DNA of 64,000 nt, from positions 372,001 to 436,000 of the forward strand of contig NZ_CP098732.1 in NCBI RefSeq assembly GCF_023824315.1, written 5' to 3'. A program made the translations under genes and the position numbers. The notes under the pieces were generated by a model. That model did no database searches and was not told where the DNA came from. It saw only the letters and a list, made by a program, of their open reading frames with translations. This DNA comes from Acinetobacter tibetensis (GTDB lineage Bacteria > Pseudomonadota > Gammaproteobacteria > Pseudomonadales > Moraxellaceae). Below, in pieces: positions 1 through 64,000 of this stretch (positions are counted from its first letter, which is position 1; every line of letters starts with the position of its first letter).

Positions 1-568
1 GGCCTGCCCCCCAAGTATTATCCAATACGGTCAAAATCTGTTGAGCTTGCGCTTTTTGAACCAAGCCGACTAAATCAGGGAATTCTAAGGTGACGGATCC
101 TGCGGCTTCGAGCCAAAGAAGTTTGGCATGGTGGGATGGGGTAAAACTTGTAACATCTATAGGATTGTAAACTCGCACTTGAATGCCGTAGCGTTTTTCC
201 AGATTGCGCAGATGCTCCATATTAGGACCATAGACATTATCGGGTACCCAGACTTCATCACCTTGCGCGAGTAAAGCGGAATTGACTAAATTAATTGCAG
301 AAAGTCCACTGGGTGCCAATAAACAATATTCCCCACCTTCAATTTGAGCAATCTGGTCTGCGAGGGTAAATGTCGTTGGTGTGCCATGTGTACCATAACT
401 ATAGTCATACGGGTCAGTCCAGTGGCGATTAAATAGTGCATCGGTATTCTCAAAGATAATGGTGGATGCACGAAACAAGGGAGGTTGAACGCTGGAAATA
501 TACTGTGGTGCTTTTCTTGGTGCATGAATTAGCGCAGTTTGAGGTTTCTTGTTCAAGATGTGACTCAT
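1..568 (-). CDS. metC: cystathionine beta-lyase (5' part, runs off the left edge)
   Basis: About 189 N-terminal residues are visible, starting MSHILNKKPQ at 568. The family is the PLP-dependent Cys/Met metabolism enzymes. The sequence shows the YSYGTHGTPT substrate/cofactor loop, a LAPSGLSAIN helix that binds the PLP phosphate, and VLDNTW, where the Asp contacts the pyridine nitrogen of PLP. The PLP-binding lysine lies beyond the window edge. The family cleaves cystathionine to homocysteine, pyruvate and ammonia in methionine synthesis. The opening stretch, with RASTIIFENTDALF, fits MetC better than gamma-lyases. The gene is divergent from the amidotransferase gene, with a 146-bp gap between them. 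Confidence 0.85.
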   Translation of the reverse strand, partial: MSHILNKKPQTALIHAPRKAPQYISSVQPPLFRASTIIFENTDALFNRHWTDPYDYSYGTHGTPTTFTLADQIAQIEGGEYCLLAPSGLSAINLVNSALLAQGDEVWVPDNVYGPNMEHLRNLEKRYGIQVRVYNPIDVTSFTPSHHAKLLWLEAAGSVTLEFPDLVGLVQKAQAQQILTVLDNTWGAG

Positions 569-714
569 GTAAAGCGTAGGATGGAACCTAGATTAAGAGA
601 ATATGTCAATTTTCGCTACCGAATTAGGAAGAACTGTAAAAACAAGCAACCAAATCAAAAGTTGGCTTCAATTTTGCTAAATCTAAGCAAAGCTACAACA
701 ATAGGTTACAGCGC

Positions 715-1449
715 ATGAAGTCGCATTTAAAAGTACATTATTTTCAGCATATTGCTGGTGAAGGGTTCGGTAGTTGTTATGAGTTTTTAAAAGCGCATCA
801 GGCACAAATTACAGCCACAGAATTTTTTGCCTTACCTGTGGATTTACCTCTGGAAATTGAGGCTTTACCGCAAATTGAAGAAGTAGATCTTCTCATCATC
901 ATGGGAGGAACCATGAGTGTAAATGATGAAGTAAATTATCCATGGTTAAAAATCGAAAAGCGCTGGCTCAGACGTTATTTGGCATTGGGTAAACCTGCTA
1001 TTGGTCTGTGCTTGGGTGGGCAATTGATCGCGAATGCTTTGGGTGCTGCGGTCAGTAAGAGTGGCATGCAGGAACTGGGTTGGACGACGGTACGTAAAGT
1101 ACAACATGTACCCCAAGATTGTTTTGAGTTGCCTGAGCATTTTAATGTCATGCAGTGGCACAGTGAGACCTTTGAAATTCCGAAAGGCGCGATTCATTTG
1201 GCAGAAAATGATGTATGTCGCAATCAAATGTACCAGATTGGAAAGAATGTATTGGGCTTTCAGTTTCATCCCGAAATCACGCCAGAAACACTGAGTTTAT
1301 TTTTAGAAAATGATGATGAACTGGCTCACTTTTCAGGTGCCTTTGTGCAAACTGAAAGTGAATTGAAACATTCGCAGAAAGCACATTTTTTACAAGGGAA
1401 TCAGTTGCTCAATCAAGCCATTGAGTATGTCTTGCAAAAAACAGCGTAA
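715..1449 (+). CDS. class I glutamine amidotransferase (GMP synthase-like)
   Basis: A 244-residue single-domain protein. The nucleophile elbow GLCLGGQ carries the catalytic Cys near residue 99, and FQFHPEIT near residue 184 supplies the His and Glu of the triad. IIMGGTMSVND near residue 61 forms the oxyanion region. Stand-alone members of this family hydrolyse glutamine or act on gamma-glutamyl compounds; the synthetase domain of GuaA is absent, so the acceptor is unknown. An AGG lies about nine bases before the ATG. The S10 promoter follows within 60 bp on the same strand, and no terminator separates them, so some readthrough into the ribosomal operon is possible. Confidence 0.85.
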   Translation: MKSHLKVHYFQHIAGEGFGSCYEFLKAHQAQITATEFFALPVDLPLEIEALPQIEEVDLLIIMGGTMSVNDEVNYPWLKIEKRWLRRYLALGKPAIGLCLGGQLIANALGAAVSKSGMQELGWTTVRKVQHVPQDCFELPEHFNVMQWHSETFEIPKGAIHLAENDVCRNQMYQIGKNVLGFQFHPEITPETLSLFLENDDELAHFSGAFVQTESELKHSQKAHFLQGNQLLNQAIEYVLQKTA

Positions 1450-1506
1450 CGGTTAAATAGTAAACAATGGAAAATCATGGGAATTTGAAAAAAAAGGAAA
1501 ATGGAT

Positions 1507-1535
1507 TTGCTTAAGCGTTAAACAATGGCTATAAT
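1507..1535 (+). promoter_or_regulatory. sigma70-type promoter of the S10 operon
   Basis: TTGCTT at 1507-1512 and a perfect TATAAT at 1530-1535 are separated by 17 bp. A GC-rich discriminator (GGGCGACCC) follows, as is common in stringently controlled ribosomal promoters. It is the only strong promoter match in the gap before rpsJ. Confidence 0.75.
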
Positions 1536-1541
1536 GGGCGA

Positions 1542-1709
1542 CCCTTTAATGAAAGGGGGTTAACTGCGAAGAAAGTAGTTAACATCGTGACAGTCGTGGC
1601 ATCGATCATGACCTTAGTGATATTTCACTGCTCTTGACACTTACCTTATTTAGTGGGGTGAGATGCGTCAAGGGTGATTCTTTATATATTTGGCTTGGAG
1701 TTAACTGGT
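1542..1709 (+). promoter_or_regulatory. structured 5' leader of the S10 operon
   Basis: This untranslated leader of about 170 nt can form three hairpins: CCCTTT/AAAGGG (1542-1557), GTTAACT/AGTTAAC (1559-1583), and a longer one pairing 1633-1645 with 1657-1672 (CTTGAC/GTCAAG plus CTTACC/GGTGAG with one G-U pair). In E. coli the S10 leader is the target of L4 autoregulation. The arrangement here suggests a comparable role, but the E. coli L4 hairpin is not recognisable, so the ligand is inferred. Confidence 0.5.
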
Positions 1710-2021
1710 ATGTCTAACCAGAGAATTCGTATCCGTTTGAAGTCTTTTGATCACCGTTTAATTGATCAATCTGCTCAAGAGATCGTAGAAACAGCAAAAC
1801 GTACTGGCGCACAAGTTTGTGGTCCAATCCCGATGCCTACTCGTATCGAACGTTTTAACGTTTTAACATCACCACACGTTAACAAAGATGCGCGTGACCA
1901 ATATGAGATCCGCACTTACAAACGTTTGATCGACATCGTTCAACCTACAGATAAAACTGTTGATGCATTGATGAAGTTAGATCTTGCTGCTGGTGTTGAT
2001 GTTCAGATCGCTTTGGGTTAA
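1710..2021 (+). CDS. rpsJ: 30S ribosomal protein S10
   Basis: 103 residues starting [19 protein letters not shown], the universal S10 N-terminus. The start at 1710 is chosen because a TTGGAG Shine-Dalgarno lies at 1695-1700; an upstream in-frame codon at 1674 would add 12 residues not found in S10. S10 sits in the 30S head and, as NusE, also joins NusB in antitermination on rRNA transcripts. The internal [12 protein letters not shown] segment corresponds to the extended loop that reaches into the 30S head. It is the first gene of the S10 operon. Confidence 0.97.
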
Positions 2022-2027
2022 GACTTT

Positions 2028-2067
2028 CGGTTAATTAACGCTTTTAAGTTAATTAGGCCGCTTTTTT
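2028..2067 (+). promoter_or_regulatory. attenuator-like hairpin between rpsJ and rplC
   Basis: TAATTAAC (2032-2039) pairs with GTTAATTA (2048-2055), extended by CGG (2028-2030) with CCG (2058-2060). A run CTTTTTT follows directly at 2061-2067. The shape is that of an intrinsic terminator, but it lies inside an operon, so partial termination (attenuation) or an RNA-processing site is more likely than full stop. The AU-rich core makes it weak. Confidence 0.45.
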
Positions 2068-2080
2068 AGAGGTTATGCAC

Positions 2081-2719
2081 ATGGCTATTGGTTTAGTCGG
2101 TCGCAAGTGCGGTATGACCCGTATCTTTACAGATGCTGGTGTTTCTGTGCCTGTAACAGTGATTGAGGTTGATCCTAACCGCATCACTCAAATCAAAACG
2201 CTTGAAACTGATGGTTATCAAGCGATTCAAATCACTACTGGTGAACGTCGCGAATCTCGCGTAACTAACGCTCAGAAAGGTCACTTTGCGAAAGCGGGTG
2301 TTGCTGCTGGTCGTCTAGTTCAAGAATTCCGCGCTACAGAAGCTGATCTTGAAGGTCGTGAAGTTGGTGGTGTTCTAACTGTTGATTTGTTCACAGTTGG
2401 TCAAATCGTTGACGTTACTGGTACGTCTAAAGGTAAAGGTTTCCAAGGTGGTGTTAAGCGTTGGAACTTCCGTACCCAAGATGCTACTCACGGTAACTCA
2501 CTTTCTCACCGTGTTTTAGGTTCTACTGGTCAAAACCAGACTCCTGGTCGCGTATTCAAAGGCAAAAAAATGGCTGGCCATTTAGGTGCTGAACGCGTAA
2601 CTACACAGGGTCTTGAGATCGTTGCTATCGACACAGAACGTTCAGTTCTAGTTGTTAAAGGTGCGATTCCTGGTGCTACTGGTGGCGACGTTACCGTTCG
2701 TCCTACGATCAAGGCCTGA
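2081..2719 (+). CDS. rplC: 50S ribosomal protein L3
   Basis: 212 residues, [16 protein letters not shown] at the N-terminus. The ATG at 2081 has AGAGG eight bases upstream and is preferred over an ATG two codons earlier. L3 initiates assembly of the 23S domain VI region, and its long loop reaches the peptidyl transferase centre. [12 protein letters not shown] near residue 148 contains the glutamine methylated by PrmB in E. coli. The C-terminal half alternates glycine and basic residues, as usual for the loop. Confidence 0.97.
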
Positions 2720-2730
2720 GGGGAAATAAC

Positions 2731-3333
2731 GTGAATTTAAAAACTGTTTCCGGCTCTGCTGTTGAATTATCTGAAGTTGCTTTCGGTCGTGAATTTAACG
2801 AAGCACTTGTACACCAAGTTGTTACAGCTTACTTAGCTGGTGGTCGTCAAGGTTCGAAAGCTCAGAAATCACGTGCTGACGTATCTGGCGGTGGTAAAAA
2901 GCCATTCCGTCAAAAAGGTACTGGTCGCGCTCGTGCCGGTTCTATTCGTAGCCCAATCTGGGTTGGTGGTGGTAAAACTTTTGCTGCTCGTCCACAAGAT
3001 TGGTCTCAAAAAGTTAACCGCAAAATGTATCGCGGTGCAATGCAATGTATCTTAGCTGAACTCGTTCGCCAAGATCGTCTTGTATTGGTTGAAGAGATTG
3101 CTGTTGCAGCTCCAAAAACTAAAGAATTGCTTGCGAAACTTAACGACTTGAATGCTACTCGCGCATTGATCGTTACTGATGCTGTAGATGAGAATCTATA
3201 TTTAGCAGCGCGCAACATTCCACACGTTGATGTGGTTGATGCTACTGCAATCGATCCTGTTAGCTTGATTGCGTTCGATAAAGTTGTTATGTCTGTTGCT
3301 GCTGCTAAGAAAATTGAGGTAGAACTCGGATGA
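2731..3333 (+). CDS. rplD: 50S ribosomal protein L4
   Basis: 200 residues with a GTG start at 2731, supported by GAGGGG at 2718-2723; no ATG lies nearby in frame. The extended exit-tunnel loop is clear at about residues 42-90 ([20 protein letters not shown], then [15 protein letters not shown]). In E. coli, L4 also represses its own operon through the S10 leader. The stop overlaps the start of rplW by four bases, indicating translational coupling. The weaker GTG start could help keep L4 output in check, which is inference. Confidence 0.97.
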
Positions 3334-3650
3334 ACAACGAACGTATCTATCAAGTCCTACAAGGACCTGTATTCTCAGAAAAAGCACAAGTTTTAGGTGA
3401 GACTGCTGGTGTTCAAGTTTTTAAAGTTGCACTTGATGCAAATAAACTTGAAATCAAAAAAGCAGTTGAACAACTCTTTGGTGTTCAGGTTGTTAAAGTT
3501 AACACAACGATCACTAAAGGTAAGTCTAAACGCTTTGGTAAAACATTAGGACGCCGTTCTGATGTTAAAAAAGCATACGTCACCCTGAAAGCTGGCCAAG
3601 ATGTTGAAATGGCTGACTTGGGCGATACCGCTGAAAGCGCAGCGGAATAA
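3330..3650 (+). CDS. rplW: 50S ribosomal protein L23
   Basis: 106 residues starting [20 protein letters not shown]23 sits at the tunnel exit and is the docking site for trigger factor and SRP. The basic stretch [18 protein letters not shown] near residues 60-77 is the loop that contacts 23S rRNA. Start and stop of adjacent genes share ATGA with rplD. The C-terminus has a short acidic tail ([12 protein letters not shown]). Confidence 0.97.
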
Positions 3651-3661
3651 GGACGAGAATT

Positions 3662-4486
3662 ATGCCAATTCAAAAATGTAAGCCAACGTCTCCTGGACGT
3701 CGCTTTGTAGAGAAAGTCGTTCACGACCATCTTCACAAAGGCGCGCCTTATGCTCCGTTGGTTGAAGCTAAAAAACGTACTGGTGGTCGTAACAACAACG
3801 GTCACATCACGACTCGTCACGTTGGTGGCGGTCACAAGCAGCACTACCGTCTTGTTGACTTTAAACGTAACAAAGATGGCATTCCTGCGACTGTAGAGCG
3901 TATTGAATACGATCCTAACCGTACAGCACACATTGCACTTGTATTGTATGCTGATGGTGAGCGTCGCTACATCATCGCGCCTAAAGGCCTTCGCGCTGGC
4001 GATAAAGTTCAATCTGGTAACGATGCTCCAATTCGTCCAGGTAACTGCTTACCGCTTCGCAACATGCCAATCGGTTCTACTCTTCACAACATCGAACTTA
4101 AAATCGGTAAAGGCGCGCAATTAGCTCGTTCTGCTGGTACTTCAGTTCAGTTGTTGGGTCGTGACGGTTCTTACGCCATCGTTCGTTTACGTTCTGGTGA
4201 AATGCGTAAAATTCACGTTGAGTGCCGTGCAGTTCTTGGTGAAGTTTCTAACCAAGAAAGCAACCTTCGCTCACTTGGTAAAGCAGGTGCAGCACGCTGG
4301 CGTGGCGTTCGTCCTACCGTTCGTGGTATGGCGATGAACCCAGTAGATCACCCACACGGTGGTGGTGAAGGGCGTAACAAAGGTATTCAACCTGTAAGCC
4401 CATGGGGTCAAAAAGCTAAAGGGTACAAGACACGTACCAACAAGCGTACGACTAAGATGATTATTCGCGATCGTCGCGTCAAGTAA
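3662..4486 (+). CDS. rplB: 50S ribosomal protein L2
   Basis: 274 residues, the usual L2 length. The N-terminus [15 protein letters not shown] is followed by the RNA-binding OB and SH3-like domains. [14 protein letters not shown] near residue 227 includes the conserved histidine close to the peptidyl transferase centre. The C-terminus [20 protein letters not shown] is strongly basic. It lies 11 bp after rplW, with GGACGAG as ribosome binding site. Confidence 0.97.
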
Positions 4487-4499
4487 AGGAATCTGACTA

Positions 4500-4775
4500 A
4501 TGCCTCGTTCATTGAAAAAAGGTCCATTCGTCGATGCGCACTTGTTCGCTAAGGTTGAAGCTGCTGTTGCTGCTAACAATCGTAAGCCGATCAAGACTTG
4601 GTCACGTCGTTCGATGATCCTCCCGGATTTTGTTGGTTTAACAATCTCTGTACATAATGGCCGTAACCATGTTCCAGTAATCGTATCTGAACACATGGTT
4701 GGTCACAAACTTGGTGAATTCGCGCCAACTCGTACCTATCGCGGTCACGGTGTTGACAAGAAATCTAAACGTTAA
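4500..4775 (+). CDS. rpsS: 30S ribosomal protein S19
   Basis: 91 residues, [19 protein letters not shown], with the conserved [17 protein letters not shown] and [13 protein letters not shown] segments. S19 forms a complex with S13 in the 30S head and contacts 16S helix 42 and the A-site finger. AAGGAATC lies just upstream of the ATG. The gap to rplV is six bases. Confidence 0.97.
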
Positions 4776-4781
4776 GGTGCT

Positions 4782-5114
4782 ATGATGGAAGTTACTGCTA
4801 AATTACGCGGTGCCGCTATCTCGGCACAAAAAACTCGTTTGGTTGCAGACCTAATCCGTGGCAAATCTGTTGCTCACGCGCTTAATATTCTTAACTTCAG
4901 CAACAAAAAAGCTGCAGTTTTGGTTAAAAAAGCATTGGAATCTGCAATTGCAAACGCTGAACACAATAACAGTTTAGATGTAGACGACCTTAAGGTAACT
5001 ACGATTTACGTTGATGAAGGCACTAGCCTTAAACGTATTATGCCACGTGCTAAAGGTCGTGCAGATCGTATTACTAAGCGTACTTGTCACATTACCGTTA
5101 AGGTAGGGGTTTGA
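4782..5114 (+). CDS. rplV: 50S ribosomal protein L22
   Basis: 110 residues. The gene begins ATGATG, so translation could start at 4782 or 4785. L22 lines the peptide exit tunnel; the beta-hairpin here ([19 protein letters not shown], residues about 80-98) is where macrolide-resistance changes occur in other bacteria, and no insertion or deletion is apparent. The stop and the rpsC start are one base apart. Confidence 0.97.
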
Positions 5115-5115
5115 T

Positions 5116-5871
5116 ATGGGTCAGAAGGTTCATCCAATCGGTATCCGCCTTGGTGTTGTAAAACGTCATAACGCCAACTGGTATGCGAGTCCGAAACAAT
5201 ACGCTGAATATTTGCTTAAAGATCTTCAAGTTCGTGAGTTTTTAACTAAAAAACTTAAGAATGCAATGATCAGCAATATTCTTATCGAACGTCCTACGGG
5301 CGCTGCTAAAGTAACGATTAGCACTGCACGTCCTGGTATCGTGATCGGTAAAAAAGGCGAAGACATTGAGAAATTACAGCGTGAACTTACTCAAATTATG
5401 GGTATTCCAGCGCAAGTAAGCATCAACGAAATCGATCGCCCAGACTTAGACGCTCGTTTAGTTGCTGAAGCAATTGCTTCTCAATTAGAAAAGCGTGTTA
5501 TGTTCCGTCGTGCTATGAAGCGTGCGGTTCAAAACACGATGCGTGCTGGTGCTAAAGGTATCAAAGTTGAAGTTTCTGGCCGTTTAGGTGGTGCAGAGAT
5601 TGCTCGTACAGAATGGTATCGTGAAGGTCGTGTACCTTTGCATACGCTTCGTGCGGACATCGACTACTCAACTATGCGTGCTGAAACGACTTACGGTACG
5701 ATTGGTGTTAAAGTGTGGATCTTCCGTGGTGAGATCTTGGGTGGCATGAAACAAGTCATGAACCCAGCTCCAGCTGAAGAACGTCCAGCTAAACGCGGTC
5801 GTGGTCGTGGTGAAGGTCAAGAGCAACGTCGTGGACGTCGTAATGACCGTGCTGCTGACAAGGGAGAATAA
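5116..5871 (+). CDS. rpsC: 30S ribosomal protein S3
   Basis: 251 residues. A type II KH domain lies in the first half, with the GKKG loop in [15 protein letters not shown] near residue 77. The C-terminal domain ([20 protein letters not shown]) lines the mRNA entry tunnel together with S4 and S5. Beyond about residue 215 a 35-residue tail is rich in Arg, Gly and Glu ([16 protein letters not shown]), longer than in E. coli (233 residues) and probably disordered. Confidence 0.97.
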
Positions 5872-5874
5872 TCC

Positions 5875-6288
5875 ATGTTGCTACCTAAACGTACCAAATT
5901 CCGTAAAGTGCAAAAAGGCCGTAACACTGGTCTAGCGCACCGTGGTAGTACAGTATCATTTGGTTCAATCGCGCTTAAAGCAACTGAACGTGGTCGTATG
6001 ACTTCACGTCAAATTGAAGCTGCGCGTCGTACCATTAGCCGTCGTGTTAAGCGTGGTGGTAAGATCTTTATTCGTGTATTCCCAGACAAACCAATTACTG
6101 AAAAGCCATTAGAAGTTCGTATGGGTAACGGTAAAGGTAATGTGGAGTACTGGGTTTGTGAAATCAAACCAGGTAAGATCCTGTACGAAATGGAAGGTGT
6201 GAACGAAGAATTGGCGCGTGAAGCATTTACGCTTGCTGCTGCTAAGCTTCCGTTTAAAACCACTATCGTGACTCGGACGGTAATGTAA
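5875..6288 (+). CDS. rplP: 50S ribosomal protein L16
   Basis: 137 residues, [18 protein letters not shown]16 organises the A-site finger and tRNA elbow contacts. The segment [14 protein letters not shown] near residues 81-94 carries the arginine hydroxylated by RoxA in E. coli; whether that occurs here is unknown. The final A of its stop is the first base of the rpmC start codon. Confidence 0.97.
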
Positions 6289-6485
6289 TGAAAACTAAAG
6301 ATCTACGTGAAAAATCGGTAGAAGAGTTGACAGCTTTGCTTGATGAGCAACAGCTTAACCAATTCCGTCTTCGTATGGCTAAAGCAACTGGTCAATTGGG
6401 TAAATCGCACGAAGTTGCGCTTACTCGTAAAACTATTGCTCGTATTAAGACCCTCCTTACCGAAAAACAGGGGAACGGACAATGA
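6288..6485 (+). CDS. rpmC: 50S ribosomal protein L29
   Basis: 65 residues forming the expected helical hairpin: [20 protein letters not shown], then [16 protein letters not shown] and a basic final helix. L29 lies beside L23 near the tunnel exit. Both ends overlap neighbours: one base with rplP and four bases with rpsQ (ATGA), so rplP-rpmC-rpsQ should be translationally coupled. Confidence 0.96.
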
Positions 6486-6739
6486 GTGAAAAAACAGTCC
6501 GCACGTTAACTGGCAAAGTAGTAAGCGACAAAATGGACAAGTCTATTGTTGTGCTTATCGAACGTCGTGTTCAACACCCGTTGTATGGCAAATCAATCCG
6601 CCGTTCAACTAAATTACATGCTCATGATGAGAACAACACTGCTAAATTAGGCGACGTTGTGACAATCAAAGAAAGCCGCCCAATTTCTAAAACTAAGTCT
6701 TGGACTTTAGTTGAAGTTGTTGAAGCTGCTGCTGAGTAA
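6482..6739 (+). CDS. rpsQ: 30S ribosomal protein S17
   Basis: 85 residues with the OB-fold core [20 protein letters not shown] and the [19 protein letters not shown] strand pair. S17 binds 16S helices 7 and 11 early in assembly. AGGGGAACGG lies before its ATG, inside the end of rpmC. It is followed by the largest gap of the cluster so far (89 bp), which contains a long hairpin. Confidence 0.96.
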
Positions 6740-6750
6740 TTAAACGTTCT

Positions 6751-6810
6751 TGCATCATCGGTCAATTTCGAGTACTCTTTGAGCCTTTCGAAATTGCGAC
6801 CGGTGATGCA
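6751..6810 (+). promoter_or_regulatory. long imperfect hairpin between rpsQ and rplN
   Basis: The 21-base arm 6751-6771 pairs with the 23-base arm 6788-6810. The stem has 21 base pairs with one G-U wobble and a two-base GC bulge in the right arm; the loop is 16 nt. No T-run follows, so it is not an intrinsic terminator. It lies at the S10/spc boundary, 18 nt before rplN. It could be a protein-binding site, an RNase III cleavage site or an attenuator of spc expression; the sequence does not say which. Confidence 0.75.
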
Positions 6811-6828
6811 CGGTTTTGGAGTAGGGCA

Positions 6829-7197
6829 ATGATTCAAACCGAAACTATGCTCGACGTAGCAGACAACAGTGGTGCTCGCCGCGTACAATGTATTAAAGTA
6901 CTTGGTGGTTCGCATCGTCGTTATGCTTCAGTTGGCGATATTATTAAAGTTACTGTAAAAGAAGCTATTCCTCGCGCACGTGTTAAAAAAGGTGACGTGA
7001 TGAATGCTGTGGTTGTACGTACAAAATTCGGCATCCGTCGTCCAGATGGTTCAGTGATTCGTTTCGACGATAACGCAGCTGTTATTTTGAACAACAACAA
7101 AGCGCCGATTGCAACTCGTATTTTCGGACCAGTGACTCGTGAACTTCGTACTGAACAGTTCATGAAAATCATTTCATTGGCTCCTGAAGTTCTATAA
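6829..7197 (+). CDS. rplN: 50S ribosomal protein L14
   Basis: 122 residues, [20 protein letters not shown], the standard L14 start. L14 forms part of intersubunit bridges B5 and B8, and is the docking site of RsfS. GTAGGG precedes the ATG by two bases of spacer, which is short; the hairpin ending at 6810 may therefore affect access of ribosomes. It is the first gene of the spc section. Confidence 0.97.
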
Positions 7198-7206
7198 GAG
7201 GCACTC

Positions 7207-7524
7207 ATGGCTAAGATTAAAAAAGGCGATCAAGTAATTGTGATCGCAGGTAAAGAAAAAGGCAAACAGGGTACTGTTCTGTCTGTTTCTAATGACCGTG
7301 TTATGGTTGAAGGCCTTAACTTGGTTAAGAAGCATCAAAAGCCGAACCGTGCAACAGGTGCTGAAGGCGCTATTGTTACACAAGAAGCTTCGCTTCATAT
7401 TTCTAACGTGGCAATTTTTAATGCTACAACCCAAAAGGCTGACCGTGTTGGTTACCAAGTGACTGAAGGCGTGAAAACTCGCGTTTACAAATCAAATGGT
7501 GAATCAGTGGCGGTAGCGAAGTAA
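7207..7524 (+). CDS. rplX: 50S ribosomal protein L24
   Basis: 105 residues with an N-terminal KOW motif (KGDQVIVIAGKEKGKQGTVL, residues 6-25). L24 is one of the two assembly initiators of the 50S subunit and binds near the 5' end of 23S rRNA. It lies ten bases after rplN with GAGGCACTC upstream. Confidence 0.97.
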   Translation: MAKIKKGDQVIVIAGKEKGKQGTVLSVSNDRVMVEGLNLVKKHQKPNRATGAEGAIVTQEASLHISNVAIFNATTQKADRVGYQVTEGVKTRVYKSNGESVAVAK

Positions 7525-7539
7525 TAGGTTGAGAAGGCA

Positions 7540-8076
7540 ATGGCCAGACTTAAAACGCGTTACAATGACGAACTTAAAGCTCAGTTACAAGAGACTTTAG
7601 GCGTTAAAAATGTGATGGATATCCCTCGCATTACTAAAATCACGATCAATATGGGTGTTGGCGCAGCAGCTGCTGACAAAAAACTCCTTGATGGTGCTCT
7701 TGCTGATATGCAAGCAATTGCTGGTCAAAAACCAGTGCTTACGTTAGCTCGCAAATCAATCGCTGGTTTCAAAATCCGTGATGGTTGGCCGATCGGCTGT
7801 AAAGTTACTTTACGCGGCGAACGTATGTACGAATTCTTAGACCGTTTGATCTCGATTGCGATCCCTCGTATCCGTGACTTCCGTGGTTTCTCTGCGAAAT
7901 CATTTGATGGTCGTGGTAACTACTCTATGGGTCTTAAAGAACAAATCATGTTCCCTGAGATCGATTTTGATAAGATTGATCGTATTCGTGGTATGGATAT
8001 TACCGTTACTACGACTGCTCGCACCGATGACGAAGGCCGTGCGCTTATGCGTGCATTCGGCTTCCCGTTCAAATAA
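7540..8076 (+). CDS. rplE: 50S ribosomal protein L5
   Basis: 178 residues, [21 protein letters not shown]5 carries 5S rRNA into the central protuberance with L18 and contacts the P-site t[14 protein letters not shown] near residue 31 and [20 protein letters not shown] near residue 111 are characteristic. In E. coli the S8 repressor site is at the start of this gene; an equivalent structure is not obvious here. Confidence 0.97.
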
Positions 8077-8085
8077 GAGGTCGAT

Positions 8086-8391
8086 ATGGCTAAGAAAGGT
8101 ATGATTAATCGCGAATTGAAACGCGAAAAGACAGTTGCTAAATTTGCTGCAAAACGTGCTGAATTAAAAGCTACGATTGCAAATGTAAATGCAAGTGACG
8201 AAGAGCGTTTCGAAGCGATGATGAAGTTACAAGCATTACCACGTAATGCATCTCCAGTACGTCTTCGTAACCGTTGTGGTTTAACTGGTCGTCCTCATGG
8301 TTACTTCCGTAAGTTCGGTTTAAGCCGTAACAAATTACGTGACACAGTAATGCAAGGTGATGTACCGGGCGTTGTTAAGGCAAGCTGGTAA
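8086..8391 (+). CDS. rpsN: 30S ribosomal protein S14 (zinc-free form)
   Basis: 101 residues, [20 protein letters not shown]. The long form lacks the two CxxC pairs of zinc-binding S14; only one cysteine remains in [19 protein letters not shown]14 is a late assembly protein of the 30S head, next to S3 and S10. The zinc-free form avoids dependence on zinc supply. The C-terminus is the usual GVVKASW. Confidence 0.97.
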
Positions 8392-8404
8392 GGAGCGACT
8401 AGAA

Positions 8405-8800
8405 ATGAGTATGCAAGATACCGTTGCCGACATGTTAACTCGTGTTCGTAACGCACAAATGGCAAAGAAACAATCTGTTTCTATGCCTAATTCTAAGTTG
8501 AAGGTTGCAATTGCAAACGTACTTCAACAAGAAGGTTATGTTTCAAATGTAGAAGTTGCTGAAGTTGAAGGCAAAGCTACTTTGACCATCACTTTAAAAT
8601 ATTTCGAAGGCAAACCAGTTATCGAAACTGTGAAACGCGTAAGCCGTCCTGGTCTACGTCAGTATCGCGGTAAAGATGCACTTCCGAGCGTTAAGCAAGG
8701 TTTAGGTATTGCAATTGTTTCTACAAGCAAAGGCATCATGACTGATCGCGCTGCACGTGCTGCAGGCGTTGGTGGTGAAGTTGTTGCTTTTGTTTCTTAA
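8405..8800 (+). CDS. rpsH: 30S ribosomal protein S8
   Basis: 131 residues from [18 protein letters not shown]. The start at 8405 has AAGGAG nine bases upstream; an earlier in-frame codon at 8357 would run through the end of rpsN and is unlikely, and 8411 is too far from the ribosome binding site. S8 binds the central 16S domain and in E. coli represses the spc operon. [23 protein letters not shown] is the conserved C-terminus. Confidence 0.96.
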
Positions 8801-8813
8801 TAGGTGATTCCTC

Positions 8814-9347
8814 ATGTCTCGTGTGGCTAAAGCCCCAGTAACTGTGCCTAACGGTGTTACAGTTACTCAGAACGGCCGGCAGGTCGAAGTGAAAGGCAGT
8901 AAAGGTACATTGTCTTTCAACCTGCATGCGCTGGTCGAGCTTAAACAGGAAGACGGTATTGTAGCTGTTGCTCCAAAAGCTGAGTCGAAAGACGCTTGGA
9001 TGCAAGCTGGTACCGCTCGCGCTGTTCTTAACAACCTTGTTAAAGGTGTTAGTGAAGGCTTTGAACGTAAGTTGCAACTTATCGGTGTTGGTTACAAAGC
9101 TGCGGTTAAGGGTAACATTGTTAACCTTAACCTTGGTTTCTCTCACCCGATTGACTATACGCTTCCTGAAGGTGTAACTGCTGAAACTCCTACTGCAACT
9201 GAAATTATCCTTAAATCTGCTGATAAAGCACGTTTAGGTCAAGTTGCTGCAGATATCCGTGGTTACCGTCCGCCAGAGCCTTATAAAGGTAAAGGTGTTC
9301 GTTATTCTGATGAAGTTGTACTTCGTAAAGAAGCTAAGAAGAAATAA
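8814..9347 (+). CDS. rplF: 50S ribosomal protein L6
   Basis: 177 residues made of two similar L6 domains. The second contains GRYPP-type sequence [20 protein letters not shown] near residue 153, which binds the sarcin-ricin and L7/L12 stalk-base region of 23S rRNA. TAGGTGATT precedes the ATG. The C-terminus is basic (RKEAKKK). Confidence 0.97.
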
Positions 9348-9361
9348 GGCGCGAGGTTCTT

Positions 9362-9712
9362 ATGAACGAAAAGAAACAATCCCGTTTGCGTCGTGCGAAA
9401 AGCACACGCTTGCACATTCGTGCATTGGGTGCGACTCGTTTGTGTGTAAACCGCACTCCGCGTCACATCTATGCTCAAGTTATCTCAGCAGATGGTGGCA
9501 AAGTTTTAGCGCAAGCTTCAACTTTAGATGCTACTTTACGTGCTGGTGCAACTGGTAATATTGAAGCAGCGACTAAAGTAGGTGCTTTAATCGCAGAACG
9601 TGCTAAAGCAGCTGGTATTACTAAAGTTGCATTTGACCGTTCTGGTTTTAAATATCATGGTCGTATCAAAGCCTTGGCTGATGCTGCTCGTGAAAACGGC
9701 TTGGAGTTCTAA
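9362..9712 (+). CDS. rplR: 50S ribosomal protein L18
   Basis: 116 residues, [20 protein letters not shown], the basic 5S rRNA-binding N-terminus. The C-terminal [28 protein letters not shown] is strongly conserved. With L5 and L25 it places 5S rRNA in the central protuberance. Its stop is followed two bases later by the rpsE start. Confidence 0.97.
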
Positions 9713-9714
9713 TC

Positions 9715-10212
9715 ATGGCTAAAGTTGAACAAAACGAAGGTCTTGTTGAAAAGCTGGTTGCCGTTGATCGTGTAGCCAAAGTTGTTAAGGGTGGTCGTAT
9801 CTTCTCTTTCACAGCATTAACTGTTGTGGGCGATGGTAACGGTCGTGTAGGTTTTGGTCGTGGTAAAGCACGTGAAGTTCCAGCTGCGATTTCTAAAGCA
9901 CTTGAAGCTGCACGTCGTAACATGATTACTGTAGACCTTGCTGGTACTACTTTACAACACCCTGTGAATGCACGTCATGGTGCAAGCCGTGTGTACATGC
10001 AACCTGCTTCTGAAGGTACTGGCGTAATTGCTGGTGGCGCTATGCGTGCCGTTCTTGAAGCTGCAGGCGTACATAACGTACTTGCTAAATGTTACGGTTC
10101 TACAAATGCTGCGAACGTTGTAAACGCAACTTTCAAAGGTTTGCGTGATATGACTTCTCCAGAGAAAGTAGCTGCTAAACGTGGTCTTTCTGTAGAACAA
10201 ATTCAAGGGTAA
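9715..10212 (+). CDS. rpsE: 30S ribosomal protein S5
   Basis: 165 residues. The dsRNA-binding-like N-domain has [19 protein letters not shown] near residue 27, which includes the loop where spectinomycin-resistance changes occur in other species; no deletion is seen. The C-terminal domain has [19 protein letters not shown]5 acts in decoding accuracy with S4 and forms the mRNA entry site. Confidence 0.97.
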
Positions 10213-10218
10213 TCAATC

Positions 10219-10395
10219 ATGAAAACGATTAAAGTTACCCAGACTAAATCCTCTTCTCATCGCTTGAAAAATCACAAGCTTTGTTTACAAGGTTTAGGTC
10301 TGCGTCGTATTGGTCATACTGTAGAAGTGCAAGATACGCCTTCTAACCGCGGTATGATCAACAAAGTCTACTATATGGTTAGTGTAGAGGAATAA
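10219..10395 (+). CDS. rpmD: 50S ribosomal protein L30
   Basis: 58 residues read directly from the sequence: [20 protein letters not shown] at the start and [13 protein letters not shown] at the end. The [13 protein letters not shown] core typical of L30 is present as [15 protein letters not shown]. It fills the gap between rpsE and rplO exactly where L30 lies in spc operons of gammaproteobacteria. Confidence 0.96.
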
Positions 10396-10398
10396 GCC

Positions 10399-10839
10399 AT
10401 GACTCTGCGTTTAAATGAACTTGCACCTGCAGAAGGTGCGAAGCGTGATAATCTTCGTCTAGGTCGTGGTATTGGCTCTGGCGTTGGTAAGACTGGTGGT
10501 CGTGGTATCAAAGGTCAAAACTCACGTAAAAGTGGTGGTACTCGTCCAGGCTTTGAAGGCGGTCAAACTGCGTTATATCGTCGTTTACCTAAATTCGGTT
10601 TCACTAGCCAAATCGCTTTAAAAACTGCTGAAGTACGTTTATCAGAGCTTGCTAAAGTTGAAGGTGATATTGTTTCACTTGAAACTTTAAAAGCAGCGAA
10701 TGTTGTACGTAAAGATATGCTTCGTGCTCGTATCGTACTTTCTGGTGAAATTACTCGTGCATTCACTGTACAAGGTGTTGCATTGACTAAAGGCGCTAAA
10801 GCTGCTGTTGAAGCTGCTGGCGGCAAAGTCGAGGAGTAA
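10399..10839 (+). CDS. rplO: 50S ribosomal protein L15
   Basis: 146 residues. The N-terminal extension [20 protein letters not shown] (from about residue 23) is glycine- and arginine-rich and threads into 23S rRNA. It is followed by [18 protein letters not shown], the L15 signature. It starts three bases after rpmD and ends six bases before secY. Confidence 0.97.
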
Positions 10840-10845
10840 TCGCGA

Positions 10846-12204
10846 GTGTCTATGTCTCCTAGTTCTTCAGGTCATGTTCACATGATGAAAGGCCAACCGT
10901 TTTACGTGAAATATCGTGAAATTATTCGCCGAATGATGTTTCTCTTCGGTGCATTGTTGGTTTTTCGACTAGGAGCGCATATTCCAGTACCGGGCATTAA
11001 TAATGCTGCACTTGAAAACCTTTTTAATGCAAACCAGGGCACAATCCTTGGTTTGTTTAATATGTTTTCAGGTGGTGCCTTAGAAAGAATGTCAATTCTT
11101 GCCTTGGGGATTATGCCGTATATTTCTGCATCAATTATTGTGCAGTTAATGTCGACTGTGATTCCATCACTCGAAGCTTTGAAAAAAGAGGGAGAGCAAG
11201 GGAAGCGCAAGATTAATCAATATACACGTCAAGGTACGTTGCTTTTAGCTTTAGTGCAAGCAACTGGAATGTGTGCAGGTTTGATCAGCCAAGGGATTAC
11301 CTTGTCAGCTGGTTTAGCCTTTTATGTTCCTGCTGTAACCTCATTGGTTGCAGGTACTATGTTCTTAATGTGGTTGGGTGAACAAATTACCGAACGCGGA
11401 GTGGGTAATGGTATTTCCATGATCATTTTCGCGGGTATTGTTGCTGGATTGCCTAATTTAATTATGCAATCAATCTCATCAGTAGATAATGGTCAAACAA
11501 GTCTGATTGGCTTGGTTATTTTTGGCTTATTGTCTCTAGGTGTTTTGGCAGCAATTGTGTTTATTGAGAAAGCGCAGCGTCGTATTCCAGTAAACTATGC
11601 TCAAAAACAACAAGGTCGTCGTGTATTTACTGCACAGCAGACACATTTGCCATTAAAAATTAATATGGCAGGTGTAATTCCAGCGATCTTTGCAAGCTCT
11701 TTACTCTTGTTCCCAGCGAGTTTGGGGCAGTGGGTGGGAAGCTCAGATCCGAGTGCAGGAATAATCAAACGTAGTCTTCAAGATTTGGCTCTTTTATTGT
11801 CGCCTGGACAGCCGTTGTATTTGGTGCTCTTTGGTGCGTTAATTATCTTTTTCTGTTATTTTTATACGGCGCTCGTATTTAGCCCGAAAGAAGTATCGGA
11901 AAACTTAAAACGCAGCGGAGCTTATGTGCCTGGTATTCGCCCAGGTGAGCAAACTGCTCGTTATTTAGATCATATTCTCAATCGTTTGACGTTTATTGGT
12001 GCGATTTATATTACGATCGTGTGTTTAATGCCAATGATTTTGCAAAGTTCTTTTGGTATTCCATTCTATCTGGGTGGTACATCTTTGCTGATCGTAGTCG
12101 TTGTTGTTATGGATTTCATGGCGCAATTGCAAGCACATCTCACATCTCATCAATATGATAATCAAACGTTAATGAGAAAAACGACTGCTCATCCGAAGGG
12201 ATAA
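10846..12204 (+). CDS. secY: protein translocase subunit SecY
   Basis: 452 residues with ten hydrophobic segments. The plug region [20 protein letters not shown] near residue 66 and the cytoplasmic loop [15 protein letters not shown] near residue 243 are diagnostic; [18 protein letters not shown] near residue 363 is part of the C5 loop that contacts SecA and ribosomes. The start is a GTG at 10846 with GAGGAG 10-15 bases upstream; an ATG at 10852 is possible. SecY with SecE and SecG forms the inner-membrane channel for Sec-dependent export and membrane insertion. Confidence 0.97.
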
Positions 12205-12224
12205 GCGCACTTAGAGGTTTCATC

Positions 12225-12341
12225 ATGAAAGTACAAGCTTCTGTAAAGAAAATTTGTGGTAGCTGTAAAGTTATCCGTCGTAATGGGGTTATTCGCGTAA
12301 TTTGCAGCGCAGAACCTCGTCATAAGCAGCGTCAAGGTTAA
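12225..12341 (+). CDS. rpmJ: 50S ribosomal protein L36 (zinc-binding form)
   Basis: 38 residues read from the sequence: [19 protein letters not shown] and, at the end, [12 protein letters not shown]. Cys11, Cys14, Cys27 and His33 form the CCCH zinc-ribbon site of the zinc-dependent L36 form. AGAGG lies ten bases before the ATG. It is the last gene of the spc section, followed by a 107-bp gap with the next promoter. Confidence 0.96.
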
Positions 12342-12356
12342 TCTGATCAAGACCTG

Positions 12357-12413
12357 TTGATTTCAGTAGGCTAATTAGGTTATTATCCGCCCCTCAAGAT
12401 TTTTGTGGGGCGG
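12357..12413 (+). promoter_or_regulatory. promoter and leader hairpin of the alpha operon
   Basis: TTGATT (12357-12362) and TATTAT (12381-12386) are 18 bp apart, directly followed by a GC-rich discriminator. CCGCCCC (12387-12393) can pair with GGGGCGG (12407-12413). No T-run follows, so the hairpin is not a terminator for rpmJ; it would lie at the 5' end of the rpsM transcript. In E. coli S4 regulates the alpha operon through its leader; that this hairpin is the S4 site is inference. Confidence 0.6.
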
Positions 12414-12448
12414 TTGATTATCTCTACTGCCTTTTTGGAGAAAATTGA

Positions 12449-12805
12449 ATGGCTCGTATTGCCGGTGTAAACATTCCGGATAACAAGCATGCTGTTATCT
12501 CTCTCACGTATATCTTTGGTATTGGTCGCCACACTGCTAAGAACATCTTAGCTGCTGTAGGTATCGCTCCAACGACTAAGATTCGTGAATTAGATGATGC
12601 TCAGCTTGATGCGATTCGTGCAGAAGTTACTAAGGTTCCGACCGAAGGTGATTTACGTCGCGAAATTTCCATGAACATTAAACGTTTAATGGATTTAGGC
12701 TGCTACCGCGGTCTTCGTCATCGTCGCAGCTTGCCTGTCCGCGGACAACGCACCAAAACTAACGCACGTACCCGTAAAGGTCCGCGCAAACCTATTAAGA
12801 AATAA
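12449..12805 (+). CDS. rpsM: 30S ribosomal protein S13
   Basis: 118 residues, [20 protein letters not shown]. The helix-two-turn-helix [17 protein letters not shown] and the C-terminal tail [18 protein letters not shown], which reaches the tRNAs in the A and P sites, are both present. GGAG eight bases upstream supports the start. S13 forms intersubunit bridge B1 with L5. Confidence 0.97.
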
Positions 12806-12824
12806 GATTTCTGGAAGCTAAAAG

Positions 12825-13211
12825 ATGGCTAAAGATACTCGCGCACGCAAGAAGGTCACTCGTACCGTCTCTGAAGGTGTTGCACACATTCACGCTTCTT
12901 TTAATAACACCATTGTAACGATCACTGATCGTCAAGGTAATGCATTGGCTTGGGCTACTTCAGGTGGACAAGGCTTCCGTGGATCACGTAAATCAACTCC
13001 GTTTGCTGCTCAGGTAGCTGCTGAAGTTGCTGGTAAAGCTGCTTTAGATTACGGTTTGAAAAACTTGGACGTCCTTGTAAAAGGTCCTGGTCCTGGTCGT
13101 GAATCTGCGGTTCGTGCTTTAGGTGCAGTGGGTTATAAAATTAACAGCATTACCGATGTGACGCCAATCCCGCACAACGGTTGCCGTCCACCTAAAAAAC
13201 GTCGCGTGTAA
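12825..13211 (+). CDS. rpsK: 30S ribosomal protein S11
   Basis: 128 residues. Conserved segments are [20 protein letters not shown] and [20 protein letters not shown], and the basic C-terminus [10 protein letters not shown]11 lies on the platform close to the anti-Shine-Dalgarno end of 16S rRNA. The gap to rpsM is 19 bp. Confidence 0.97.
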
Positions 13212-13223
13212 GGAGAAACATTC

Positions 13224-13847
13224 ATGGCTCGTTATATTGGTCCAAAATGCAAACTCTCTCGCCGCGAAGGGACAGACCTGCAATTAAAATCTGGCGTTAA
13301 ACCATTTGACGTTAAGACTAAAAAACATGCTAAAGCTCCTGGCCAACATGGTCAAAGCCGTGCAAAACAATCTGAGTATTCACTACAATTACGTGAAAAA
13401 CAAAAAGTACGTCGTATGTACGGTGTTTTAGAGCGTCAATTTAGTAACTACTATAAAGAAGCTGCTCGTGTTAAAGGCGCAACTGGTGAAAACTTGTTGA
13501 AATTGCTTGAAAGCCGTCTAGATAACGTTGTTTATCGCATGGGTTTTGGTTCTACACGTGCAGAAGCTCGTCAGCTTGTATCTCACCGTTCTATCACTTT
13601 AAATGGTCGTCGTGTTAACATTGCGTCTATCCAAGTTAAAGCTGGTGACGTGATTGCAGTTCACGAAGGTGCTAAGCAACAATTGCGTATTAAAAATGCA
13701 GTTGAATTAGCTGCTCAACGTGGTATTCCTTCTTGGATGGAAATTGATCATTCTAAGTTGGAAGGTACATTTAAAGCTGCACCAGATCGTTCTGATTTAC
13801 CTGCTGAAATCAACGAAAGCTTGATTGTAGAATTGTATTCTAAATAA
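13224..13847 (+). CDS. rpsD: 30S ribosomal protein S4
   Basis: 207 residues. The S4 RNA-binding domain is at about residues 95-160 ([20 protein letters not shown], then [18 protein letters not shown]). S4 starts 16S assembly by binding the five-way junction and with S5 sets decoding accuracy; in E. coli it represses the alpha operon. GGAGAAAC lies before the ATG. No N-terminal CxxC zinc site is seen. Confidence 0.97.
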
Positions 13848-13864
13848 TCCTTGAGGTAGCAATA

Positions 13865-14872
13865 ATGACGCGTACTGCAAATGAGTTTCTAACTCCGCAA
13901 GCGATCAAGGTCGAAGCGGTTAGCGGGACCTCGGCAAAAGTTATTCTAGAACCCTTAGAGCGTGGCTTTGGTCATACTCTGGGCAATGCTTTACGTCGCA
14001 TCCTTCTTTCTTCTTTACCTGGCGCTGCTGTGGTTGAAGTTGAAATTGAAGGTGTTGAGCACGAGTACAGTACTTTGGAAGGCTTGCAGCAGGACATCGT
14101 CGAGCTCTTGCTGAACCTAAAAGGATTGTCTATTAAGCTGTTCGATCAAAATGAAGCTTATTTGACATTAGAGAAACAAGGTCCTGGTGACGTTACTGCC
14201 GCTGACCTTCGTTTACCTCATAATGTTGAAGTGGTTAACCCTGAACATTTGATCGGTACTTTAAGTGCTTCAGGCTCATTAAAAATGCGCCTGAAAGTTG
14301 CTCAAGGTCGTGGTTATGAGACTTCTGACTCACGTTTCCCAGAAGGCGAAACTCGCCCGGTGGGTCGTTTACAGTTAGATGCATCTTATAGCCCAATCAA
14401 ACGTGTGTCTTACATCGTAGAAAATGCGCGTGTAGAACAACGTACTGACCTTGATAAACTGATCATTGATCTTGAAACCAATGGTACAGTTGATCCTGAA
14501 GAAGCAATCCGCAAAGCGGCGACAATTTTGCAACAACAAATTGCAATTTTTGTTGACCTTCAGAAAGATCAAGCTCCTGTTGCTCAAGAACCTCGTGAAG
14601 AAGTTGATCCAATTTTGCTTCGTCCAGTAGATGATCTAGAGCTTACTGTTCGTTCTGCGAATTGTTTAAAAGCAGAAAATATTTACTACATTGGTGATCT
14701 TGTACAGCGTACTGAGGTTGAGTTACTCAAAACTCCTAACCTTGGTAAGAAATCGCTTACTGAGATCAAAGATGTTCTGGCTTCTAAGGGCTTACAGCTC
14801 GGCATGCGTTTAGAGAACTGGCCACCAGCTAGTCTCCGTATGGACGATCGTTTCGCCTATCGTAGCCGTTAA
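13865..14872 (+). CDS. rpoA: RNA polymerase alpha subunit
   Basis: 335 residues. The N-terminal dimerisation domain covers about 1-235 and includes [21 protein letters not shown] flexible linker ([15 protein letters not shown]) leads to the C-terminal domain from about 250, where [20 protein letters not shown] and [14 protein letters not shown] contain the residues that bind the UP element and activators. The gene lies between rpsD and rplQ, as in most proteobacteria. Confidence 0.98.
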
Positions 14873-14890
14873 TTAAGTAGGACTATCACC

Positions 14891-15256
14891 ATGCGTCATC
14901 GTAATAGTGGTGTGAAATTAGGCCGTACAAGCAGTCATCGTAAAGCGATGTTTCAAAACATGGCTAACTCTTTGTTTGAGCACGAGTTGATCAAAACAAC
15001 TGTGCCTAAAGCAAAAGAGTTACGTCGTGTAGCTGAGCCTTTAATCACTTTAGCTAAAAACGATACTGTTGCAAACCGTCGTTTGGCGTTTGCTCGTACT
15101 CGTTCAGCAGCAACTGTTGGTAAATTATTTACCATTCTTGGCCCTCGTTACAAAGAGCGTAACGGCGGTTATCTACGTGTTCTTAAAGCGGGCTTCCGTG
15201 CGGGTGATGCTGCACCGATGGCTTACGTTGAACTAGTAGATCGCGAAGTTAACTAA
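14891..15256 (+). CDS. rplQ: 50S ribosomal protein L17
   Basis: 121 residues, [20 protein letters not shown], the conserved start. [16 protein letters not shown] sequence ([16 protein letters not shown]) follows. L17 surrounds the exit tunnel rim next to L22 and L32. It is the last gene of the alpha operon and is followed after 27 bp by a strong terminator. Confidence 0.97.
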
Positions 15257-15283
15257 TTTCGCAGGATAACTCAGTTGTTCTTA

Positions 15284-15317
15284 AAAAAAGGTCGGTTTTT
15301 AACCGACCTTTTTTATT
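15284..15317 (+). terminator. rho-independent terminator of the alpha operon
   Basis: AAGGTCGGTT pairs with AACCGACCTT around a short T-rich loop, flanked by an A-run on the left and TTTTTT on the right. It ends the ribosomal cluster after rplQ. Confidence 0.9.
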
Positions 15318-15383
15318 GTCTTTTGTTTGACAATATTTACTTTTGTCCTGAAATGACATGATTTTTATCTGAATTTACTCAAC

Positions 15384-15403
15384 TTGACATTGATCATTGT
15401 CAA
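15384..15403. promoter_or_regulatory. candidate operator upstream of the monooxygenase gene
   Basis: TTGACA (15384-15389) and TGTCAA (15398-15403) are inverted around TTGATCAT, which itself contains the palindrome TGATCA. The site lies 48 bp before the start codon in a promoter-like AT-rich region and could overlap a -35 element. It looks like a dimeric repressor site, for example of a TetR-type protein, but no regulator gene is adjacent. Confidence 0.4.
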
Positions 15404-15451
15404 ATTTGTGTTTTAATAAAATAGAATTATCAGTCAGGTTATAAAAACAAT

Positions 15452-16942
15452 ATGGAAAAGCAAATTGATATATTGATTATTGGAGCAGGTATTTCAGGGA
15501 TTGGTTTAGCTGCACATTTATCTAAGAATAATCCAAATCGTTCTTATGAAATTATCGAGCGTAGAGAGAGTATTGGTGGCACATGGGATTTGTTTAAATA
15601 TCCTGGGATTCGTTCGGATTCAGATATGTCCACCTTTGGTTATAATTTCAAGCCATGGCAGCAATCAAGTGTATTGGCGGATGGCGCTGCAATCAAAGGT
15701 TATTTAACGGAAGTTGTAGAAGAATATCAACTTGCTTCTAAAATTCATTTTAAACACAATGTCGTTTCTGCGAATTATGATTCGACCATTCAAAAATGGG
15801 TGGTGGAAATTGAAGATCATAAGCAAAAGAAACAGACTTGGGTAGCAAACTTTATTCTAGGCTGTACGGGTTATTATAATTATGATCATGGTTATCAACC
15901 TAAATTCCCAAATCAGCCAGAATTTAAAGGTGAGTTTATCCATCCGCAGCAGTGGCCAGAAAATTTAGATTATCGTGGGAAAAAGGTGCTTATCATTGGT
16001 AGTGGCGCTACCGCGATTACTTTAGTGCCCGCTATGGCAAAAGGTGGGGCAGCACATGTGACCATGTTGCAACGTTCACCGACTTATATTGCTTCGGTTC
16101 CTTCGATGGATTTTATTTACGATAAAATGCGTAAAATTTTACCTGAAGATATTGCATATAAACTGACCCGTGCACGTAATATCGGGATGCAACGTGGTAT
16201 CTATGCCTTGGCACAAAAGCAACCGAAACTCCTACGTAAATTCCTATTAAAATCAATTGAGTTGCAATTGAAAGGTAAAGTGGATATGAAACACTTTACC
16301 CCAAGTTATAATCCTTGGGATCAGCGTTTATGTGTGGTGCCTGATGGTGATCTGTTTAAAATTTTACGCTCTGGTCAAGCCAGTGTAGAGACAGATTTAA
16401 TTGAACGATTCACAGAAACAGGTGTCTTGTTAAAGTCAGGTAAACATCTCGACGCTGATATTATTGTTTCAGCGACAGGCCTAGATATTCAAATTTTAGG
16501 GGGCTTAAAGGCAACTTTAGATGGTCAGCCTATCGATACCTCAAAGCATATGCTTTATCAAGGTGTGATGGTGAGTGATGTTCCGAATATGGCGATGATT
16601 ATTGGTTATATTAATGCGTCATGGACATTAAAGGTGGATATTGCGGCTGACTATATTTGTCGTTTGATTAACTATATGGATCAAAAAGGTTATGTGCAGG
16701 TGATTCCGCAAAGTGATCCAACTGAACTGTTGGAAGACACGGTGATGGGAAGTTTAACGTCTGGTTATATTGCCCGCGCTGCCAATGTGATGCCAAAACA
16801 AGGCAAGCATGCACCATGGAAAGTCACCAATAATTATTTGGCTGATCGTAAGGCATTGAAACATGCAACCTTTGAAGATGCTGTATTAAAGTTTAAGAAA
16901 GCATTACCGCATGATCAACGCAAGCCTAAATTGGTTTCTTGA
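15452..16942 (+). CDS. flavin-containing monooxygenase, Baeyer-Villiger type
   Basis: 496 residues. GAGISG (residues 11-16) is the FAD-binding Rossmann motif, GGTWD (42-46) is shared by Baeyer-Villiger enzymes, FKGEFIHPQQW (158-168) fits the family fingerprint FxGxxxHxxxW, and IGSGATA (182-188) is the NADPH-binding fold. Such enzymes insert one oxygen of O2 into ketones or oxidise heteroatoms. The length and PGIRSDSDM segment resemble the EtaA/MymA branch, so the substrate may be a hydrophobic ketone; this is inference. It is transcribed alone, between the alpha-operon terminator and its own terminator. Confidence 0.85.
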   Translation: MEKQIDILIIGAGISGIGLAAHLSKNNPNRSYEIIERRESIGGTWDLFKYPGIRSDSDMSTFGYNFKPWQQSSVLADGAAIKGYLTEVVEEYQLASKIHFKHNVVSANYDSTIQKWVVEIEDHKQKKQTWVANFILGCTGYYNYDHGYQPKFPNQPEFKGEFIHPQQWPENLDYRGKKVLIIGSGATAITLVPAMAKGGAAHVTMLQRSPTYIASVPSMDFIYDKMRKILPEDIAYKLTRARNIGMQRGIYALAQKQPKLLRKFLLKSIELQLKGKVDMKHFTPSYNPWDQRLCVVPDGDLFKILRSGQASVETDLIERFTETGVLLKSGKHLDADIIVSATGLDIQILGGLKATLDGQPIDTSKHMLYQGVMVSDVPNMAMIIGYINASWTLKVDIAADYICRLINYMDQKGYVQVIPQSDPTELLEDTVMGSLTSGYIARAANVMPKQGKHAPWKVTNNYLADRKALKHATFEDAVLKFKKALPHDQRKPKLVS

Positions 16943-16956
16943 GCTAAGAAGTAATG

Positions 16957-16982
16957 AAAAAGGAGCATTAAGCTCCTTTTTT
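16957..16982 (+). terminator. rho-independent terminator after the monooxygenase gene
   Basis: AAAAAGGAGC pairs with GCTCCTTTTT around ATTAA. The A-run and T-run on the two sides let it also serve the convergent acyl-CoA dehydrogenase gene, whose stop is at 16997. Confidence 0.85.
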
Positions 16983-16996
16983 ATGATTCTTAGATT

Positions 16997-18184
16997 TTAT
17001 AAGGTACGTGAAATGAGTTCTTTCATAATTTCATTGGTGCCTGCATAAATGCGATTGGCACGGTTATCGATATATGCGCGCGCAATTGGATACTCCAGCA
17101 TGTAGCCGTAACCACCATGCAGTTGTAAGCATTCATCGACCACTTTAGAAAACATTTCTGAGATTTTGTATTTGGCTGCTGCTGCGGCATCGACAGCTAA
17201 TTGCTCTGCAAGTTGTAGTTGCATACAGCGATCAAGATAAACACGACAAAAGTCAATTTCGGTGCGGAGTTCAGCCAATTTAAAGCGAGTATTTTGAAAA
17301 TCAGAAATGCGCTTGCCAAAAGCTTGACGTTCTTTCGTGTATTGTACGGTATGTGCAAATGCTGCCTCGGCACCAGCTTGGCAGATAATTGCCACTAGCA
17401 TGCGTTCCCATGCCAATTCTTTCATCAGCATCATAAAGCCCATTCCCTCGGCTCCAAGTAGATTTTGCTTGGGTACACGCACGTCATCAAAGAACAACTC
17501 GCAGGTGTCTTGACCTTTCATGCCGATTTTATTCAGTGGCTTGCCTTTGCTGAAACCGACACGGTTGGCTTCGACCATAATGAGTGAGAGATTGGCAGAA
17601 CCTTTGTCGCTGTGTCCCGTTTTACAGACCACAATGGCCATATCACACAAGTAACCATTGGTGATAAAGATTTTGGAACCATTAATAACATATTCATCCC
17701 CCTCGAGGACGGCAGTCGTCTTGATGGCTTGTAGGTCTGAACCTGTGCTGGGTTCGGTCATTGCAATGGCAGTGATCACTTCACCTGATGCCATTTTGGG
17801 TAACCAGTGCTGCTTTTGTGCTTCATTACCAAAGTTGTTTACGTAATTGGCAACAATATCAGAATGCAGAGAGAATCCTGTTGCGGAGTCCATTGCATAG
17901 GCTTGTTCTTCAATCAGGATCATGCTGTATAGACGATCAACACCAGAACCACCATAAGCTTCGGGCATGGTGGCACAGAGTAGGCCCAGTTGACCGGCTT
18001 TATTCCATAAATCTCGATCAACATGTTGTTGTTGTTCATATTTTTCAGTATTTGGTACAACCTCTTGAGTATAAAACTTGCGCACCATGTCACGGAAGGC
18101 TTCGTGTTCCGAATTGAACAGTTGTCTTGGTAACATGTGGGTCAGTGGGCGTATAGCTCCAGATTGCATGATTATGATGTCCAT
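16997..18184 (-). CDS. acyl-CoA dehydrogenase
   Basis: Up to 395 residues. Recognisable parts are AMTEPSTGSDLQAIKTTA (FAD/substrate loop), YTKERQAFGKRISDFQ, and QLHGGYGYMLEYPIARAY with RIYAGTNEIM near the C-terminus. The position of the catalytic Glu of medium-chain enzymes (YEGT) is Ala here, so the base must come from elsewhere, as in isovaleryl- and long-chain-type enzymes; LAWERML is a candidate region. It would oxidise an acyl-CoA to the 2-enoyl-CoA and pass electrons to ETF. The start is unsure: MLPRQLFNSEHEAF at 18136 looks like a natural N-terminus, while 18184 gives 16 extra residues. Confidence 0.85.
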   Translation of the reverse strand: MDIIIMQSGAIRPLTHMLPRQLFNSEHEAFRDMVRKFYTQEVVPNTEKYEQQQHVDRDLWNKAGQLGLLCATMPEAYGGSGVDRLYSMILIEEQAYAMDSATGFSLHSDIVANYVNNFGNEAQKQHWLPKMASGEVITAIAMTEPSTGSDLQAIKTTAVLEGDEYVINGSKIFITNGYLCDMAIVVCKTGHSDKGSANLSLIMVEANRVGFSKGKPLNKIGMKGQDTCELFFDDVRVPKQNLLGAEGMGFMMLMKELAWERMLVAIICQAGAEAAFAHTVQYTKERQAFGKRISDFQNTRFKLAELRTEIDFCRVYLDRCMQLQLAEQLAVDAAAAAKYKISEMFSKVVDECLQLHGGYGYMLEYPIARAYIDNRANRIYAGTNEIMKELISRTL

Positions 18185-18355
18185 TAATTATCATTGTGAG
18201 GTTGAACTTAAAAGATCTGTGGTGACTTGGGCAATGTGAGTAATGCTCAATTCCATAAAAAAAATGGTAGATTTGGTCATTCATGGGAAATGTCTCGAAA
18301 CTTCGCCAATGATTCGGTTAAACTAAGGCACTTCTGTTTGGTCTAGGGGAATACA

Positions 18356-18613
18356 ATGAGCGAAGAAATGACGCTTGAAGAACGCAAAGTGATTTATCGT
18401 GCACGTCGTGGTTTAAAAGAAATAGATGTGTATTTTGACCCGTATGTTCGAACTTATTATTTAGCGGCATCTCCTGAAGAAAAAGCGTTATTTGCAGAAT
18501 TAGTTGAACAAGAAGACCCTGATTTACTCGATTGGTTTATGGAAGTTGGCGAACCGCCACGTGCTGAAATTAAGACGTTTATTCTTAAATTAAAGCATTA
18601 CGTTCATGGCTAA
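18356..18613 (+). CDS. sdhE: FAD assembly factor SdhE (succinate dehydrogenase)
   Basis: 85 residues, the usual SdhE/CptB size. RARRGLKEIDVYFDPYV contains the RGxxE motif needed for covalent flavinylation of SdhA, and EKALFAELVEQEDPDLLDWF is the conserved helical part. It acts in the cytoplasm as a chaperone for FAD attachment to succinate dehydrogenase or fumarate reductase. Its end overlaps the next gene by eight bases, the common sdhE-ygfX pairing of gammaproteobacteria. Confidence 0.93.
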   Translation: MSEEMTLEERKVIYRARRGLKEIDVYFDPYVRTYYLAASPEEKALFAELVEQEDPDLLDWFMEVGEPPRAEIKTFILKLKHYVHG

Positions 18614-18989
18614 CACCGCATATTATTTGAAACGCAGTCGCGTGGCGATTGTGTTTCAGATCGGTCTATTGTTTCTGATTCAATGTTTAGTTTCGGTTTT
18701 ATTGCCCGTGTGGTTGGCAGTGCTTATTTTGACTATGCTGCTATTTTCATTTTGGATGCAATTGAAGCGCGCTACACTGCATTATTTTGAAGCATTTTCG
18801 ATAGATGAGTGGTCTATTCGGCCAACCGATCAAGGTGTGCAGCACATGCGACTTACGCGAGTGGTTGATCATCATTTTTATATTGTGCTTTATTTCCAAC
18901 AACAATCATCTTGTAGCTATGTCATTTGGTATGACCAGTTAACACTCAAAGACTGGAAAAAACTGAAATTGTTGGCAAAAATGTTCTGA
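18606..18989 (+). CDS. YgfX-like inner-membrane protein
   Basis: 127 residues. Two hydrophobic segments at about residues 13-30 and 33-50 are followed by a soluble part with WSIRPTDQGVQHMRLTRVVD and SYVIWYDQLTLKDWKKLKLL. The short length, two membrane helices and eight-base overlap with sdhE match YgfX (CptA). E. coli YgfX has been described as a toxin of a toxin-antitoxin pair with SdhE and also as a membrane partner in flavoprotein assembly; the sequence does not decide between these. Confidence 0.75.
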   Translation: MANTAYYLKRSRVAIVFQIGLLFLIQCLVSVLLPVWLAVLILTMLLFSFWMQLKRATLHYFEAFSIDEWSIRPTDQGVQHMRLTRVVDHHFYIVLYFQQQSSCSYVIWYDQLTLKDWKKLKLLAKMF

Positions 18990-19119
18990 TTGTTAGACAG
19001 TTAATAATTTTATTAATTTAATTAAAATATATAAAACAATAATTTAATATTAATTCGTTAATGCTTTGTCTGACAAAAAATTAATTTATTGGCATAAAGT
19101 ATAAATTGTTAGACAATTT
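18990..19119. promoter_or_regulatory. three TTGTNNNACA-type dyads before the heptamer array
   Basis: TTGTTAGACAG (18990-19000), TTGTCTGACAA (19066-19076) and TTGTTAGACAA (19106-19116) lie in an AT-rich gap. The last extends to AAATTGT-TAG-ACAATTT (19103-19119), a 7+3+7 perfect dyad; the middle one extends to TTTGTCTGACAAA. Spacings are 76 and 40 bp. They look like repeated binding sites of one regulator controlling the unit downstream. No clean sigma70 promoter is visible between them. Confidence 0.5.
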
Positions 19120-19153
19120 TTGCAGATACATCTGTGTTTTCTTTGTACATTAA

Positions 19154-19300
19154 AAGCACCAAGCACCAAGCACCAAGCACCAAGCACCAAGCACCAAGCA
19201 CCAAGCACCAAGCACCAAGCACCAAGCACCAAGCACCAAGCACCAAGCACCAAGCACCAAGCACCAAGCACCAAGCACCAAGCACCAAGCACCAAGCACC
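19154..19300. repeat. tandem array of 21 copies of a 7-bp unit
   Basis: The unit AAGCACC is repeated exactly 21 times (147 bp) without any mismatch, followed by a partial copy AAGCA. The array starts about 35 bp after the third dyad and ends 23 bp before the start codon of a small membrane peptide. Because 7 is not a multiple of 3, each gain or loss of a unit shifts reading frames through it, and it changes promoter-to-gene spacing by less than a helical turn. The perfect identity implies recent or ongoing slippage. Confidence 0.97.
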
Positions 19301-19323
19301 AAGCAGCGAACGAGGAGATCAGT

Positions 19324-19425
19324 ATGATTTTTCCAACGTGGTTGTTTCTAATGGTAGCGATTGTTTTGGCAATTGTTATAGGACGTTTAGGAACTGTGCT
19401 GAAGGATCGATTTGCACAAACATAA
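19324..19425 (+). CDS. 33-residue single-pass membrane peptide
   Basis: MIFPTWLFLMVAIVLAIVIG followed by RLGTVLKDRFAQT. One hydrophobic helix covers about residues 4-20, and the tail is basic, predicting an N-out/C-in or cytoplasmic-tail topology by the positive-inside rule. GAGGAG at 19312-19317, six bases before the ATG, is an excellent ribosome binding site. A terminator follows 26 bp after the stop. The frame stays open upstream through the heptamer array to a TTG at 19120, giving a possible 101-residue form, but that start has no ribosome binding site. I recognise no family; function unknown. Confidence 0.75.
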   Translation: MIFPTWLFLMVAIVLAIVIGRLGTVLKDRFAQT

Positions 19426-19450
19426 AGCCCATTGGGCGTTCATTTAATAG

Positions 19451-19488
19451 GTAGCATGTGCTGAACCGTCGCAATGCTACTTTTTTTT
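19451..19488 (+). terminator. rho-independent terminator after the small peptide gene
   Basis: GTAGCAT (19451-19457) pairs with ATGCTAC (19474-19480), with inner TGC/GCA pairing after a one-base bulge, followed by eight Ts (19481-19488). Confidence 0.8.
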
Positions 19489-19646
19489 GCCCAAAATTTA
19501 ACAATCCTGCTGCTAGAGTCAATTTTTATCTTTATTTTTCATGGCAAAGTAATCCTTTGAATTAGAGTAAATACTCTTTTATTCGAAAATAGCTTCTGCT
19601 ATGTTTACTGCGAAGGACACAAACAAAAAATATAGAGGACAGGAAG

Positions 19647-20711
19647 ATGTCGCAAGTCCAGAAAATTGGCCAAGGTATGGCGATTTTAATGATTACAACA
19701 ACTGTACTTACAGGATGTTCGCATGTAGTGAAATCTGGCGCGAATGTCGCTTTAGGATTTAGCGAAAAGCATATTGTTCCGCCCATTTTAGCCATGGAAG
19801 ATGCGGATATGGTGTGTAATTCGGGGAATGCGTTAACGCCTGCAATTATGTCAACCCAAGATATGGGGGCAGACCCGACGCGTATAGCAATTTTACTTTA
19901 TTCTGCTGCGGGTACATGTGCTGAAAATAGAGCACTCGATGCTGAACTCCGTTATTTACGTGCGTCTAAAGCAGGACAGGTCACAGAAGCTCAAGATGCG
20001 CGTATTGAGCAAAAGCGTTGGTCGGCTGTAGCAGCACAGCGTCAATATGCCGGTTATCAACTTTTAGAGAAGCGTTGGCAAGCCAAGTATCAGCAAGAAC
20101 TGGGTGAGAGTTGCCCAAAAATGAAAAGTGATATTGATCAGACCGTGTATTTACTGGGCTTGATCAGTGGCGTACAAGCCATGACCAATGACATTAATGC
20201 AGGTGGTTCTGTCAATGTACCGAAAGATATTGCCGCAATTGTAGAGCGCGGTATGGTGTGTTTGAACAATGAAAAGTTCTGGGGGGCACCTGAGGCAACA
20301 CGTGCGGCAATTTGGACTTTGCTGCCAGGTGCTGGAGATGGTAAACCAGATCCATACCAAACCCTAAAACAATCCATGCAAATTGGTGAGCAAAAAGGTG
20401 TACGCTTATCTCATGCCTTATATGCGGTAGCAGCCCAAGCCAGTGGTGATGATGCCAAAATTCGTGATGCCTTAAAACAGTTTGCAGCGGCACGTTCAGA
20501 TGAAAAGCCTGTTAATCCCCAGTTCAAGTTGATTGACAGTATGGCGGCCAGTATGGTGCAAGGTATTTCAGACCGCTATTGGACGGAACACACAGGAAAA
20601 CGTACAGCCGATGATGGTATGCAGAAATTCTGGGATGAACAGGAAGATAGTTCGGGTCTGGATGATTTATTCAATGCCTCGGAAGGTACAGCAAGTACTG
20701 CAAAAGAATAG
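19647..20711 (+). CDS. lipoprotein resembling the TRAP-associated TatT component
   Basis: 354 residues. A lipoprotein signal peptide ends in the lipobox LTGC with Cys24. The rest is mainly helical with repeated Ala-rich segments (LYSAAGTCAENRALDAELRY, HALYAVAAQASGDDAKIRDALK), consistent with a TPR-like solenoid. The family resemblance to TatT, the periplasmic trimeric TPR lipoprotein linked to some TRAP transporters, rests mainly on this architecture and on the TRAP permease gene two positions downstream. It has four or more cysteines in the mature part. RBS AGGAAG directly precedes the ATG. Confidence 0.6.
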   Translation: MSQVQKIGQGMAILMITTTVLTGCSHVVKSGANVALGFSEKHIVPPILAMEDADMVCNSGNALTPAIMSTQDMGADPTRIAILLYSAAGTCAENRALDAELRYLRASKAGQVTEAQDARIEQKRWSAVAAQRQYAGYQLLEKRWQAKYQQELGESCPKMKSDIDQTVYLLGLISGVQAMTNDINAGGSVNVPKDIAAIVERGMVCLNNEKFWGAPEATRAAIWTLLPGAGDGKPDPYQTLKQSMQIGEQKGVRLSHALYAVAAQASGDDAKIRDALKQFAAARSDEKPVNPQFKLIDSMAASMVQGISDRYWTEHTGKRTADDGMQKFWDEQEDSSGLDDLFNASEGTASTAKE

Positions 20712-20769
20712 ACCGTGGTGTGAAATAGCATGAAGCAAAGGATTTGCTGAGAAATTGAGGGAGATGCTG

Positions 20770-21351
20770 ATGAATGTCCCATATTTTGTTCGAAAGGTGC
20801 TCTTTATTGCAGGAGTTGCCTCAATATCTGCTTGTTTACAGATTTTTGCAGACTATTTTATCTATTGGCGCCCAGATTTGTTGGAGCAATTCTGGCGTCT
20901 TTGGACGGCACATTGGGTGCATGTCGGATGGATACATTATCTGCTGAATATGTTTGCCTTTGCTTGTTTTCCTTTTATTTTTCCTCATGTTCGAATTTGG
21001 CAATTGGCTGCATTACTACTAGTGCTTCCAGTGTGTATTAGCTTAAGTTTCTATTACGCTTTTCCTGATATTGAAGCTTATGCAGGACTTTCAGGTGTAT
21101 TACATGGCGCTTATGTTGCGGTAGCACTTGTCCATTTAAGTTATGCACATGAACGTAAGTTTGCTGCGGGCGTGTTGGGGCTGATTGTGTTGAAGTTAAT
21201 TTGGGAAAATACAATAGGCAACACCAGCACCGCAGAATTGATAGGAAGTCCTGTTCTGATTGAAGCCCATTTGTTAGGCGCACTTTGGGGTATGCTATTA
21301 GCCGCCGTCTATTTCCCTTTTCATTTACAGTTACTTAAGCCAAAGAGTTGA
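20770..21351 (+). CDS. rhombosortase-like rhomboid intramembrane protease
   Basis: 193 residues from MNVPYFVRKVLFIAG; the ATG at 20770 is chosen because GAGGGAG (20757-20763) lies six bases before it. HWVHVGWIHYLLNMFAFACF matches the rhomboid HxxxxHxxxN-type segment, AYAGLSGVLHGAYVA holds the GxSG nucleophile serine, and EAHLLGALWG the catalytic histidine. The compact six-helix form is typical of rhombosortases, which process GlyGly-CTERM proteins destined for type II secretion. No GlyGly-CTERM protein is seen in this window, so its substrates lie elsewhere. Confidence 0.75.
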   Translation: MNVPYFVRKVLFIAGVASISACLQIFADYFIYWRPDLLEQFWRLWTAHWVHVGWIHYLLNMFAFACFPFIFPHVRIWQLAALLLVLPVCISLSFYYAFPDIEAYAGLSGVLHGAYVAVALVHLSYAHERKFAAGVLGLIVLKLIWENTIGNTSTAELIGSPVLIEAHLLGALWGMLLAAVYFPFHLQLLKPKS

Positions 21352-21513
21352 CATTTTAAGCAGAAAGAAAATAAAAACAGTCATTCTTTTCAATCTGAAA
21401 GTCATGCAGAGTGAAGTTGAAAAATAAAGATAGAGCAGAATATGGAGATGTTCTGTTCATAGAGGATCTCTACGTCATCATTGATGATGAGTAAAATAAA
21501 AATAGGAACGTAT

Positions 21514-23799
21514 ATGTATGATGCAGGACAGAAACGGTCTGGATTAGACCTGTTTAAATATATCTGGACAGAATGGATATCTGCCTTTGTGATTTTGGTG
21601 TTACTGGTTTTGACACTGATTATTGGCACAGGTGAAATGATTCATGGACAATTATTGCGCATGGGTGAAAGTCTATATGGTGACCCTGCCAAGAGCATGC
21701 AATATTCTTTTTTGAGAGCTGAGCCAAGTAAACCTGATTGTGACCGAAATCCGAATGTAGATGTGTTGGTTCAAACACAAATGAAAACCAACGCCGCTGA
21801 TGAATTTGCTGATATTTTTGGTACAGCATCTGAGTCGGATGTCAGGGCTTCGATTATTGCGGCACGAAATCTATGTGAAGAAAAATATCAGTTTTATGAT
21901 AAAGCAATGCAACATATGCAGGCGCATCCAACCTTAAGAACCTACCGTACCGTGGAAACAACTTTCTTTGGTGTGTTTAAATTTGGTAGTGAGAATCGCG
22001 CCATTTTATTGGTATTGATGGTGGTATTTGCGGCAATCAGTGCAACGCTAAAAACGCATCATATTGGCTTACGTAGCCCGACAACTAAAATTGATTTTCG
22101 GGTTTATAGTCTATTTATGTTGCTGGCAAATGGTTTTTTGGTGGCTTCTAGTTTAAGTCAGTATCACTCTGTCCAAAACTCTGGTGTTCCAATGACAGGT
22201 GAAATGTTCAGTATTTATTGGATGTGGATCATTTTATTTGGTGTGTTGACGGTCATCAGTTTATTCCAAGTCGTGAAACAGCCCCAGCCGACGCAAGAGG
22301 GTGGGCGTTTGAGCATGGCATTTCTGAGCGTCCCTTTATATGCCTACATGGCGGTCATCACAGGGGTTGCCTTTACCGTCTTCATGGATTACCCGATGGG
22401 GCAAGGGATTTACTTAGGACAACTGGTCGAGTTTTCCAGTATCTTCCTGAATCTTGCGCTCTTTATCTGGGCCGGGATGCTGTTAAAGCAAACTCGAATT
22501 GTAGATTTATTCCTGAATATTTTACGTCCATGGAATCTGGCACCTGAGACTTTAACTTGGCTCATTCTGATAGCAGCAGCATTACCAACGGCCTACACAG
22601 GGGCATCAGGAATTTTCGTGATTGCCGCAGGGGCAATCATTTATAAAGAAGTCTGGAATGCAGGTGGACGTCGCCAATTTGCTTTGGCCGCAACAGCCAT
22701 GTCAGGTTCTTTAGGGGTGGTATTAAGACCATGTTTATTGATTGTCGTAGTCGCATCACTCAATAAAGAAGTCACCACAGACTGGTTATATCAATACGGC
22801 AGTTATACCTTTTTACTCACATCGACGTTGTTTTTAGTGGTGTCTTTGTTCCTTGCAGAGCAGAAGTTTCGTATTGCACCCTTAAATATTGCTGCACCCA
22901 AGTCGGTGCGTGCGATTGCACCAGTCATGCCTTATATTTTAATTTTTGTACTGATCTGGCTGTTTTATAAATATGCGCTATCGACAGATTTGAATGAATT
23001 CACAGCCCCAGTCATGATGCCAATTATTCTATTGATTATGGTGTTATTCGATAAATTACACCATGAACCAGCCCCGATTCAAGCTGTAGGGCATTGGGAT
23101 GAAACACTGGATTTGAATTATACATCGTCTACGCAACCTGCAATGGCTGGCGCAGATTTACTCAATACAGCAGAATATCGAGAGGGGATTTATTCTGCAC
23201 ATGCAGCAGATGAGCTTGTTGTCAATCATACGGTTCAGCATTCAGAAAAATTAACCCCAATGCGTCAAGTGGGTTTCTGGAAAGCGATGCACATTTCGAC
23301 CAGTGAAACGGTTGGGCATATTGGGGCGTTGGTCATTCTCATGGCGTTGTCAGTCAGCATCGGGGGGTTCCTTGAACGGGTGGAAGTCATGAGCCTGTTT
23401 CCAACGGATATTGGTAATATTTATTTGGTCATTACCATGATTGTAGCTCTGATGATTGTTGTGGGTATGATCATGGATCCGTTTGGTGCTGTTATTTTGA
23501 TTTCTGCAACGGTCGCTCCCGTAGCCTATCAATATGGTATCCATCCTGTACATTTCTGGATGATTACCTTGATTGGTTTCGAGTTGGGTTATGTGACTCC
23601 GCCAGTGGCACTCAATCATTTACTGGCACGTCAGTCGATTGGTGATGCAGAAGTGGCTGAAGCCGATGCAGAAGTTCGACATGAATCATTCTATTATCGA
23701 TATGAACGTTGGATTTTACCGTTATTGGTATTATTCCCTGCCATGCTGATTATTGCTTATATCCCTTACTTGTTTAAATTGTTCGGTTGGTATCATTAA
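21514..23799 (+). CDS. TRAP-type transporter large permease (DctM-like, extended N-terminus)
   Basis: About 761 residues from MYDAGQKRSGLDLFKYIWTE; ATG 21514 has TAGGA six bases upstream, better than 21484. A first membrane helix is followed by a soluble insert of about 120 residues with cysteines, then four helices resembling a fused small subunit, then the DctM core (GASGIFVIAAGAIIYKEVW, FPTDIGNIYLVITMIVALMI, GYVTPPVALNHLLA). TRAP transporters import organic acids using a sodium gradient and normally need a DctP binding protein, which is missing here. The lipoprotein at 19647 may take part. Confidence 0.75.
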   Translation: MYDAGQKRSGLDLFKYIWTEWISAFVILVLLVLTLIIGTGEMIHGQLLRMGESLYGDPAKSMQYSFLRAEPSKPDCDRNPNVDVLVQTQMKTNAADEFADIFGTASESDVRASIIAARNLCEEKYQFYDKAMQHMQAHPTLRTYRTVETTFFGVFKFGSENRAILLVLMVVFAAISATLKTHHIGLRSPTTKIDFRVYSLFMLLANGFLVASSLSQYHSVQNSGVPMTGEMFSIYWMWIILFGVLTVISLFQVVKQPQPTQEGGRLSMAFLSVPLYAYMAVITGVAFTVFMDYPMGQGIYLGQLVEFSSIFLNLALFIWAGMLLKQTRIVDLFLNILRPWNLAPETLTWLILIAAALPTAYTGASGIFVIAAGAIIYKEVWNAGGRRQFALAATAMSGSLGVVLRPCLLIVVVASLNKEVTTDWLYQYGSYTFLLTSTLFLVVSLFLAEQKFRIAPLNIAAPKSVRAIAPVMPYILIFVLIWLFYKYALSTDLNEFTAPVMMPIILLIMVLFDKLHHEPAPIQAVGHWDETLDLNYTSSTQPAMAGADLLNTAEYREGIYSAHAADELVVNHTVQHSEKLTPMRQVGFWKAMHISTSETVGHIGALVILMALSVSIGGFLERVEVMSLFPTDIGNIYLVITMIVALMIVVGMIMDPFGAVILISATVAPVAYQYGIHPVHFWMITLIGFELGYVTPPVALNHLLARQSIGDAEVAEADAEVRHESFYYRYERWILPLLVLFPAMLIIAYIPYLFKLFGWYH

Positions 23800-23816
23800 G
23801 CGATTCAAATAACAGA

Positions 23817-23848
23817 ATAAAGCACCTTCGGGTGCTTTATGTTTTTTT
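23817..23848. terminator. bidirectional terminator, TTCG tetraloop
   Basis: ATAAAGCACC (23817-23826) pairs perfectly with GGTGCTTTAT (23831-23840) around TTCG, then GTTTTTTT. It ends the TRAP gene and overlaps the end of the convergent DMT transporter gene. Confidence 0.9.
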
Positions 23849-24733
23849 GCGTTGTTGAAATAGGGGACTACAAAACAGAATGCCAGCTAAGATTAAGCTG
23901 AAGCCAATTAAACTGTAATGATCAGGAACTTCCTGCCAGAAAATATAACCCCAAGCCCCTGCAAAAATAATGGCAATATAGTTCACGGGACCAATCTGAC
24001 CAGCGGGTGCCAATTGGTAGGCTTTAGACATAAAAATCTGACTGATGTTTGCTAATAGGCCTGCGGTTATTAAAAAACCAAGTTCGTACAGTGTATAAGG
24101 TCGCCATAACCAAAACATTGGCAGCATGGAAATGAGCGTGCCGATGAAGCAGAAGTAAAACACAATTCGTTCTGGTGGTTCGGTGCTGGTCAGCGCACGC
24201 ACGGTGACAAATGCCATTGCGGCTAAAAAGCTTGCGATTAAGCCAATTAGGGAAATTTGGTTAAATAGCCCTGAATCTGGCTTTGCTACAAACAAAACGC
24301 CACCTAGCCCAATTGCCGCTGCCAATAACATGGAGCGAGTAATTTTTTCTTTTAAAAATAGCCATGCAATCAGTGGAATAAAGATGGGGGAGGAATAGGT
24401 AAAGACCATCGCATTGGAGAGTTTTAAGTGGGCAATCGCATAGAAAAAGCCATACATGGCAATTAGACCAACGACCGCGCGCCAAGTGTGCATCCAAATT
24501 TTGGTGGTTTTAAAAAATCCCAATCCTTTATTGAACATGATCGGCAGAAAGACGAATAAGCCAATAAAATTTCGGAAAAAAACGATGGTGGGATTATCTA
24601 CGCTATGAGATGCGTAACGAATACAGACTCCCATCAGCGAAAATAAAAAAGCAGAGAGGGCAAGAAAACCAAGCGCTTTGACCAAATTGCGATTGGTTGG
24701 AGAGAGGTTCATGCGAAAATTCGGCATAATCAT
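23837..24733 (-). CDS. DMT-superfamily (EamA) transporter
   Basis: 298 residues with about ten hydrophobic helices in two EamA repeats. The first contains FSLMGVCIRYASHSVDNPTIVFFRN and ends in TYSSPIFIPLIAWLFLKEKI; the second ends in QIGPVNYIAIIFAGAWGYIFWQEVPD. Such carriers export or exchange small metabolites; the substrate cannot be read from sequence. The start could be 24733 or the Met eight residues in (24712); neither has a clear ribosome binding site. A second, unrelated-looking EamA gene lies at 34745. Confidence 0.85.
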   Translation of the reverse strand: MIMPNFRMNLSPTNRNLVKALGFLALSAFLFSLMGVCIRYASHSVDNPTIVFFRNFIGLFVFLPIMFNKGLGFFKTTKIWMHTWRAVVGLIAMYGFFYAIAHLKLSNAMVFTYSSPIFIPLIAWLFLKEKITRSMLLAAAIGLGGVLFVAKPDSGLFNQISLIGLIASFLAAMAFVTVRALTSTEPPERIVFYFCFIGTLISMLPMFWLWRPYTLYELGFLITAGLLANISQIFMSKAYQLAPAGQIGPVNYIAIIFAGAWGYIFWQEVPDHYSLIGFSLILAGILFCSPLFQQRKKT

Positions 24734-24770
24734 AAATTGATCTATTCTAGCCGAATTTGATCAGAATATT

Positions 24771-25214
24771 TTATTGAGCCTTGGCGAGTTGAGCTTCGAG
24801 TAATTTCACCTGTTCTTCTTTCAAAGCAATTAAGTCATCTGCATCAGCATGTTGTGCTTTCAGCGTTTTCTCTTGTTCATCTAGTTGTGTCTGAATGTCA
24901 TCCAGTTTGGCAATCTCTTCTTTGGCCAAGCTGGCATTTTTCGGCACATCTTGTTTTAAAATGGCTTCATCGACCAATTGAATCGGTGCTTCAGTAGTCG
25001 TATTTGCAACCGCCGTAGAAGCCGAATTGTCCACCACAGGAGCAGCCTCTTTCACCACGGGTTTTGCAGGTGTACGTACAATTTGCTGTTCGACCTCATG
25101 TTTGGGTTGAGGGCTCGACATCCATTGGTAAGCTAAAAAAATAGCCACCAATACCACCAGTCCAGCAATAATCCCCACTAAAAGTTTTGAATTTTGTCTT
25201 TGATCTAACGTCAT
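24771..25214 (-). CDS. single-pass membrane protein with coiled coil, unknown function
   Basis: 147 residues. A short basic N-terminus leads into one membrane helix (LLVGIIAGLVVLVAIFLAYQ, residues 11-30), a Pro/Ala/Val-rich linker, and a C-terminal coiled coil from about residue 100 (EEIAKLDDIQTQLDEQEKTL and following). An AAGG eight bases before the ATG supports the start. Type II topology with a periplasmic coiled coil is likely. I do not recognise a family. It may be co-transcribed with the zinc-ribbon gene just upstream. Confidence 0.7.
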   Translation of the reverse strand: MTLDQRQNSKLLVGIIAGLVVLVAIFLAYQWMSSPQPKHEVEQQIVRTPAKPVVKEAAPVVDNSASTAVANTTTEAPIQLVDEAILKQDVPKNASLAKEEIAKLDDIQTQLDEQEKTLKAQHADADDLIALKEEQVKLLEAQLAKAQ

Positions 25215-25230
25215 GACTTAAACCTTGTTG

Positions 25231-25437
25231 TTATTCAGGCTGACGAGGTTTGAATTGAATGACCCCAATTTCGTCTGGATGTTCAGGTTCAGCAGACTCG
25301 ACATGAGTCGGGCGCTTTTCTGTATATTCACACGTTATACATTCAATCCACTCGTCATCCACAGTGATGATTTTAACCACACGATCCAAAGCTCCGCATT
25401 TAGGACATTTTGCGCCTGCGATAAACTGTCTTTTCAT
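25231..25437 (-). CDS. YheV-like zinc-ribbon protein
   Basis: 68 residues from MKRQFIAGAKCPKCGALDRV. CPKC (residues 11-14) and CITC (34-37) form a zinc ribbon, and the C-terminal half is acidic and Pro-rich. RFIAGAKCPxC is the hallmark of the YheV family (DUF2387). A GTG five codons upstream (25452) is an alternative start, but the family begins near MKRQF. It lies directly downstream of the oligopeptidase A gene, with 38 bp between them, and is probably co-transcribed with it. Function unknown. Confidence 0.75.
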   Translation of the reverse strand: MKRQFIAGAKCPKCGALDRVVKIITVDDEWIECITCEYTEKRPTHVESAEPEHPDEIGVIQFKPRQPE

Positions 25438-25475
25438 GTCAGTTAATAACACCCTGTGAACAATAATGACGTAGT

Positions 25476-27545
25476 TTAAGCGGTTTTATCTGCGTTCGTC
25501 CAACCCTGATGACGTAATAATGCATCTATTTTGGGTTCGCGACCGCGGAAATTGATAAATGCATCAAGTGCCGTATCTTTTCCGCCAACTGCTAGAATAA
25601 ACTGTCGAAACTCTTTGCCAGTCTGGGTGTTGAAAATTCCTTCTTTTTCGAAACGATCAAAAGCATCACTGGCTAGAACTTCCGCCCATTTATAAGAATA
25701 ATAGCCCGCAGCATAACCTCCCGCGAAAATGTGACTAAAACTATGTTGGAAACGGTTATAGATAGCCGTAGGGGCAACGGCATAGTTTTGGCGAATCTGA
25801 TCCAAAGTCGCTTGAATGCCTGTTGCTTCTAGGGCAGGTGTAGTACGATGAATATTCAGATCAAATAAGGCAAACTCGATTTGACGTAAGGTTTGCATAC
25901 CAGACTGGAAGAAACGGGCATCGAGTAATGCTTTGAGTAAGGATTCAGGGAGAACTGCTTTACTTTCAATATGCTCGCTGAGCAAATCTAAACTTTCTTT
26001 GTCCCATGTCCAGAACTCCATAAACTGGCTCGGTAATTCTACCGCATCCCAAGCAACGCCATGTGTCCCTGCCACAGAAATATGATCAACTTCGGTCAGC
26101 ATGTGATGCAAGCCGTGCCCAAATTCGTGGAATAGCGTGGTGACTTCATCATGGGTGAGCAAAGCCGCTTGTCCTGCAACAGGTGGAGTAAAGTTACATA
26201 CCATGTAGCAGATTGGTTTTTGTAAACCTTGTGCGGTTTGCATGCGTGAACGGAAGCCACTCATCCATGCGCCACCGCGTTTGCCGCTCCGCGCATAGAG
26301 ATCGAAATAGAATCCACCGACCACTTTGCCTTGATCTTCCAGTTCAAAATATTGTGCATCTGGATGCCAAACTGGGGCTTCACGTTGCACAACTTGAATG
26401 CCATATAAGCGTTCAACAATGCTGAATAAGCCTTGTATGATTTTCGGTGCTGGGAAATATGGTTTTAAATCTTCCTGAGACAGATTGAATTGCTGAACTT
26501 TGAGTTTTTCTGAGTAAAACCTTGTATCCCAATGTTCTAGGATTTGAACCCCATCTTGTTGTGCAATCGCTTTCAGCTCGGCAATTTCCTGCTCAGCAGG
26601 TTGACGTGCATGTTCTGCCAGCTCGATTAAGAAGTTGGCGACGGTGTCAACATCAGGTGCCATTTTGCTTGCAAGGGACAATTCTGCATAGTTATTAAAA
26701 CCGAGCAACTGCGCCATTTCCTGACGTAGGCTCAAAATTTCTTCCATCACCGCCGTATTATCAAATTCAGCTTGTTCTGCCTGATCGGAAGCGCGAGTGG
26801 TATAAGCACGATATAATTCTTCGCGCACAGTACGATCTTCTGCATAGGTCATAATTGCCAAATAAGCAGGAATATCTAAAGTGGCAACTGCTTGTTCAAG
26901 TTCACGTTGTTGACCATATTGTTTTAATAATTCAATGCTGCTGGCAGGTAGACCTTTGAGTTGCTCTTCGCTTAAAGGCTTGAAATAAGCTTGAGAGGCA
27001 TCCAACACATGGTTGGAGAAGTCCGAAGACAACTGCGATAAACGTGCTGAGATTTCAGCATAACGCTTTTTCGCTTCACCTTCTAAGGCTACGCCCGAGA
27101 GTTTGAAATCACGTAATGCCAGTTTGATGGCACTTTGCTGTGCCGCAGGCAGTTGATTAAATTCTGTCGAATCTTGGATCTGTTGATAGGTCTGGTATAG
27201 CGCCGTATGTTGCCCGAGCGCTGTGTAATATTCACTCAGTGCAGGCAGTAAAGACTGATAGACATCACGGGTTTCAGTATTATTCATCACAGCGTTCAAA
27301 TGGGATAACACTCCCCAAGATTCGCTCATGCTATTTTCAAGTTCATCGACTTGGCTCAAGACGTGTAGTTGTGCTGCATGTTGTTCAGGTACGACAGTAA
27401 GTTCAGCTAAAAATTGCTGACCGTGTTGAATGGCTTGTTCGATTTGTTGTTTTAAGTCGCTAAGTTGAATTTGATCAAACTGAGGAACAGGTAGAGTTGC
27501 TTGATCTAAGTGCATGTGCATTCGCCATTTCATTTTAAACTTCAT
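25476..27545 (-). CDS. prlC: oligopeptidase A (M3 family metallopeptidase)
   Basis: Up to 689 residues. LFHEFGHGLHHML holds the HExxH zinc motif, with the third ligand in the following DAVELPSQFMEFW segment; FSHIFAGGYAAGYYSYKWAEV is the conserved M3 C-terminal part. This cytoplasmic enzyme degrades signal peptides and short oligopeptides after export and proteasome-like cleavage. Several Met codons crowd the N-terminus; MHLDQATLPVPQFDQI (27515) looks like the natural start and would give 679 residues. Pairing with the YheV-like gene supports the assignment. Confidence 0.92.
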   Translation of the reverse strand: MKFKMKWRMHMHLDQATLPVPQFDQIQLSDLKQQIEQAIQHGQQFLAELTVVPEQHAAQLHVLSQVDELENSMSESWGVLSHLNAVMNNTETRDVYQSLLPALSEYYTALGQHTALYQTYQQIQDSTEFNQLPAAQQSAIKLALRDFKLSGVALEGEAKKRYAEISARLSQLSSDFSNHVLDASQAYFKPLSEEQLKGLPASSIELLKQYGQQRELEQAVATLDIPAYLAIMTYAEDRTVREELYRAYTTRASDQAEQAEFDNTAVMEEILSLRQEMAQLLGFNNYAELSLASKMAPDVDTVANFLIELAEHARQPAEQEIAELKAIAQQDGVQILEHWDTRFYSEKLKVQQFNLSQEDLKPYFPAPKIIQGLFSIVERLYGIQVVQREAPVWHPDAQYFELEDQGKVVGGFYFDLYARSGKRGGAWMSGFRSRMQTAQGLQKPICYMVCNFTPPVAGQAALLTHDEVTTLFHEFGHGLHHMLTEVDHISVAGTHGVAWDAVELPSQFMEFWTWDKESLDLLSEHIESKAVLPESLLKALLDARFFQSGMQTLRQIEFALFDLNIHRTTPALEATGIQATLDQIRQNYAVAPTAIYNRFQHSFSHIFAGGYAAGYYSYKWAEVLASDAFDRFEKEGIFNTQTGKEFRQFILAVGGKDTALDAFINFRGREPKIDALLRHQGWTNADKTA

Positions 27546-27597
27546 CTAGATGTAGGGGCTCTTGCGCGGGAAATCAAGTTTTAATTGATTGAGTTTG

Positions 27598-28461
27598 CTA
27601 TTCAGACCTAAATTCAGCCCAAGAGTTAAAGGATTGATCTATGCGCTGAGGAATATATAAGACTTTGGCAAAGTTACGGGTCATACACTCTGTTTCCAGA
27701 ATTTCGCCACTTTTATATTTCTCTTTACGATGGCGCCAGATTTCATTCTGTCGATAATAGTCTTGACCAATTTTTAAGAAAGCATGCTGCTGTTCAAACA
27801 CATGATAGACATAACCCAAGTCTGCCGAACAGCGAAGTTCTCCTTCCAGACATTTATCACTAAACCACAGGCGAATCTGAAAGGTATGCGGCGTCGGATT
27901 ATAAAATTGATAATCAATATAGTTATAAAAGATCGCGGCACCGCTACCAAAAGGTAAAACCCGTCCTTGATCGGGGAAGGGATCAAATGAGTGCTGTGCG
28001 CGTTGTACCACCTGTAGTGGGCTATGGAGGACCAACCAATGAATCAGATTGGCAATTTGGCAAATTCCACCGCCAATCCCGCCTCGTGCTTGGCCAAAAC
28101 TCAGCTCCATTCCTTCAACATAGCCTTTGGCTTGTGTAGGTTGTCCAACCAGTTGGCAGAAAGAAAACGTTTGCTTAGGATGAATGAGAATGCCTGAAAT
28201 ACAAGGGCTGGCTATTTTTAGATTGATGACTTTGTTGTGTTGCCAGTGCTGCTCACTGTCACCTAATTTTCGGATTAAAACCGATTGATGTTTTTTAACC
28301 CGATAAGGCAAGGGGGTTGAGCACTTCTGTTGGGCATAATCTTGACCATCAGTTTTCCATTGCCAATAGCGTAACGCCCGTCGGGTACGGGTCGATAAAA
28401 AGTAAAACAGTGGATGATACTGGCTAATCGGTTTATTGATAAAACGTCGAATGAATTTCAT
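27598..28461 (-). CDS. VanW family protein
   Basis: 287 residues. The VanW core is clear: FSFCQLVGQPTQAKGYVEGM, then GGIGGGICQIANLIHWLVLH and VVQRAQHSFDPFPDQGRVLPF. The N-terminus is basic with no signal peptide. VanW was named from glycopeptide-resistance clusters of Gram-positives, but its biochemical role is not established, and there is no other van gene here. The gene lies between prlC and rnr on the same strand and is separated from rnr by a strong terminator. Confidence 0.85.
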   Translation of the reverse strand: MKFIRRFINKPISQYHPLFYFLSTRTRRALRYWQWKTDGQDYAQQKCSTPLPYRVKKHQSVLIRKLGDSEQHWQHNKVINLKIASPCISGILIHPKQTFSFCQLVGQPTQAKGYVEGMELSFGQARGGIGGGICQIANLIHWLVLHSPLQVVQRAQHSFDPFPDQGRVLPFGSGAAIFYNYIDYQFYNPTPHTFQIRLWFSDKCLEGELRCSADLGYVYHVFEQQHAFLKIGQDYYRQNEIWRHRKEKYKSGEILETECMTRNFAKVLYIPQRIDQSFNSWAEFRSE

Positions 28462-28464
28462 GAT

Positions 28465-28506
28465 ATTTTTATAAAAAAGGGTGTTAAGGCGAGAAGCCTT
28501 AACACC
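28465..28506 (-). terminator. rho-independent terminator of rnr
   Basis: GGTGTTAAGGC (28480-28490) pairs perfectly with GCCTTAACACC (28496-28506) around GAGAA. On the minus strand it is followed by CTTTTTTA, nine bases after the rnr stop. Confidence 0.9.
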
Positions 28507-28514
28507 TTATAGGT

Positions 28515-30950
28515 TTATTCACTACGCACTTTTGCGTTGGCTTTTTTCTTTTTCACTTTATTTTTTTTCTTGGCTTTGTCTTTGTTTTTAGCATCGGTTT
28601 TACTGGATGCTTTCTTATCGGCTTTTTTACCATAAGAATTAGACTTGGCTTTCTTCTTCGTGACTGGCTGATCGCCAGATTCACGGGCTTCCGTTGAAGC
28701 TTTCGCTGCACGTGGGATGAACGTTTCTTCTTTTACCTGAACTGTTGCTGTTTTGGCAATACGTGGAGCACGGCTACGAATCGCACGTCCTGCATGGCTC
28801 AGTTGTTGAATCAGTTCAAAATCAATCTTGCGTTCTTCTAAGTTGACTGCTGCAACTTTAATTTTAACTTCATCGCCTAAACCAAAAGTTTGCCCACGGT
28901 TTTGTCCCACCAGACTTTGGCTGACTTGGTCAAACACAAAAAAGTCATCGCCTAGTTTACTGACATGCACCATACCATCGACATACAGGTCTTTCAGGGT
29001 CACGAACAAACCAAATTCTGCCACAGCGGAAATCACCCCGACAAATTCATCCCCTAGATGCTGTTGCATATAGTGGCATTTTAACCACATGGTCACAGAG
29101 CGAGATGCTTCATCTGCACGACGTTCAGTCTGAGAGAAATGTTCACCTGCATCATCCAGTGCTGCGCCTGAAAGTGGGAATGGTTTTCCGGCTAATTTTG
29201 CTTTAATGGCACGATGCAGCAGTAAATCTGGGTAGCGGCGAATTGGCGAAGTGAAGTGGGTATACGCTTCATAAGCCAGACCATAGTGTCCTGCATTTTT
29301 TGCGCCGTAATACGCTTGCATCATAGAGCGTAACAACACTGCATGAATACTTGGTGCATCGATACGATCTTTGGTCGCTTCAATAACCGCCTGATAATCA
29401 GCTTGAGTGGGTTGGTCAGAGAATTTCAATCCTAATAATTTGACAAAATCACGGACTTTTTGAATGCGAGAGAACTCAGGTGGTTCATGCACACGGTACA
29501 GCATTGGAATATCATGCTCGAGAGCAAACTCAGCCGCAGCCACGTTCGCCAACAACATACATTCTTCAATCAGTTTATGTGCATCGTTACGCGTACGTGG
29601 CAGAATTTCATTAATGCCGCCCAAATCGTCAAAGGTCATGTAGGTTTCGACGGTTTCAAATTCCATGGCATGACGTTTGCCGCGTAAGTCTTTAAGGACT
29701 TGATACAGTTGGAGTAAAGTATTCAGTGATTTACGTACTTCACGGTCTTCAGGAACCGCAGCGCTATCGCCATCAAAATATTGGGCAACTTGTGTGTAGG
29801 TCAGACGTGCTTTGGAATGCATGACTGAAGGGTAAAATTCAAAGTCTGTCACGCGACCCGCACGGGAAAGTTTTAAATCACAGACCATACATAAACGGTC
29901 TACATGTGGATTTAAAGAACATAACCCATTCGAGAGGGCTTCGGGTAACATTGGCAGCACAAAATGTGGAAAATAAACTGACGTGCCACGTTCTTGCGCT
30001 TCATCATCCAGCGGTTTGCCAATACGCACATAATGACTGACATCGGCAATCGCCACGACTACACGATAGCCTCCGCCAGAACGTTTTTCGGCATAAACGG
30101 CATCATCAAAGTCACGAGCATCTTCACCATCAATGGTGACTAAAGGCAAGTCACGTAGGTCGATGCGACCTTCACGGTCTTTGGCCGTTGGTTCTTTAAA
30201 GCTTTCGGCCTCTTTGATGACTTCTTCTGGAAACTCGTAAGGTAAACCAAATTCTAAAATGGTTTGTGGAATAATGATTTCAGTATCCGCTTTGTCCGCC
30301 ATGGACTGGATCACGTGTCCCGTCGCGAATTCTTCACGAGTTGGATAGTCGTCAATCGCAATACGGACTGAATCACCCAGTTTGAGTTTTGCGTGCTCAA
30401 TCAACTCTTTTTCTAGTGTAATGGGTTGATGTGCATTCGGATTGGCAGGTTGAATAAAGTATTCACCTTCATGTTGTGAGACTTTTCCGATGATTTGCTT
30501 GACGCGACGTTGCAAAACTTCAGAAATAAAGCCCCACGCTTTACCTTTGCGATCAACCGAAGTTTGTTGCACTTTAACCCGATCACCATTAAAGACTTGG
30601 CGGAGTTCACGTTCAGGTAAAAATAGATCATCATGACCTGCAATACTGGCTGTACCAAAGCCTTTACTGTTGATATAGACCGTAGCTTCATAGCTCGGTT
30701 GATCGGCCATACGTTGAAATTTAAAACCATCTTTCATCAGTTGACCATCACGCACCATAGCGATAAGGCGGTGACTTAGCGCATCAATGCTCTTTTGATC
30801 GGCAATTTGGAAATGTTCCACTAAATCAGCATGCGATTGTGGCGAGTTTAATTGTTCTATGGTTTCTAAAATGAGCGTACGGCTCGGAATAGGATTTTCG
30901 TAGCGTTCAGCTTCCGCTTTGGCTTCAGGATCGACCCAATTTTTCATCAT
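28515..30950 (-). CDS. rnr: ribonuclease R
   Basis: 811 residues. A winged-helix-like N-terminus is followed by cold-shock OB folds, the RNB catalytic domain with DGEDARDFDDAVYAEKRSGG (acidic metal ligands, about residue 276 on) and RRYPDLLLHRAIK, and an S1 domain (FVGVISAVAEFGLFVTLKDL). The C-terminal 90 residues are Lys-rich (KKKAKSNSYGKKADKKASSK and beyond), as in E. coli RNase R, where the tail helps unwind and bind structured RNA. It degrades structured RNA 3' to 5' and takes part in rRNA quality control. ATGATG marks the start. Confidence 0.95.
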   Translation of the reverse strand: MMKNWVDPEAKAEAERYENPIPSRTLILETIEQLNSPQSHADLVEHFQIADQKSIDALSHRLIAMVRDGQLMKDGFKFQRMADQPSYEATVYINSKGFGTASIAGHDDLFLPERELRQVFNGDRVKVQQTSVDRKGKAWGFISEVLQRRVKQIIGKVSQHEGEYFIQPANPNAHQPITLEKELIEHAKLKLGDSVRIAIDDYPTREEFATGHVIQSMADKADTEIIIPQTILEFGLPYEFPEEVIKEAESFKEPTAKDREGRIDLRDLPLVTIDGEDARDFDDAVYAEKRSGGGYRVVVAIADVSHYVRIGKPLDDEAQERGTSVYFPHFVLPMLPEALSNGLCSLNPHVDRLCMVCDLKLSRAGRVTDFEFYPSVMHSKARLTYTQVAQYFDGDSAAVPEDREVRKSLNTLLQLYQVLKDLRGKRHAMEFETVETYMTFDDLGGINEILPRTRNDAHKLIEECMLLANVAAAEFALEHDIPMLYRVHEPPEFSRIQKVRDFVKLLGLKFSDQPTQADYQAVIEATKDRIDAPSIHAVLLRSMMQAYYGAKNAGHYGLAYEAYTHFTSPIRRYPDLLLHRAIKAKLAGKPFPLSGAALDDAGEHFSQTERRADEASRSVTMWLKCHYMQQHLGDEFVGVISAVAEFGLFVTLKDLYVDGMVHVSKLGDDFFVFDQVSQSLVGQNRGQTFGLGDEVKIKVAAVNLEERKIDFELIQQLSHAGRAIRSRAPRIAKTATVQVKEETFIPRAAKASTEARESGDQPVTKKKAKSNSYGKKADKKASSKTDAKNKDKAKKKNKVKKKKANAKVRSE

Positions 30951-31173
30951 GGATTTGGTTTTGTGTCAGAAGATAGGATTAGCATAAGACATGCTGCGTC
31001 AGACTGCACGTAAATGATTGCAATAATGTGTTTTTCACGGCGCAATTCAACTTAGCTGGTTGAGTTTTGGATACTAGAAGCTGAGATACCGTATAAATTC
31101 CGTTCAAGTTTGGATGAATTGCTTAAAAAGTATTTAAATGAGCAAAAAAAAGTAAAAAATTGATCGTCTTTGC

Positions 31174-31202
31174 TTGCAGTGCTAGCATGAAGTTTGTATT
31201 AT
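31174..31202 (+). promoter_or_regulatory. promoter of the tRNA-Ser/tRNA-Arg unit
   Basis: TTGCAG (31174-31179) and TATTAT (31197-31202) have a 17-bp spacer and a GGCGGC discriminator, 14 bp before tRNA-Ser. The GC-rich discriminator suggests stringent control. Confidence 0.65.
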
Positions 31203-31215
31203 GGCGGCACGTTAC

Positions 31216-31305
31216 GGTGAGATGGGTGAGTGGCTGAAACCACATCCCTGCTAAGGATGCGTACGGGTAACTGTACCGAGGGTTCGAATCCCTCTCTCAC
31301 CGCCA
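31216..31305 (+). tRNA. tRNA-Ser (anticodon GCT)
   Basis: 90 nt with acceptor stem GGTGAGA/TCTCACC, anticodon loop CTGCTAA, a long variable arm as expected for Ser, the TTCGAAT T-loop and an encoded CCA. It reads AGC and AGU codons. Confidence 0.95.
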
Positions 31306-31319
31306 ACTTTACTTATGTC

Positions 31320-31396
31320 GCGCTCATAGCTCAGCTGGATAGAGCACTTGGCTACGAACTAAGGGGTCGGGAGTTCGAATCTCTCTGAGCGCACCA
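31320..31396 (+). tRNA. tRNA-Arg (anticodon ACG), copy 1
   Basis: 77 nt, acceptor GCGCTCA/TGAGCGC, anticodon loop CTACGAA, T-loop TTCGAAT, CCA encoded. The A of ACG is presumably edited to inosine by TadA, allowing CGU, CGC and CGA decoding. It lies 14 bp after tRNA-Ser and is identical to the copies at 31445 and 32307. Confidence 0.95.
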
Positions 31397-31444
31397 ATAA
31401 GTAAACTGTATGTAACGTATCGCCTGAATTGGCACACAAGTAAT

Positions 31445-31521
31445 GCGCTCATAGCTCAGCTGGATAGAGCACTTGGCTACGAACTAAGGGGTCGGGAGTT
31501 CGAATCTCTCTGAGCGCACCA
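31445..31521 (+). tRNA. tRNA-Arg (anticodon ACG), copy 2
   Basis: Identical in all 77 bases to copy 1. The 48-bp spacer between them has no promoter match, so Ser-Arg-Arg is probably one transcript ended by the terminator at 31534. Confidence 0.95.
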
Positions 31522-31533
31522 ACTTGAACAATT

Positions 31534-31557
31534 AACCGCACACGTTGCGGTTTTTTT
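31534..31557 (+). terminator. terminator of the tRNA Ser-Arg-Arg transcript
   Basis: AACCGCA (31534-31540) pairs with TGCGGTT (31546-31552) around CACGT, with a run of seven Ts. Confidence 0.85.
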
Positions 31558-31593
31558 GTGCGTGAAATTTATAAAAATAGTAGATTAAATAAT

Positions 31594-32208
31594 ATGAACC
31601 TTGCACTTTTTGATTTCGATAACACCATTACACATTCCGACAGTTTTAGTCATTTTTTAAAATATTCATTGCCCTATCGAAAACAGTTATTCGGTGGTTT
31701 AAGCGTTGCGCCGTGGCTCATTGGGTTTCGGCTAGGATATGTTAATGATCAACAAATTAGAATCCGACTTTGTCGTGCTGCTTTTAAAAACTATCCTGCC
31801 ATAATGCTTGAGCAACAAGGTCAGCAATTTTCGAAAACAATTTTGCCCAATTTAATGAATGAACATACCCTCCAACAAATCGCGAATCATCAACAAAAAG
31901 GAGATCAAGTTGTGGTGGTCTCATCCTCTTTAGATGTTTATTTAAGCCATTGGTGTCAGCAACAGCGCATTGATCTGATCTGTAATCAGTTAGAAGTACG
32001 AGAGGGCTGTTATACAGGAGAGTTACAACAGGGTGATTGTGGGTATGTGGAAAAAGCTAAGCGTATACAACAGAAGTATTGTTTAGGTGATTTTGATGCT
32101 GTATACGCCTATGGAGATAGCCCGAATGATCATGCAATGTTGGCGTTAGCCGACCATAAATTTTATCAGGGACAAGAAATAAAGGTTTCGAATGAGTTGT
32201 CGGTTTAA
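31594..32208 (+). CDS. HAD-superfamily IB phosphatase (SerB/CicA-like)
   Basis: 204 residues from MNLALFDFDNTITHSDSFSH. DFDNT is HAD motif I, VVVSSSLDVYLSHW motif II with its Ser, and YGDSPNDHAML motifs III/IV. Helical cap sequence lies between I and II, as in class IB enzymes such as phosphoserine phosphatase. The substrate is unknown; SerB itself is normally larger, with an ACT or extra domain. The start at 31594 is chosen over 31558 because the upstream residues overlap the terminator region. It lies between tRNA-Arg copies 2 and 3. Confidence 0.85.
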   Translation: MNLALFDFDNTITHSDSFSHFLKYSLPYRKQLFGGLSVAPWLIGFRLGYVNDQQIRIRLCRAAFKNYPAIMLEQQGQQFSKTILPNLMNEHTLQQIANHQQKGDQVVVVSSSLDVYLSHWCQQQRIDLICNQLEVREGCYTGELQQGDCGYVEKAKRIQQKYCLGDFDAVYAYGDSPNDHAMLALADHKFYQGQEIKVSNELSV

Positions 32209-32306
32209 GGAAGGGTTGCCTAATAACTAAGCATTCAAAATCATTTTTTGAAAAAAGACTAGGCATCTTGATAAAAGTGCGTATAATGCCCAACCATCAA
32301 GACGTC

Positions 32307-32383
32307 GCGCTCATAGCTCAGCTGGATAGAGCACTTGGCTACGAACTAAGGGGTCGGGAGTTCGAATCTCTCTGAGCGCACCA
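32307..32383 (+). tRNA. tRNA-Arg (anticodon ACG), copy 3
   Basis: Identical to the copies at 31320 and 31445. It probably has its own promoter: a perfect TATAAT at 32282-32287 with a GCCC discriminator, although the -35 region is weak. Confidence 0.95.
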
Positions 32384-32427
32384 ACTTGATAGCTTAGATC
32401 ATTTATCTGATCTATCGCATAAAAAAG

Positions 32428-32451
32428 AAACCGCATTTTTTGCGGTTTTTT
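32428..32451 (+). terminator. terminator after tRNA-Arg copy 3
   Basis: AAACCGCA (32428-32435) pairs with TGCGGTTT (32441-32448) around TTTTT, then further Ts. It is closely similar to the terminator after copy 2, which supports duplication of the tRNA-terminator block. Confidence 0.85.
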
Positions 32452-32594
32452 TGTGCCTAAAATAACGCAAAGGCATGTCTATTTCGTGACAAAAATAAAA
32501 ATCTGTTGCTGCTAAGTCACAATGAAAAGCATAAAGAAAAGCTAAAATTTGGTGTACTATGCTGTGGTCTCGTTTTCAGATTGATGATGGATTT

Positions 32595-33098
32595 ATGTCA
32601 GACAGCAAGCCTGCCTTATCTTTACGTTATTATTTAAACCTTGAAGAATCTCAGGATGGCTTTGCTTTAGCCACCTTTGGTAAAAAGCTGTTCACACGTT
32701 TTATTACCCCTTTAATTAGTATTGCCATCATTGGATGGGGTATTTATTTAGGTTTTACTGGGGTAGGACGCTATTACGTTGCACTGGGCGTATTTTTCTT
32801 GGTTTTACAACTGGTTTTGCGCTATTGGTTCTTGCCGATGATGTTTAAGCGTCAGTTTGTAAAATATCAATTTGGGAAAAGCGAGCAAGGCATCGATTTG
32901 TATCAGGAACATGCTGATATTTATGCCAATGGGCGTAAAAAAATCGTGCACTATCATGAAGTACAGAATTTTGCAGTAGGTAAGCTGACCTACATGCTTG
33001 AATTAAAAAATCGCACTGTGGTGATTGTGCCAAAACGTGCCTTTGCAACGGCTGAAGATCAAAACATATTTGAAAATACATTCAAACATTCTAAATAA
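32595..33098 (+). CDS. YcxB-like two-helix membrane protein
   Basis: 167 residues from MSDSKPALSLRYYLNLEESQ. Two membrane helices at about residues 37-55 and 60-82 are followed by a soluble domain in which HADIYANGRKKIVHYHEVQN and TVVIVPKRAFATAEDQNIFE resemble the YcxB-like C-terminal domain. Function is not established for the family. The Met 12 codons upstream (32559) is less likely, since the family N-terminus starts near the charged LRYYLNLEE segment. Confidence 0.65.
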   Translation: MSDSKPALSLRYYLNLEESQDGFALATFGKKLFTRFITPLISIAIIGWGIYLGFTGVGRYYVALGVFFLVLQLVLRYWFLPMMFKRQFVKYQFGKSEQGIDLYQEHADIYANGRKKIVHYHEVQNFAVGKLTYMLELKNRTVVIVPKRAFATAEDQNIFENTFKHSK

Positions 33099-33134
33099 AA
33101 GATTTATTGTCACAAAAAAGTCGAAGGGAAGATC

Positions 33135-33779
33135 ATGAATACACGTCCATCTAAAATTGTTTGTGTCGGTCGTAGCTATGCAGACCATGCCAGAGAGTTG
33201 GGAAATGCTATTCCCGACCGTCCTGTATTGTTTATTAAGCCACCGAGCAGCCTAAAAGCACTGGAAGATGGAATTTCGTGGAACTCGGCGTGGGGCAGTT
33301 GTCATTATGAATGTGAACTAACCTTGCGAATTGATCGTGAACTGAAAGCAGAAACTGATCCATTGAAAGCCTTGCAAGCAGTGGGTGCTGTGACTTTGGG
33401 CTTAGATTTAACCTTACGTGATGTACAGGATGATTTGAAACAGAAAGGTCAGCCGTGGGAACGTGCCAAAGCTTTTGATGGTTCATGCATGGTGGCAGAT
33501 TGGGTCGATATTACTGACGTAGTTAAAGATTGGAACGATGTACATTACACCTTGCACGTGAATGACGAACTTCGTCAACAAGGCAATACATCGCATTTAA
33601 TTTTTGATATTGGTACATTATTGGCAGATATGAGTCAGTTCTTTACCTTAGAAGTGGGCGATGTGATCATGACGGGTACACCTGCAGGCGTTGCAGCATT
33701 ACAAGCGGGTGATCAACTGAAAATGACCTTGCAAGGTCAGCAACAAGACTATGTCTGGAATACTTTTGTTCATGCCTAA
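33135..33779 (+). CDS. fumarylacetoacetate hydrolase family protein
   Basis: 214 residues, the length of the short single-domain FAH proteins such as YcgM. IVCVGRSYADHARELGN, FIKPPSSL, and HYECELTLRI (metal-binding Glu residues) are followed by DLTLRDVQDDLKQKGQPWER and VGDVIMTGTPAGVAAL. Members act as acylpyruvate hydrolases or oxaloacetate decarboxylases/tautomerases with Mg2+. The exact substrate cannot be read. It is the only gene between two terminator-bounded units. Confidence 0.88.
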   Translation: MNTRPSKIVCVGRSYADHARELGNAIPDRPVLFIKPPSSLKALEDGISWNSAWGSCHYECELTLRIDRELKAETDPLKALQAVGAVTLGLDLTLRDVQDDLKQKGQPWERAKAFDGSCMVADWVDITDVVKDWNDVHYTLHVNDELRQQGNTSHLIFDIGTLLADMSQFFTLEVGDVIMTGTPAGVAALQAGDQLKMTLQGQQQDYVWNTFVHA

Positions 33780-33793
33780 GTCAAGTTGAAGAT

Positions 33794-33823
33794 AAAAAGG
33801 ACTGTATTTACAGTCCTTTTTTA
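33794..33823. terminator. bidirectional terminator after the FAH gene
   Basis: AAAAAGGACTGTA (33794-33806) pairs with TACAGTCCTTTTT (33809-33821) with a minimal loop. It serves both the FAH gene and the convergent AraC-type gene that stops at 33821. Confidence 0.88.
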
Positions 33824-34627
33824 TTTGGATTGTTTTTCCGCGGCATAGTTCTTGCGAAATTGATCAGGCGTGCAACGCATCCAACGTTTGAATAAGTTAA
33901 TAAAAGCAGAGGCATTGGCATAACCTAAATCCAGTGCGATGCTTTCTACTGTTTTGTTTTCATTCAGCATCGACATGGCTTTAATTACTTTCAGTCGTTG
34001 TCGCCATTCATTTAAGGACATGCCCAGTTCTTGCTGACTATAACGTGCCAGTGTGCGCTCGGTCATATTGATCCGCTGTGCCAGTTGTGCCAGCGTGCTT
34101 TGATCGGCTGGATGTTGTTGTAGATAGTCCAATAAATTCTGTAGAGCAGAATGCTTACTTGAAGGTAAATAACTGCCCACCCATTTGGCATGTCGCAGTT
34201 GATCTAATAGCACATGCAACAAACGCAAGTGTTCAGGGTCATGATCAGGTAGGGGATGATAGCGCAAATGATGTAATAACGCAGGGACTAAGGCTGAGGT
34301 CAGCAAAATACCTGCCTGTTTTGGTAGGGCTGCGCACAAGCTTTCATGTACGTATAAAGTGGAGTGAGTCACTTCGGTACGGTTAATGCCTGCATGTTTT
34401 AAATGTGGAGGTAACCAAATGCCATAAGGCGGTGGCGTCAAGAAATGATGCTGTTCCACTTGGACTTCGAGCACGCCGTTGAGGGCATAGACAAATTCTC
34501 CCCAAGCGTGTTCGTGTGTGGGATGGCAAGATTCTGCGGGTGCATCGGAAATGCGAAACCACAGCGGTGCAGGAATATCATCGTTGGTCGGCATGGGATG
34601 ATAGTCATGTTGTAAACGTGTATGCAT
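33821..34627 (-). CDS. AraC-family transcriptional regulator
   Basis: 268 residues. An N-terminal cupin-like sensor (THEHAWGEFVYALNGVLEVQ, HFLTPPPYGIWLPPHLKH) is followed by two helix-turn-helix motifs: STLAQLAQRINMTERTLARY and VESIALDLGYANASAFINLF, ending in FKRWMRCTPDQFRKNY. The gene is divergent from the DMT transporter gene at 34745, with a 117-bp shared region, so it most likely controls that transporter. The effector is unknown. Confidence 0.9.
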   Translation of the reverse strand: MHTRLQHDYHPMPTNDDIPAPLWFRISDAPAESCHPTHEHAWGEFVYALNGVLEVQVEQHHFLTPPPYGIWLPPHLKHAGINRTEVTHSTLYVHESLCAALPKQAGILLTSALVPALLHHLRYHPLPDHDPEHLRLLHVLLDQLRHAKWVGSYLPSSKHSALQNLLDYLQQHPADQSTLAQLAQRINMTERTLARYSQQELGMSLNEWRQRLKVIKAMSMLNENKTVESIALDLGYANASAFINLFKRWMRCTPDQFRKNYAAEKQSK

Positions 34628-34744
34628 CTATTTCTCCCGCTGCTCATTTTGCCTGAATAATGGTATGGGTTGTCTGTTTTGAAGTATATCTTTTAAAAGT
34701 GACAGGTCTATAGTGGTCATTTATGAATTGAGCTGGAGTAGACC

Positions 34745-35680
34745 GTGAGTGAGCGTCGGGCATTAGACAGTAAAGCATCAGGCATTATGTTTGTGCTGTG
34801 TATTATTTGGGGTTTGCAGCAAGTGATTTTAAAAATGGCTGCGCCAGATATTTCTGCTGTGATGCAAATTGCATTACGTTCAGGTCTTTCCGCGCTGATG
34901 GTTTATCCCATGATTAAGCTTGCAGATGGCGGTTCTTTATGGAGCCGAGATTATTTAGCCGCAGGTATTCTCGTTGGTGTATTGTTTGCTTCTGAATTTT
35001 TTTTGGTGGCACAAGCATTACGTTTTACCTCGGCATCACATACCGTGGTTTTGCTGTATACCGCGCCAATCTTTGTGGCTTTAGGGTTGCACTGGAAGCT
35101 CCCTTCTGAGCGGCTGAGTATGTTGCAGTGGAGTGGGATTGCACTTGCATTCTTCGGTATTAGCATTGCTTTTCTGTTTCATCCAACTGGTTCAGCAGCG
35201 GCATCGAGCACGGTTTTGTGGGGAGATGCCTTGGCATTACTGGCGGGAATTTTATGGGCGGCAACCACGATTGCGGTGCGTTTAACTAAGTTGGCGGAAG
35301 CACCTGCAACGCAGACCTTGTTTTATCAACTTTTGATTGCGTTTCTATTGCTATTTCCACTGGCATTTGCAATGGGACAAGCCAGTATTGATTGGACGCC
35401 GTTTGCGATTGGTAGTTTGCTGTTCCATACCATTATTGTGTCTTTTGCCAGTTATCTGATTTGGTTTTGGCTATTAAAAGAGTATCTGGCTTCTCGTTTG
35501 GGGGTATTCTCCTTTTTAACCCCATTGTTTGGGGTGTTATGTGGGGTTGTCTTGCTCAATGAAAAAATTGAACTGAACTTTATTGTTGGTACTGTATTGG
35601 TGATGTTGGGCATTATGGTGGTGAGTCTACAAGGCTGGGTGCAATCACGAAGTTTTGCAAAAGCTTTAAAATCGGATTAA
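34745..35680 (+). CDS. DMT-superfamily (EamA) transporter
   Basis: 311 residues with a GTG start after GCTGGAGTAGACC. Ten helices in two EamA repeats: IMFVLCIIWGLQQVILKMAA and HTVVLLYTAPIFVALGLHWK in the first, LAGILWAATTIAVRLTKLAE and FSFLTPLFGVLCGVVLLNEK in the second. It is likely an exporter of a small metabolite or toxic compound under the divergent AraC-type regulator; the substrate is not deducible. Confidence 0.88.
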   Translation: MSERRALDSKASGIMFVLCIIWGLQQVILKMAAPDISAVMQIALRSGLSALMVYPMIKLADGGSLWSRDYLAAGILVGVLFASEFFLVAQALRFTSASHTVVLLYTAPIFVALGLHWKLPSERLSMLQWSGIALAFFGISIAFLFHPTGSAAASSTVLWGDALALLAGILWAATTIAVRLTKLAEAPATQTLFYQLLIAFLLLFPLAFAMGQASIDWTPFAIGSLLFHTIIVSFASYLIWFWLLKEYLASRLGVFSFLTPLFGVLCGVVLLNEKIELNFIVGTVLVMLGIMVVSLQGWVQSRSFAKALKSD

Positions 35681-35700
35681 TTCCTCTTTAAATATTTACA

Positions 35701-35728
35701 AAAAAGCCTGTCATGAAGACAGGCTTTT
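35701..35728. terminator. bidirectional terminator
   Basis: AAAAGCCTGTC pairs with GACAGGCTTTT (35718-35728) around ATGAA. It lies between the convergent transporter and lipoprotein genes. Confidence 0.88.
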
Positions 35729-35743
35729 AATTAAGTCAAAAAA

Positions 35744-36229
35744 TTAAGGATGGTATAAGTTGATAAAAGCATGATAAGCAGAGGATTGTTGTCCATTACG
35801 ATATACAGGACGGGTAATATTGCCTTTATCTGTCACCAGTTTTAATTCAATATCTTTGGCATTTTTAAACGTACTTAAGAAGGAACTAGGCACCACAATG
35901 TAGTTAGATGAACGATGAGGAACCATACGGCCAATGTATTCATGTGTGGTTGCTGCCGCAGGAACATAACTATAGGTTTTTTGATCAATTAAGAACACAA
36001 ACTGCTGAATATCATAATCATCTTTCGCACTAGGTAAATAGGCCGTAACTTTTAAATTGCTACGATTTTGTTCGTTCCACGCTACTTTCACCGCAGGGCA
36101 AAGTTCATTTTGTTCACAGATCAACAACCCTGTAGAAGCGATATTTTGAGGTTGTGTGCTTGAAGTTGTACAGCCTACAAGCCCGATAGTGGCTACTATT
36201 CCGAATAGACTGGTTTTTAAAATATTCAT
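35744..36229 (-). CDS. small lipoprotein of unknown function
   Basis: 161 residues from MNILKTSLFGIVATIGLVGC; the last residue of that stretch, Cys20, is the lipidation site. Starting further upstream (36268) would spoil the signal peptide. The mature part has a Cys pair (LLICEQNELCPAV) and a beta-rich region (DIQQFVFLIDQKTYSYVPAA). I recognise no named family. It is 78 bp downstream of the Ntn hydrolase gene on the same strand and may be co-transcribed. Confidence 0.7.
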   Translation of the reverse strand: MNILKTSLFGIVATIGLVGCTTSSTQPQNIASTGLLICEQNELCPAVKVAWNEQNRSNLKVTAYLPSAKDDYDIQQFVFLIDQKTYSYVPAAATTHEYIGRMVPHRSSNYIVVPSSFLSTFKNAKDIELKLVTDKGNITRPVYRNGQQSSAYHAFINLYHP

Positions 36230-36306
36230 GTTTAACCTTTGTTGATATCGATAGAAAACTAATGACACATCTTTTTCATAAATGAATGCTATGTGCCATG
36301 CAGTAT

Positions 36307-37356
36307 TTATTCTTTTCCTAAAAATTGAAATGCTTTCGTGGTCTTAAAGTGCGTTGTGGCATCTCCAGCATAGACATTGGCTTGATCTGCACCTAAGTCA
36401 AGTTTCTGGAAAGGCGTAGTTTTAAAATTAATTTTCTTTAAATCTACCCAGAATGTATTGGGTGAAATTGCCGATTCAAAAAAATATAACAAATTTTTAT
36501 GGTCAACAACCGTACGCCAACGTGTTGATGAAATATTTGGTTCTTCTTCTGTATTTAGACCGAAGGGAACCGAAGCATTTCGAATCACACTAAACACGCT
36601 AGCAAGGCTCTGTTTGCTGTTGGCATTTTTAGGAATGGCATTGACATAAAACGAAGCACGAGCAAAACGGTCTGAGGCACGATTGGTACCAGGTAAGAAA
36701 GTTGTTCCCCCAATTTTCTTCCAATATTCATTTAGTGCCAACTGTTCATCAAAAATAGGAGAATTGGTCATGACTTGATATTTGGCATTGTGATGAATCA
36801 CTTGTTTACCATTAATGTATTCCACAATCGCACTATCTCCTGAGGCATCTGAAAGAGACAGGTGTAAGGTCGCAAGACGCTTTTCCCCAGGCACATTCTC
36901 TGTGACTACAATAAAAGGCTCTTTCTCTAGTGCTTGAATCGCTTCATTGACGGTTGCGTAATTATCTAAAACGTATTGTGCCCAAAGTGAAATACTTAAA
37001 GTGGGCTTTTTATTGTTTTTGACTTCTGGATATTCAGATTCGACCAGCCAGAGTAAGTTGGTTGTAAGTCCTTTTTCATTGATCCCATCGGTGGTGGAAA
37101 TGTCATAACCTGTTGCAATTACACTGCCATATTTAGCCGTCCAATGAATAGATTGTGGCCCAGCCAAACCATTACGGGCGATGTTTTGCGGCATAATCCA
37201 GAGATTGGTACCAACATCGACTTTCCAGTCCATAGAGCGGGCTGTCATGATGTTTTGATTATCCCCATGAAAGACCACTCTGGTGCAGGCTTGAATGGAG
37301 GAATGGATGAGAAGCCCACTGGTTAATGTGGCAATAAAAAGTAATTTTTTTGTCAT
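36307..37356 (-). CDS. choloylglycine hydrolase-family (Ntn) amidase, exported
   Basis: 349 residues. The signal peptide MTKKLLFIATLTSGLLIHSS ends at IQA, exposing Cys24 in CTRVV as the N-terminal nucleophile. TARSMDWKVD carries the active-site Arg and Asp, and VMTNSPIFDEQLALNEYW the conserved Asn. The family covers bile salt hydrolases, penicillin V acylases and N-acyl-homoserine lactone acylases. In a periplasmic setting, penicillin or acyl-homoserine-lactone hydrolysis is plausible; this is inference. The start overlaps the DUF389 stop by four bases (ATGA), implying translational coupling. Confidence 0.85.
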   Translation of the reverse strand: MTKKLLFIATLTSGLLIHSSIQACTRVVFHGDNQNIMTARSMDWKVDVGTNLWIMPQNIARNGLAGPQSIHWTAKYGSVIATGYDISTTDGINEKGLTTNLLWLVESEYPEVKNNKKPTLSISLWAQYVLDNYATVNEAIQALEKEPFIVVTENVPGEKRLATLHLSLSDASGDSAIVEYINGKQVIHHNAKYQVMTNSPIFDEQLALNEYWKKIGGTTFLPGTNRASDRFARASFYVNAIPKNANSKQSLASVFSVIRNASVPFGLNTEEEPNISSTRWRTVVDHKNLLYFFESAISPNTFWVDLKKINFKTTPFQKLDLGADQANVYAGDATTHFKTTKAFQFLGKE

Positions 37357-38510
37357 GATGGATCCTGCTGTGTGAGTGTTTTAATGGTTGGTTGTTCAGT
37401 CGCTATTGGATTTAAAGGGACGATTTTTGTGGGTTGGGTTTGAAGAATTTGAATGGGGATAAATCGAATTTGTACATAAGTAGGATGACCATTCTGGTCT
37501 GTGTTGAGTGTACGGTTTAATTCATTAATTTGCTGGGTTGAAGGAAGTGTAACGCCACGAATAAAGACACGCGCAAGCGTAAAGTTAGGCTGTGGATCAA
37601 ACTCAACAGTATCAATAATATTGGTTTCATTATTTAACGTTTGGCTGAGTTGGTCGGTAATTTTAGATTTATACAGTTCATTATGAACGGTATAAAATAA
37701 ATTGAAACTGAGATAAATGGCGAGGATGAAAAGAATAACGAGGCTGACCCTATTACGTTTGATGAACTCGAGGTATTTGCTAGAAACCTCTTCATTCGAG
37801 CCACGTCGAAAACCTGCAATCCAAAGTACCATCGCAGAACTGACTTGAATGGCAATAATATTAGTGAAAGTGAGCAAGAATGCATTAGCAGATAGCCTAA
37901 ATTCAGCGCGAGATAATAAAATACCGCTTGCGACTAAAGGTGGCACCAAAGCAGTTGCAACGGCGACCCCAACTACAGCGACAGACAGGCGGGGAGAAAC
38001 TGAAGCAAATGCACCTGCGGCACCTCCTGCAAGGGCAATCATGAGGTCCAAAGAGTTGGGATGTGTACGTGCTAAAATTTCATTGGTAATGCTGATATTG
38101 GGATGTAGAATGCCTAGTAGAAATCCAATCCCATAAATCATGAGCATACCTAAAACCAAGGTTTGCAGGGCTGTTCGGAATAAAATCCAGCGGCTATCAA
38201 TTAAGGCTAAAGAAATTCCTGAAATTGGGCCTAACATCATGGCAATCAGCATTGCACCAATGACCACGGCAGTGGAGTCACTTAGCAGGCCATAGGCCGC
38301 AATAATCGCAGCGAGCGCATTCATAATGAAAAAGGTTTTACTCGGAAGCGCATCGGTCTGAATATTGAGGCGAACCTGTTTGTGGTCGATTTTTCTGGAA
38401 TTTTCACGCACTGCTTGCTGATAGCGTAGCTTTTCTTTGAGGTTCTCAAACCATTGTTGTTCGGGTTTATCATCAACAATGATGGTGGGTGTTTGTTTTT
38501 TGTCTGTCAT
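37353..38510 (-). CDS. DUF389 (TIGR00341) membrane protein
   Basis: 385 residues. A cytoplasmic N-terminus is followed by several helices, with the typical DSTAVVIGAMLIAMMLGPIS and GAFASVSPRLSVAVVGVAVA segments, both Gly/Ala-rich and probably pore- or substrate-facing. A soluble C-terminal domain starts near residue 270. The family is uncharacterised. Overlap with the downstream amidase gene suggests the two act on the same compound, for example transport of a substrate or product. Confidence 0.82.
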   Translation of the reverse strand: MTDKKQTPTIIVDDKPEQQWFENLKEKLRYQQAVRENSRKIDHKQVRLNIQTDALPSKTFFIMNALAAIIAAYGLLSDSTAVVIGAMLIAMMLGPISGISLALIDSRWILFRTALQTLVLGMLMIYGIGFLLGILHPNISITNEILARTHPNSLDLMIALAGGAAGAFASVSPRLSVAVVGVAVATALVPPLVASGILLSRAEFRLSANAFLLTFTNIIAIQVSSAMVLWIAGFRRGSNEEVSSKYLEFIKRNRVSLVILFILAIYLSFNLFYTVHNELYKSKITDQLSQTLNNETNIIDTVEFDPQPNFTLARVFIRGVTLPSTQQINELNRTLNTDQNGHPTYVQIRFIPIQILQTQPTKIVPLNPIATEQPTIKTLTQQDPS

Positions 38511-38736
38511 GGCGAATTCTCGATTGAATCACGCAAACAAAAGCATTGCTTGTGGATATTATTGGTAAAATTATGCTTTTAGATGATTTTATTGTTTAGT
38601 CTAATGCTAATTTTAGCTTTTTTTTTAATCGTTTTGTAGCGTGAAATTTAGATAATTAAAGTGATCCAACAACCGCTTTTAGCTGTTGGGCTTATTGCGA
38701 AATGAACAATTAATACGGCTGCATAGTCTTCATCTA

Positions 38737-38762
38737 GGGAGATGGACTACATTCCATCTCCC
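38737..38762 (-). terminator. hairpin after the yihY-type gene, no T-run
   Basis: GGGAGATGGA (38737-38746) pairs perfectly with TCCATCTCCC (38753-38762) around CTACAT. It lies 16 bp past the stop at 38778. Neither strand has a T-run after the stem, so termination would need another factor; it may instead stabilise the 3' end. A weaker hairpin, CCAACA/TGTTGG, lies at 38666-38689. Confidence 0.45.
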
Positions 38763-38777
38763 TTTGTTGAAATAGAT

Positions 38778-40028
38778 TTAGTGCTGCTCAAAAATGCTAG
38801 CCAAGGGCATTGCCAGTTTGGCGGAGAGATAATCATCCGCTTCTTCAAACCTTGGACCAATCCGCTGCATCCACTCATGGTCATCGGCATGAATGTTTTT
38901 AACGTCAGGACGGCGTGGTAGTGGATAGGGGAGTGATTTATAAAAACTCCAAAAATCAACCTGCGTTAAATTACGGACTAACACATATTCATTGTTATCG
39001 GTACGCTTCACTAAATTTTGCTGTTCTAGTAATAAAACATAAGTTGGCCAGTGCCCAATTTCTTCTCGACCTAAAACATCCAGCGCTTCTTTGTCGGACA
39101 TGCTTTCACCACTTTGTTGCTTGATGTGAAAAAGTTGTAGGATATCGAGTAGCATAATCACAGGATGGCGCCGTTGTTCTTTTCCTGTGTAAAAAGCGGT
39201 CAGTGCATAACTAATTTCGACGCCAAGAAGCACAATATTCCAAGACAGAAAAATCCATAACAGGAAAATAGGTAGCGCGGCAAATGCACCATAGATAATT
39301 TCATAACTGGTGAAATTAGACATGATGTAACCAAATAAGTTTTTTAATAATTCAAAAATACTGGCGCTGAATATGCCGGCAAAGAGGGCGGCTTTAATTG
39401 GAACGCTGCGATTGGGAATGGTCCAATATAAAATAAAAAACCCCAGAATCGAGAGGGTAAAAGAGATGAGCCTGAGGAGGAAGGCACCATCGACTTCATA
39501 GCCTGCCAAATGGCTACTCAGTAGATTCATGGAAGCCACGGTAGAAGACAATACAAAAGCACTACCTAATATAATTGGACCTAAAGAAATAATCGTCCAA
39601 TAGCGCATGAAGCCAATTATACCACCACGTTTTTCCCGAACACGCCAAATACGATTAAATACATTTTCAATACTGGTGAGCATCATGACGGTGGTAACGA
39701 ACAGAAACAGTATCCCGATGACCGTCAAATTATTGGATTTATCGGTAAATGCAGTCAGTACTTTGTCAAAAGCAATCGTGGTTTTGGGTAAAAAATTACT
39801 ATAAATCAATTGCTGTAGCTGTTGTCGAGCAGGTTCTAGGGCTTTAATCGAAGAAATAATCACTAAAAATACGGTTAACATCGGAACCACCGCAAACAGT
39901 GTGGTATAGGTTAAAGAACCTGCTTGCTCGCGGCATCGGTCTGCTTCAAAACGTCGAAGGACAAATAAAACAAACTGAAACCAAGTTTTGCTGTAAAAAG
40001 GCAGTCTTGTTAAATACTTTTCTATCAT
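38778..40028 (-). CDS. YihY/BrkB-family inner-membrane protein
   Basis: 416 residues. The first 280 form the YihY domain with six helices: DRCREQAGSLTYTTLFAVVP, then LTVIGILFLFVTTVMMLTSI and IFLLWIFLSWNIVLLGVEIS. A soluble C-terminal part of about 130 residues follows (HIKQQSGESMSDKEALDVLG), resembling a winged helix. The family was once called RNase BN by mistake and its function is not settled. Transcribed as a single gene. Confidence 0.85.
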   Translation of the reverse strand: MIEKYLTRLPFYSKTWFQFVLFVLRRFEADRCREQAGSLTYTTLFAVVPMLTVFLVIISSIKALEPARQQLQQLIYSNFLPKTTIAFDKVLTAFTDKSNNLTVIGILFLFVTTVMMLTSIENVFNRIWRVREKRGGIIGFMRYWTIISLGPIILGSAFVLSSTVASMNLLSSHLAGYEVDGAFLLRLISFTLSILGFFILYWTIPNRSVPIKAALFAGIFSASIFELLKNLFGYIMSNFTSYEIIYGAFAALPIFLLWIFLSWNIVLLGVEISYALTAFYTGKEQRRHPVIMLLDILQLFHIKQQSGESMSDKEALDVLGREEIGHWPTYVLLLEQQNLVKRTDNNEYVLVRNLTQVDFWSFYKSLPYPLPRRPDVKNIHADDHEWMQRIGPRFEEADDYLSAKLAMPLASIFEQH

Positions 40029-40140
40029 GCGTTTCTAGTCTCAATTTTTAATCATTTTATATACTTTTCAAGCACAAGCTTAACCAAAAAGTCGGAAAAA
40101 TACCGTATAGTTTTCATTTTTAGCTTAGATCATAAATGCC

Positions 40141-40737
40141 ATGCAACCTTATGTCCTTGTTTTATATTACAGCAAATATGGCTCTACCAAAGAAATGGCG
40201 CATTTAATTGCCAATGGCGTCGAGTCGACAGGGATGGCTGTCAAGATTCGTACTGTGCCCAATTTGGCTACAGTCGTGACGGAAGCGGCTGCAAGTATTC
40301 CTGCTGAAGGGGATATTTATTGTACTTTAGAAGATTTGCAGTATTGTTCGGGTTTGGCTCTAGGTTCACCTACACGTTTTGGCAATATGGCATCAGAAAT
40401 GAAATATTTTTGGGATCAGACCACCAGTCTTTGGTTAAATGGTGCTTTGCATAATAAGCCAGCCTGTGTTTTTACCGCATCAGGTTCAATGCATGGCGGA
40501 CAGGAAAGTACCTTGTTAACGATGCTTCCTCCATTATTTCATCATGGCATGATGGTGATGGGATTAACCAATGCGCAGGCTGCATTGTCGAATACCAAAA
40601 CAGGTGGAACACCTTATGGTGCGAGTCATGTGAGTGGTCCACGCCATGATCAGCAATTGAGTCAAGATGAAAAAGTGCTCTGTACGGAACAAGGACGCCG
40701 TTTAGCCACCGTCGTACAAAAATTACAGACGACGTAA
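40141..40737 (+). CDS. wrbA: WrbA-like NAD(P)H:quinone oxidoreductase
   Basis: 198 residues, a flavodoxin fold. VLVLYYSKYGSTKEMAHLIA is the FMN phosphate loop; LALGSPTRFGNMASEMKYFWD and FTASGSMHGGQESTLLTMLP are further FMN contacts typical of WrbA. It would reduce quinones by two electrons and so limit radical formation. No special ribosome binding site is visible. A strong hairpin terminator follows. Confidence 0.85.
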   Translation: MQPYVLVLYYSKYGSTKEMAHLIANGVESTGMAVKIRTVPNLATVVTEAAASIPAEGDIYCTLEDLQYCSGLALGSPTRFGNMASEMKYFWDQTTSLWLNGALHNKPACVFTASGSMHGGQESTLLTMLPPLFHHGMMVMGLTNAQAALSNTKTGGTPYGASHVSGPRHDQQLSQDEKVLCTEQGRRLATVVQKLQTT

Positions 40738-40747
40738 GTTTAATTTG

Positions 40748-40783
40748 AAAGGTCAGCATCAAGATGATGTTGACCTTTTGTTT
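40748..40783 (+). terminator. rho-independent terminator after wrbA
   Basis: AAAGGTCAGCATC (40748-40760) pairs with GATGTTGACCTTT (40766-40778), with one G-U pair and loop AAGAT, followed by TGTTTTT. Confidence 0.8.
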
Positions 40784-40805
40784 TTAAATCAAAGCCAGTA
40801 CAGGC

Positions 40806-41198
40806 TTATGATTTCTCAATTTTTTGCTTAAAGCGATAATTACATTTTGAACATTTGTAATCGAGAAAAATATTCTTATCAATCACAACACCTGCCTTCT
40901 TGCCAAAATAGTTGCCTAGAAAGCCCCCTGTAATTCCAACACTAATTCCACCAATAAAAGTGCCTACTGTACCGCCCACAATAACGCCCAGTGGCCCAGC
41001 TACAGCTCCAATAGCGGCACCTGTTGATGCTCCAGTGGCAGCGCCACCCACAGTTCCTGCTGCAACGCCTGCAGAACCCAGTAAAATCCCACTGGCTTTT
41101 TTCAGGTGTTGGTCATGGTCGCGTTTTTCAACTTCACTTGAACCACATTTAGGACAGAGAATCGTATTTTCCATAGATGATTTGCCTTTGCGTGCCAT
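40806..41198 (-). CDS. zinc-ribbon/glycine-zipper membrane protein
   Basis: 130 residues from MARKGKSSMENTILCPKCGS; a start at MENTILCPKC (41174), preceded by AAAGG, is also good. CPKC near the N-terminus and CSKC near the C-terminus form either two half-sites or one split zinc ribbon. Between them lies a very Gly/Ala-rich stretch of about 70 residues (GVAAGTVGGAATGASTGAAI, then GGISVGITGGFLGNYFGKKA) with GxxxG periodicity, able to make a membrane hairpin or oligomer. I know no characterised homologue. The two cysteine pairs would end up on the same side of the membrane if the glycine region forms a hairpin. Confidence 0.7.
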   Translation of the reverse strand: MARKGKSSMENTILCPKCGSSEVEKRDHDQHLKKASGILLGSAGVAAGTVGGAATGASTGAAIGAVAGPLGVIVGGTVGTFIGGISVGITGGFLGNYFGKKAGVVIDKNIFLDYKCSKCNYRFKQKIEKS

Positions 41199-41231
41199 AA
41201 ACTCAATTACGAGATACAGCAATTTTTGTCA

Positions 41232-41311
41232 AGATTTACGTGTCAGCAGAACCGCCATGTGCTGCTATGACTTGTATGAATTCACTAAGTCCGTAAATCT
41301 AGAGTGAATTC
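41232..41311. repeat. two interleaved inverted repeats
   Basis: AGATTTACG (41232-41240) is inverted at 41292-41300 (CGTAAATCT), with inner pairing GTCAGCAG to CTGC..TGAC. GAATTCACT (41278-41286) is inverted at 41303-41311 (AGTGAATTC). The second repeat begins inside the loop of the first and ends beyond it, so the two are mutually exclusive or pseudoknot-forming. The stretch is between wrbA-side genes and a decayed GGDEF gene and has no coding potential I can support. Confidence 0.6.
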
Positions 41312-41416
41312 TAGCGAAAAAGAACAGTCATGTGTTTAATTGAGTTGTAACGGGGTGTCCTTCTACACGTCATTATGAAGTAAATATGAAGCATGGATAC
41401 GCGTATTCGATTTCAT

Positions 41417-41690
41417 CTTAAAGTTGATATTCTGGACGTCCTGCTTGCTTGGCTTGGTACAACGCATCGGCACGTTTCAATACCGTTTCCGCACTCAAGT
41501 CTGTAGCGCCTCCAATACTGACGGTAAAACAGATAACCTCTTCTAGATACGAAATTTTCAGATCTTCAATAGCAGCACGTATCTGTTTAAAGTACTTGAT
41601 GGCATCTTTGGCAGAGTAGGTTGGTAAGATAATGGTAAATTCTCCCCCAATTCATGCAAGAGAATCATGTTCAATTAAATAAGTTTGCAG
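41417..41690 (-). pseudogene. remnant of a GGDEF-domain (diguanylate cyclase) gene
   Basis: On the minus strand the reading frame gives LQTYLIEHDSLA, a stop, IGGEFTIILPTYSAKDAIKY and, later, FTVSIGGATDLSAETVLKRA with DALYQAKQAGRPEYQL before a stop at about 41417. This is the second half of a GGDEF domain. The usual RxGGEEF has become stop-IGGEF: the Arg codon is TGA (one change from CGA) and one codon of the signature is lost. Everything N-terminal of the active-site helix is missing. Between 41690 and 41780 a different open frame (YSQYAKYSQHFYADQFHLFL) runs to a stop and may be a second fragment. It cannot make an active cyclase. Confidence 0.85.
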
Positions 41691-41780
41691 CATTTTTTCT
41701 GAGTTTTTCTAAAAAAAGATGAAACTGATCGGCATAAAAGTGCTGTGAGTATTTAGCGTATTGAGAATAGGCCAATAAAA

Positions 41781-41801
41781 AAGAGCGCTTAAGCGCTCTT
41801 T
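41781..41801 (-). terminator. terminator of xpt
   Basis: A perfect palindrome, AAGAGCGCTT followed by AAGCGCTCTT, with TTTTTTATT on the minus-strand side, starts about 18 bp past the xpt stop. Confidence 0.85.
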
Positions 41802-41818
41802 AAATACAGTATTTGAAC

Positions 41819-42451
<633 letters not shown>

Positions 42452-42483
42452 CGAAAAAATGCAAGTAAAATTGACTAAATGGT

Positions 42484-43197
42484 CTAATTAGTGGGGCCTT
42501 TATATCCAGTTAACAGTAGACCGTAAGATGATTTTCCATCCTGATGGGTCACTTTTACTGGGAGATAATCCAATTTAGGAGCTAACCAGAAGATAGTATC
42601 ACGACCAGGTTTATCATGTTTCATCACCACTTTAACGGTATCGAAAGTACCATAAGAGGTTTTAATTTTTTCAGAACCTTGTTTTATGAATTGGCGGGCT
42701 TCGACTTCTTTTGCATCTGCAATCAGGTAGGTCGATTTCATGCCGACACCTTTCAAGTCTTCACGAATTTGCAATTCGGCATTCAGCTCATCCAGTACGC
42801 CAGCCTTCCAAGCAAATGAACGTGCTTTATCATCTTTTTTGGTGTTAATGGTTTTGCTACTTGGATTAAAGTTGATACTCATGGTGTTATTGTGCACCAA
42901 AATTTTGCTGGTTCGGCTGAAACTATTGGAACTAATTTTGCCCCCATTGAAACCGAAACGGCTGGTTTCAGAAGCAGAAGCCACTGCACCTGCTTTGGCT
43001 GCAAAAACATAGGTCCAGTTATTTCCTGATTTGCTTAAGGTACGAGTCGCCGAGCCCATGTTCTTGCCATTGTAGTTAAATTGATAACTTGCTTGGAAGG
43101 GACTCATGGCGAATGCTTGGCTGGAAAAGCCAGTAAATAACAATGTAGAGGCAATGCCTGTTGTTATTGCTATTGTTTTTAAAACATTTTTAGCCAT
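42484..43197 (-). CDS. periplasmic DUF3108 protein
   Basis: 237 residues. The signal peptide ends near residue 30 (FSSQAFA). The mature part is a beta-rich DUF3108 domain, starting FQASYQFNYNGKNMGSATRT and containing YTFDTV-like YGTFDTVKVVMKHDKPGRDT and FWLAPKLDYLPVKVTHQDGK. The family is uncharacterised and thought to be periplasmic. Single gene, 54 bp upstream of the xpt region. Confidence 0.82.
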   Translation of the reverse strand: MAKNVLKTIAITTGIASTLLFTGFSSQAFAMSPFQASYQFNYNGKNMGSATRTLSKSGNNWTYVFAAKAGAVASASETSRFGFNGGKISSNSFSRTSKILVHNNTMSINFNPSSKTINTKKDDKARSFAWKAGVLDELNAELQIREDLKGVGMKSTYLIADAKEVEARQFIKQGSEKIKTSYGTFDTVKVVMKHDKPGRDTIFWLAPKLDYLPVKVTHQDGKSSYGLLLTGYKGPTN

Positions 43198-43363
43198 TAG
43201 TGAAAGTGTTCCTGTGAAGTTTAGAATAAGTGTATTGTAAAATTACACCCGTTTATTATGCCTATGTATTATGAAGATAAAATCTGCTTTTTTGTGCAAA
43301 GTGTATCTTTCCTGTAGCCTTTTTTCTTGGTATTTCACGCCAAGTTGGGGATGAAATCTGTGC

Positions 43364-44047
43364 TTACTTACGCTTTTGTTTAATGGGCGTGACGTGGTTT
43401 TCAGGAATGCCTTCATGTGCCCAATCTTCAATTTCATCTTCGGTCATTCTGCCAAATAAGGCGGCTAAATTGACATTGCCTAAAACCACCAATTCAGCTT
43501 CGCGCAAAACCGCATGATTGACATGCACTTTATTGAGTGTATCTAGGATTGAGCGTTTTTTACCCAGCCAACGATTCAGATCTAAATGTAATAAATCATC
43601 CTTCACTTTAATCACATTCAATTTTTCTAAAATCATGCCTAGAGGATCTTTATTCAAAATTTTTTGATAGAAAAAGATGGCAGCATTAAAACCCATTTTA
43701 TGGAATACATTTTGAAATTTAGCTTCTATGACCTGCGTATCACTAATTTGCTCGAACACAATCAGTTGAATGTCTTTGTTCATTTCCATTTGTACCAGCT
43801 TTAGATCGACAGAGAGGGTGGTATAAATCCCTTTGAACTCTAAAGTAGCATAGAGACGTAACCAGTCATCATGTAGGTCTGCATGCAAATCTTTCAGCAT
43901 TTTCACATTGTCAGTGACAAAGCGTTGGAAAGTCGCATTTAAAAAGACTTGTGAGAGTGGAAATTCACGTTCATCTTCAATAAAGCCTTCCGCTTTTTGG
44001 TACACTTGATGTAGCCGTTTAGAAATATTGGAAAGTAGCGTTTGCAT
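43364..44047 (-). CDS. conserved protein of unknown function
   Basis: 227 residues, no signal peptide or membrane segment. It alternates helices (LLSNISKRLHQVYQKAEGFI) with a strand-rich centre (LEFKGIYTTLSVDLKLVQME, DIQLIVFEQISDTQVIEAKF). The C-terminus is basic (PIKQKRK). Base composition and codon use match the neighbours, so there is no sign of recent transfer. I recognise no family. Confidence 0.65.
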   Translation of the reverse strand: MQTLLSNISKRLHQVYQKAEGFIEDEREFPLSQVFLNATFQRFVTDNVKMLKDLHADLHDDWLRLYATLEFKGIYTTLSVDLKLVQMEMNKDIQLIVFEQISDTQVIEAKFQNVFHKMGFNAAIFFYQKILNKDPLGMILEKLNVIKVKDDLLHLDLNRWLGKKRSILDTLNKVHVNHAVLREAELVVLGNVNLAALFGRMTEDEIEDWAHEGIPENHVTPIKQKRK

Positions 44048-44277
44048 AAAGGCATCCTAGCAAGTGAATCTACTGGCTTTTGATTAATTTTGCCGAATTG
44101 TATTTAAAATACAAAAATTCAATCTTGCAGTTTAGCAAAATTAATTGCACCATTTTCAGTATTTTAAGACAGTGATTCTGTTGTATTGATGAACGTCAGG
44201 TTTTTATCAACATAATAGCAACCAAGTCAAAATTTTACTGTATATGCAGTGTGGGGAAGGCAGTTTGTCGGTTAGTT

Positions 44278-45159
44278 ATGATACTGAATAAAATAAATTA
44301 TACGCCTTTATTGCGCGCGTGGTGGAAAGACCCGATTTTTACAACTGCGGTGGGCTTTGCGCTGGCTTTACATCTTGCTGTTTTAGCCATTGAATTTGCT
44401 GCACCCACGCAACAAGATGCGACAGTGAAGGAAATTGCAGTGACGTTACGACCAAGTGAACAAAAGGTTGAACATGCAGATTTTCTGGCGCAAGCAGATC
44501 AGAACGGTTCAGGAACATTTCGTGAAGCACATCGAATGTCGAGCGATATGCCAGCACCTATGCTGGAACAAAGTGCGGGTGAAAAGCAAATGGAAACATT
44601 GCAAAAGACCCAACAAAAACGTGAACTGAATTTTGAAGAAAAAGTCTTGATGACCACGCTCAGTTGGCAAAAGCAAGCAGAACAAACTCGTCGGAAAAAG
44701 GCGATGGATGAATTAAATAGTCAGTTCCAAGCCAAAGCTGCCATGGTGGCGAGTCTGGAAGCACAATATTTACAGCGCCAACAGAATTTCAGCCGCCAAC
44801 AGAAAATTAAAACGGTCGATGGTATTCAAGCCAAACAAGATATTACAGCGGCATATTTAGAAAAATTTAGACAGAAAGTAGAATTTTACGGTAACCGTTA
44901 TTATCCAGAGCAAGCAAAACAGCAGCGTTTAGCGGGTGAAGTTCGCTTGATGGTCATTCTGAACCGCAATGGCGGGATTCGGGCCATTCGTTTAATTGAA
45001 AGTTCTGGGCACGACTTACTTGATGAAGCAGCGAAAGCATCGGTACGTAAAGCAGCGCCATTTACTGGATTTGATAGCAAAATGAAAGATATCTCTGAGT
45101 TACGCATTGTCCGAACGTGGCGTTTTGACCCTGCTGAAGCAGAGTTTGAAGTGCATTAA
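44278..45159 (+). CDS. TonB-family energy transducer with coiled-coil linker
   Basis: 293 residues from MILNKINYTPLLRAWWKDPI. One membrane helix (TTAVGFALALHLAVLAIEFA, about residues 21-40) is followed by a long Gln/Lys/Glu-rich region predicted as coiled coil and not the usual Pro-rich spacer. The C-terminal TonB domain has YPEQAKQQRLAGEVRLMVIL, then GGIRAIRLIESSGHDLLDEA and ending in TWRFDP. No exbB, exbD or receptor gene is nearby. Its stop overlaps the convergent ABM-type gene by four bases. Confidence 0.8.
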   Translation: MILNKINYTPLLRAWWKDPIFTTAVGFALALHLAVLAIEFAAPTQQDATVKEIAVTLRPSEQKVEHADFLAQADQNGSGTFREAHRMSSDMPAPMLEQSAGEKQMETLQKTQQKRELNFEEKVLMTTLSWQKQAEQTRRKKAMDELNSQFQAKAAMVASLEAQYLQRQQNFSRQQKIKTVDGIQAKQDITAAYLEKFRQKVEFYGNRYYPEQAKQQRLAGEVRLMVILNRNGGIRAIRLIESSGHDLLDEAAKASVRKAAPFTGFDSKMKDISELRIVRTWRFDPAEAEFEVH

Positions 45160-45461
45160 ATTGAATGGACTGAGTGGGAATAGTGGCGTTCAATCTTACA
45201 AATTTCTACACTAAACGATTGATACCATTGTTCTTTACCTAATTGCTGCGCCACTTGGTGTTCTGCATCTTGATGCCATGCCTGAATGTCTGCCAAGCTG
45301 TCCCAGTAAGACAATGCAATTTCAAAGTCTTGCTCGGAAATGGCTTCAAACTTTTGACAATTAAACTGACTCAGTGCTTTTTCACGTAATAACTGCGCCG
45401 TTTGAGAATATTGTTCATCTAAGGCTTTAATTTTGGCTTTAAAAATAACCACGTACTTCAT
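45156..45461 (-). CDS. antibiotic biosynthesis monooxygenase (ABM)-fold protein
   Basis: 101 residues. MKYVVIFKAKIKALDEQYSQ, then FEIALSYWDSLADIQAWHQD and AEHQVAQQLGKEQWYQSF, show the ferredoxin-like ABM pattern with the typical xxYWxSxxxIxAW signature. Members include small oxygenases and heme-degrading enzymes; the heme ligand pattern of IsdG is not obvious. The 3' end overlaps the TonB gene from the opposite strand. Confidence 0.78.
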   Translation of the reverse strand: MKYVVIFKAKIKALDEQYSQTAQLLREKALSQFNCQKFEAISEQDFEIALSYWDSLADIQAWHQDAEHQVAQQLGKEQWYQSFSVEICKIERHYSHSVHSI

Positions 45462-45511
45462 AGTTGTCCTGTTGTATCTCTTTGAGATTTGTCATTGTGA
45501 CGTGCATTAAA

Positions 45512-45538
45512 AAGCGAGCCGAAGCTCGCATTTTTAAA
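45512..45538 (-). terminator. terminator of the miaB-ybeZ-ybeY unit
   Basis: GCGAGC (45514-45519) pairs with GCTCGC (45524-45529) around CGAA; on the minus strand TTTTTAA follows. It starts just after the ybeY stop. Confidence 0.8.
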
Positions 45539-45540
45539 AT

Positions 45541-46023
45541 TTAGTCTTGTTCTAAATATGGATTGTCAAAACCCAGTTTGGCTAAAATTTCAATTTCCAG
45601 TGCTTCCATTTCCTCAGCATCTGCTTCAGAGGTTTCATGGTCGTAGCCCATTAAGTGCAAAGTGCCATGTACCAGCATGTGCGTGAAATGCGTCAAAGGT
45701 GCTTTGTTTTGCTCTTGCGCTTCTAAAAGCACAACAGGAATGCAAATCACTAAATCACCAAGCGGAAATGAATCAAGAACTTGTGCCATTTCATCTGGCA
45801 GGTCACTTGGAAAAGACAACACATTGGTGGGTTTGTCTTTGCCGCGGTATTCCAAATTCAATTTATGACTTTCCGCATTGTCGACACAGGCAATACCTAT
45901 TTCACAGTCACTTTGTGTATCGATATGGCGTAAGCTGGTTTCCACGATTTTTTTGAGATAAGCGCGTTTCAGTACCAACGCTGGGGACTGAAACGACTGT
46001 TGTAGAGAAAGACTAAGTTTCAA
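45541..46023 (-). CDS. ybeY: endoribonuclease YbeY (rRNA maturation)
   Basis: 160 residues. [11 protein letters not shown] gives the H3xH5xH zinc site. [20 protein letters not shown] is the conserved substrate groove. YbeY takes part in 16S 3' end maturation and 70S ribosome quality control together with RNase R. It lies 18 bp downstream of ybeZ, the usual order. Confidence 0.93.
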
Positions 46024-46041
46024 AATGAATCCTTAAAGCGG

Positions 46042-47118
46042 TTAATCTTGTGCATCCGCAGCAGCATCATTTTCAGCAATTAAGGCTTCTTGACGCGCTT
46101 TACGTTCTGCACGTGCTTCGGCACTCAGGCGTTGTTGTTCACTGTCCCAACCTTCGTAAGCTTCTACGATTTTTTGAACCAGTTGATGACGGACCACATC
46201 ACGTGAATGGAAGCGGGTGATGTGAATTTCTTTCACATTTTCAATGACACGTAGTGCATGTGCGAGACCTGACTGCTGACCACGTGGTAAATCGACTTGC
46301 GTGACATCACCAGTAATCACCGCACGTGAACCAAAGCCTAAACGAGTCAGGAACATTTTCATTTGTTCAGGTGTGGTATTTTGTGCTTCGTCCAGAATTA
46401 CGAAAGAATGATTTAAGGTACGACCACGCATGTAGGCCAGTGGAGCAACTTCAATTACTTGACGTTCAATCAGTTTCGCCACTTTTTCAAAACCGAGCAT
46501 TTCATACAAGGCATCATATAAAGGGCGGAGGTAGGGATCGATTTTCTGGCTTAAGTCACCCGGTAGGAAACCGAGTTTTTCACCTGCTTCCACCGCAGGG
46601 CGCACCAATAAAATACGTTGGATTTCGTTGCGCTCTAACATGTCGACTGCGGCTGCAACGGCAAGATAAGTCTTACCTGTCCCCGCAGGGCCAATACCAA
46701 ATGAAATATCGCTTTGCAGAATCCGCTGAACATAGCGTCGTTGGTTTGCACCGCGTGGATTAATCCGACCTTTACGGGTTTGTAGATAAACATCCTCCAA
46801 ACCTGTGTGGTCATTATCAGAAAAGTCTTCTTGAATTTCACGGTCAGTTTGGCTGCCTTGAATCATCATGTGGATGACGTCGGCAGTAATTTGTTGAGAG
46901 GTTTCAGCTTCTTCATGCAGACGTTGCAAGAGTGTCTCGGCTCTTTCGACTGCATCAATCTCCCCATCGATGTAGAAATAATCACCTCGATGGGAAATTT
47001 GGACATCTAGACGTTGTTCAATTTGTTTCAAGTGACCGTTATAAGCACCGAGCATGCTCTTTAAACGCTCCATTGAAATACCAGGAAAAGTTACTGTACG
47101 TCGAATCGCTGCAGTCAA
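46042..47118 (-). CDS. ybeZ: PhoH-family ATPase
   Basis: 358 residues. An N-terminal region of about 110 residues (with a KH-like part, LKQIEQRLDVQISHRGDYFY) is followed by the ATPase core: GPAGTGKTYLAVAAAVDML is Walker A and SFVILDEAQNTTPEQMKMFL Walker B. YbeZ works with YbeY and is thought to remodel RNA during ribosome maturation. The C-terminus is Ala/Glu-rich and flexible. Confidence 0.93.
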   Translation of the reverse strand: MTAAIRRTVTFPGISMERLKSMLGAYNGHLKQIEQRLDVQISHRGDYFYIDGEIDAVERAETLLQRLHEEAETSQQITADVIHMMIQGSQTDREIQEDFSDNDHTGLEDVYLQTRKGRINPRGANQRRYVQRILQSDISFGIGPAGTGKTYLAVAAAVDMLERNEIQRILLVRPAVEAGEKLGFLPGDLSQKIDPYLRPLYDALYEMLGFEKVAKLIERQVIEVAPLAYMRGRTLNHSFVILDEAQNTTPEQMKMFLTRLGFGSRAVITGDVTQVDLPRGQQSGLAHALRVIENVKEIHITRFHSRDVVRHQLVQKIVEAYEGWDSEQQRLSAEARAERKARQEALIAENDAAADAQD

Positions 47119-47157
47119 GAGAGTTCCTTTATGGTAGCTTGAATCTATACCCTTACA

Positions 47158-48615
47158 TTACGCCACGTCAGGCTCAAGATTCAAGAGTTCACCATAAACA
47201 AAATTCAAAGTTTTAATCTCGGTAATTTCGATCTCAGCGAAACGTCCAACCCATGCTGCATCGCCGATAAAGCTCACGTAACGGGTGTTGTCTGCTGTAC
47301 CAATCAGTAAGTTAGGATCTTTATCCGAAACTTTCTCAATTAATACCCGTTGTATGCTGCCGAGCATGTCATCCGTTTTTTTAATACTGGATTGTTTAAT
47401 CCACTTTTGAACTTTGGCTAAACGTTCTTTTTTCACCTCTTCAGGTGTAGTGTCTTCAAGGTCAGATGCAGGTGTACCCGGACGTTTTGAATAAACAAAA
47501 CTGTAGGAGTGGTCGAAGTCCATATCTTTGATGAATTGATAGGTTTCTTCAAAGTGAGCATCAGTTTCACCCGGGAAGCCAATGATGAAGTCACTTGATA
47601 AATGCATGTCAGGACGAACTTTGCGTAATTTGGCAATTTTGTCGATATACACATCAATCGTGTGGTTACGCTTCATGGCTTGCAGAACCTCGTTTGAGCC
47701 ACTTTGTACAGGCAAATGCAGATGCGACACCATTTGCGGAAGGTCGCGGTAACATTCAATTAAATCATCATTAAATTCAAGTGGGTGCGAGGTGGTATAA
47801 CGCAAACGCCCAATCCCTGGAATTTCTGCAACCAAACGCAATAAATCTGCAAAAGTACAGATATTGCCTTCGAAAGTTTCACCACGGTAGCCATTGACGT
47901 TTTGACCCAATAGCGAAATTTCACGTACGCCTTTTTCGGCTAAGGTGGCAATTTCAGCTAAAACGTCATCGAGTGGACGAGAAACTTCTTCACCGCGGGT
48001 GTAGGGCACCACACAGAATGAACAATATTTTGAACAACCTTCCATAATTGAAACAAAAGCCTTGTACCCTTCAACACGGGGTTCAGGTAAAAAGTCGAAT
48101 TTTTCAATGTCAGGGAAAGAAATATCCACCAGTTTGATTTTTTCTTTCTTGGGTTTTTCAATTTGATCAAAGTGCTGATCAAGCATTTGTGGCAAACGGT
48201 GCAAAGTTTGTGGACCAAAAATCATGTCGACATAATTGGCACGTTTTTGAATATTGTCACCTTCTTGCGAGGCTACACAACCACCCACCCCAATAATCAG
48301 ATCAGGATTTTTGTCTTTCAGCTTGCGCCAGCGACCGAGCTCAGAGAACACTTTTTCTTGGGCTTTTTCACGAATCGAGCAGGTATTCATCAGTAGAATA
48401 TCGGCTTCTTTCGGGTCTTGAGTCAGCACATAGCCGTGCGAGTCGCCAAGTAAGTCTGCCATACGATGACTGTCATACTCATTCATCTGACACCCTTGCG
48501 TTTCGATATACAGTTTTTTAACTGATCCATCGATGGCTGGGGTGTGCTGTGGCTGGGTAACAGTGTTTTCTGAGGCAGCTTGGGCACCATTTGGAATGAA
48601 GGTTTGAACCGTCAT
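47158..48615 (-). CDS. miaB: tRNA-2-methylthio-N6-isopentenyladenosine synthase
   Basis: 485 residues. The N-terminal methylthiotransferase domain has [22 protein letters not shown] and [11 protein letters not shown], whose cysteines bind the auxiliary [4Fe-4S] cluster. [19 protein letters not shown] contains CxxxCxxC for the radical-SAM cluster, and a TRAM domain closes the C-terminus ([20 protein letters not shown]). It modifies A37 of tRNAs reading U-starting codons. The first 25 residues are a non-conserved extension. The order miaB-ybeZ-ybeY matches E. coli. Confidence 0.95.
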
Positions 48616-48969
48616 GTAGGCTCCTAACAGGATAAAACGGAGAAACGTGTAACAACTGTATCTGCGTTGTGGGTTGGGAATAAAAAACTAGCCAACATTT
48701 ACACGCATAGAAACAAAGGTTAAACACGATAGCAGTATAAGAAAGGCGCGTATTTTAGCAGGATTTATAGAAAAACGGACAGCTTTAAATATTGAAGCAA
48801 AAATATTGATTTATGAAGCAAAAATGCTTGAAAATTAATATTGCCTTATCAGAAGGTTACATAACACAACAACAGCGCTGCTAGAGAATATTCTAAACTA
48901 GCCGCATGAACGAAGTGTTTACATTGAGATTGAGTCGAATAGGTTGAAATAAAGGATGAAGGCGCACAT
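48616..48969. other. 354-bp divergent region between miaB and the transglycosylase gene
   Basis: No gene is supported here. It holds a 12-bp direct repeat TGAAGCAAAAAT (48793-48804 and 48814-48825) and a perfect palindrome AGAATATTCT (48885-48894) flanked by CTAG-like ends. No strong sigma70 promoter match is visible on either strand, so the promoters of both genes are unassigned. Confidence 0.5.
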
Positions 48970-50928
48970 ATGTTAAATCGGTGGTTAGATAAAAAAAATT
49001 ATTATCACGTACTTGCATGGAGTGTGGCTTCAATAGGCATATTAGGGCATGCCTATGCAGCAGATGAACAATTTAATGATGCTTTGCAGGCAGCCAATTC
49101 TGGCAACACTGAGTTATTACAACAATACCAAATGTCCATGCAAAATGATGCTTTGGGCTACTACCCAGAATATTGGGCTTTAAACGCCAATTTGGGCTTT
49201 CAGCCAGCCAACAATATTATTAATTTTGCGCGTCGTTATCCTCAATCGGCGATGGCGGAAAAATTAGCCGCAGATTATGTCGAAGAAAAAGTGAAGCAAG
49301 CCGATTTTAGTACTGCACAGCCTGTTTTACCTTATGTGACCAATCCCGATCAGGCAGAAAGTTGTGCGGTTGCCCAAGTGCGTGCAAAAACTGGGGATGC
49401 ATTGGTTTTTGCAGAATATAAAGATGTCTGGCTGACGACCAATTCGCAACCAGAGTCTTGTACAGGTTTAGCACGACAAATGCTGTCGAGTCCTTTAATG
49501 ACTCAGCAAGATAGGCAACAACGTCTATGGGGATTGTTGCGTGCAGGTCAATCGGGGCAGGCTGTAGCAACAGCACAGTCGTTGGGATTAAATTTAAGCC
49601 TAGCTCAGTTGAATCAGATTCAGGCCGATCCATTAAATTATGTCTGGTCTGCACCTAAAGCGAGTGCAGAAGAGCAAGCTTATTTAATCTTTGCGATGGG
49701 GCGTATGGCAGATAGTGATCTAGATGCCGCGTTGTCCTCTGTTCAACGTGCTGCGCAGGGAACACCGGAAACGGTACAAAAAGCCTTGTATCGTGCGGTC
49801 GGTTATATTGGTGGTACGACCGTAATGAAAAATAACTTCAAGCGTGAAGTATTAAATAATTTGGATGCCAGTTATGGCTTACCATTTAGCCCAGAAGAAG
49901 CTGAAATCTATGCGCGCCAAGCCATTCGTTTTAGTGCTTGGGAAAGTTTAATTCGTGCTATTGATGCCATGAGTGTCAATCAAAAACAAGAAGATCGTTG
50001 GCAATATTGGTTGGCCCGTGCGTATGAGCAACGCAATGATGCCAGTGCAAAACGTAGTGCGCAGGAGATTTTCCGTAAATTGGCTCAAGGCGACCAGTAT
50101 CATAATTTACTGGCTAAAGACCATGTGGGGCAGCGATACAGCACGATTCCGAATAATGTACAGCCAACCAACAGTGACTTGCAGCGTTTGAGTCAAGATA
50201 TTCATTTTAATCGGGCTTTTGCTTTACGTAATGTCAATGCACCTGATAGCTATGTAAACCGTGAATGGAACTGGGCGGTGCGCCAAGCCTATTTAAAAAA
50301 TGATGATGGTCTATTGTTGGCAGCAGCAAAACGCGCAACCGATATGGGCTGGTATGATCGTGCCATTTATGCAGCAGACCGTACCGAGAGTAAGCATAAC
50401 TATGCGTATCGTTATGCGATGCCCCATCAAAGCTATGTGGTCAGCCATAGTCAAAATGCAGGAATTGACCCTGCATGGGCATATGGTTTAATGCGTCAGG
50501 AAAGTCGTTTTGTTTCTAGTGCTCGTTCACATGTTGGTGCAGGTGGTCTAATGCAGATCATGCCAGATACCGCACGATTAGTTGCCAAGCAAATGGGTGA
50601 AACTTATAATCCTGCCGCGTTATCAGATATGAATACCAATATTCGTTATGGAACATTTTATCTGTCAATGATTAATAGCCAATTAAGCAGTAATCCTGTG
50701 TTGGCGACTGCGGGCTATAATGCTGGGCCAAATCGGGCACGTCGTTGGCAACCTGATGATCGCCCCCTTGCCGCAGATCAATATACGGAAACCATCCCGT
50801 TGAATGAAACCCGAGACTATGTCAAACAAGTCATGACCAATGCCACGCATTATGGGGTCTTGTTGAGACAAGGGGCTCAGTCTATTGGGAATCGTATGCA
50901 GATTATTCCTTATCGTGGTACGCCATAA
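48970..50928 (+). CDS. slt: soluble lytic murein transglycosylase
   Basis: 652 residues. A signal peptide ends near residue 30 (GHAYA). About 420 residues of helical superstructure (U and L domains) precede the lysozyme-like C-domain: GLMRQESRFVSSARSHVGAG holds the catalytic Glu, followed by LMQIMPDTARLVAKQMGETY and ATAGYNAGPNRARRWQPDD. It cleaves the MurNAc-GlcNAc bond to the 1,6-anhydro product in the periplasm. Length and domain order match Slt70. Confidence 0.92.
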   Translation: MLNRWLDKKNYYHVLAWSVASIGILGHAYAADEQFNDALQAANSGNTELLQQYQMSMQNDALGYYPEYWALNANLGFQPANNIINFARRYPQSAMAEKLAADYVEEKVKQADFSTAQPVLPYVTNPDQAESCAVAQVRAKTGDALVFAEYKDVWLTTNSQPESCTGLARQMLSSPLMTQQDRQQRLWGLLRAGQSGQAVATAQSLGLNLSLAQLNQIQADPLNYVWSAPKASAEEQAYLIFAMGRMADSDLDAALSSVQRAAQGTPETVQKALYRAVGYIGGTTVMKNNFKREVLNNLDASYGLPFSPEEAEIYARQAIRFSAWESLIRAIDAMSVNQKQEDRWQYWLARAYEQRNDASAKRSAQEIFRKLAQGDQYHNLLAKDHVGQRYSTIPNNVQPTNSDLQRLSQDIHFNRAFALRNVNAPDSYVNREWNWAVRQAYLKNDDGLLLAAAKRATDMGWYDRAIYAADRTESKHNYAYRYAMPHQSYVVSHSQNAGIDPAWAYGLMRQESRFVSSARSHVGAGGLMQIMPDTARLVAKQMGETYNPAALSDMNTNIRYGTFYLSMINSQLSSNPVLATAGYNAGPNRARRWQPDDRPLAADQYTETIPLNETRDYVKQVMTNATHYGVLLRQGAQSIGNRMQIIPYRGTP

Positions 50929-50965
50929 ATTTATTGTGTAAGCAGCATGAGAAGGTCGAGCATTC

Positions 50966-51631
50966 ATGTGGTTTGATGTAGTTGAAAACACTCAGATTAA
51001 AGTGACCTGCCTAGTGATAGGTGGCTTGGGTCTGGCTGTTTGTACACAACTCACCCACGCCGCTTCTTCTGTTGCGCTCCATGGTTATGTCATGGAAATC
51101 CAAATGACACCCGCAACGTGTATGATGGATAGTCAACGCAGTAAACGACGCAAATGTTTGGAAGGGTATTCGCTGAATATTGTTGGATTATTGCCAGAAA
51201 CAACGCGGCGAGACTGCGAGATTAACTCTTCTGCAACATTGTCTCCTTTGCAAGCCAAAGTTGTGGCTAGAGTCATGCCAGACGAAAATGCACGTGTTCA
51301 GCTTTGGCAATCGATTGGTGGCTGTGTGCCGATGGGGGCGAGTCAGTATTTTCGCACCATTATTAATTATGCAGAACGTTTGAAGATTCCAGCAGAGTTG
51401 TCTAGCCCAGAAACGCGAACTTTGCCACAAAGTCAAATCAAATTACAGTTTTTGCGTTTGAACCCGACCTTGCCAAGTACAGGAATTCAGTTGGGGTGCC
51501 AGAGTTATCGCGGTGAAAATTTTTTGACCAAAGTGAATGTTTGTTATAAAACCAATGGGCAATATAAACAATGCTCTAGCGCAGTTGTTGGGAATTGCCC
51601 AAGTCAGATCACGATTAAAGGGTCATACTAA
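50966..51631 (+). CDS. exported RNase T2-fold protein lacking the catalytic residues
   Basis: 221 residues with a signal peptide (cleavage near A32). The whole chain aligns with E. coli RNase I: GYVMEIQMTPATC corresponds to the first strand and Cys, NIVGLLPE (71-78) to VHGLWPG, VQLWQSIGGCVP (111-122) to YEYAKHGAC, SQYFRTI to the following YF helix, IQLGCQS to the LTCQ strand, and VGNCPSQITI to the C-terminal GNC. The residues that act in catalysis are replaced: His by Val73, the Glu by Leu113, the Lys by Ser116, the second His by Ile117. Cysteines are kept, so the fold and export are probably intact while RNase activity is lost. A role as an RNA binder, inhibitor-trap or structural protein is inference. 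Confidence 0.8.
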   Translation: MWFDVVENTQIKVTCLVIGGLGLAVCTQLTHAASSVALHGYVMEIQMTPATCMMDSQRSKRRKCLEGYSLNIVGLLPETTRRDCEINSSATLSPLQAKVVARVMPDENARVQLWQSIGGCVPMGASQYFRTIINYAERLKIPAELSSPETRTLPQSQIKLQFLRLNPTLPSTGIQLGCQSYRGENFLTKVNVCYKTNGQYKQCSSAVVGNCPSQITIKGSY

Positions 51632-51802
51632 GTTTTTTGTGACGGTTGATTTATATTTCCTATCAGACTTTTGTTGAAATTCATGCTCTTTTTTATGCAT
51701 ATCCTTAAGTATTGGAGTACAATCTTTGCCGTTTATGATAATTCGATGAAAACGGACAGACCCGTTTAATCATATTAACGATCCTCAATTGGAGATACTT
51801 AC

Positions 51803-52789
51803 ATGAAGCAACCTGTTCGCGTTGCCGTTACTGGTGCAGCTGGTCAAATCGGTTACAGCTTATTATTCCGTATTGCTAGCGGTGAAATGCTTGGTAAAGA
51901 CCAACCTGTTATTTTGCAATTGTTAGAAGTTCCATTTGAGAAAGCTCAAGCTGCGCTTAAAGGCGTAATGATGGAATTAGATGACTGTGCTTTCCCATTA
52001 TTGGCTGGCATGATCGGTACTGATGATCCTAAAGTTGCATTTAAAGATGCAGACTACGCGTTATTGGTTGGTTCACGTCCACGTGGTCCTGGTATGGAAC
52101 GTGCTGACTTGTTAAAAGTGAACGGCGAAATCTTTATTGGTCAAGGTCAAGCACTGAATGAAGTTGCTAGCCGTGACGTTAAAGTGCTTGTTGTAGGTAA
52201 CCCTGCGAACACGAATGCTTACATCGCAATGAAATCTGCTCCAGATCTTCCAGCGAAAAACTTCACTGCAATGTTACGTCTTGACCACAACCGTGCGTTA
52301 ACTCAACTTGCGCAAAAAGCAGGTGTTGCAGTTTCTGACATCGAAGACATGACTGTTTGGGGTAACCACTCTCCAACAATGTATGCTGACTACCGCTTTG
52401 CAACTGTAAACGGCGAAAGCTTAAAAGACAAAATCAACGATGCAGTATGGAATAAAGATGTATTCCTTCCTACCGTTGGTAAACGTGGTGCTGCGATCAT
52501 CGAAGCACGTGGTTTGTCTTCTGCTGCGTCTGCTGCGAATGCTGCAATCGACCACATGCGCGATTGGGCTCTTGGCACAAACGGCAAATGGGTAACAATG
52601 GGTATTCCTTCTGACGGTTCTTATGGTATTCCTGAAGGCGTAATGTTCGGTTTCCCTGTAACAACTGAAAATGGCGAATACAAAATCGTTCAAGGTCTTG
52701 AAATCGACGAATTCAGCCGTGAGCGTATTAACTTCACGCTTAATGAGCTAGAAGAAGAACGTGCAGCAATTGCTGACATGGTGAACTAA
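51803..52789 (+). CDS. mdh: malate dehydrogenase
   Basis: 328 residues. [20 protein letters not shown] is the NAD-binding loop, [20 protein letters not shown] the conserved core and [14 protein letters not shown] contains the catalytic His. The length and motifs fit the MDH type common in Acinetobacter and plants' cytosol, different from the 312-residue E. coli type. It oxidises malate to oxaloacetate in the TCA cycle. Codon use is that of a highly expressed gene. A short hairpin AAACGG/CCGTTT lies in the leader at 51750-51767. Confidence 0.96.
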
Positions 52790-52811
52790 TTTAATCTTTA
52801 CCGATTAAGTT

Positions 52812-52845
52812 AAAAAAAGCATCCTCTTAGAGGGTGCTTTTTTTA
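52812..52845 (+). terminator. terminator of mdh
   Basis: AAAGCATCCTCT pairs with AGAGGGTGCTTT (one G-U pair) around TA, with an A-run before and seven Ts after. Confidence 0.85.
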
Positions 52846-52952
52846 TTCCAGAACAGAATCAACAAAAAATAACATGCTGAAAAAATATACAGAATGATTT
52901 TATCGTACTATTCGGTTACCTTAAAAAGAGAACAACGAGATAGGGGTGTAAT

Positions 52953-53210
52953 ATGTTTGATGTACAGCCAACCCTAATACTGCTTTTCGACCAGTTGGGT
53001 TTAAATTCCAGTGAAAGTGCAATCGAGCAATTTATACGTCACCATCAACTGGCGGCAGATATTGAACTGCATCAAGCAAGCTTTTGGACAGATGCGCAGC
53101 GTGAATTTTTACATAGCCACTGGGACAAAGATGATGAATGGGCAATCGTGATTGATATTTTAAATGAGCAATTGCATGAAGATGCTGGAGGCATGAATTT
53201 CTCAGGGTAA
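52953..53210 (+). CDS. DUF2789 protein, first of two paralogues
   Basis: 85 residues. LILLFDQLGLNSSESAIEQF, then HQASFWTDAQREFLHSHWDK and WAIVIDILNEQLH, match DUF2789, a small helical family of unknown function found mainly in Pseudomonadales. GAGATAGGGG lies before the ATG. A long terminator separates it from the second copy. Confidence 0.8.
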   Translation: MFDVQPTLILLFDQLGLNSSESAIEQFIRHHQLAADIELHQASFWTDAQREFLHSHWDKDDEWAIVIDILNEQLHEDAGGMNFSG

Positions 53211-53225
53211 TAACAAATAAAATGT

Positions 53226-53289
53226 AGGCTGTCGCACTTTCCTGTAGTTCACAAAAAGCTACAACAAAGTTGCGATAGCCTCTTTTTTT
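53226..53289 (+). terminator. long branched terminator between the DUF2789 genes
   Basis: The outer stem pairs 53226-53236 with 53271-53281 (one G-U pair), continuing inward as CTTT/AAAG after a bulged T; an inner TGTAG/CTACA stem (53243-53247, 53259-53263) caps it. TTTTTTT follows. The stem is much longer than needed for simple termination. Confidence 0.75.
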
Positions 53290-53356
53290 GCCTACATATT
53301 TCTTATAACTTAAGTAAATAATAAATCACAGATGAACTGATAAGGGGCGGGGAACA

Positions 53357-53608
53357 ATGAAAAATAATCCATCCTTAGAGCTACTGTTTTCACAATTAGG
53401 TCTGGCAAATAGTCTGGCCGCTATAGAGCTGTATGTGCGTACACATCAGTTGCCTGCACATTTATCTTTGCATGAAGCGCCGTTTTGGAATCGTTCACAA
53501 CGTGATTTTCTCATTAGTCATTTGGTACAAGATGATGATTGGGCAATCTGGATTGATGAGTTAAATCAACAACTGCATATGGATGCTTATAAACTACAAA
53601 CGGCTTAA
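53357..53608 (+). CDS. DUF2789 protein, second paralogue
   Basis: 83 residues. LELLFSQLGLANSLAAIELY, then HEAPFWNRSQRDFLISHLVQ and WAIWIDELNQQLHMDA, mirror the copy at 52953 position by position, with about half of the residues identical by eye. The GGGGCGGGGAAC ribosome binding site is unusually G-rich. The two were produced by tandem duplication; each has its own terminator, so they can be expressed separately. Confidence 0.8.
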   Translation: MKNNPSLELLFSQLGLANSLAAIELYVRTHQLPAHLSLHEAPFWNRSQRDFLISHLVQDDDWAIWIDELNQQLHMDAYKLQTA

Positions 53609-53648
53609 CATCCTGAGCCGTTGCTGTGTTGACCCAATTTATATACTA

Positions 53649-53678
53649 AAAAAAAGCGTCCAGAAAGACGCTTTTTTT
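53649..53678. terminator. bidirectional terminator
   Basis: AAAAGCGTC pairs with GACGCTTTT around CAGAAA, with A- and T-runs on the two sides, between the convergent DUF2789 gene and the gene ending at 53697. Confidence 0.85.
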
Positions 53679-53696
53679 AATACAAATTTTCGATGT

Positions 53697-54224
53697 TTAG
53701 TGTGGTTTTGGTTGTGTGAGTTGAACGAACCATAGCATTTCACGATAAGGTGCAAAAGCAGAGTGTTGCTGTAATAAGAAAGCATCAAATTCAGAGGTTT
53801 GACTATATTTCTTTAGCCAATGGCGACTTAGGGCAGTGTCATTTTTACATGCGCTGGCGTAGGCAAGGAAGAAATAGACATCACCATGCTCATGTACAGT
53901 TAAGGGTTTTAGAATCTGCTGGGTAATTAAAGCAAAACGCTGTTCTTTGGTAATTTCAAAGTACAGCATGTAGGCCTTGGCCAAAAGTAAGGACAAGTCT
54001 AAATAAGTACGTAGCGGTATTTCTTCAAATTCGATGCGACCTTGCTCAAGCAGCACAATGGCTTCTTGTAAAAAGTGGAGCTGCTCCTGACGAACACGAC
54101 TCAACGTCACCAATGCCAAACGTAAGTCTGCACGTTCAAGCGCTAAATCGGGTGTATTACCTTCCAAATACATTTGGTCAGTTTCGCCAATTCTCGCAAT
54201 AATTTGCTTTGCATCTTTGAGCAT
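53697..54224 (-). CDS. helical protein of unknown function
   Basis: 175 residues, no signal peptide. It consists of helices with TPR-like spacing (ADLRLALVTLSRVRQEQLHF, TYLDLSLLLAKAYMLYFEIT, YFFLAYASACKNDTALSRHW). It could be a small scaffold of two to three TPR-like repeats. I do not recognise a family. The neighbour upstream on the same strand is a 2OG oxygenase gene with a gap of 59 bp, so they may form an operon. Confidence 0.65.
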   Translation of the reverse strand: MLKDAKQIIARIGETDQMYLEGNTPDLALERADLRLALVTLSRVRQEQLHFLQEAIVLLEQGRIEFEEIPLRTYLDLSLLLAKAYMLYFEITKEQRFALITQQILKPLTVHEHGDVYFFLAYASACKNDTALSRHWLKKYSQTSEFDAFLLQQHSAFAPYREMLWFVQLTQPKPH

Positions 54225-54283
54225 TCGTGCAGTCCTCTCTAGTTAAGCCTACTATATAAGGTCATTCGGGAAGATTTAAAGGT

Positions 54284-54901
54284 TTACCAGATGGTATTGC
54301 CACTTCTTAACCATGCAGTAATCGAAAGCCGCTGTTGTTTGGCTTTAATCACTTCATGTAGTAAATCACTGCGAAATAAGGCAATCCGATTGGGTTGTGG
54401 TTGAATAATATGCCACTCGCCATTTTTATCCTGAAGCCGAAGCTGGCCGCCCCAATCATCTTGCCATTGCTCATGCAAATAATAAACCGTTGAAATAACG
54501 CGATCATTTTTCTGTTGCGGATTGTCTCGATGTAACGCATAAAATTCACCTGCATGGTAACAAGCAAAATGCGCTTCAACTTCACGAATTCCTAAATAAA
54601 ACGCCTGATTCAGTTGTTCGGACAAGAGCGATAAGGTTTCGACATGTTGTTGTGCGACTTGTAATTCTGGATGAATCCATAAAATATGATCACTACGAAT
54701 TTGACTAACCACACCATTTTGAATTGCTGCTTCACGAAATTGATTTAAATGTGAGGTACATTCATTGACTAAATTAGTTACATATTCATTAGGATAGGCG
54801 TGATCAATCAGTGCAAAACCATGTTGGTCAAGATCATTAAGAACTTGATCGATATTCCATGATGCAGGAAGCTTGGAAACAAGCATAGAAGCACAACTCA
54901 A
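54284..54901 (-). CDS. 2-oxoglutarate/Fe(II)-dependent oxygenase
   Basis: 205 residues. ACYHAGEFYALHRDNPQQ gives the HxD iron ligands, DLLHEV the distal His and QQRLSITAWLRS the Arg that binds 2-oxoglutarate. VYYLHEQWQDDWGGQLRLQD is the usual strand pair of prolyl-hydroxylase-like members. The order is that of the 2OG-FeII_Oxy_3 group. The substrate, protein or small molecule, is unknown. Confidence 0.85.
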   Translation of the reverse strand: MSCASMLVSKLPASWNIDQVLNDLDQHGFALIDHAYPNEYVTNLVNECTSHLNQFREAAIQNGVVSQIRSDHILWIHPELQVAQQHVETLSLLSEQLNQAFYLGIREVEAHFACYHAGEFYALHRDNPQQKNDRVISTVYYLHEQWQDDWGGQLRLQDKNGEWHIIQPQPNRIALFRSDLLHEVIKAKQQRLSITAWLRSGNTIW

Positions 54902-55001
54902 AACAAGAAAACAGAACTGCTTTATTCTAGAACAACATATCCGTCGGAATGAAACTATTTTTCATGCTAAAATAACCATTGATTTTAGGAATTAAATAGA
55001 A

Positions 55002-55859
55002 ATGAATTACCGCCACCATTTCCATGCAGGCAACTTTGCCGATGTCATGAAGCATGTTTTATTGCTGCAGCTTTTGACGCGACTCAATGCAAAAGATAAA
55101 CCATATCGCTATGTTGATACGCATGGTGGTGCGGGTAAATATGACTTATCGACTTCAGAAGCACAAAAATCAGGTGAATTTTTAAATGGTATTCATCGTT
55201 TAGTTAAACTGGATGATTCAGTGAAACGTACTGCGCCTGAAGGGGTTCAGCAATATTTAAAAATTGTTGAAAAAATGCGTAGTAATTTTGGTAAAGGGGC
55301 ATATCCTGGTTCGCCGTGGTTTGCACTAGAAGGCATGCGTGACATAGATAAAGCGACCATTTTTGAAATGCAGCGTGATGTCTTTCAGCAATTACGTCAT
55401 AACATTCATGACAAACGTGCAGGCTTGCATGAGCGTGATGCTTATGAAGGTCTATTGGGCGTAATTCCACCGAAAGAGAAGCGTGGCTTGGTCATGATTG
55501 ATCCACCTTATGAACTGGAACGTAAAGATTTTCCGCAATTGGTTGAACTTTTAGTCGCTGCTTATAAAAAATGGCCAACAGGCGTATTTGCGGTCTGGTA
55601 CCCAATTAAAGATCGCGCCATGATTGAACGTTTTGAGAAAAAAATGTTTAAAACCGGTATTCGTCGTCAATTGGTTTGTGAAGTCTGCGTTTGGCCAGAT
55701 GACACCCCAGTGGGCTTAAATGGTTGTGGTTTATTGGTGATTAATCCACCTTGGAAGTTCTCTGAAGATGCTGATGAAGCATTACAATGGTTATTTCCAC
55801 ATTTGCGCATGCAAGAACATGGTGGTCATGCCGCGGTACGTTGGTTAGTTGGCGAATAA
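55002..55859 (+). CDS. rlmJ: 23S rRNA (adenine2030-N6)-methyltransferase
   Basis: 285 residues. MNYRHHFHAGNFADVMKHVL is the RlmJ signature start, YVDTHGGAGKYDL the SAM-binding loop and MIDPPYE the DPPY catalytic motif of N6-adenine methylases. It modifies A2030 of 23S rRNA on the free RNA. The gene lies upstream of pssA and an rRNA operon; the pairing with rRNA is probably incidental. Confidence 0.93.
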   Translation: MNYRHHFHAGNFADVMKHVLLLQLLTRLNAKDKPYRYVDTHGGAGKYDLSTSEAQKSGEFLNGIHRLVKLDDSVKRTAPEGVQQYLKIVEKMRSNFGKGAYPGSPWFALEGMRDIDKATIFEMQRDVFQQLRHNIHDKRAGLHERDAYEGLLGVIPPKEKRGLVMIDPPYELERKDFPQLVELLVAAYKKWPTGVFAVWYPIKDRAMIERFEKKMFKTGIRRQLVCEVCVWPDDTPVGLNGCGLLVINPPWKFSEDADEALQWLFPHLRMQEHGGHAAVRWLVGE

Positions 55860-55905
55860 TTGCCGTAGATAGAATAAATTAGGTTGCAGATTAGGATATA
55901 AAATA

Positions 55906-56730
55906 ATGACAAATAGCTCTAAACCTGAAGGTGAGTTACATGCTCCAGATCATGACTACGATGGAATTACCTTCGAAGTTGTTGAAGAGGAGCATACTCA
56001 AGAAGGGCAAAAGATCAAACGTCGTGGTATCTATCTGTGGCCGAATTTAATTACCACAGCAGCATTACTGTCAGGTTTTTATTCCATTATTGCCAGTATG
56101 AATGGTGAGTTTACTCAAGCCATTTATGCCATTTTTATCGCAGCTTTGTTTGATGGTTTAGATGGTCGTGTTGCACGTGCCATTGGTGCACAAAGTGCTT
56201 TCGGAGAGCAATTTGACTCACTTTCCGACTTGTTGGCTTTCGGTGTTGCGCCTGCCATCCTCATGTATAGCTGGAGTCTGCATGACTTGGGGCGTATTGG
56301 TTTAGCCTGTTGTTTTATTTACACTGCGTGTGCTGCATTTCGTCTGGCACGTTTTAATGTGCAAATTGGGGTCGTCGATAAGCGTTACTTCATTGGGGTA
56401 GCCAGTCCATTAGCCGCTATCATGATTATTTCAATGGTGTGGGTTGGTCGTGACTTTCCAAACATCTTTGATTTAAATGAGTTGGGTATTCAGATTGTCA
56501 ATGCCGCCATTATTGTGGCAGTTGGGCTATTGATGATTTCTAATATCAAATATTATTCATTTAAAACGGTAGATCGTAAGCGCGTTCCATTTGCAGTATT
56601 ACCTATTGCTGTCTTTATCCTCGCTGCGATGACTTACAATATTCCTGTAGGCATATTAGTGATTTCAATCATTTATGCACTTTCTGGTTTTGTCACTACC
56701 TTTCTAGCTCGTAAACAGACGGTAAGCTAA
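55906..56730 (+). CDS. pssA: CDP-diacylglycerol-serine O-phosphatidyltransferase
   Basis: 274 residues. The CDP-alcohol phosphatidyltransferase motif is DGLDGRVAR, eight residues, G, three, D, three, D (to FDSLSDLLAFG). About eight helices follow; the first 40 residues are an acidic cytoplasmic extension. It makes phosphatidylserine, the precursor of phosphatidylethanolamine. This is the integral-membrane type II enzyme and not the E. coli PLD-type. Confidence 0.92.
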   Translation: MTNSSKPEGELHAPDHDYDGITFEVVEEEHTQEGQKIKRRGIYLWPNLITTAALLSGFYSIIASMNGEFTQAIYAIFIAALFDGLDGRVARAIGAQSAFGEQFDSLSDLLAFGVAPAILMYSWSLHDLGRIGLACCFIYTACAAFRLARFNVQIGVVDKRYFIGVASPLAAIMIISMVWVGRDFPNIFDLNELGIQIVNAAIIVAVGLLMISNIKYYSFKTVDRKRVPFAVLPIAVFILAAMTYNIPVGILVISIIYALSGFVTTFLARKQTVS

Positions 56731-56761
56731 ATATGAGATAGTTGTGATGAGGAGCTAGGTT

Positions 56762-57835
56762 ATGCAATTGTTTCAAGATTTTTTAGATCGATCCAAACAA
56801 TTGAATCTGGCTCCGAAAAAGTCACGCTTAAACTTTCATATCCTTACACATCACTATAAATTCATCTATTTCGGCATTATTTTGCCCAATCTTCCTGCAC
56901 CTCTGCATTATTTTAATTTTATTGGATTAATGGGGGCAGCTCATGCACCGATGTTACGTAATGAAAGTGCAATCCATAGCACCGCAATAGATACGGCAAC
57001 TATTTTGTGTAGTAGCAGTCCGCACATGGTGGGGCAATTGCACAGTTATGCGATGCAACAAGATTGTCATTTTTCCAAAAGCTTGTGGCAGTTTTCAAAT
57101 CATGAGCAAATTTTAGGAAATTTACCTAACTTTCAAATTCAACGTGATGATGATGAATTAAGTTGTCAGCTTTCTATTCAGACCACGACGCAAGTCAGCT
57201 ACTTCAATAAAATGCGTCTGGAACTTGGAGAACATTGGTCTACACGATGTTTTTGTGAGGGACGTATTACTTATAAAGACCAAATTTTCCCGATTGCACA
57301 GCATGGTGTATTTGAGTTTGCACGTGTAGTCCGGTTTCCTTACCTACCCTTGGCATTTTTTACTTACCAAATTATTCAACTCAATAATGGTGATCAAGTG
57401 TTGATGGCGCAAACACGAGATCACTTTAATCGTATTGTGCAATCTCGTATTTATCTTAAATATGCCAATGTTGAACGCACAGAACTTTTTGATGAGCACG
57501 TACAGTTCAAAGTACATCGAGTCTATCCCAAAGTAGTGACTCCAAATGGACAAGCGATGTATTTACCTCGAGAGTTTGAATGGAACTATCAAAATAAAAC
57601 TGGCGATGCCATTCAAATACAAGCGCAAAGCCGCGGAGATTTTAAATTTGGATTGGCTGCGGGTTATGTAGGGAGTTTTAAATATCAAATTAAAATCAAT
57701 GCCCGAGAAGAATATGGCGAAGCAGGTTATTGTGAGTATGTCGATTGTCGTGCATTAAAATGGCAAGAAAAAAATCAAGATGAAAAAATACTGGATGATT
57801 TAGTCAATACTGTACCTTTTATGCTCAAAAAATGA
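56762..57835 (+). CDS. conserved protein of unknown function (possibly DUF6670)
   Basis: 357 residues, no signal peptide. The N-terminal part has FIGLMGAAHAPMLRNESAIH, the centre is strand-rich (LSCQLSIQTTTQVSYFNKMR) and the C-terminus has a beta pattern with FKFGLAAGYVGSFKYQIKIN. The arrangement recalls lipocalin-like or hydroxyneurosporene-synthase-like beta-barrel pairs that bind lipids. It follows pssA by 31 bp with AGGAGCTAGGTT before the ATG, so it may be co-transcribed and work on membrane lipids; this is inference. Confidence 0.6.
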   Translation: MQLFQDFLDRSKQLNLAPKKSRLNFHILTHHYKFIYFGIILPNLPAPLHYFNFIGLMGAAHAPMLRNESAIHSTAIDTATILCSSSPHMVGQLHSYAMQQDCHFSKSLWQFSNHEQILGNLPNFQIQRDDDELSCQLSIQTTTQVSYFNKMRLELGEHWSTRCFCEGRITYKDQIFPIAQHGVFEFARVVRFPYLPLAFFTYQIIQLNNGDQVLMAQTRDHFNRIVQSRIYLKYANVERTELFDEHVQFKVHRVYPKVVTPNGQAMYLPREFEWNYQNKTGDAIQIQAQSRGDFKFGLAAGYVGSFKYQIKINAREEYGEAGYCEYVDCRALKWQEKNQDEKILDDLVNTVPFMLKK

Positions 57836-58274
57836 TGAAAAAAGCAGATTTTGAATATTAATTAACCGTATAAACATTATTTTCGAATAAATTTTAAAAA
57901 GGGTATTGCAACGGGTTGGGAATACTGTAGAATGCACATCCATCGGCGGTGATGTTGATTAAAACTTGTTGAGAAACAAGGATTTAGCCCAAGCGGTAGA
58001 ATCTGGAAGTCTTGAAGAGGTTTAAAAATAATTAACAAAACCTGTTGACTTTAACTTAGATTAGAGTAACATAGCCGACCTAGCTTGATGATGACGAGTC
58101 ATCAAGAAGATCATTAAGAGATTATGAAGAACAACTTGTGTGGATTTTTACTGATTGATTGATCGAAATTATTTTCATTGATTGATGGTAGAAATTACTC
58201 GAAGTTTATTTGAGAAATATTTGTCAGAAAATTGATGAGCCAAGATTGGTACCCTTATAGGTACTACTGATTTT
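57836..58274 (+). promoter_or_regulatory. rRNA operon promoters and leader
   Basis: P1: TTGCAA (57906-57911) and TAGAAT (57928-57933), 16-bp spacer. P2: TTGACT (58045-58050) and TAACAT (58067-58072), 16-bp spacer, with a GCCGACC discriminator. A hairpin CTTGATGA/TCATCAAG (58084-58106), in the position of boxB, precedes a possible boxA. Bases 58124-58150 pair with 59831-59858 downstream of 16S to form the 16S processing stalk. Confidence 0.7.
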
Positions 58275-59811
<1,537 letters not shown>

Positions 59812-59872
59812 ACGAAAGATTGACGATTGGTAAGAATCCACAACAAGTTGTTCTTCATGACGATGTATCTGA

Positions 59873-59949
<77 letters not shown>

Positions 59950-60020
59950 AATCTGACTAACGAAGCATTTGAAGAAATGCTGAATACAGAAAAACAGAGA
60001 CATTAACTTATTGATAAGCT

Positions 60021-60096
60021 GGGGACTTAGCTTAGTTGGTAGAGCGCCTGCTTTGCACGCAGGAGGTCAGGAGTTCGACTCTCCTAGTCTCCACCA
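60021..60096 (+). tRNA. tRNA-Ala (anticodon TGC)
   Basis: 76 nt, acceptor GGGGACT/AGTCTCC, anticodon loop TTTGCAC, CCA encoded. It follows tRNA-Ile by 71 bp, the common Ile-Ala spacer arrangement. Confidence 0.96.
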
Positions 60097-60460
60097 TATA
60101 TTGAATATCAATATATAAGCTAAGTAGTTAGATTATAGAAATTAGTGAATAGAGATTGGAAGATCTTGTTTTATTAACTTCTGTGATTTATCACAGTTTC
60201 CTGACCTGACGAAGGCTGGAAAAATCATTAACAGAATATATTTGAGTTGAAATAATTTGTTCATACTCGTTGAAAACGACATAGGCAACTATGAAGTGAT
60301 TAAATGAGTTACTAGCGAAATTAACTGAATCAAGCGTTTTGGTATGTGAATTGAATTGAAGCTGTACCGTGTTTAAGTACACAGAACAACAAACTGTATG
60401 ATCGAGCAATCGATCTGTCCTAGTACTACTTGTAGGTGCTACGACTGTTTGGGGTTGTAT
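60097..60460 (+). other. 16S-23S spacer after tRNA-Ala
   Basis: 364 bp without a gene. Its end (60445-60467) pairs with 63346-63369 beyond 23S to form the 23S processing stalk, with one bulged base. The rest is AT-rich and I see nothing else that can be supported. Confidence 0.7.
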
Positions 60461-63354
<2,894 letters not shown>

Positions 63355-63525
63355 ACAACACCCAAACAGTTGGTGTTGTGGTTCAAATCACTGCAAATAA
63401 CTTGATTTAGTTATAAAGCTAGATACAATATCCAACTCAAATATACCTGTTAATAACTCATTTGACGAAAGTTAGGCATACACGCTGTGTAAATAAGACC
63501 ATAACGAATAGTCATAAACAGTTGT

Positions 63526-63640
63526 GCTGGCGACAATAGCAAGAGTGAACCACCTGATCCCTTCCCGAACTCAGAAGTGAAACCTCTTAGCGCTGATGGT
63601 AGTGTGGGGTTACCCATGTGAGAGTAAGTCATCGCCAGCT
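63526..63640 (+). rRNA. rrf: 5S ribosomal RNA
   Basis: About 115 nt. GCTGGCGA at the start pairs with TCGCCAGC at the end to form helix I; CCCGAACTCAGAAGTGAAAC is the conserved loop B/C region. The exact ends are accurate to two or three bases. Confidence 0.95.
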
Positions 63641-63650
63641 CATTTATTCA

Positions 63651-63685
63651 AACACCCCCTAACCAATGTTAGGGGGTGTTTTTTT
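63651..63685 (+). terminator. terminator of the rRNA operon
   Basis: AACACCCCCTAAC (63651-63663) pairs perfectly with GTTAGGGGGTGTT (63668-63680) around CAAT, then TTTTT. It lies 11 bases after 5S. Confidence 0.93.
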
Positions 63686-63763
63686 ATTATAAGATCAAAT
63701 TTTATTTATATCTATTCTATAATAAACCTGTGAAATGATAAGAACTATAAGTTGAGCTTGATC

Positions 63764-64000
63764 ATGTTGAATACCATATTGCAACTGTCTGGTGGGATTG
63801 GCTTATTTCTTTTGGGAATGAGTTTAATGACTGATAGCCTCAAAGCTCTCGCAGGAGAAGCTTTAAGACAATGGTTAGTCCGTTTTACAGATTCTTCTTT
63901 AAAAGCAATGTTTTCAGGTATCACTATTACTGTCGCTGTGCAATCATCTACAGCAACTACTTTAGCGACTATTGGATTTGTGAGTGCGGGAGTTCTGACC
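63764..64000 (+). CDS. Na/Pi cotransporter family protein (5' part, runs off the right edge)
   Basis: The first 79 residues are visible: MLNTILQLSGGIGLFLLGMS at the start, then MTDSLKALAGEALRQWLVRF and VAVQSSTATTLATIGFVSAG. The QSSTATT motif is the family's sodium/phosphate-binding repeat. The family includes NptA- and YjbB-like phosphate transporters, some with a PhoU-like C-terminus; that part lies outside the window. Two helices are already visible. Confidence 0.85.
   Translation, partial: MLNTILQLSGGIGLFLLGMSLMTDSLKALAGEALRQWLVRFTDSSLKAMFSGITITVAVQSSTATTLATIGFVSAGVLT

Follow-up and report, generated by a model that had tools for sequence, protein, structure and literature searches.

Operators of FadR-type GntR regulators have the form TGGTCNGACCA, and CsrB and RsmZ are RNAs that bind CsrA. 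PhrS represents Pseudomonas small RNAs that carry a short ORF; to our knowledge, its known regulator is not of the GntR type. The closest described relative of the repeat considered here is found in Haemophilus influenzae. According to extracts of PMC8262952, the 5' leader of hmw1A carries the heptamers directly after the functional P2 promoter, and a larger number of repeats gives less transcript and less protein. A literature search found nothing on phase variation by heptanucleotide tandem repeats in Acinetobacter.

The window, the whole 64,000-nucleotide stretch of Acinetobacter tibetensis DNA that was analysed, contains a comparable heptamer array within a unit at 18990-19490. In the reading we favour, with a probability of about 0.6, this unit is a conserved gene with a transcript of its own, encodes a single-helix membrane protein of 33 residues and is probably under the control of a GntR/FCD regulator; its leader was expanded by slippage in one lineage, and the repeat copy number may set its output.

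Organization of the unit

The unit consists, in order, of three TTGTNNGACA[AG] dyads, the hexamer TACATT, the heptamer array, GAGGAG, a 33-codon ORF and a terminator (Table 1). The dyads, ribosome binding site, ORF and terminator of the preliminary description were all located in the window, the first dyad being imperfect and beginning directly after the stop codon of the upstream ORF. The promoter-like elements, the peptide and the terminator are all conserved in relatives, in agreement with the earlier view of the region as a self-contained unit. The ORF that follows downstream, at 19647, has no match in Pfam. Elsewhere in the window, a two-copy 27-bp repeat occupies 58144-58197, just upstream of an rRNA operon (16S, 58275-59811; 23S, 60461-63354).

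Table 1. Features of the unit and its upstream neighbours (window coordinates)
Feature	Position	Strand	Evidence or remark
Upstream neighbour, SdhE-like ORF (Sdh5 family)	18356..18613	+	Pfam PF03937, E 3.1e-18
Upstream neighbour, CptA/YgfX-like ORF	18606..18989	+	Pfam PF07254, 22.9 bits, below cut-off 27.3
Dyad 1, TTGTTAGACAG, imperfect	18990..19000	.	Similar dyads in many relatives
Dyad 2, TTGTCTGACAA	19066..19076	.	
Dyad 3, TTGTTAGACAA, proposed GntR/FCD regulator site	19106..19116	.	29 bp upstream of hexamer
-10 hexamer TACATT, predicted	19146..19151	+	Position conserved
Heptamer array, 21.7 perfect AAGCACC copies	19154..19305	+	Tandem Repeats Finder, script, leader comparison
Shine-Dalgarno GAGGAG	19312..19317	+	Six bases before ATG 19324
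33-codon ORF, one hydrophobic stretch, motif GRxGTxLK/R	19324..19425	+	Genus matches, dN/dS, hydropathy
Intrinsic terminator, hairpin and eight T	19450..19488	+	RNA model R1
Terminator apex GTGCTGAACCGTCGC, conserved	19458..19472	+	27 aligned sequences

Predicted promoter and leader

The unit was compared across the genus using one genome per species. The 150 loci that carry the terminator apex reduce to 119 distinct segments, some genomes being represented twice (for example, by L004 and L193). The last TTGTNNGACA[AG] dyad is situated 28-29 bp upstream of a TANANT hexamer in 114 of these segments, including that of the window, the distance being 29 bp in 107 segments and 28 bp in the other 7; the strict dyad is absent in five of the 119. 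In 38 segments a TANANT also lies 48 bp from the dyad, within the leader, and no other spacing occurs in more than three. About 6 nt separate the hexamer from the predicted 5' end, which in most segments reads ACCAACAGC or a close form. The conserved spacing thus places the predicted transcript start at the first bases of the array.

The leader is 26 nt long in seven segments of six close relatives and 166 nt long here, which equals 26 + 20 x 7. On this comparison, the unit has kept the dyad-hexamer spacing and the ribosome site of its relatives, and growth is confined to the predicted leader. The earlier suggestion that a change of one unit shifts spacing is not supported for the promoter, where the distance from dyad to hexamer is the common 29 bp. 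A 101-codon frame extends from TTG 19120 to 19425 and crosses the array in frame with the peptide. Its product, the reading frame of which had been expected to shift with repeat number, is unlikely to be made because the TTG lies upstream of the predicted transcript start.

A sigma-70 scan does not list TACATT, and no -35 match precedes this hexamer. The scan does give a promoter-like match, TTGGCA-17-GACAAT, overlapping dyad 3. If this were the promoter, dyad 3 would be an operator for repression, and transcription would start upstream of the array.

The heptamer array

The 21 perfect copies of a 7-bp unit described earlier are present. Tandem Repeats Finder reports a period of 7 with 21.7 copies, 100% matches and no indels, and a script found every base of the 152-base tract to be the same as the base seven positions further on. 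Read in phase with the predicted start at about 19158, the array unit is ACCAAGC. At least three tandem AAGCACC units occur in one of the 175 genus genomes, that of the window, with no second occurrence in that genome and none in the other 174. A search of the 150 apex loci for perfect tandem repeats of 5-30 bp in at least three copies found the 21-unit array here only; its other matches were TTTAA x3 (L079) and AAAATT x4 (L108 and L162). The closest relatives, judged by the unit, are those of the A. tandoii and A. kanungonis group. From these genome comparisons, the array is confined to one lineage, while the gene itself is conserved. The perfect purity of the array suggests that it is young.

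Tuning of the expression level in the manner of hmw is plausible by analogy, if somewhat short of an even chance, and neutrality of the array is nearly as likely. A neutral array, a serious contender that we nevertheless consider improbable on balance, would have arisen recently by slippage in a leader able to accommodate changes of length, having no regulatory effect and no selected variability. Its presence in a single genome of 175 and its purity both fit such an origin. The full RNA, array included, is no more stable in its predicted fold than shuffled sequences (z 1.5; 94 of 100 shuffles as good), so that the leader may stay open and translation may be unaffected; the RNA with the array removed is likewise no more stable than its shuffles (z -0.74). 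However, the leader heptamers beside the hmw promoter do change expression, according to extracts of PMC8262952, and the gene described here seems to be maintained, its ribosome site and ORF being intact. An array seen in one genome of 175 could also be an assembly error, which is less likely than a neutral accident.

The small membrane peptide

A search at E 0.01 matched the 33-residue peptide in 115 of 149 genus genomes. Its ORF is present in 103 of the 119 segments: 99 have a GRxGTxL ORF by motif (L087 among them only at the upstream ORF), and four more have ORF variants recognised by eye (L020, L108, L112 and L198). Inspection by eye of the 16 segments without an intact ORF found degenerate frames in four (L086, L093, L102 and L115) and no recognisable frame in 12. 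The expected conservation of the frame in relatives is therefore borne out by the 103 segments and fails in the 16. The median dN/dS is 0.22, calculated from 2,665 pairs with dS between 0.05 and 1.5 drawn from 79 distinct 24-codon cores. By this codon-based measure, purifying selection acts on the peptide.

Two ORFs, a longer one followed by one of about 33 residues, are found in 38 of the 119 segments. This form includes A. pittii, A. nosocomialis and A. seifertii, as well as genomes assigned to A. calcoaceticus and A. haemolyticus. Two genomes with the two-ORF unit (G020 and G090) have in addition a second locus (L269 and L270) with three tandem small ORFs for GRxGT membrane peptides.

Outside the genus, profile matches occur in 6 of 299 family genomes. 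Four belong to genus g10, with E values from 2e-9 to 5e-8, and the other two are weak (2e-4 and 8e-3). In two g10 loci (L271 and L272) the peptide gene comes with a pair of dyads spaced 41 bp apart, the second of which precedes TACATT by 28 bp; examined by eye, neither contains a terminator apex of the type found in the Acinetobacter unit.

The peptide has no match in Pfam, a PDB profile search gave none up to E 1, and the PHROGs matches are weak (best E 0.017). Its longer relatives are hypothetical proteins where they are named, except for one contaminant record named sdhE. The word sdhE is absent from the main text of PMC3976366, PMC11472050 and PMC12802169.

A candidate GntR/FCD regulator

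A dyad in the genome of the window is situated 102 bp upstream of a gene with GntR and FCD domains. This gene, near 2,657 kb of the genome (L207:725-1420), has the same dyad upstream as the unit. The gntR gene is found in 164 of the 175 genus genomes at E 1e-60. Among the 30 best-scoring loci of the 164, 29 have ATTGTCNGACAA upstream of gntR, and these 29 are the only occurrences of TTGTN3ACAA in 110,778 bases. Since the unit carries the dyad that precedes 29 of these 30 gntR genes, the GntR/FCD regulator probably controls the unit through its dyads. Of the sampled genomes, 119 have gntR, and 106 of these give strong terminator matches; the seven that lack gntR give none (Fisher p 9e-7, uncorrected for shared ancestry, from counts made on lists).

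Genome-wide, the dyad is not more frequent than its control, with 36 against 48 in the genome of the window and 12 against 21 and 25 against 29 in two relatives. Shared neighbours of the dyad were compared at the sites with fetched loci in the genome of the window and in G061 and G154, by domain scan in the first and by BLASTP in the two relatives. In all three genomes the dyad adjoins purT and a gene for a PF10118 hydrolase. The genome of the window and G154 further share the neighbours csrA, an AraC-type gene and one for a phosphoribosyltransferase, and what we take to be a carA-like gene is shared by G061 and G154. From the dyad upstream of gntR and these shared sites, we propose that the regulator is autoregulated and that its gene set includes purT and possibly csrA.

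The terminator and constraint at the RNA level

RNA model R1 matches 109 of 126 sampled genus genomes (a count from lists), and 106 of these matches have an E value no higher than 5.4e-15. Outside the genus it gives weak matches in 17 genomes, with a best E of 2.3e-5. A simple terminator scan, which takes loops of 3-8 only, lists none in the unit. In 27 aligned sequences, themselves chosen by the apex, the apex is invariant or nearly so except at one variable base. The 15-base apex core was the criterion by which segments were selected, and the nearly invariant positions flanking it were not. Allowing up to one mismatch, the apex is found in 150 of 175 genomes and a reversed control in about 63 of 175. 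A Fisher test on these one-mismatch loop matches (p 2.7e-7) was discarded because of the control, and the RNA model was used instead. Covariation gives slight support for the terminator, with one compensatory pair in four of 40 sequences, and none for a short stem in the ORF, in which the consensus fold pairs the GGA codon of Gly23 with no compensatory changes.

The complement of the apex, taken as a 10-mer, has 13 exact sites in three genomes, three of which are the unit itself. Among the other ten, no start site common to the genomes was found by eye. The site at L283, in the genome of the window, follows the ATG of a 54-codon frame; frames below 80 codons were skipped by the filter of the target search.

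Three codons of the peptide gene are nearly constant among 80 distinct ORFs, which are related and do not represent independent counts. The codon of Gly20 is GGA in 78 and that of Gly23 in 74, the rest being GGG. Residue 27 is encoded by AAG in 64 and AGG in 16, so that an [AG]GGA motif occurs in all 80. In the 25 long ORFs of the window, GGA accounts for 13% of glycine codons, AAG for 20% of lysine codons and AGG for 1.5% of arginine codons. ORF1 of the two-ORF species has all three GGA motifs in 24 of 24 cases. Retention of GGA at the nucleotide level, together with terminators that lack an intact ORF in 16 of 119 segments, suggests a role at the RNA level, through CsrA-type binding, Shine-Dalgarno-like pausing or another partner.

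Four divergent species (loci L203-L206, in G013, G144, G131 and G143) keep the peptide and dyad-like sites and have another terminator, with the apex TCTCCC, and most GGA codons absent: Gly20 is GGA in 0/4, Gly23 in 2/4, and the third motif occurs in 0/4. In G131 and G143, the sequence just upstream resembles the end of an acyl-CoA dehydrogenase gene.

Constraint of this kind would be expected if the unit were mainly a regulatory or dual-function RNA, whose GGA motifs bind CsrA or whose apex pairs with targets, the peptide being secondary. This is unlikely, with perhaps a minority chance of being right. The motif counts of 78, 74 and 80 of 80 stand out against the low codon usage of the window, ORF1 retains the motifs throughout, terminators occur where the ORF is not intact, and a dyad lies upstream of csrA in the genome of the window and in G154. 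Yet the dN/dS of 0.22 shows constraint on the peptide itself, and the four species with the other terminator keep the ORF and dyad-like sites with few GGA codons. Moreover, the apex complement has no conserved target in the three genomes, the segments lacking an ORF were picked by their loop, so that the constancy of the loop is partly a product of selection, and Shine-Dalgarno-like pausing could account for the GGA codons too. Extracts of PMC5568370 describe two predicted RsmA-related small RNAs in strain ADP1. The locus of the unit is not mentioned in the extracts of PMC3976366, PMC11472050, PMC12802169, PMC5568370 or PMC8262952; the unit may have been annotated earlier as a small RNA. A single Acinetobacter RNA combining all of these functions, with control by a GntR/FCD regulator that perhaps also acts at csrA, a membrane protein, CsrA-type GGA codons, a pairing loop and a slippage-tuned 5' heptamer, is a long shot.

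Slightly less probable still is a type I toxin-antitoxin system, in which the hydrophobic peptide would be a toxin silenced by an antisense RNA. The peptide is short and hydrophobic, 38 of 119 segments have two ORFs, and tandem paralogues exist at the second locus of some genomes; however, the four minus-strand matches given by a generic promoter scan of the region all fall outside the ORF, and the conserved promoter spacing is activator-like. Membership of the PhrS family (RF01673) was rejected as scarcely credible, since the full-length Rfam match is weak (16.8 bits, E 0.3, against a gathering score of 37) and just two of 13 loci matched at E 5, both with 16.8 bits and one being this unit.

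Proposed mechanism

In the reading that we prefer, the GntR/FCD regulator would bind the dyads and control the unit, and the transcript would end at the terminator with the conserved apex. The first seven bases of the transcript, ACCAAGC, would have been copied by slippage until there were 21 units, and the untranslated leader would have grown from 26 to 166 nt. The copy number of the array would then set the level of mRNA or protein, as it does for the hmw genes of H. influenzae. We infer transcription and its start site, regulation by GntR, translation and the effect of copy number on mRNA or protein level.

If copy number does tune the gene, heptamer contingency control would no longer be confined to surface adhesins and would include an Acinetobacter gene for a small protein or a regulatory RNA. 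Apart from any tuning, the analysis defines a small membrane protein common in the genus with no Pfam or PDB match and proposes a candidate regulator and part of its regulon. The peptide's glycine and lysine/arginine codons are also under an unusual constraint at the nucleotide level.

Comparison with known systems

The unit shares with PhrS the layout of a short RNA in which a ribosome site and a small hydrophobic ORF (that of PhrS as read from the model consensus) precede a terminator, but it scores below the threshold of the family. With CsrB and RsmZ it shares several conserved GGA motifs; unlike theirs, the motifs of the unit lie in the coding region, where placement in hairpin loops is not evident. 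The dyad is a palindrome of the same layout as FadR-type operators, TTGTCNGACAA, and lies upstream of a GntR/FCD gene, whereas the letters of its half-sites differ.

The closest resemblance is to hmw1A and hmw2A, as described in extracts of PMC8262952. There the unit is ATCTTTC, the gene encodes an adhesin of Haemophilus influenzae, and both variation in copy number and its effect on expression are established, whereas the array described here comes from the sequence of one genome. The first hmw repeat overlaps the -10 box, while the array of the unit begins after a two-base gap. The likeness to hmw drawn in the preliminary description nevertheless extends to position, since the hmw1A heptamers lie downstream of P2, where the array is predicted to lie here. 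Both systems have a 7-bp unit, in 13-24 copies in the hmw strains and constructs described in these extracts and 21 in the present array. The hmw repeats directly follow the promoter within the 5' leader, and the Acinetobacter array is predicted to do the same.
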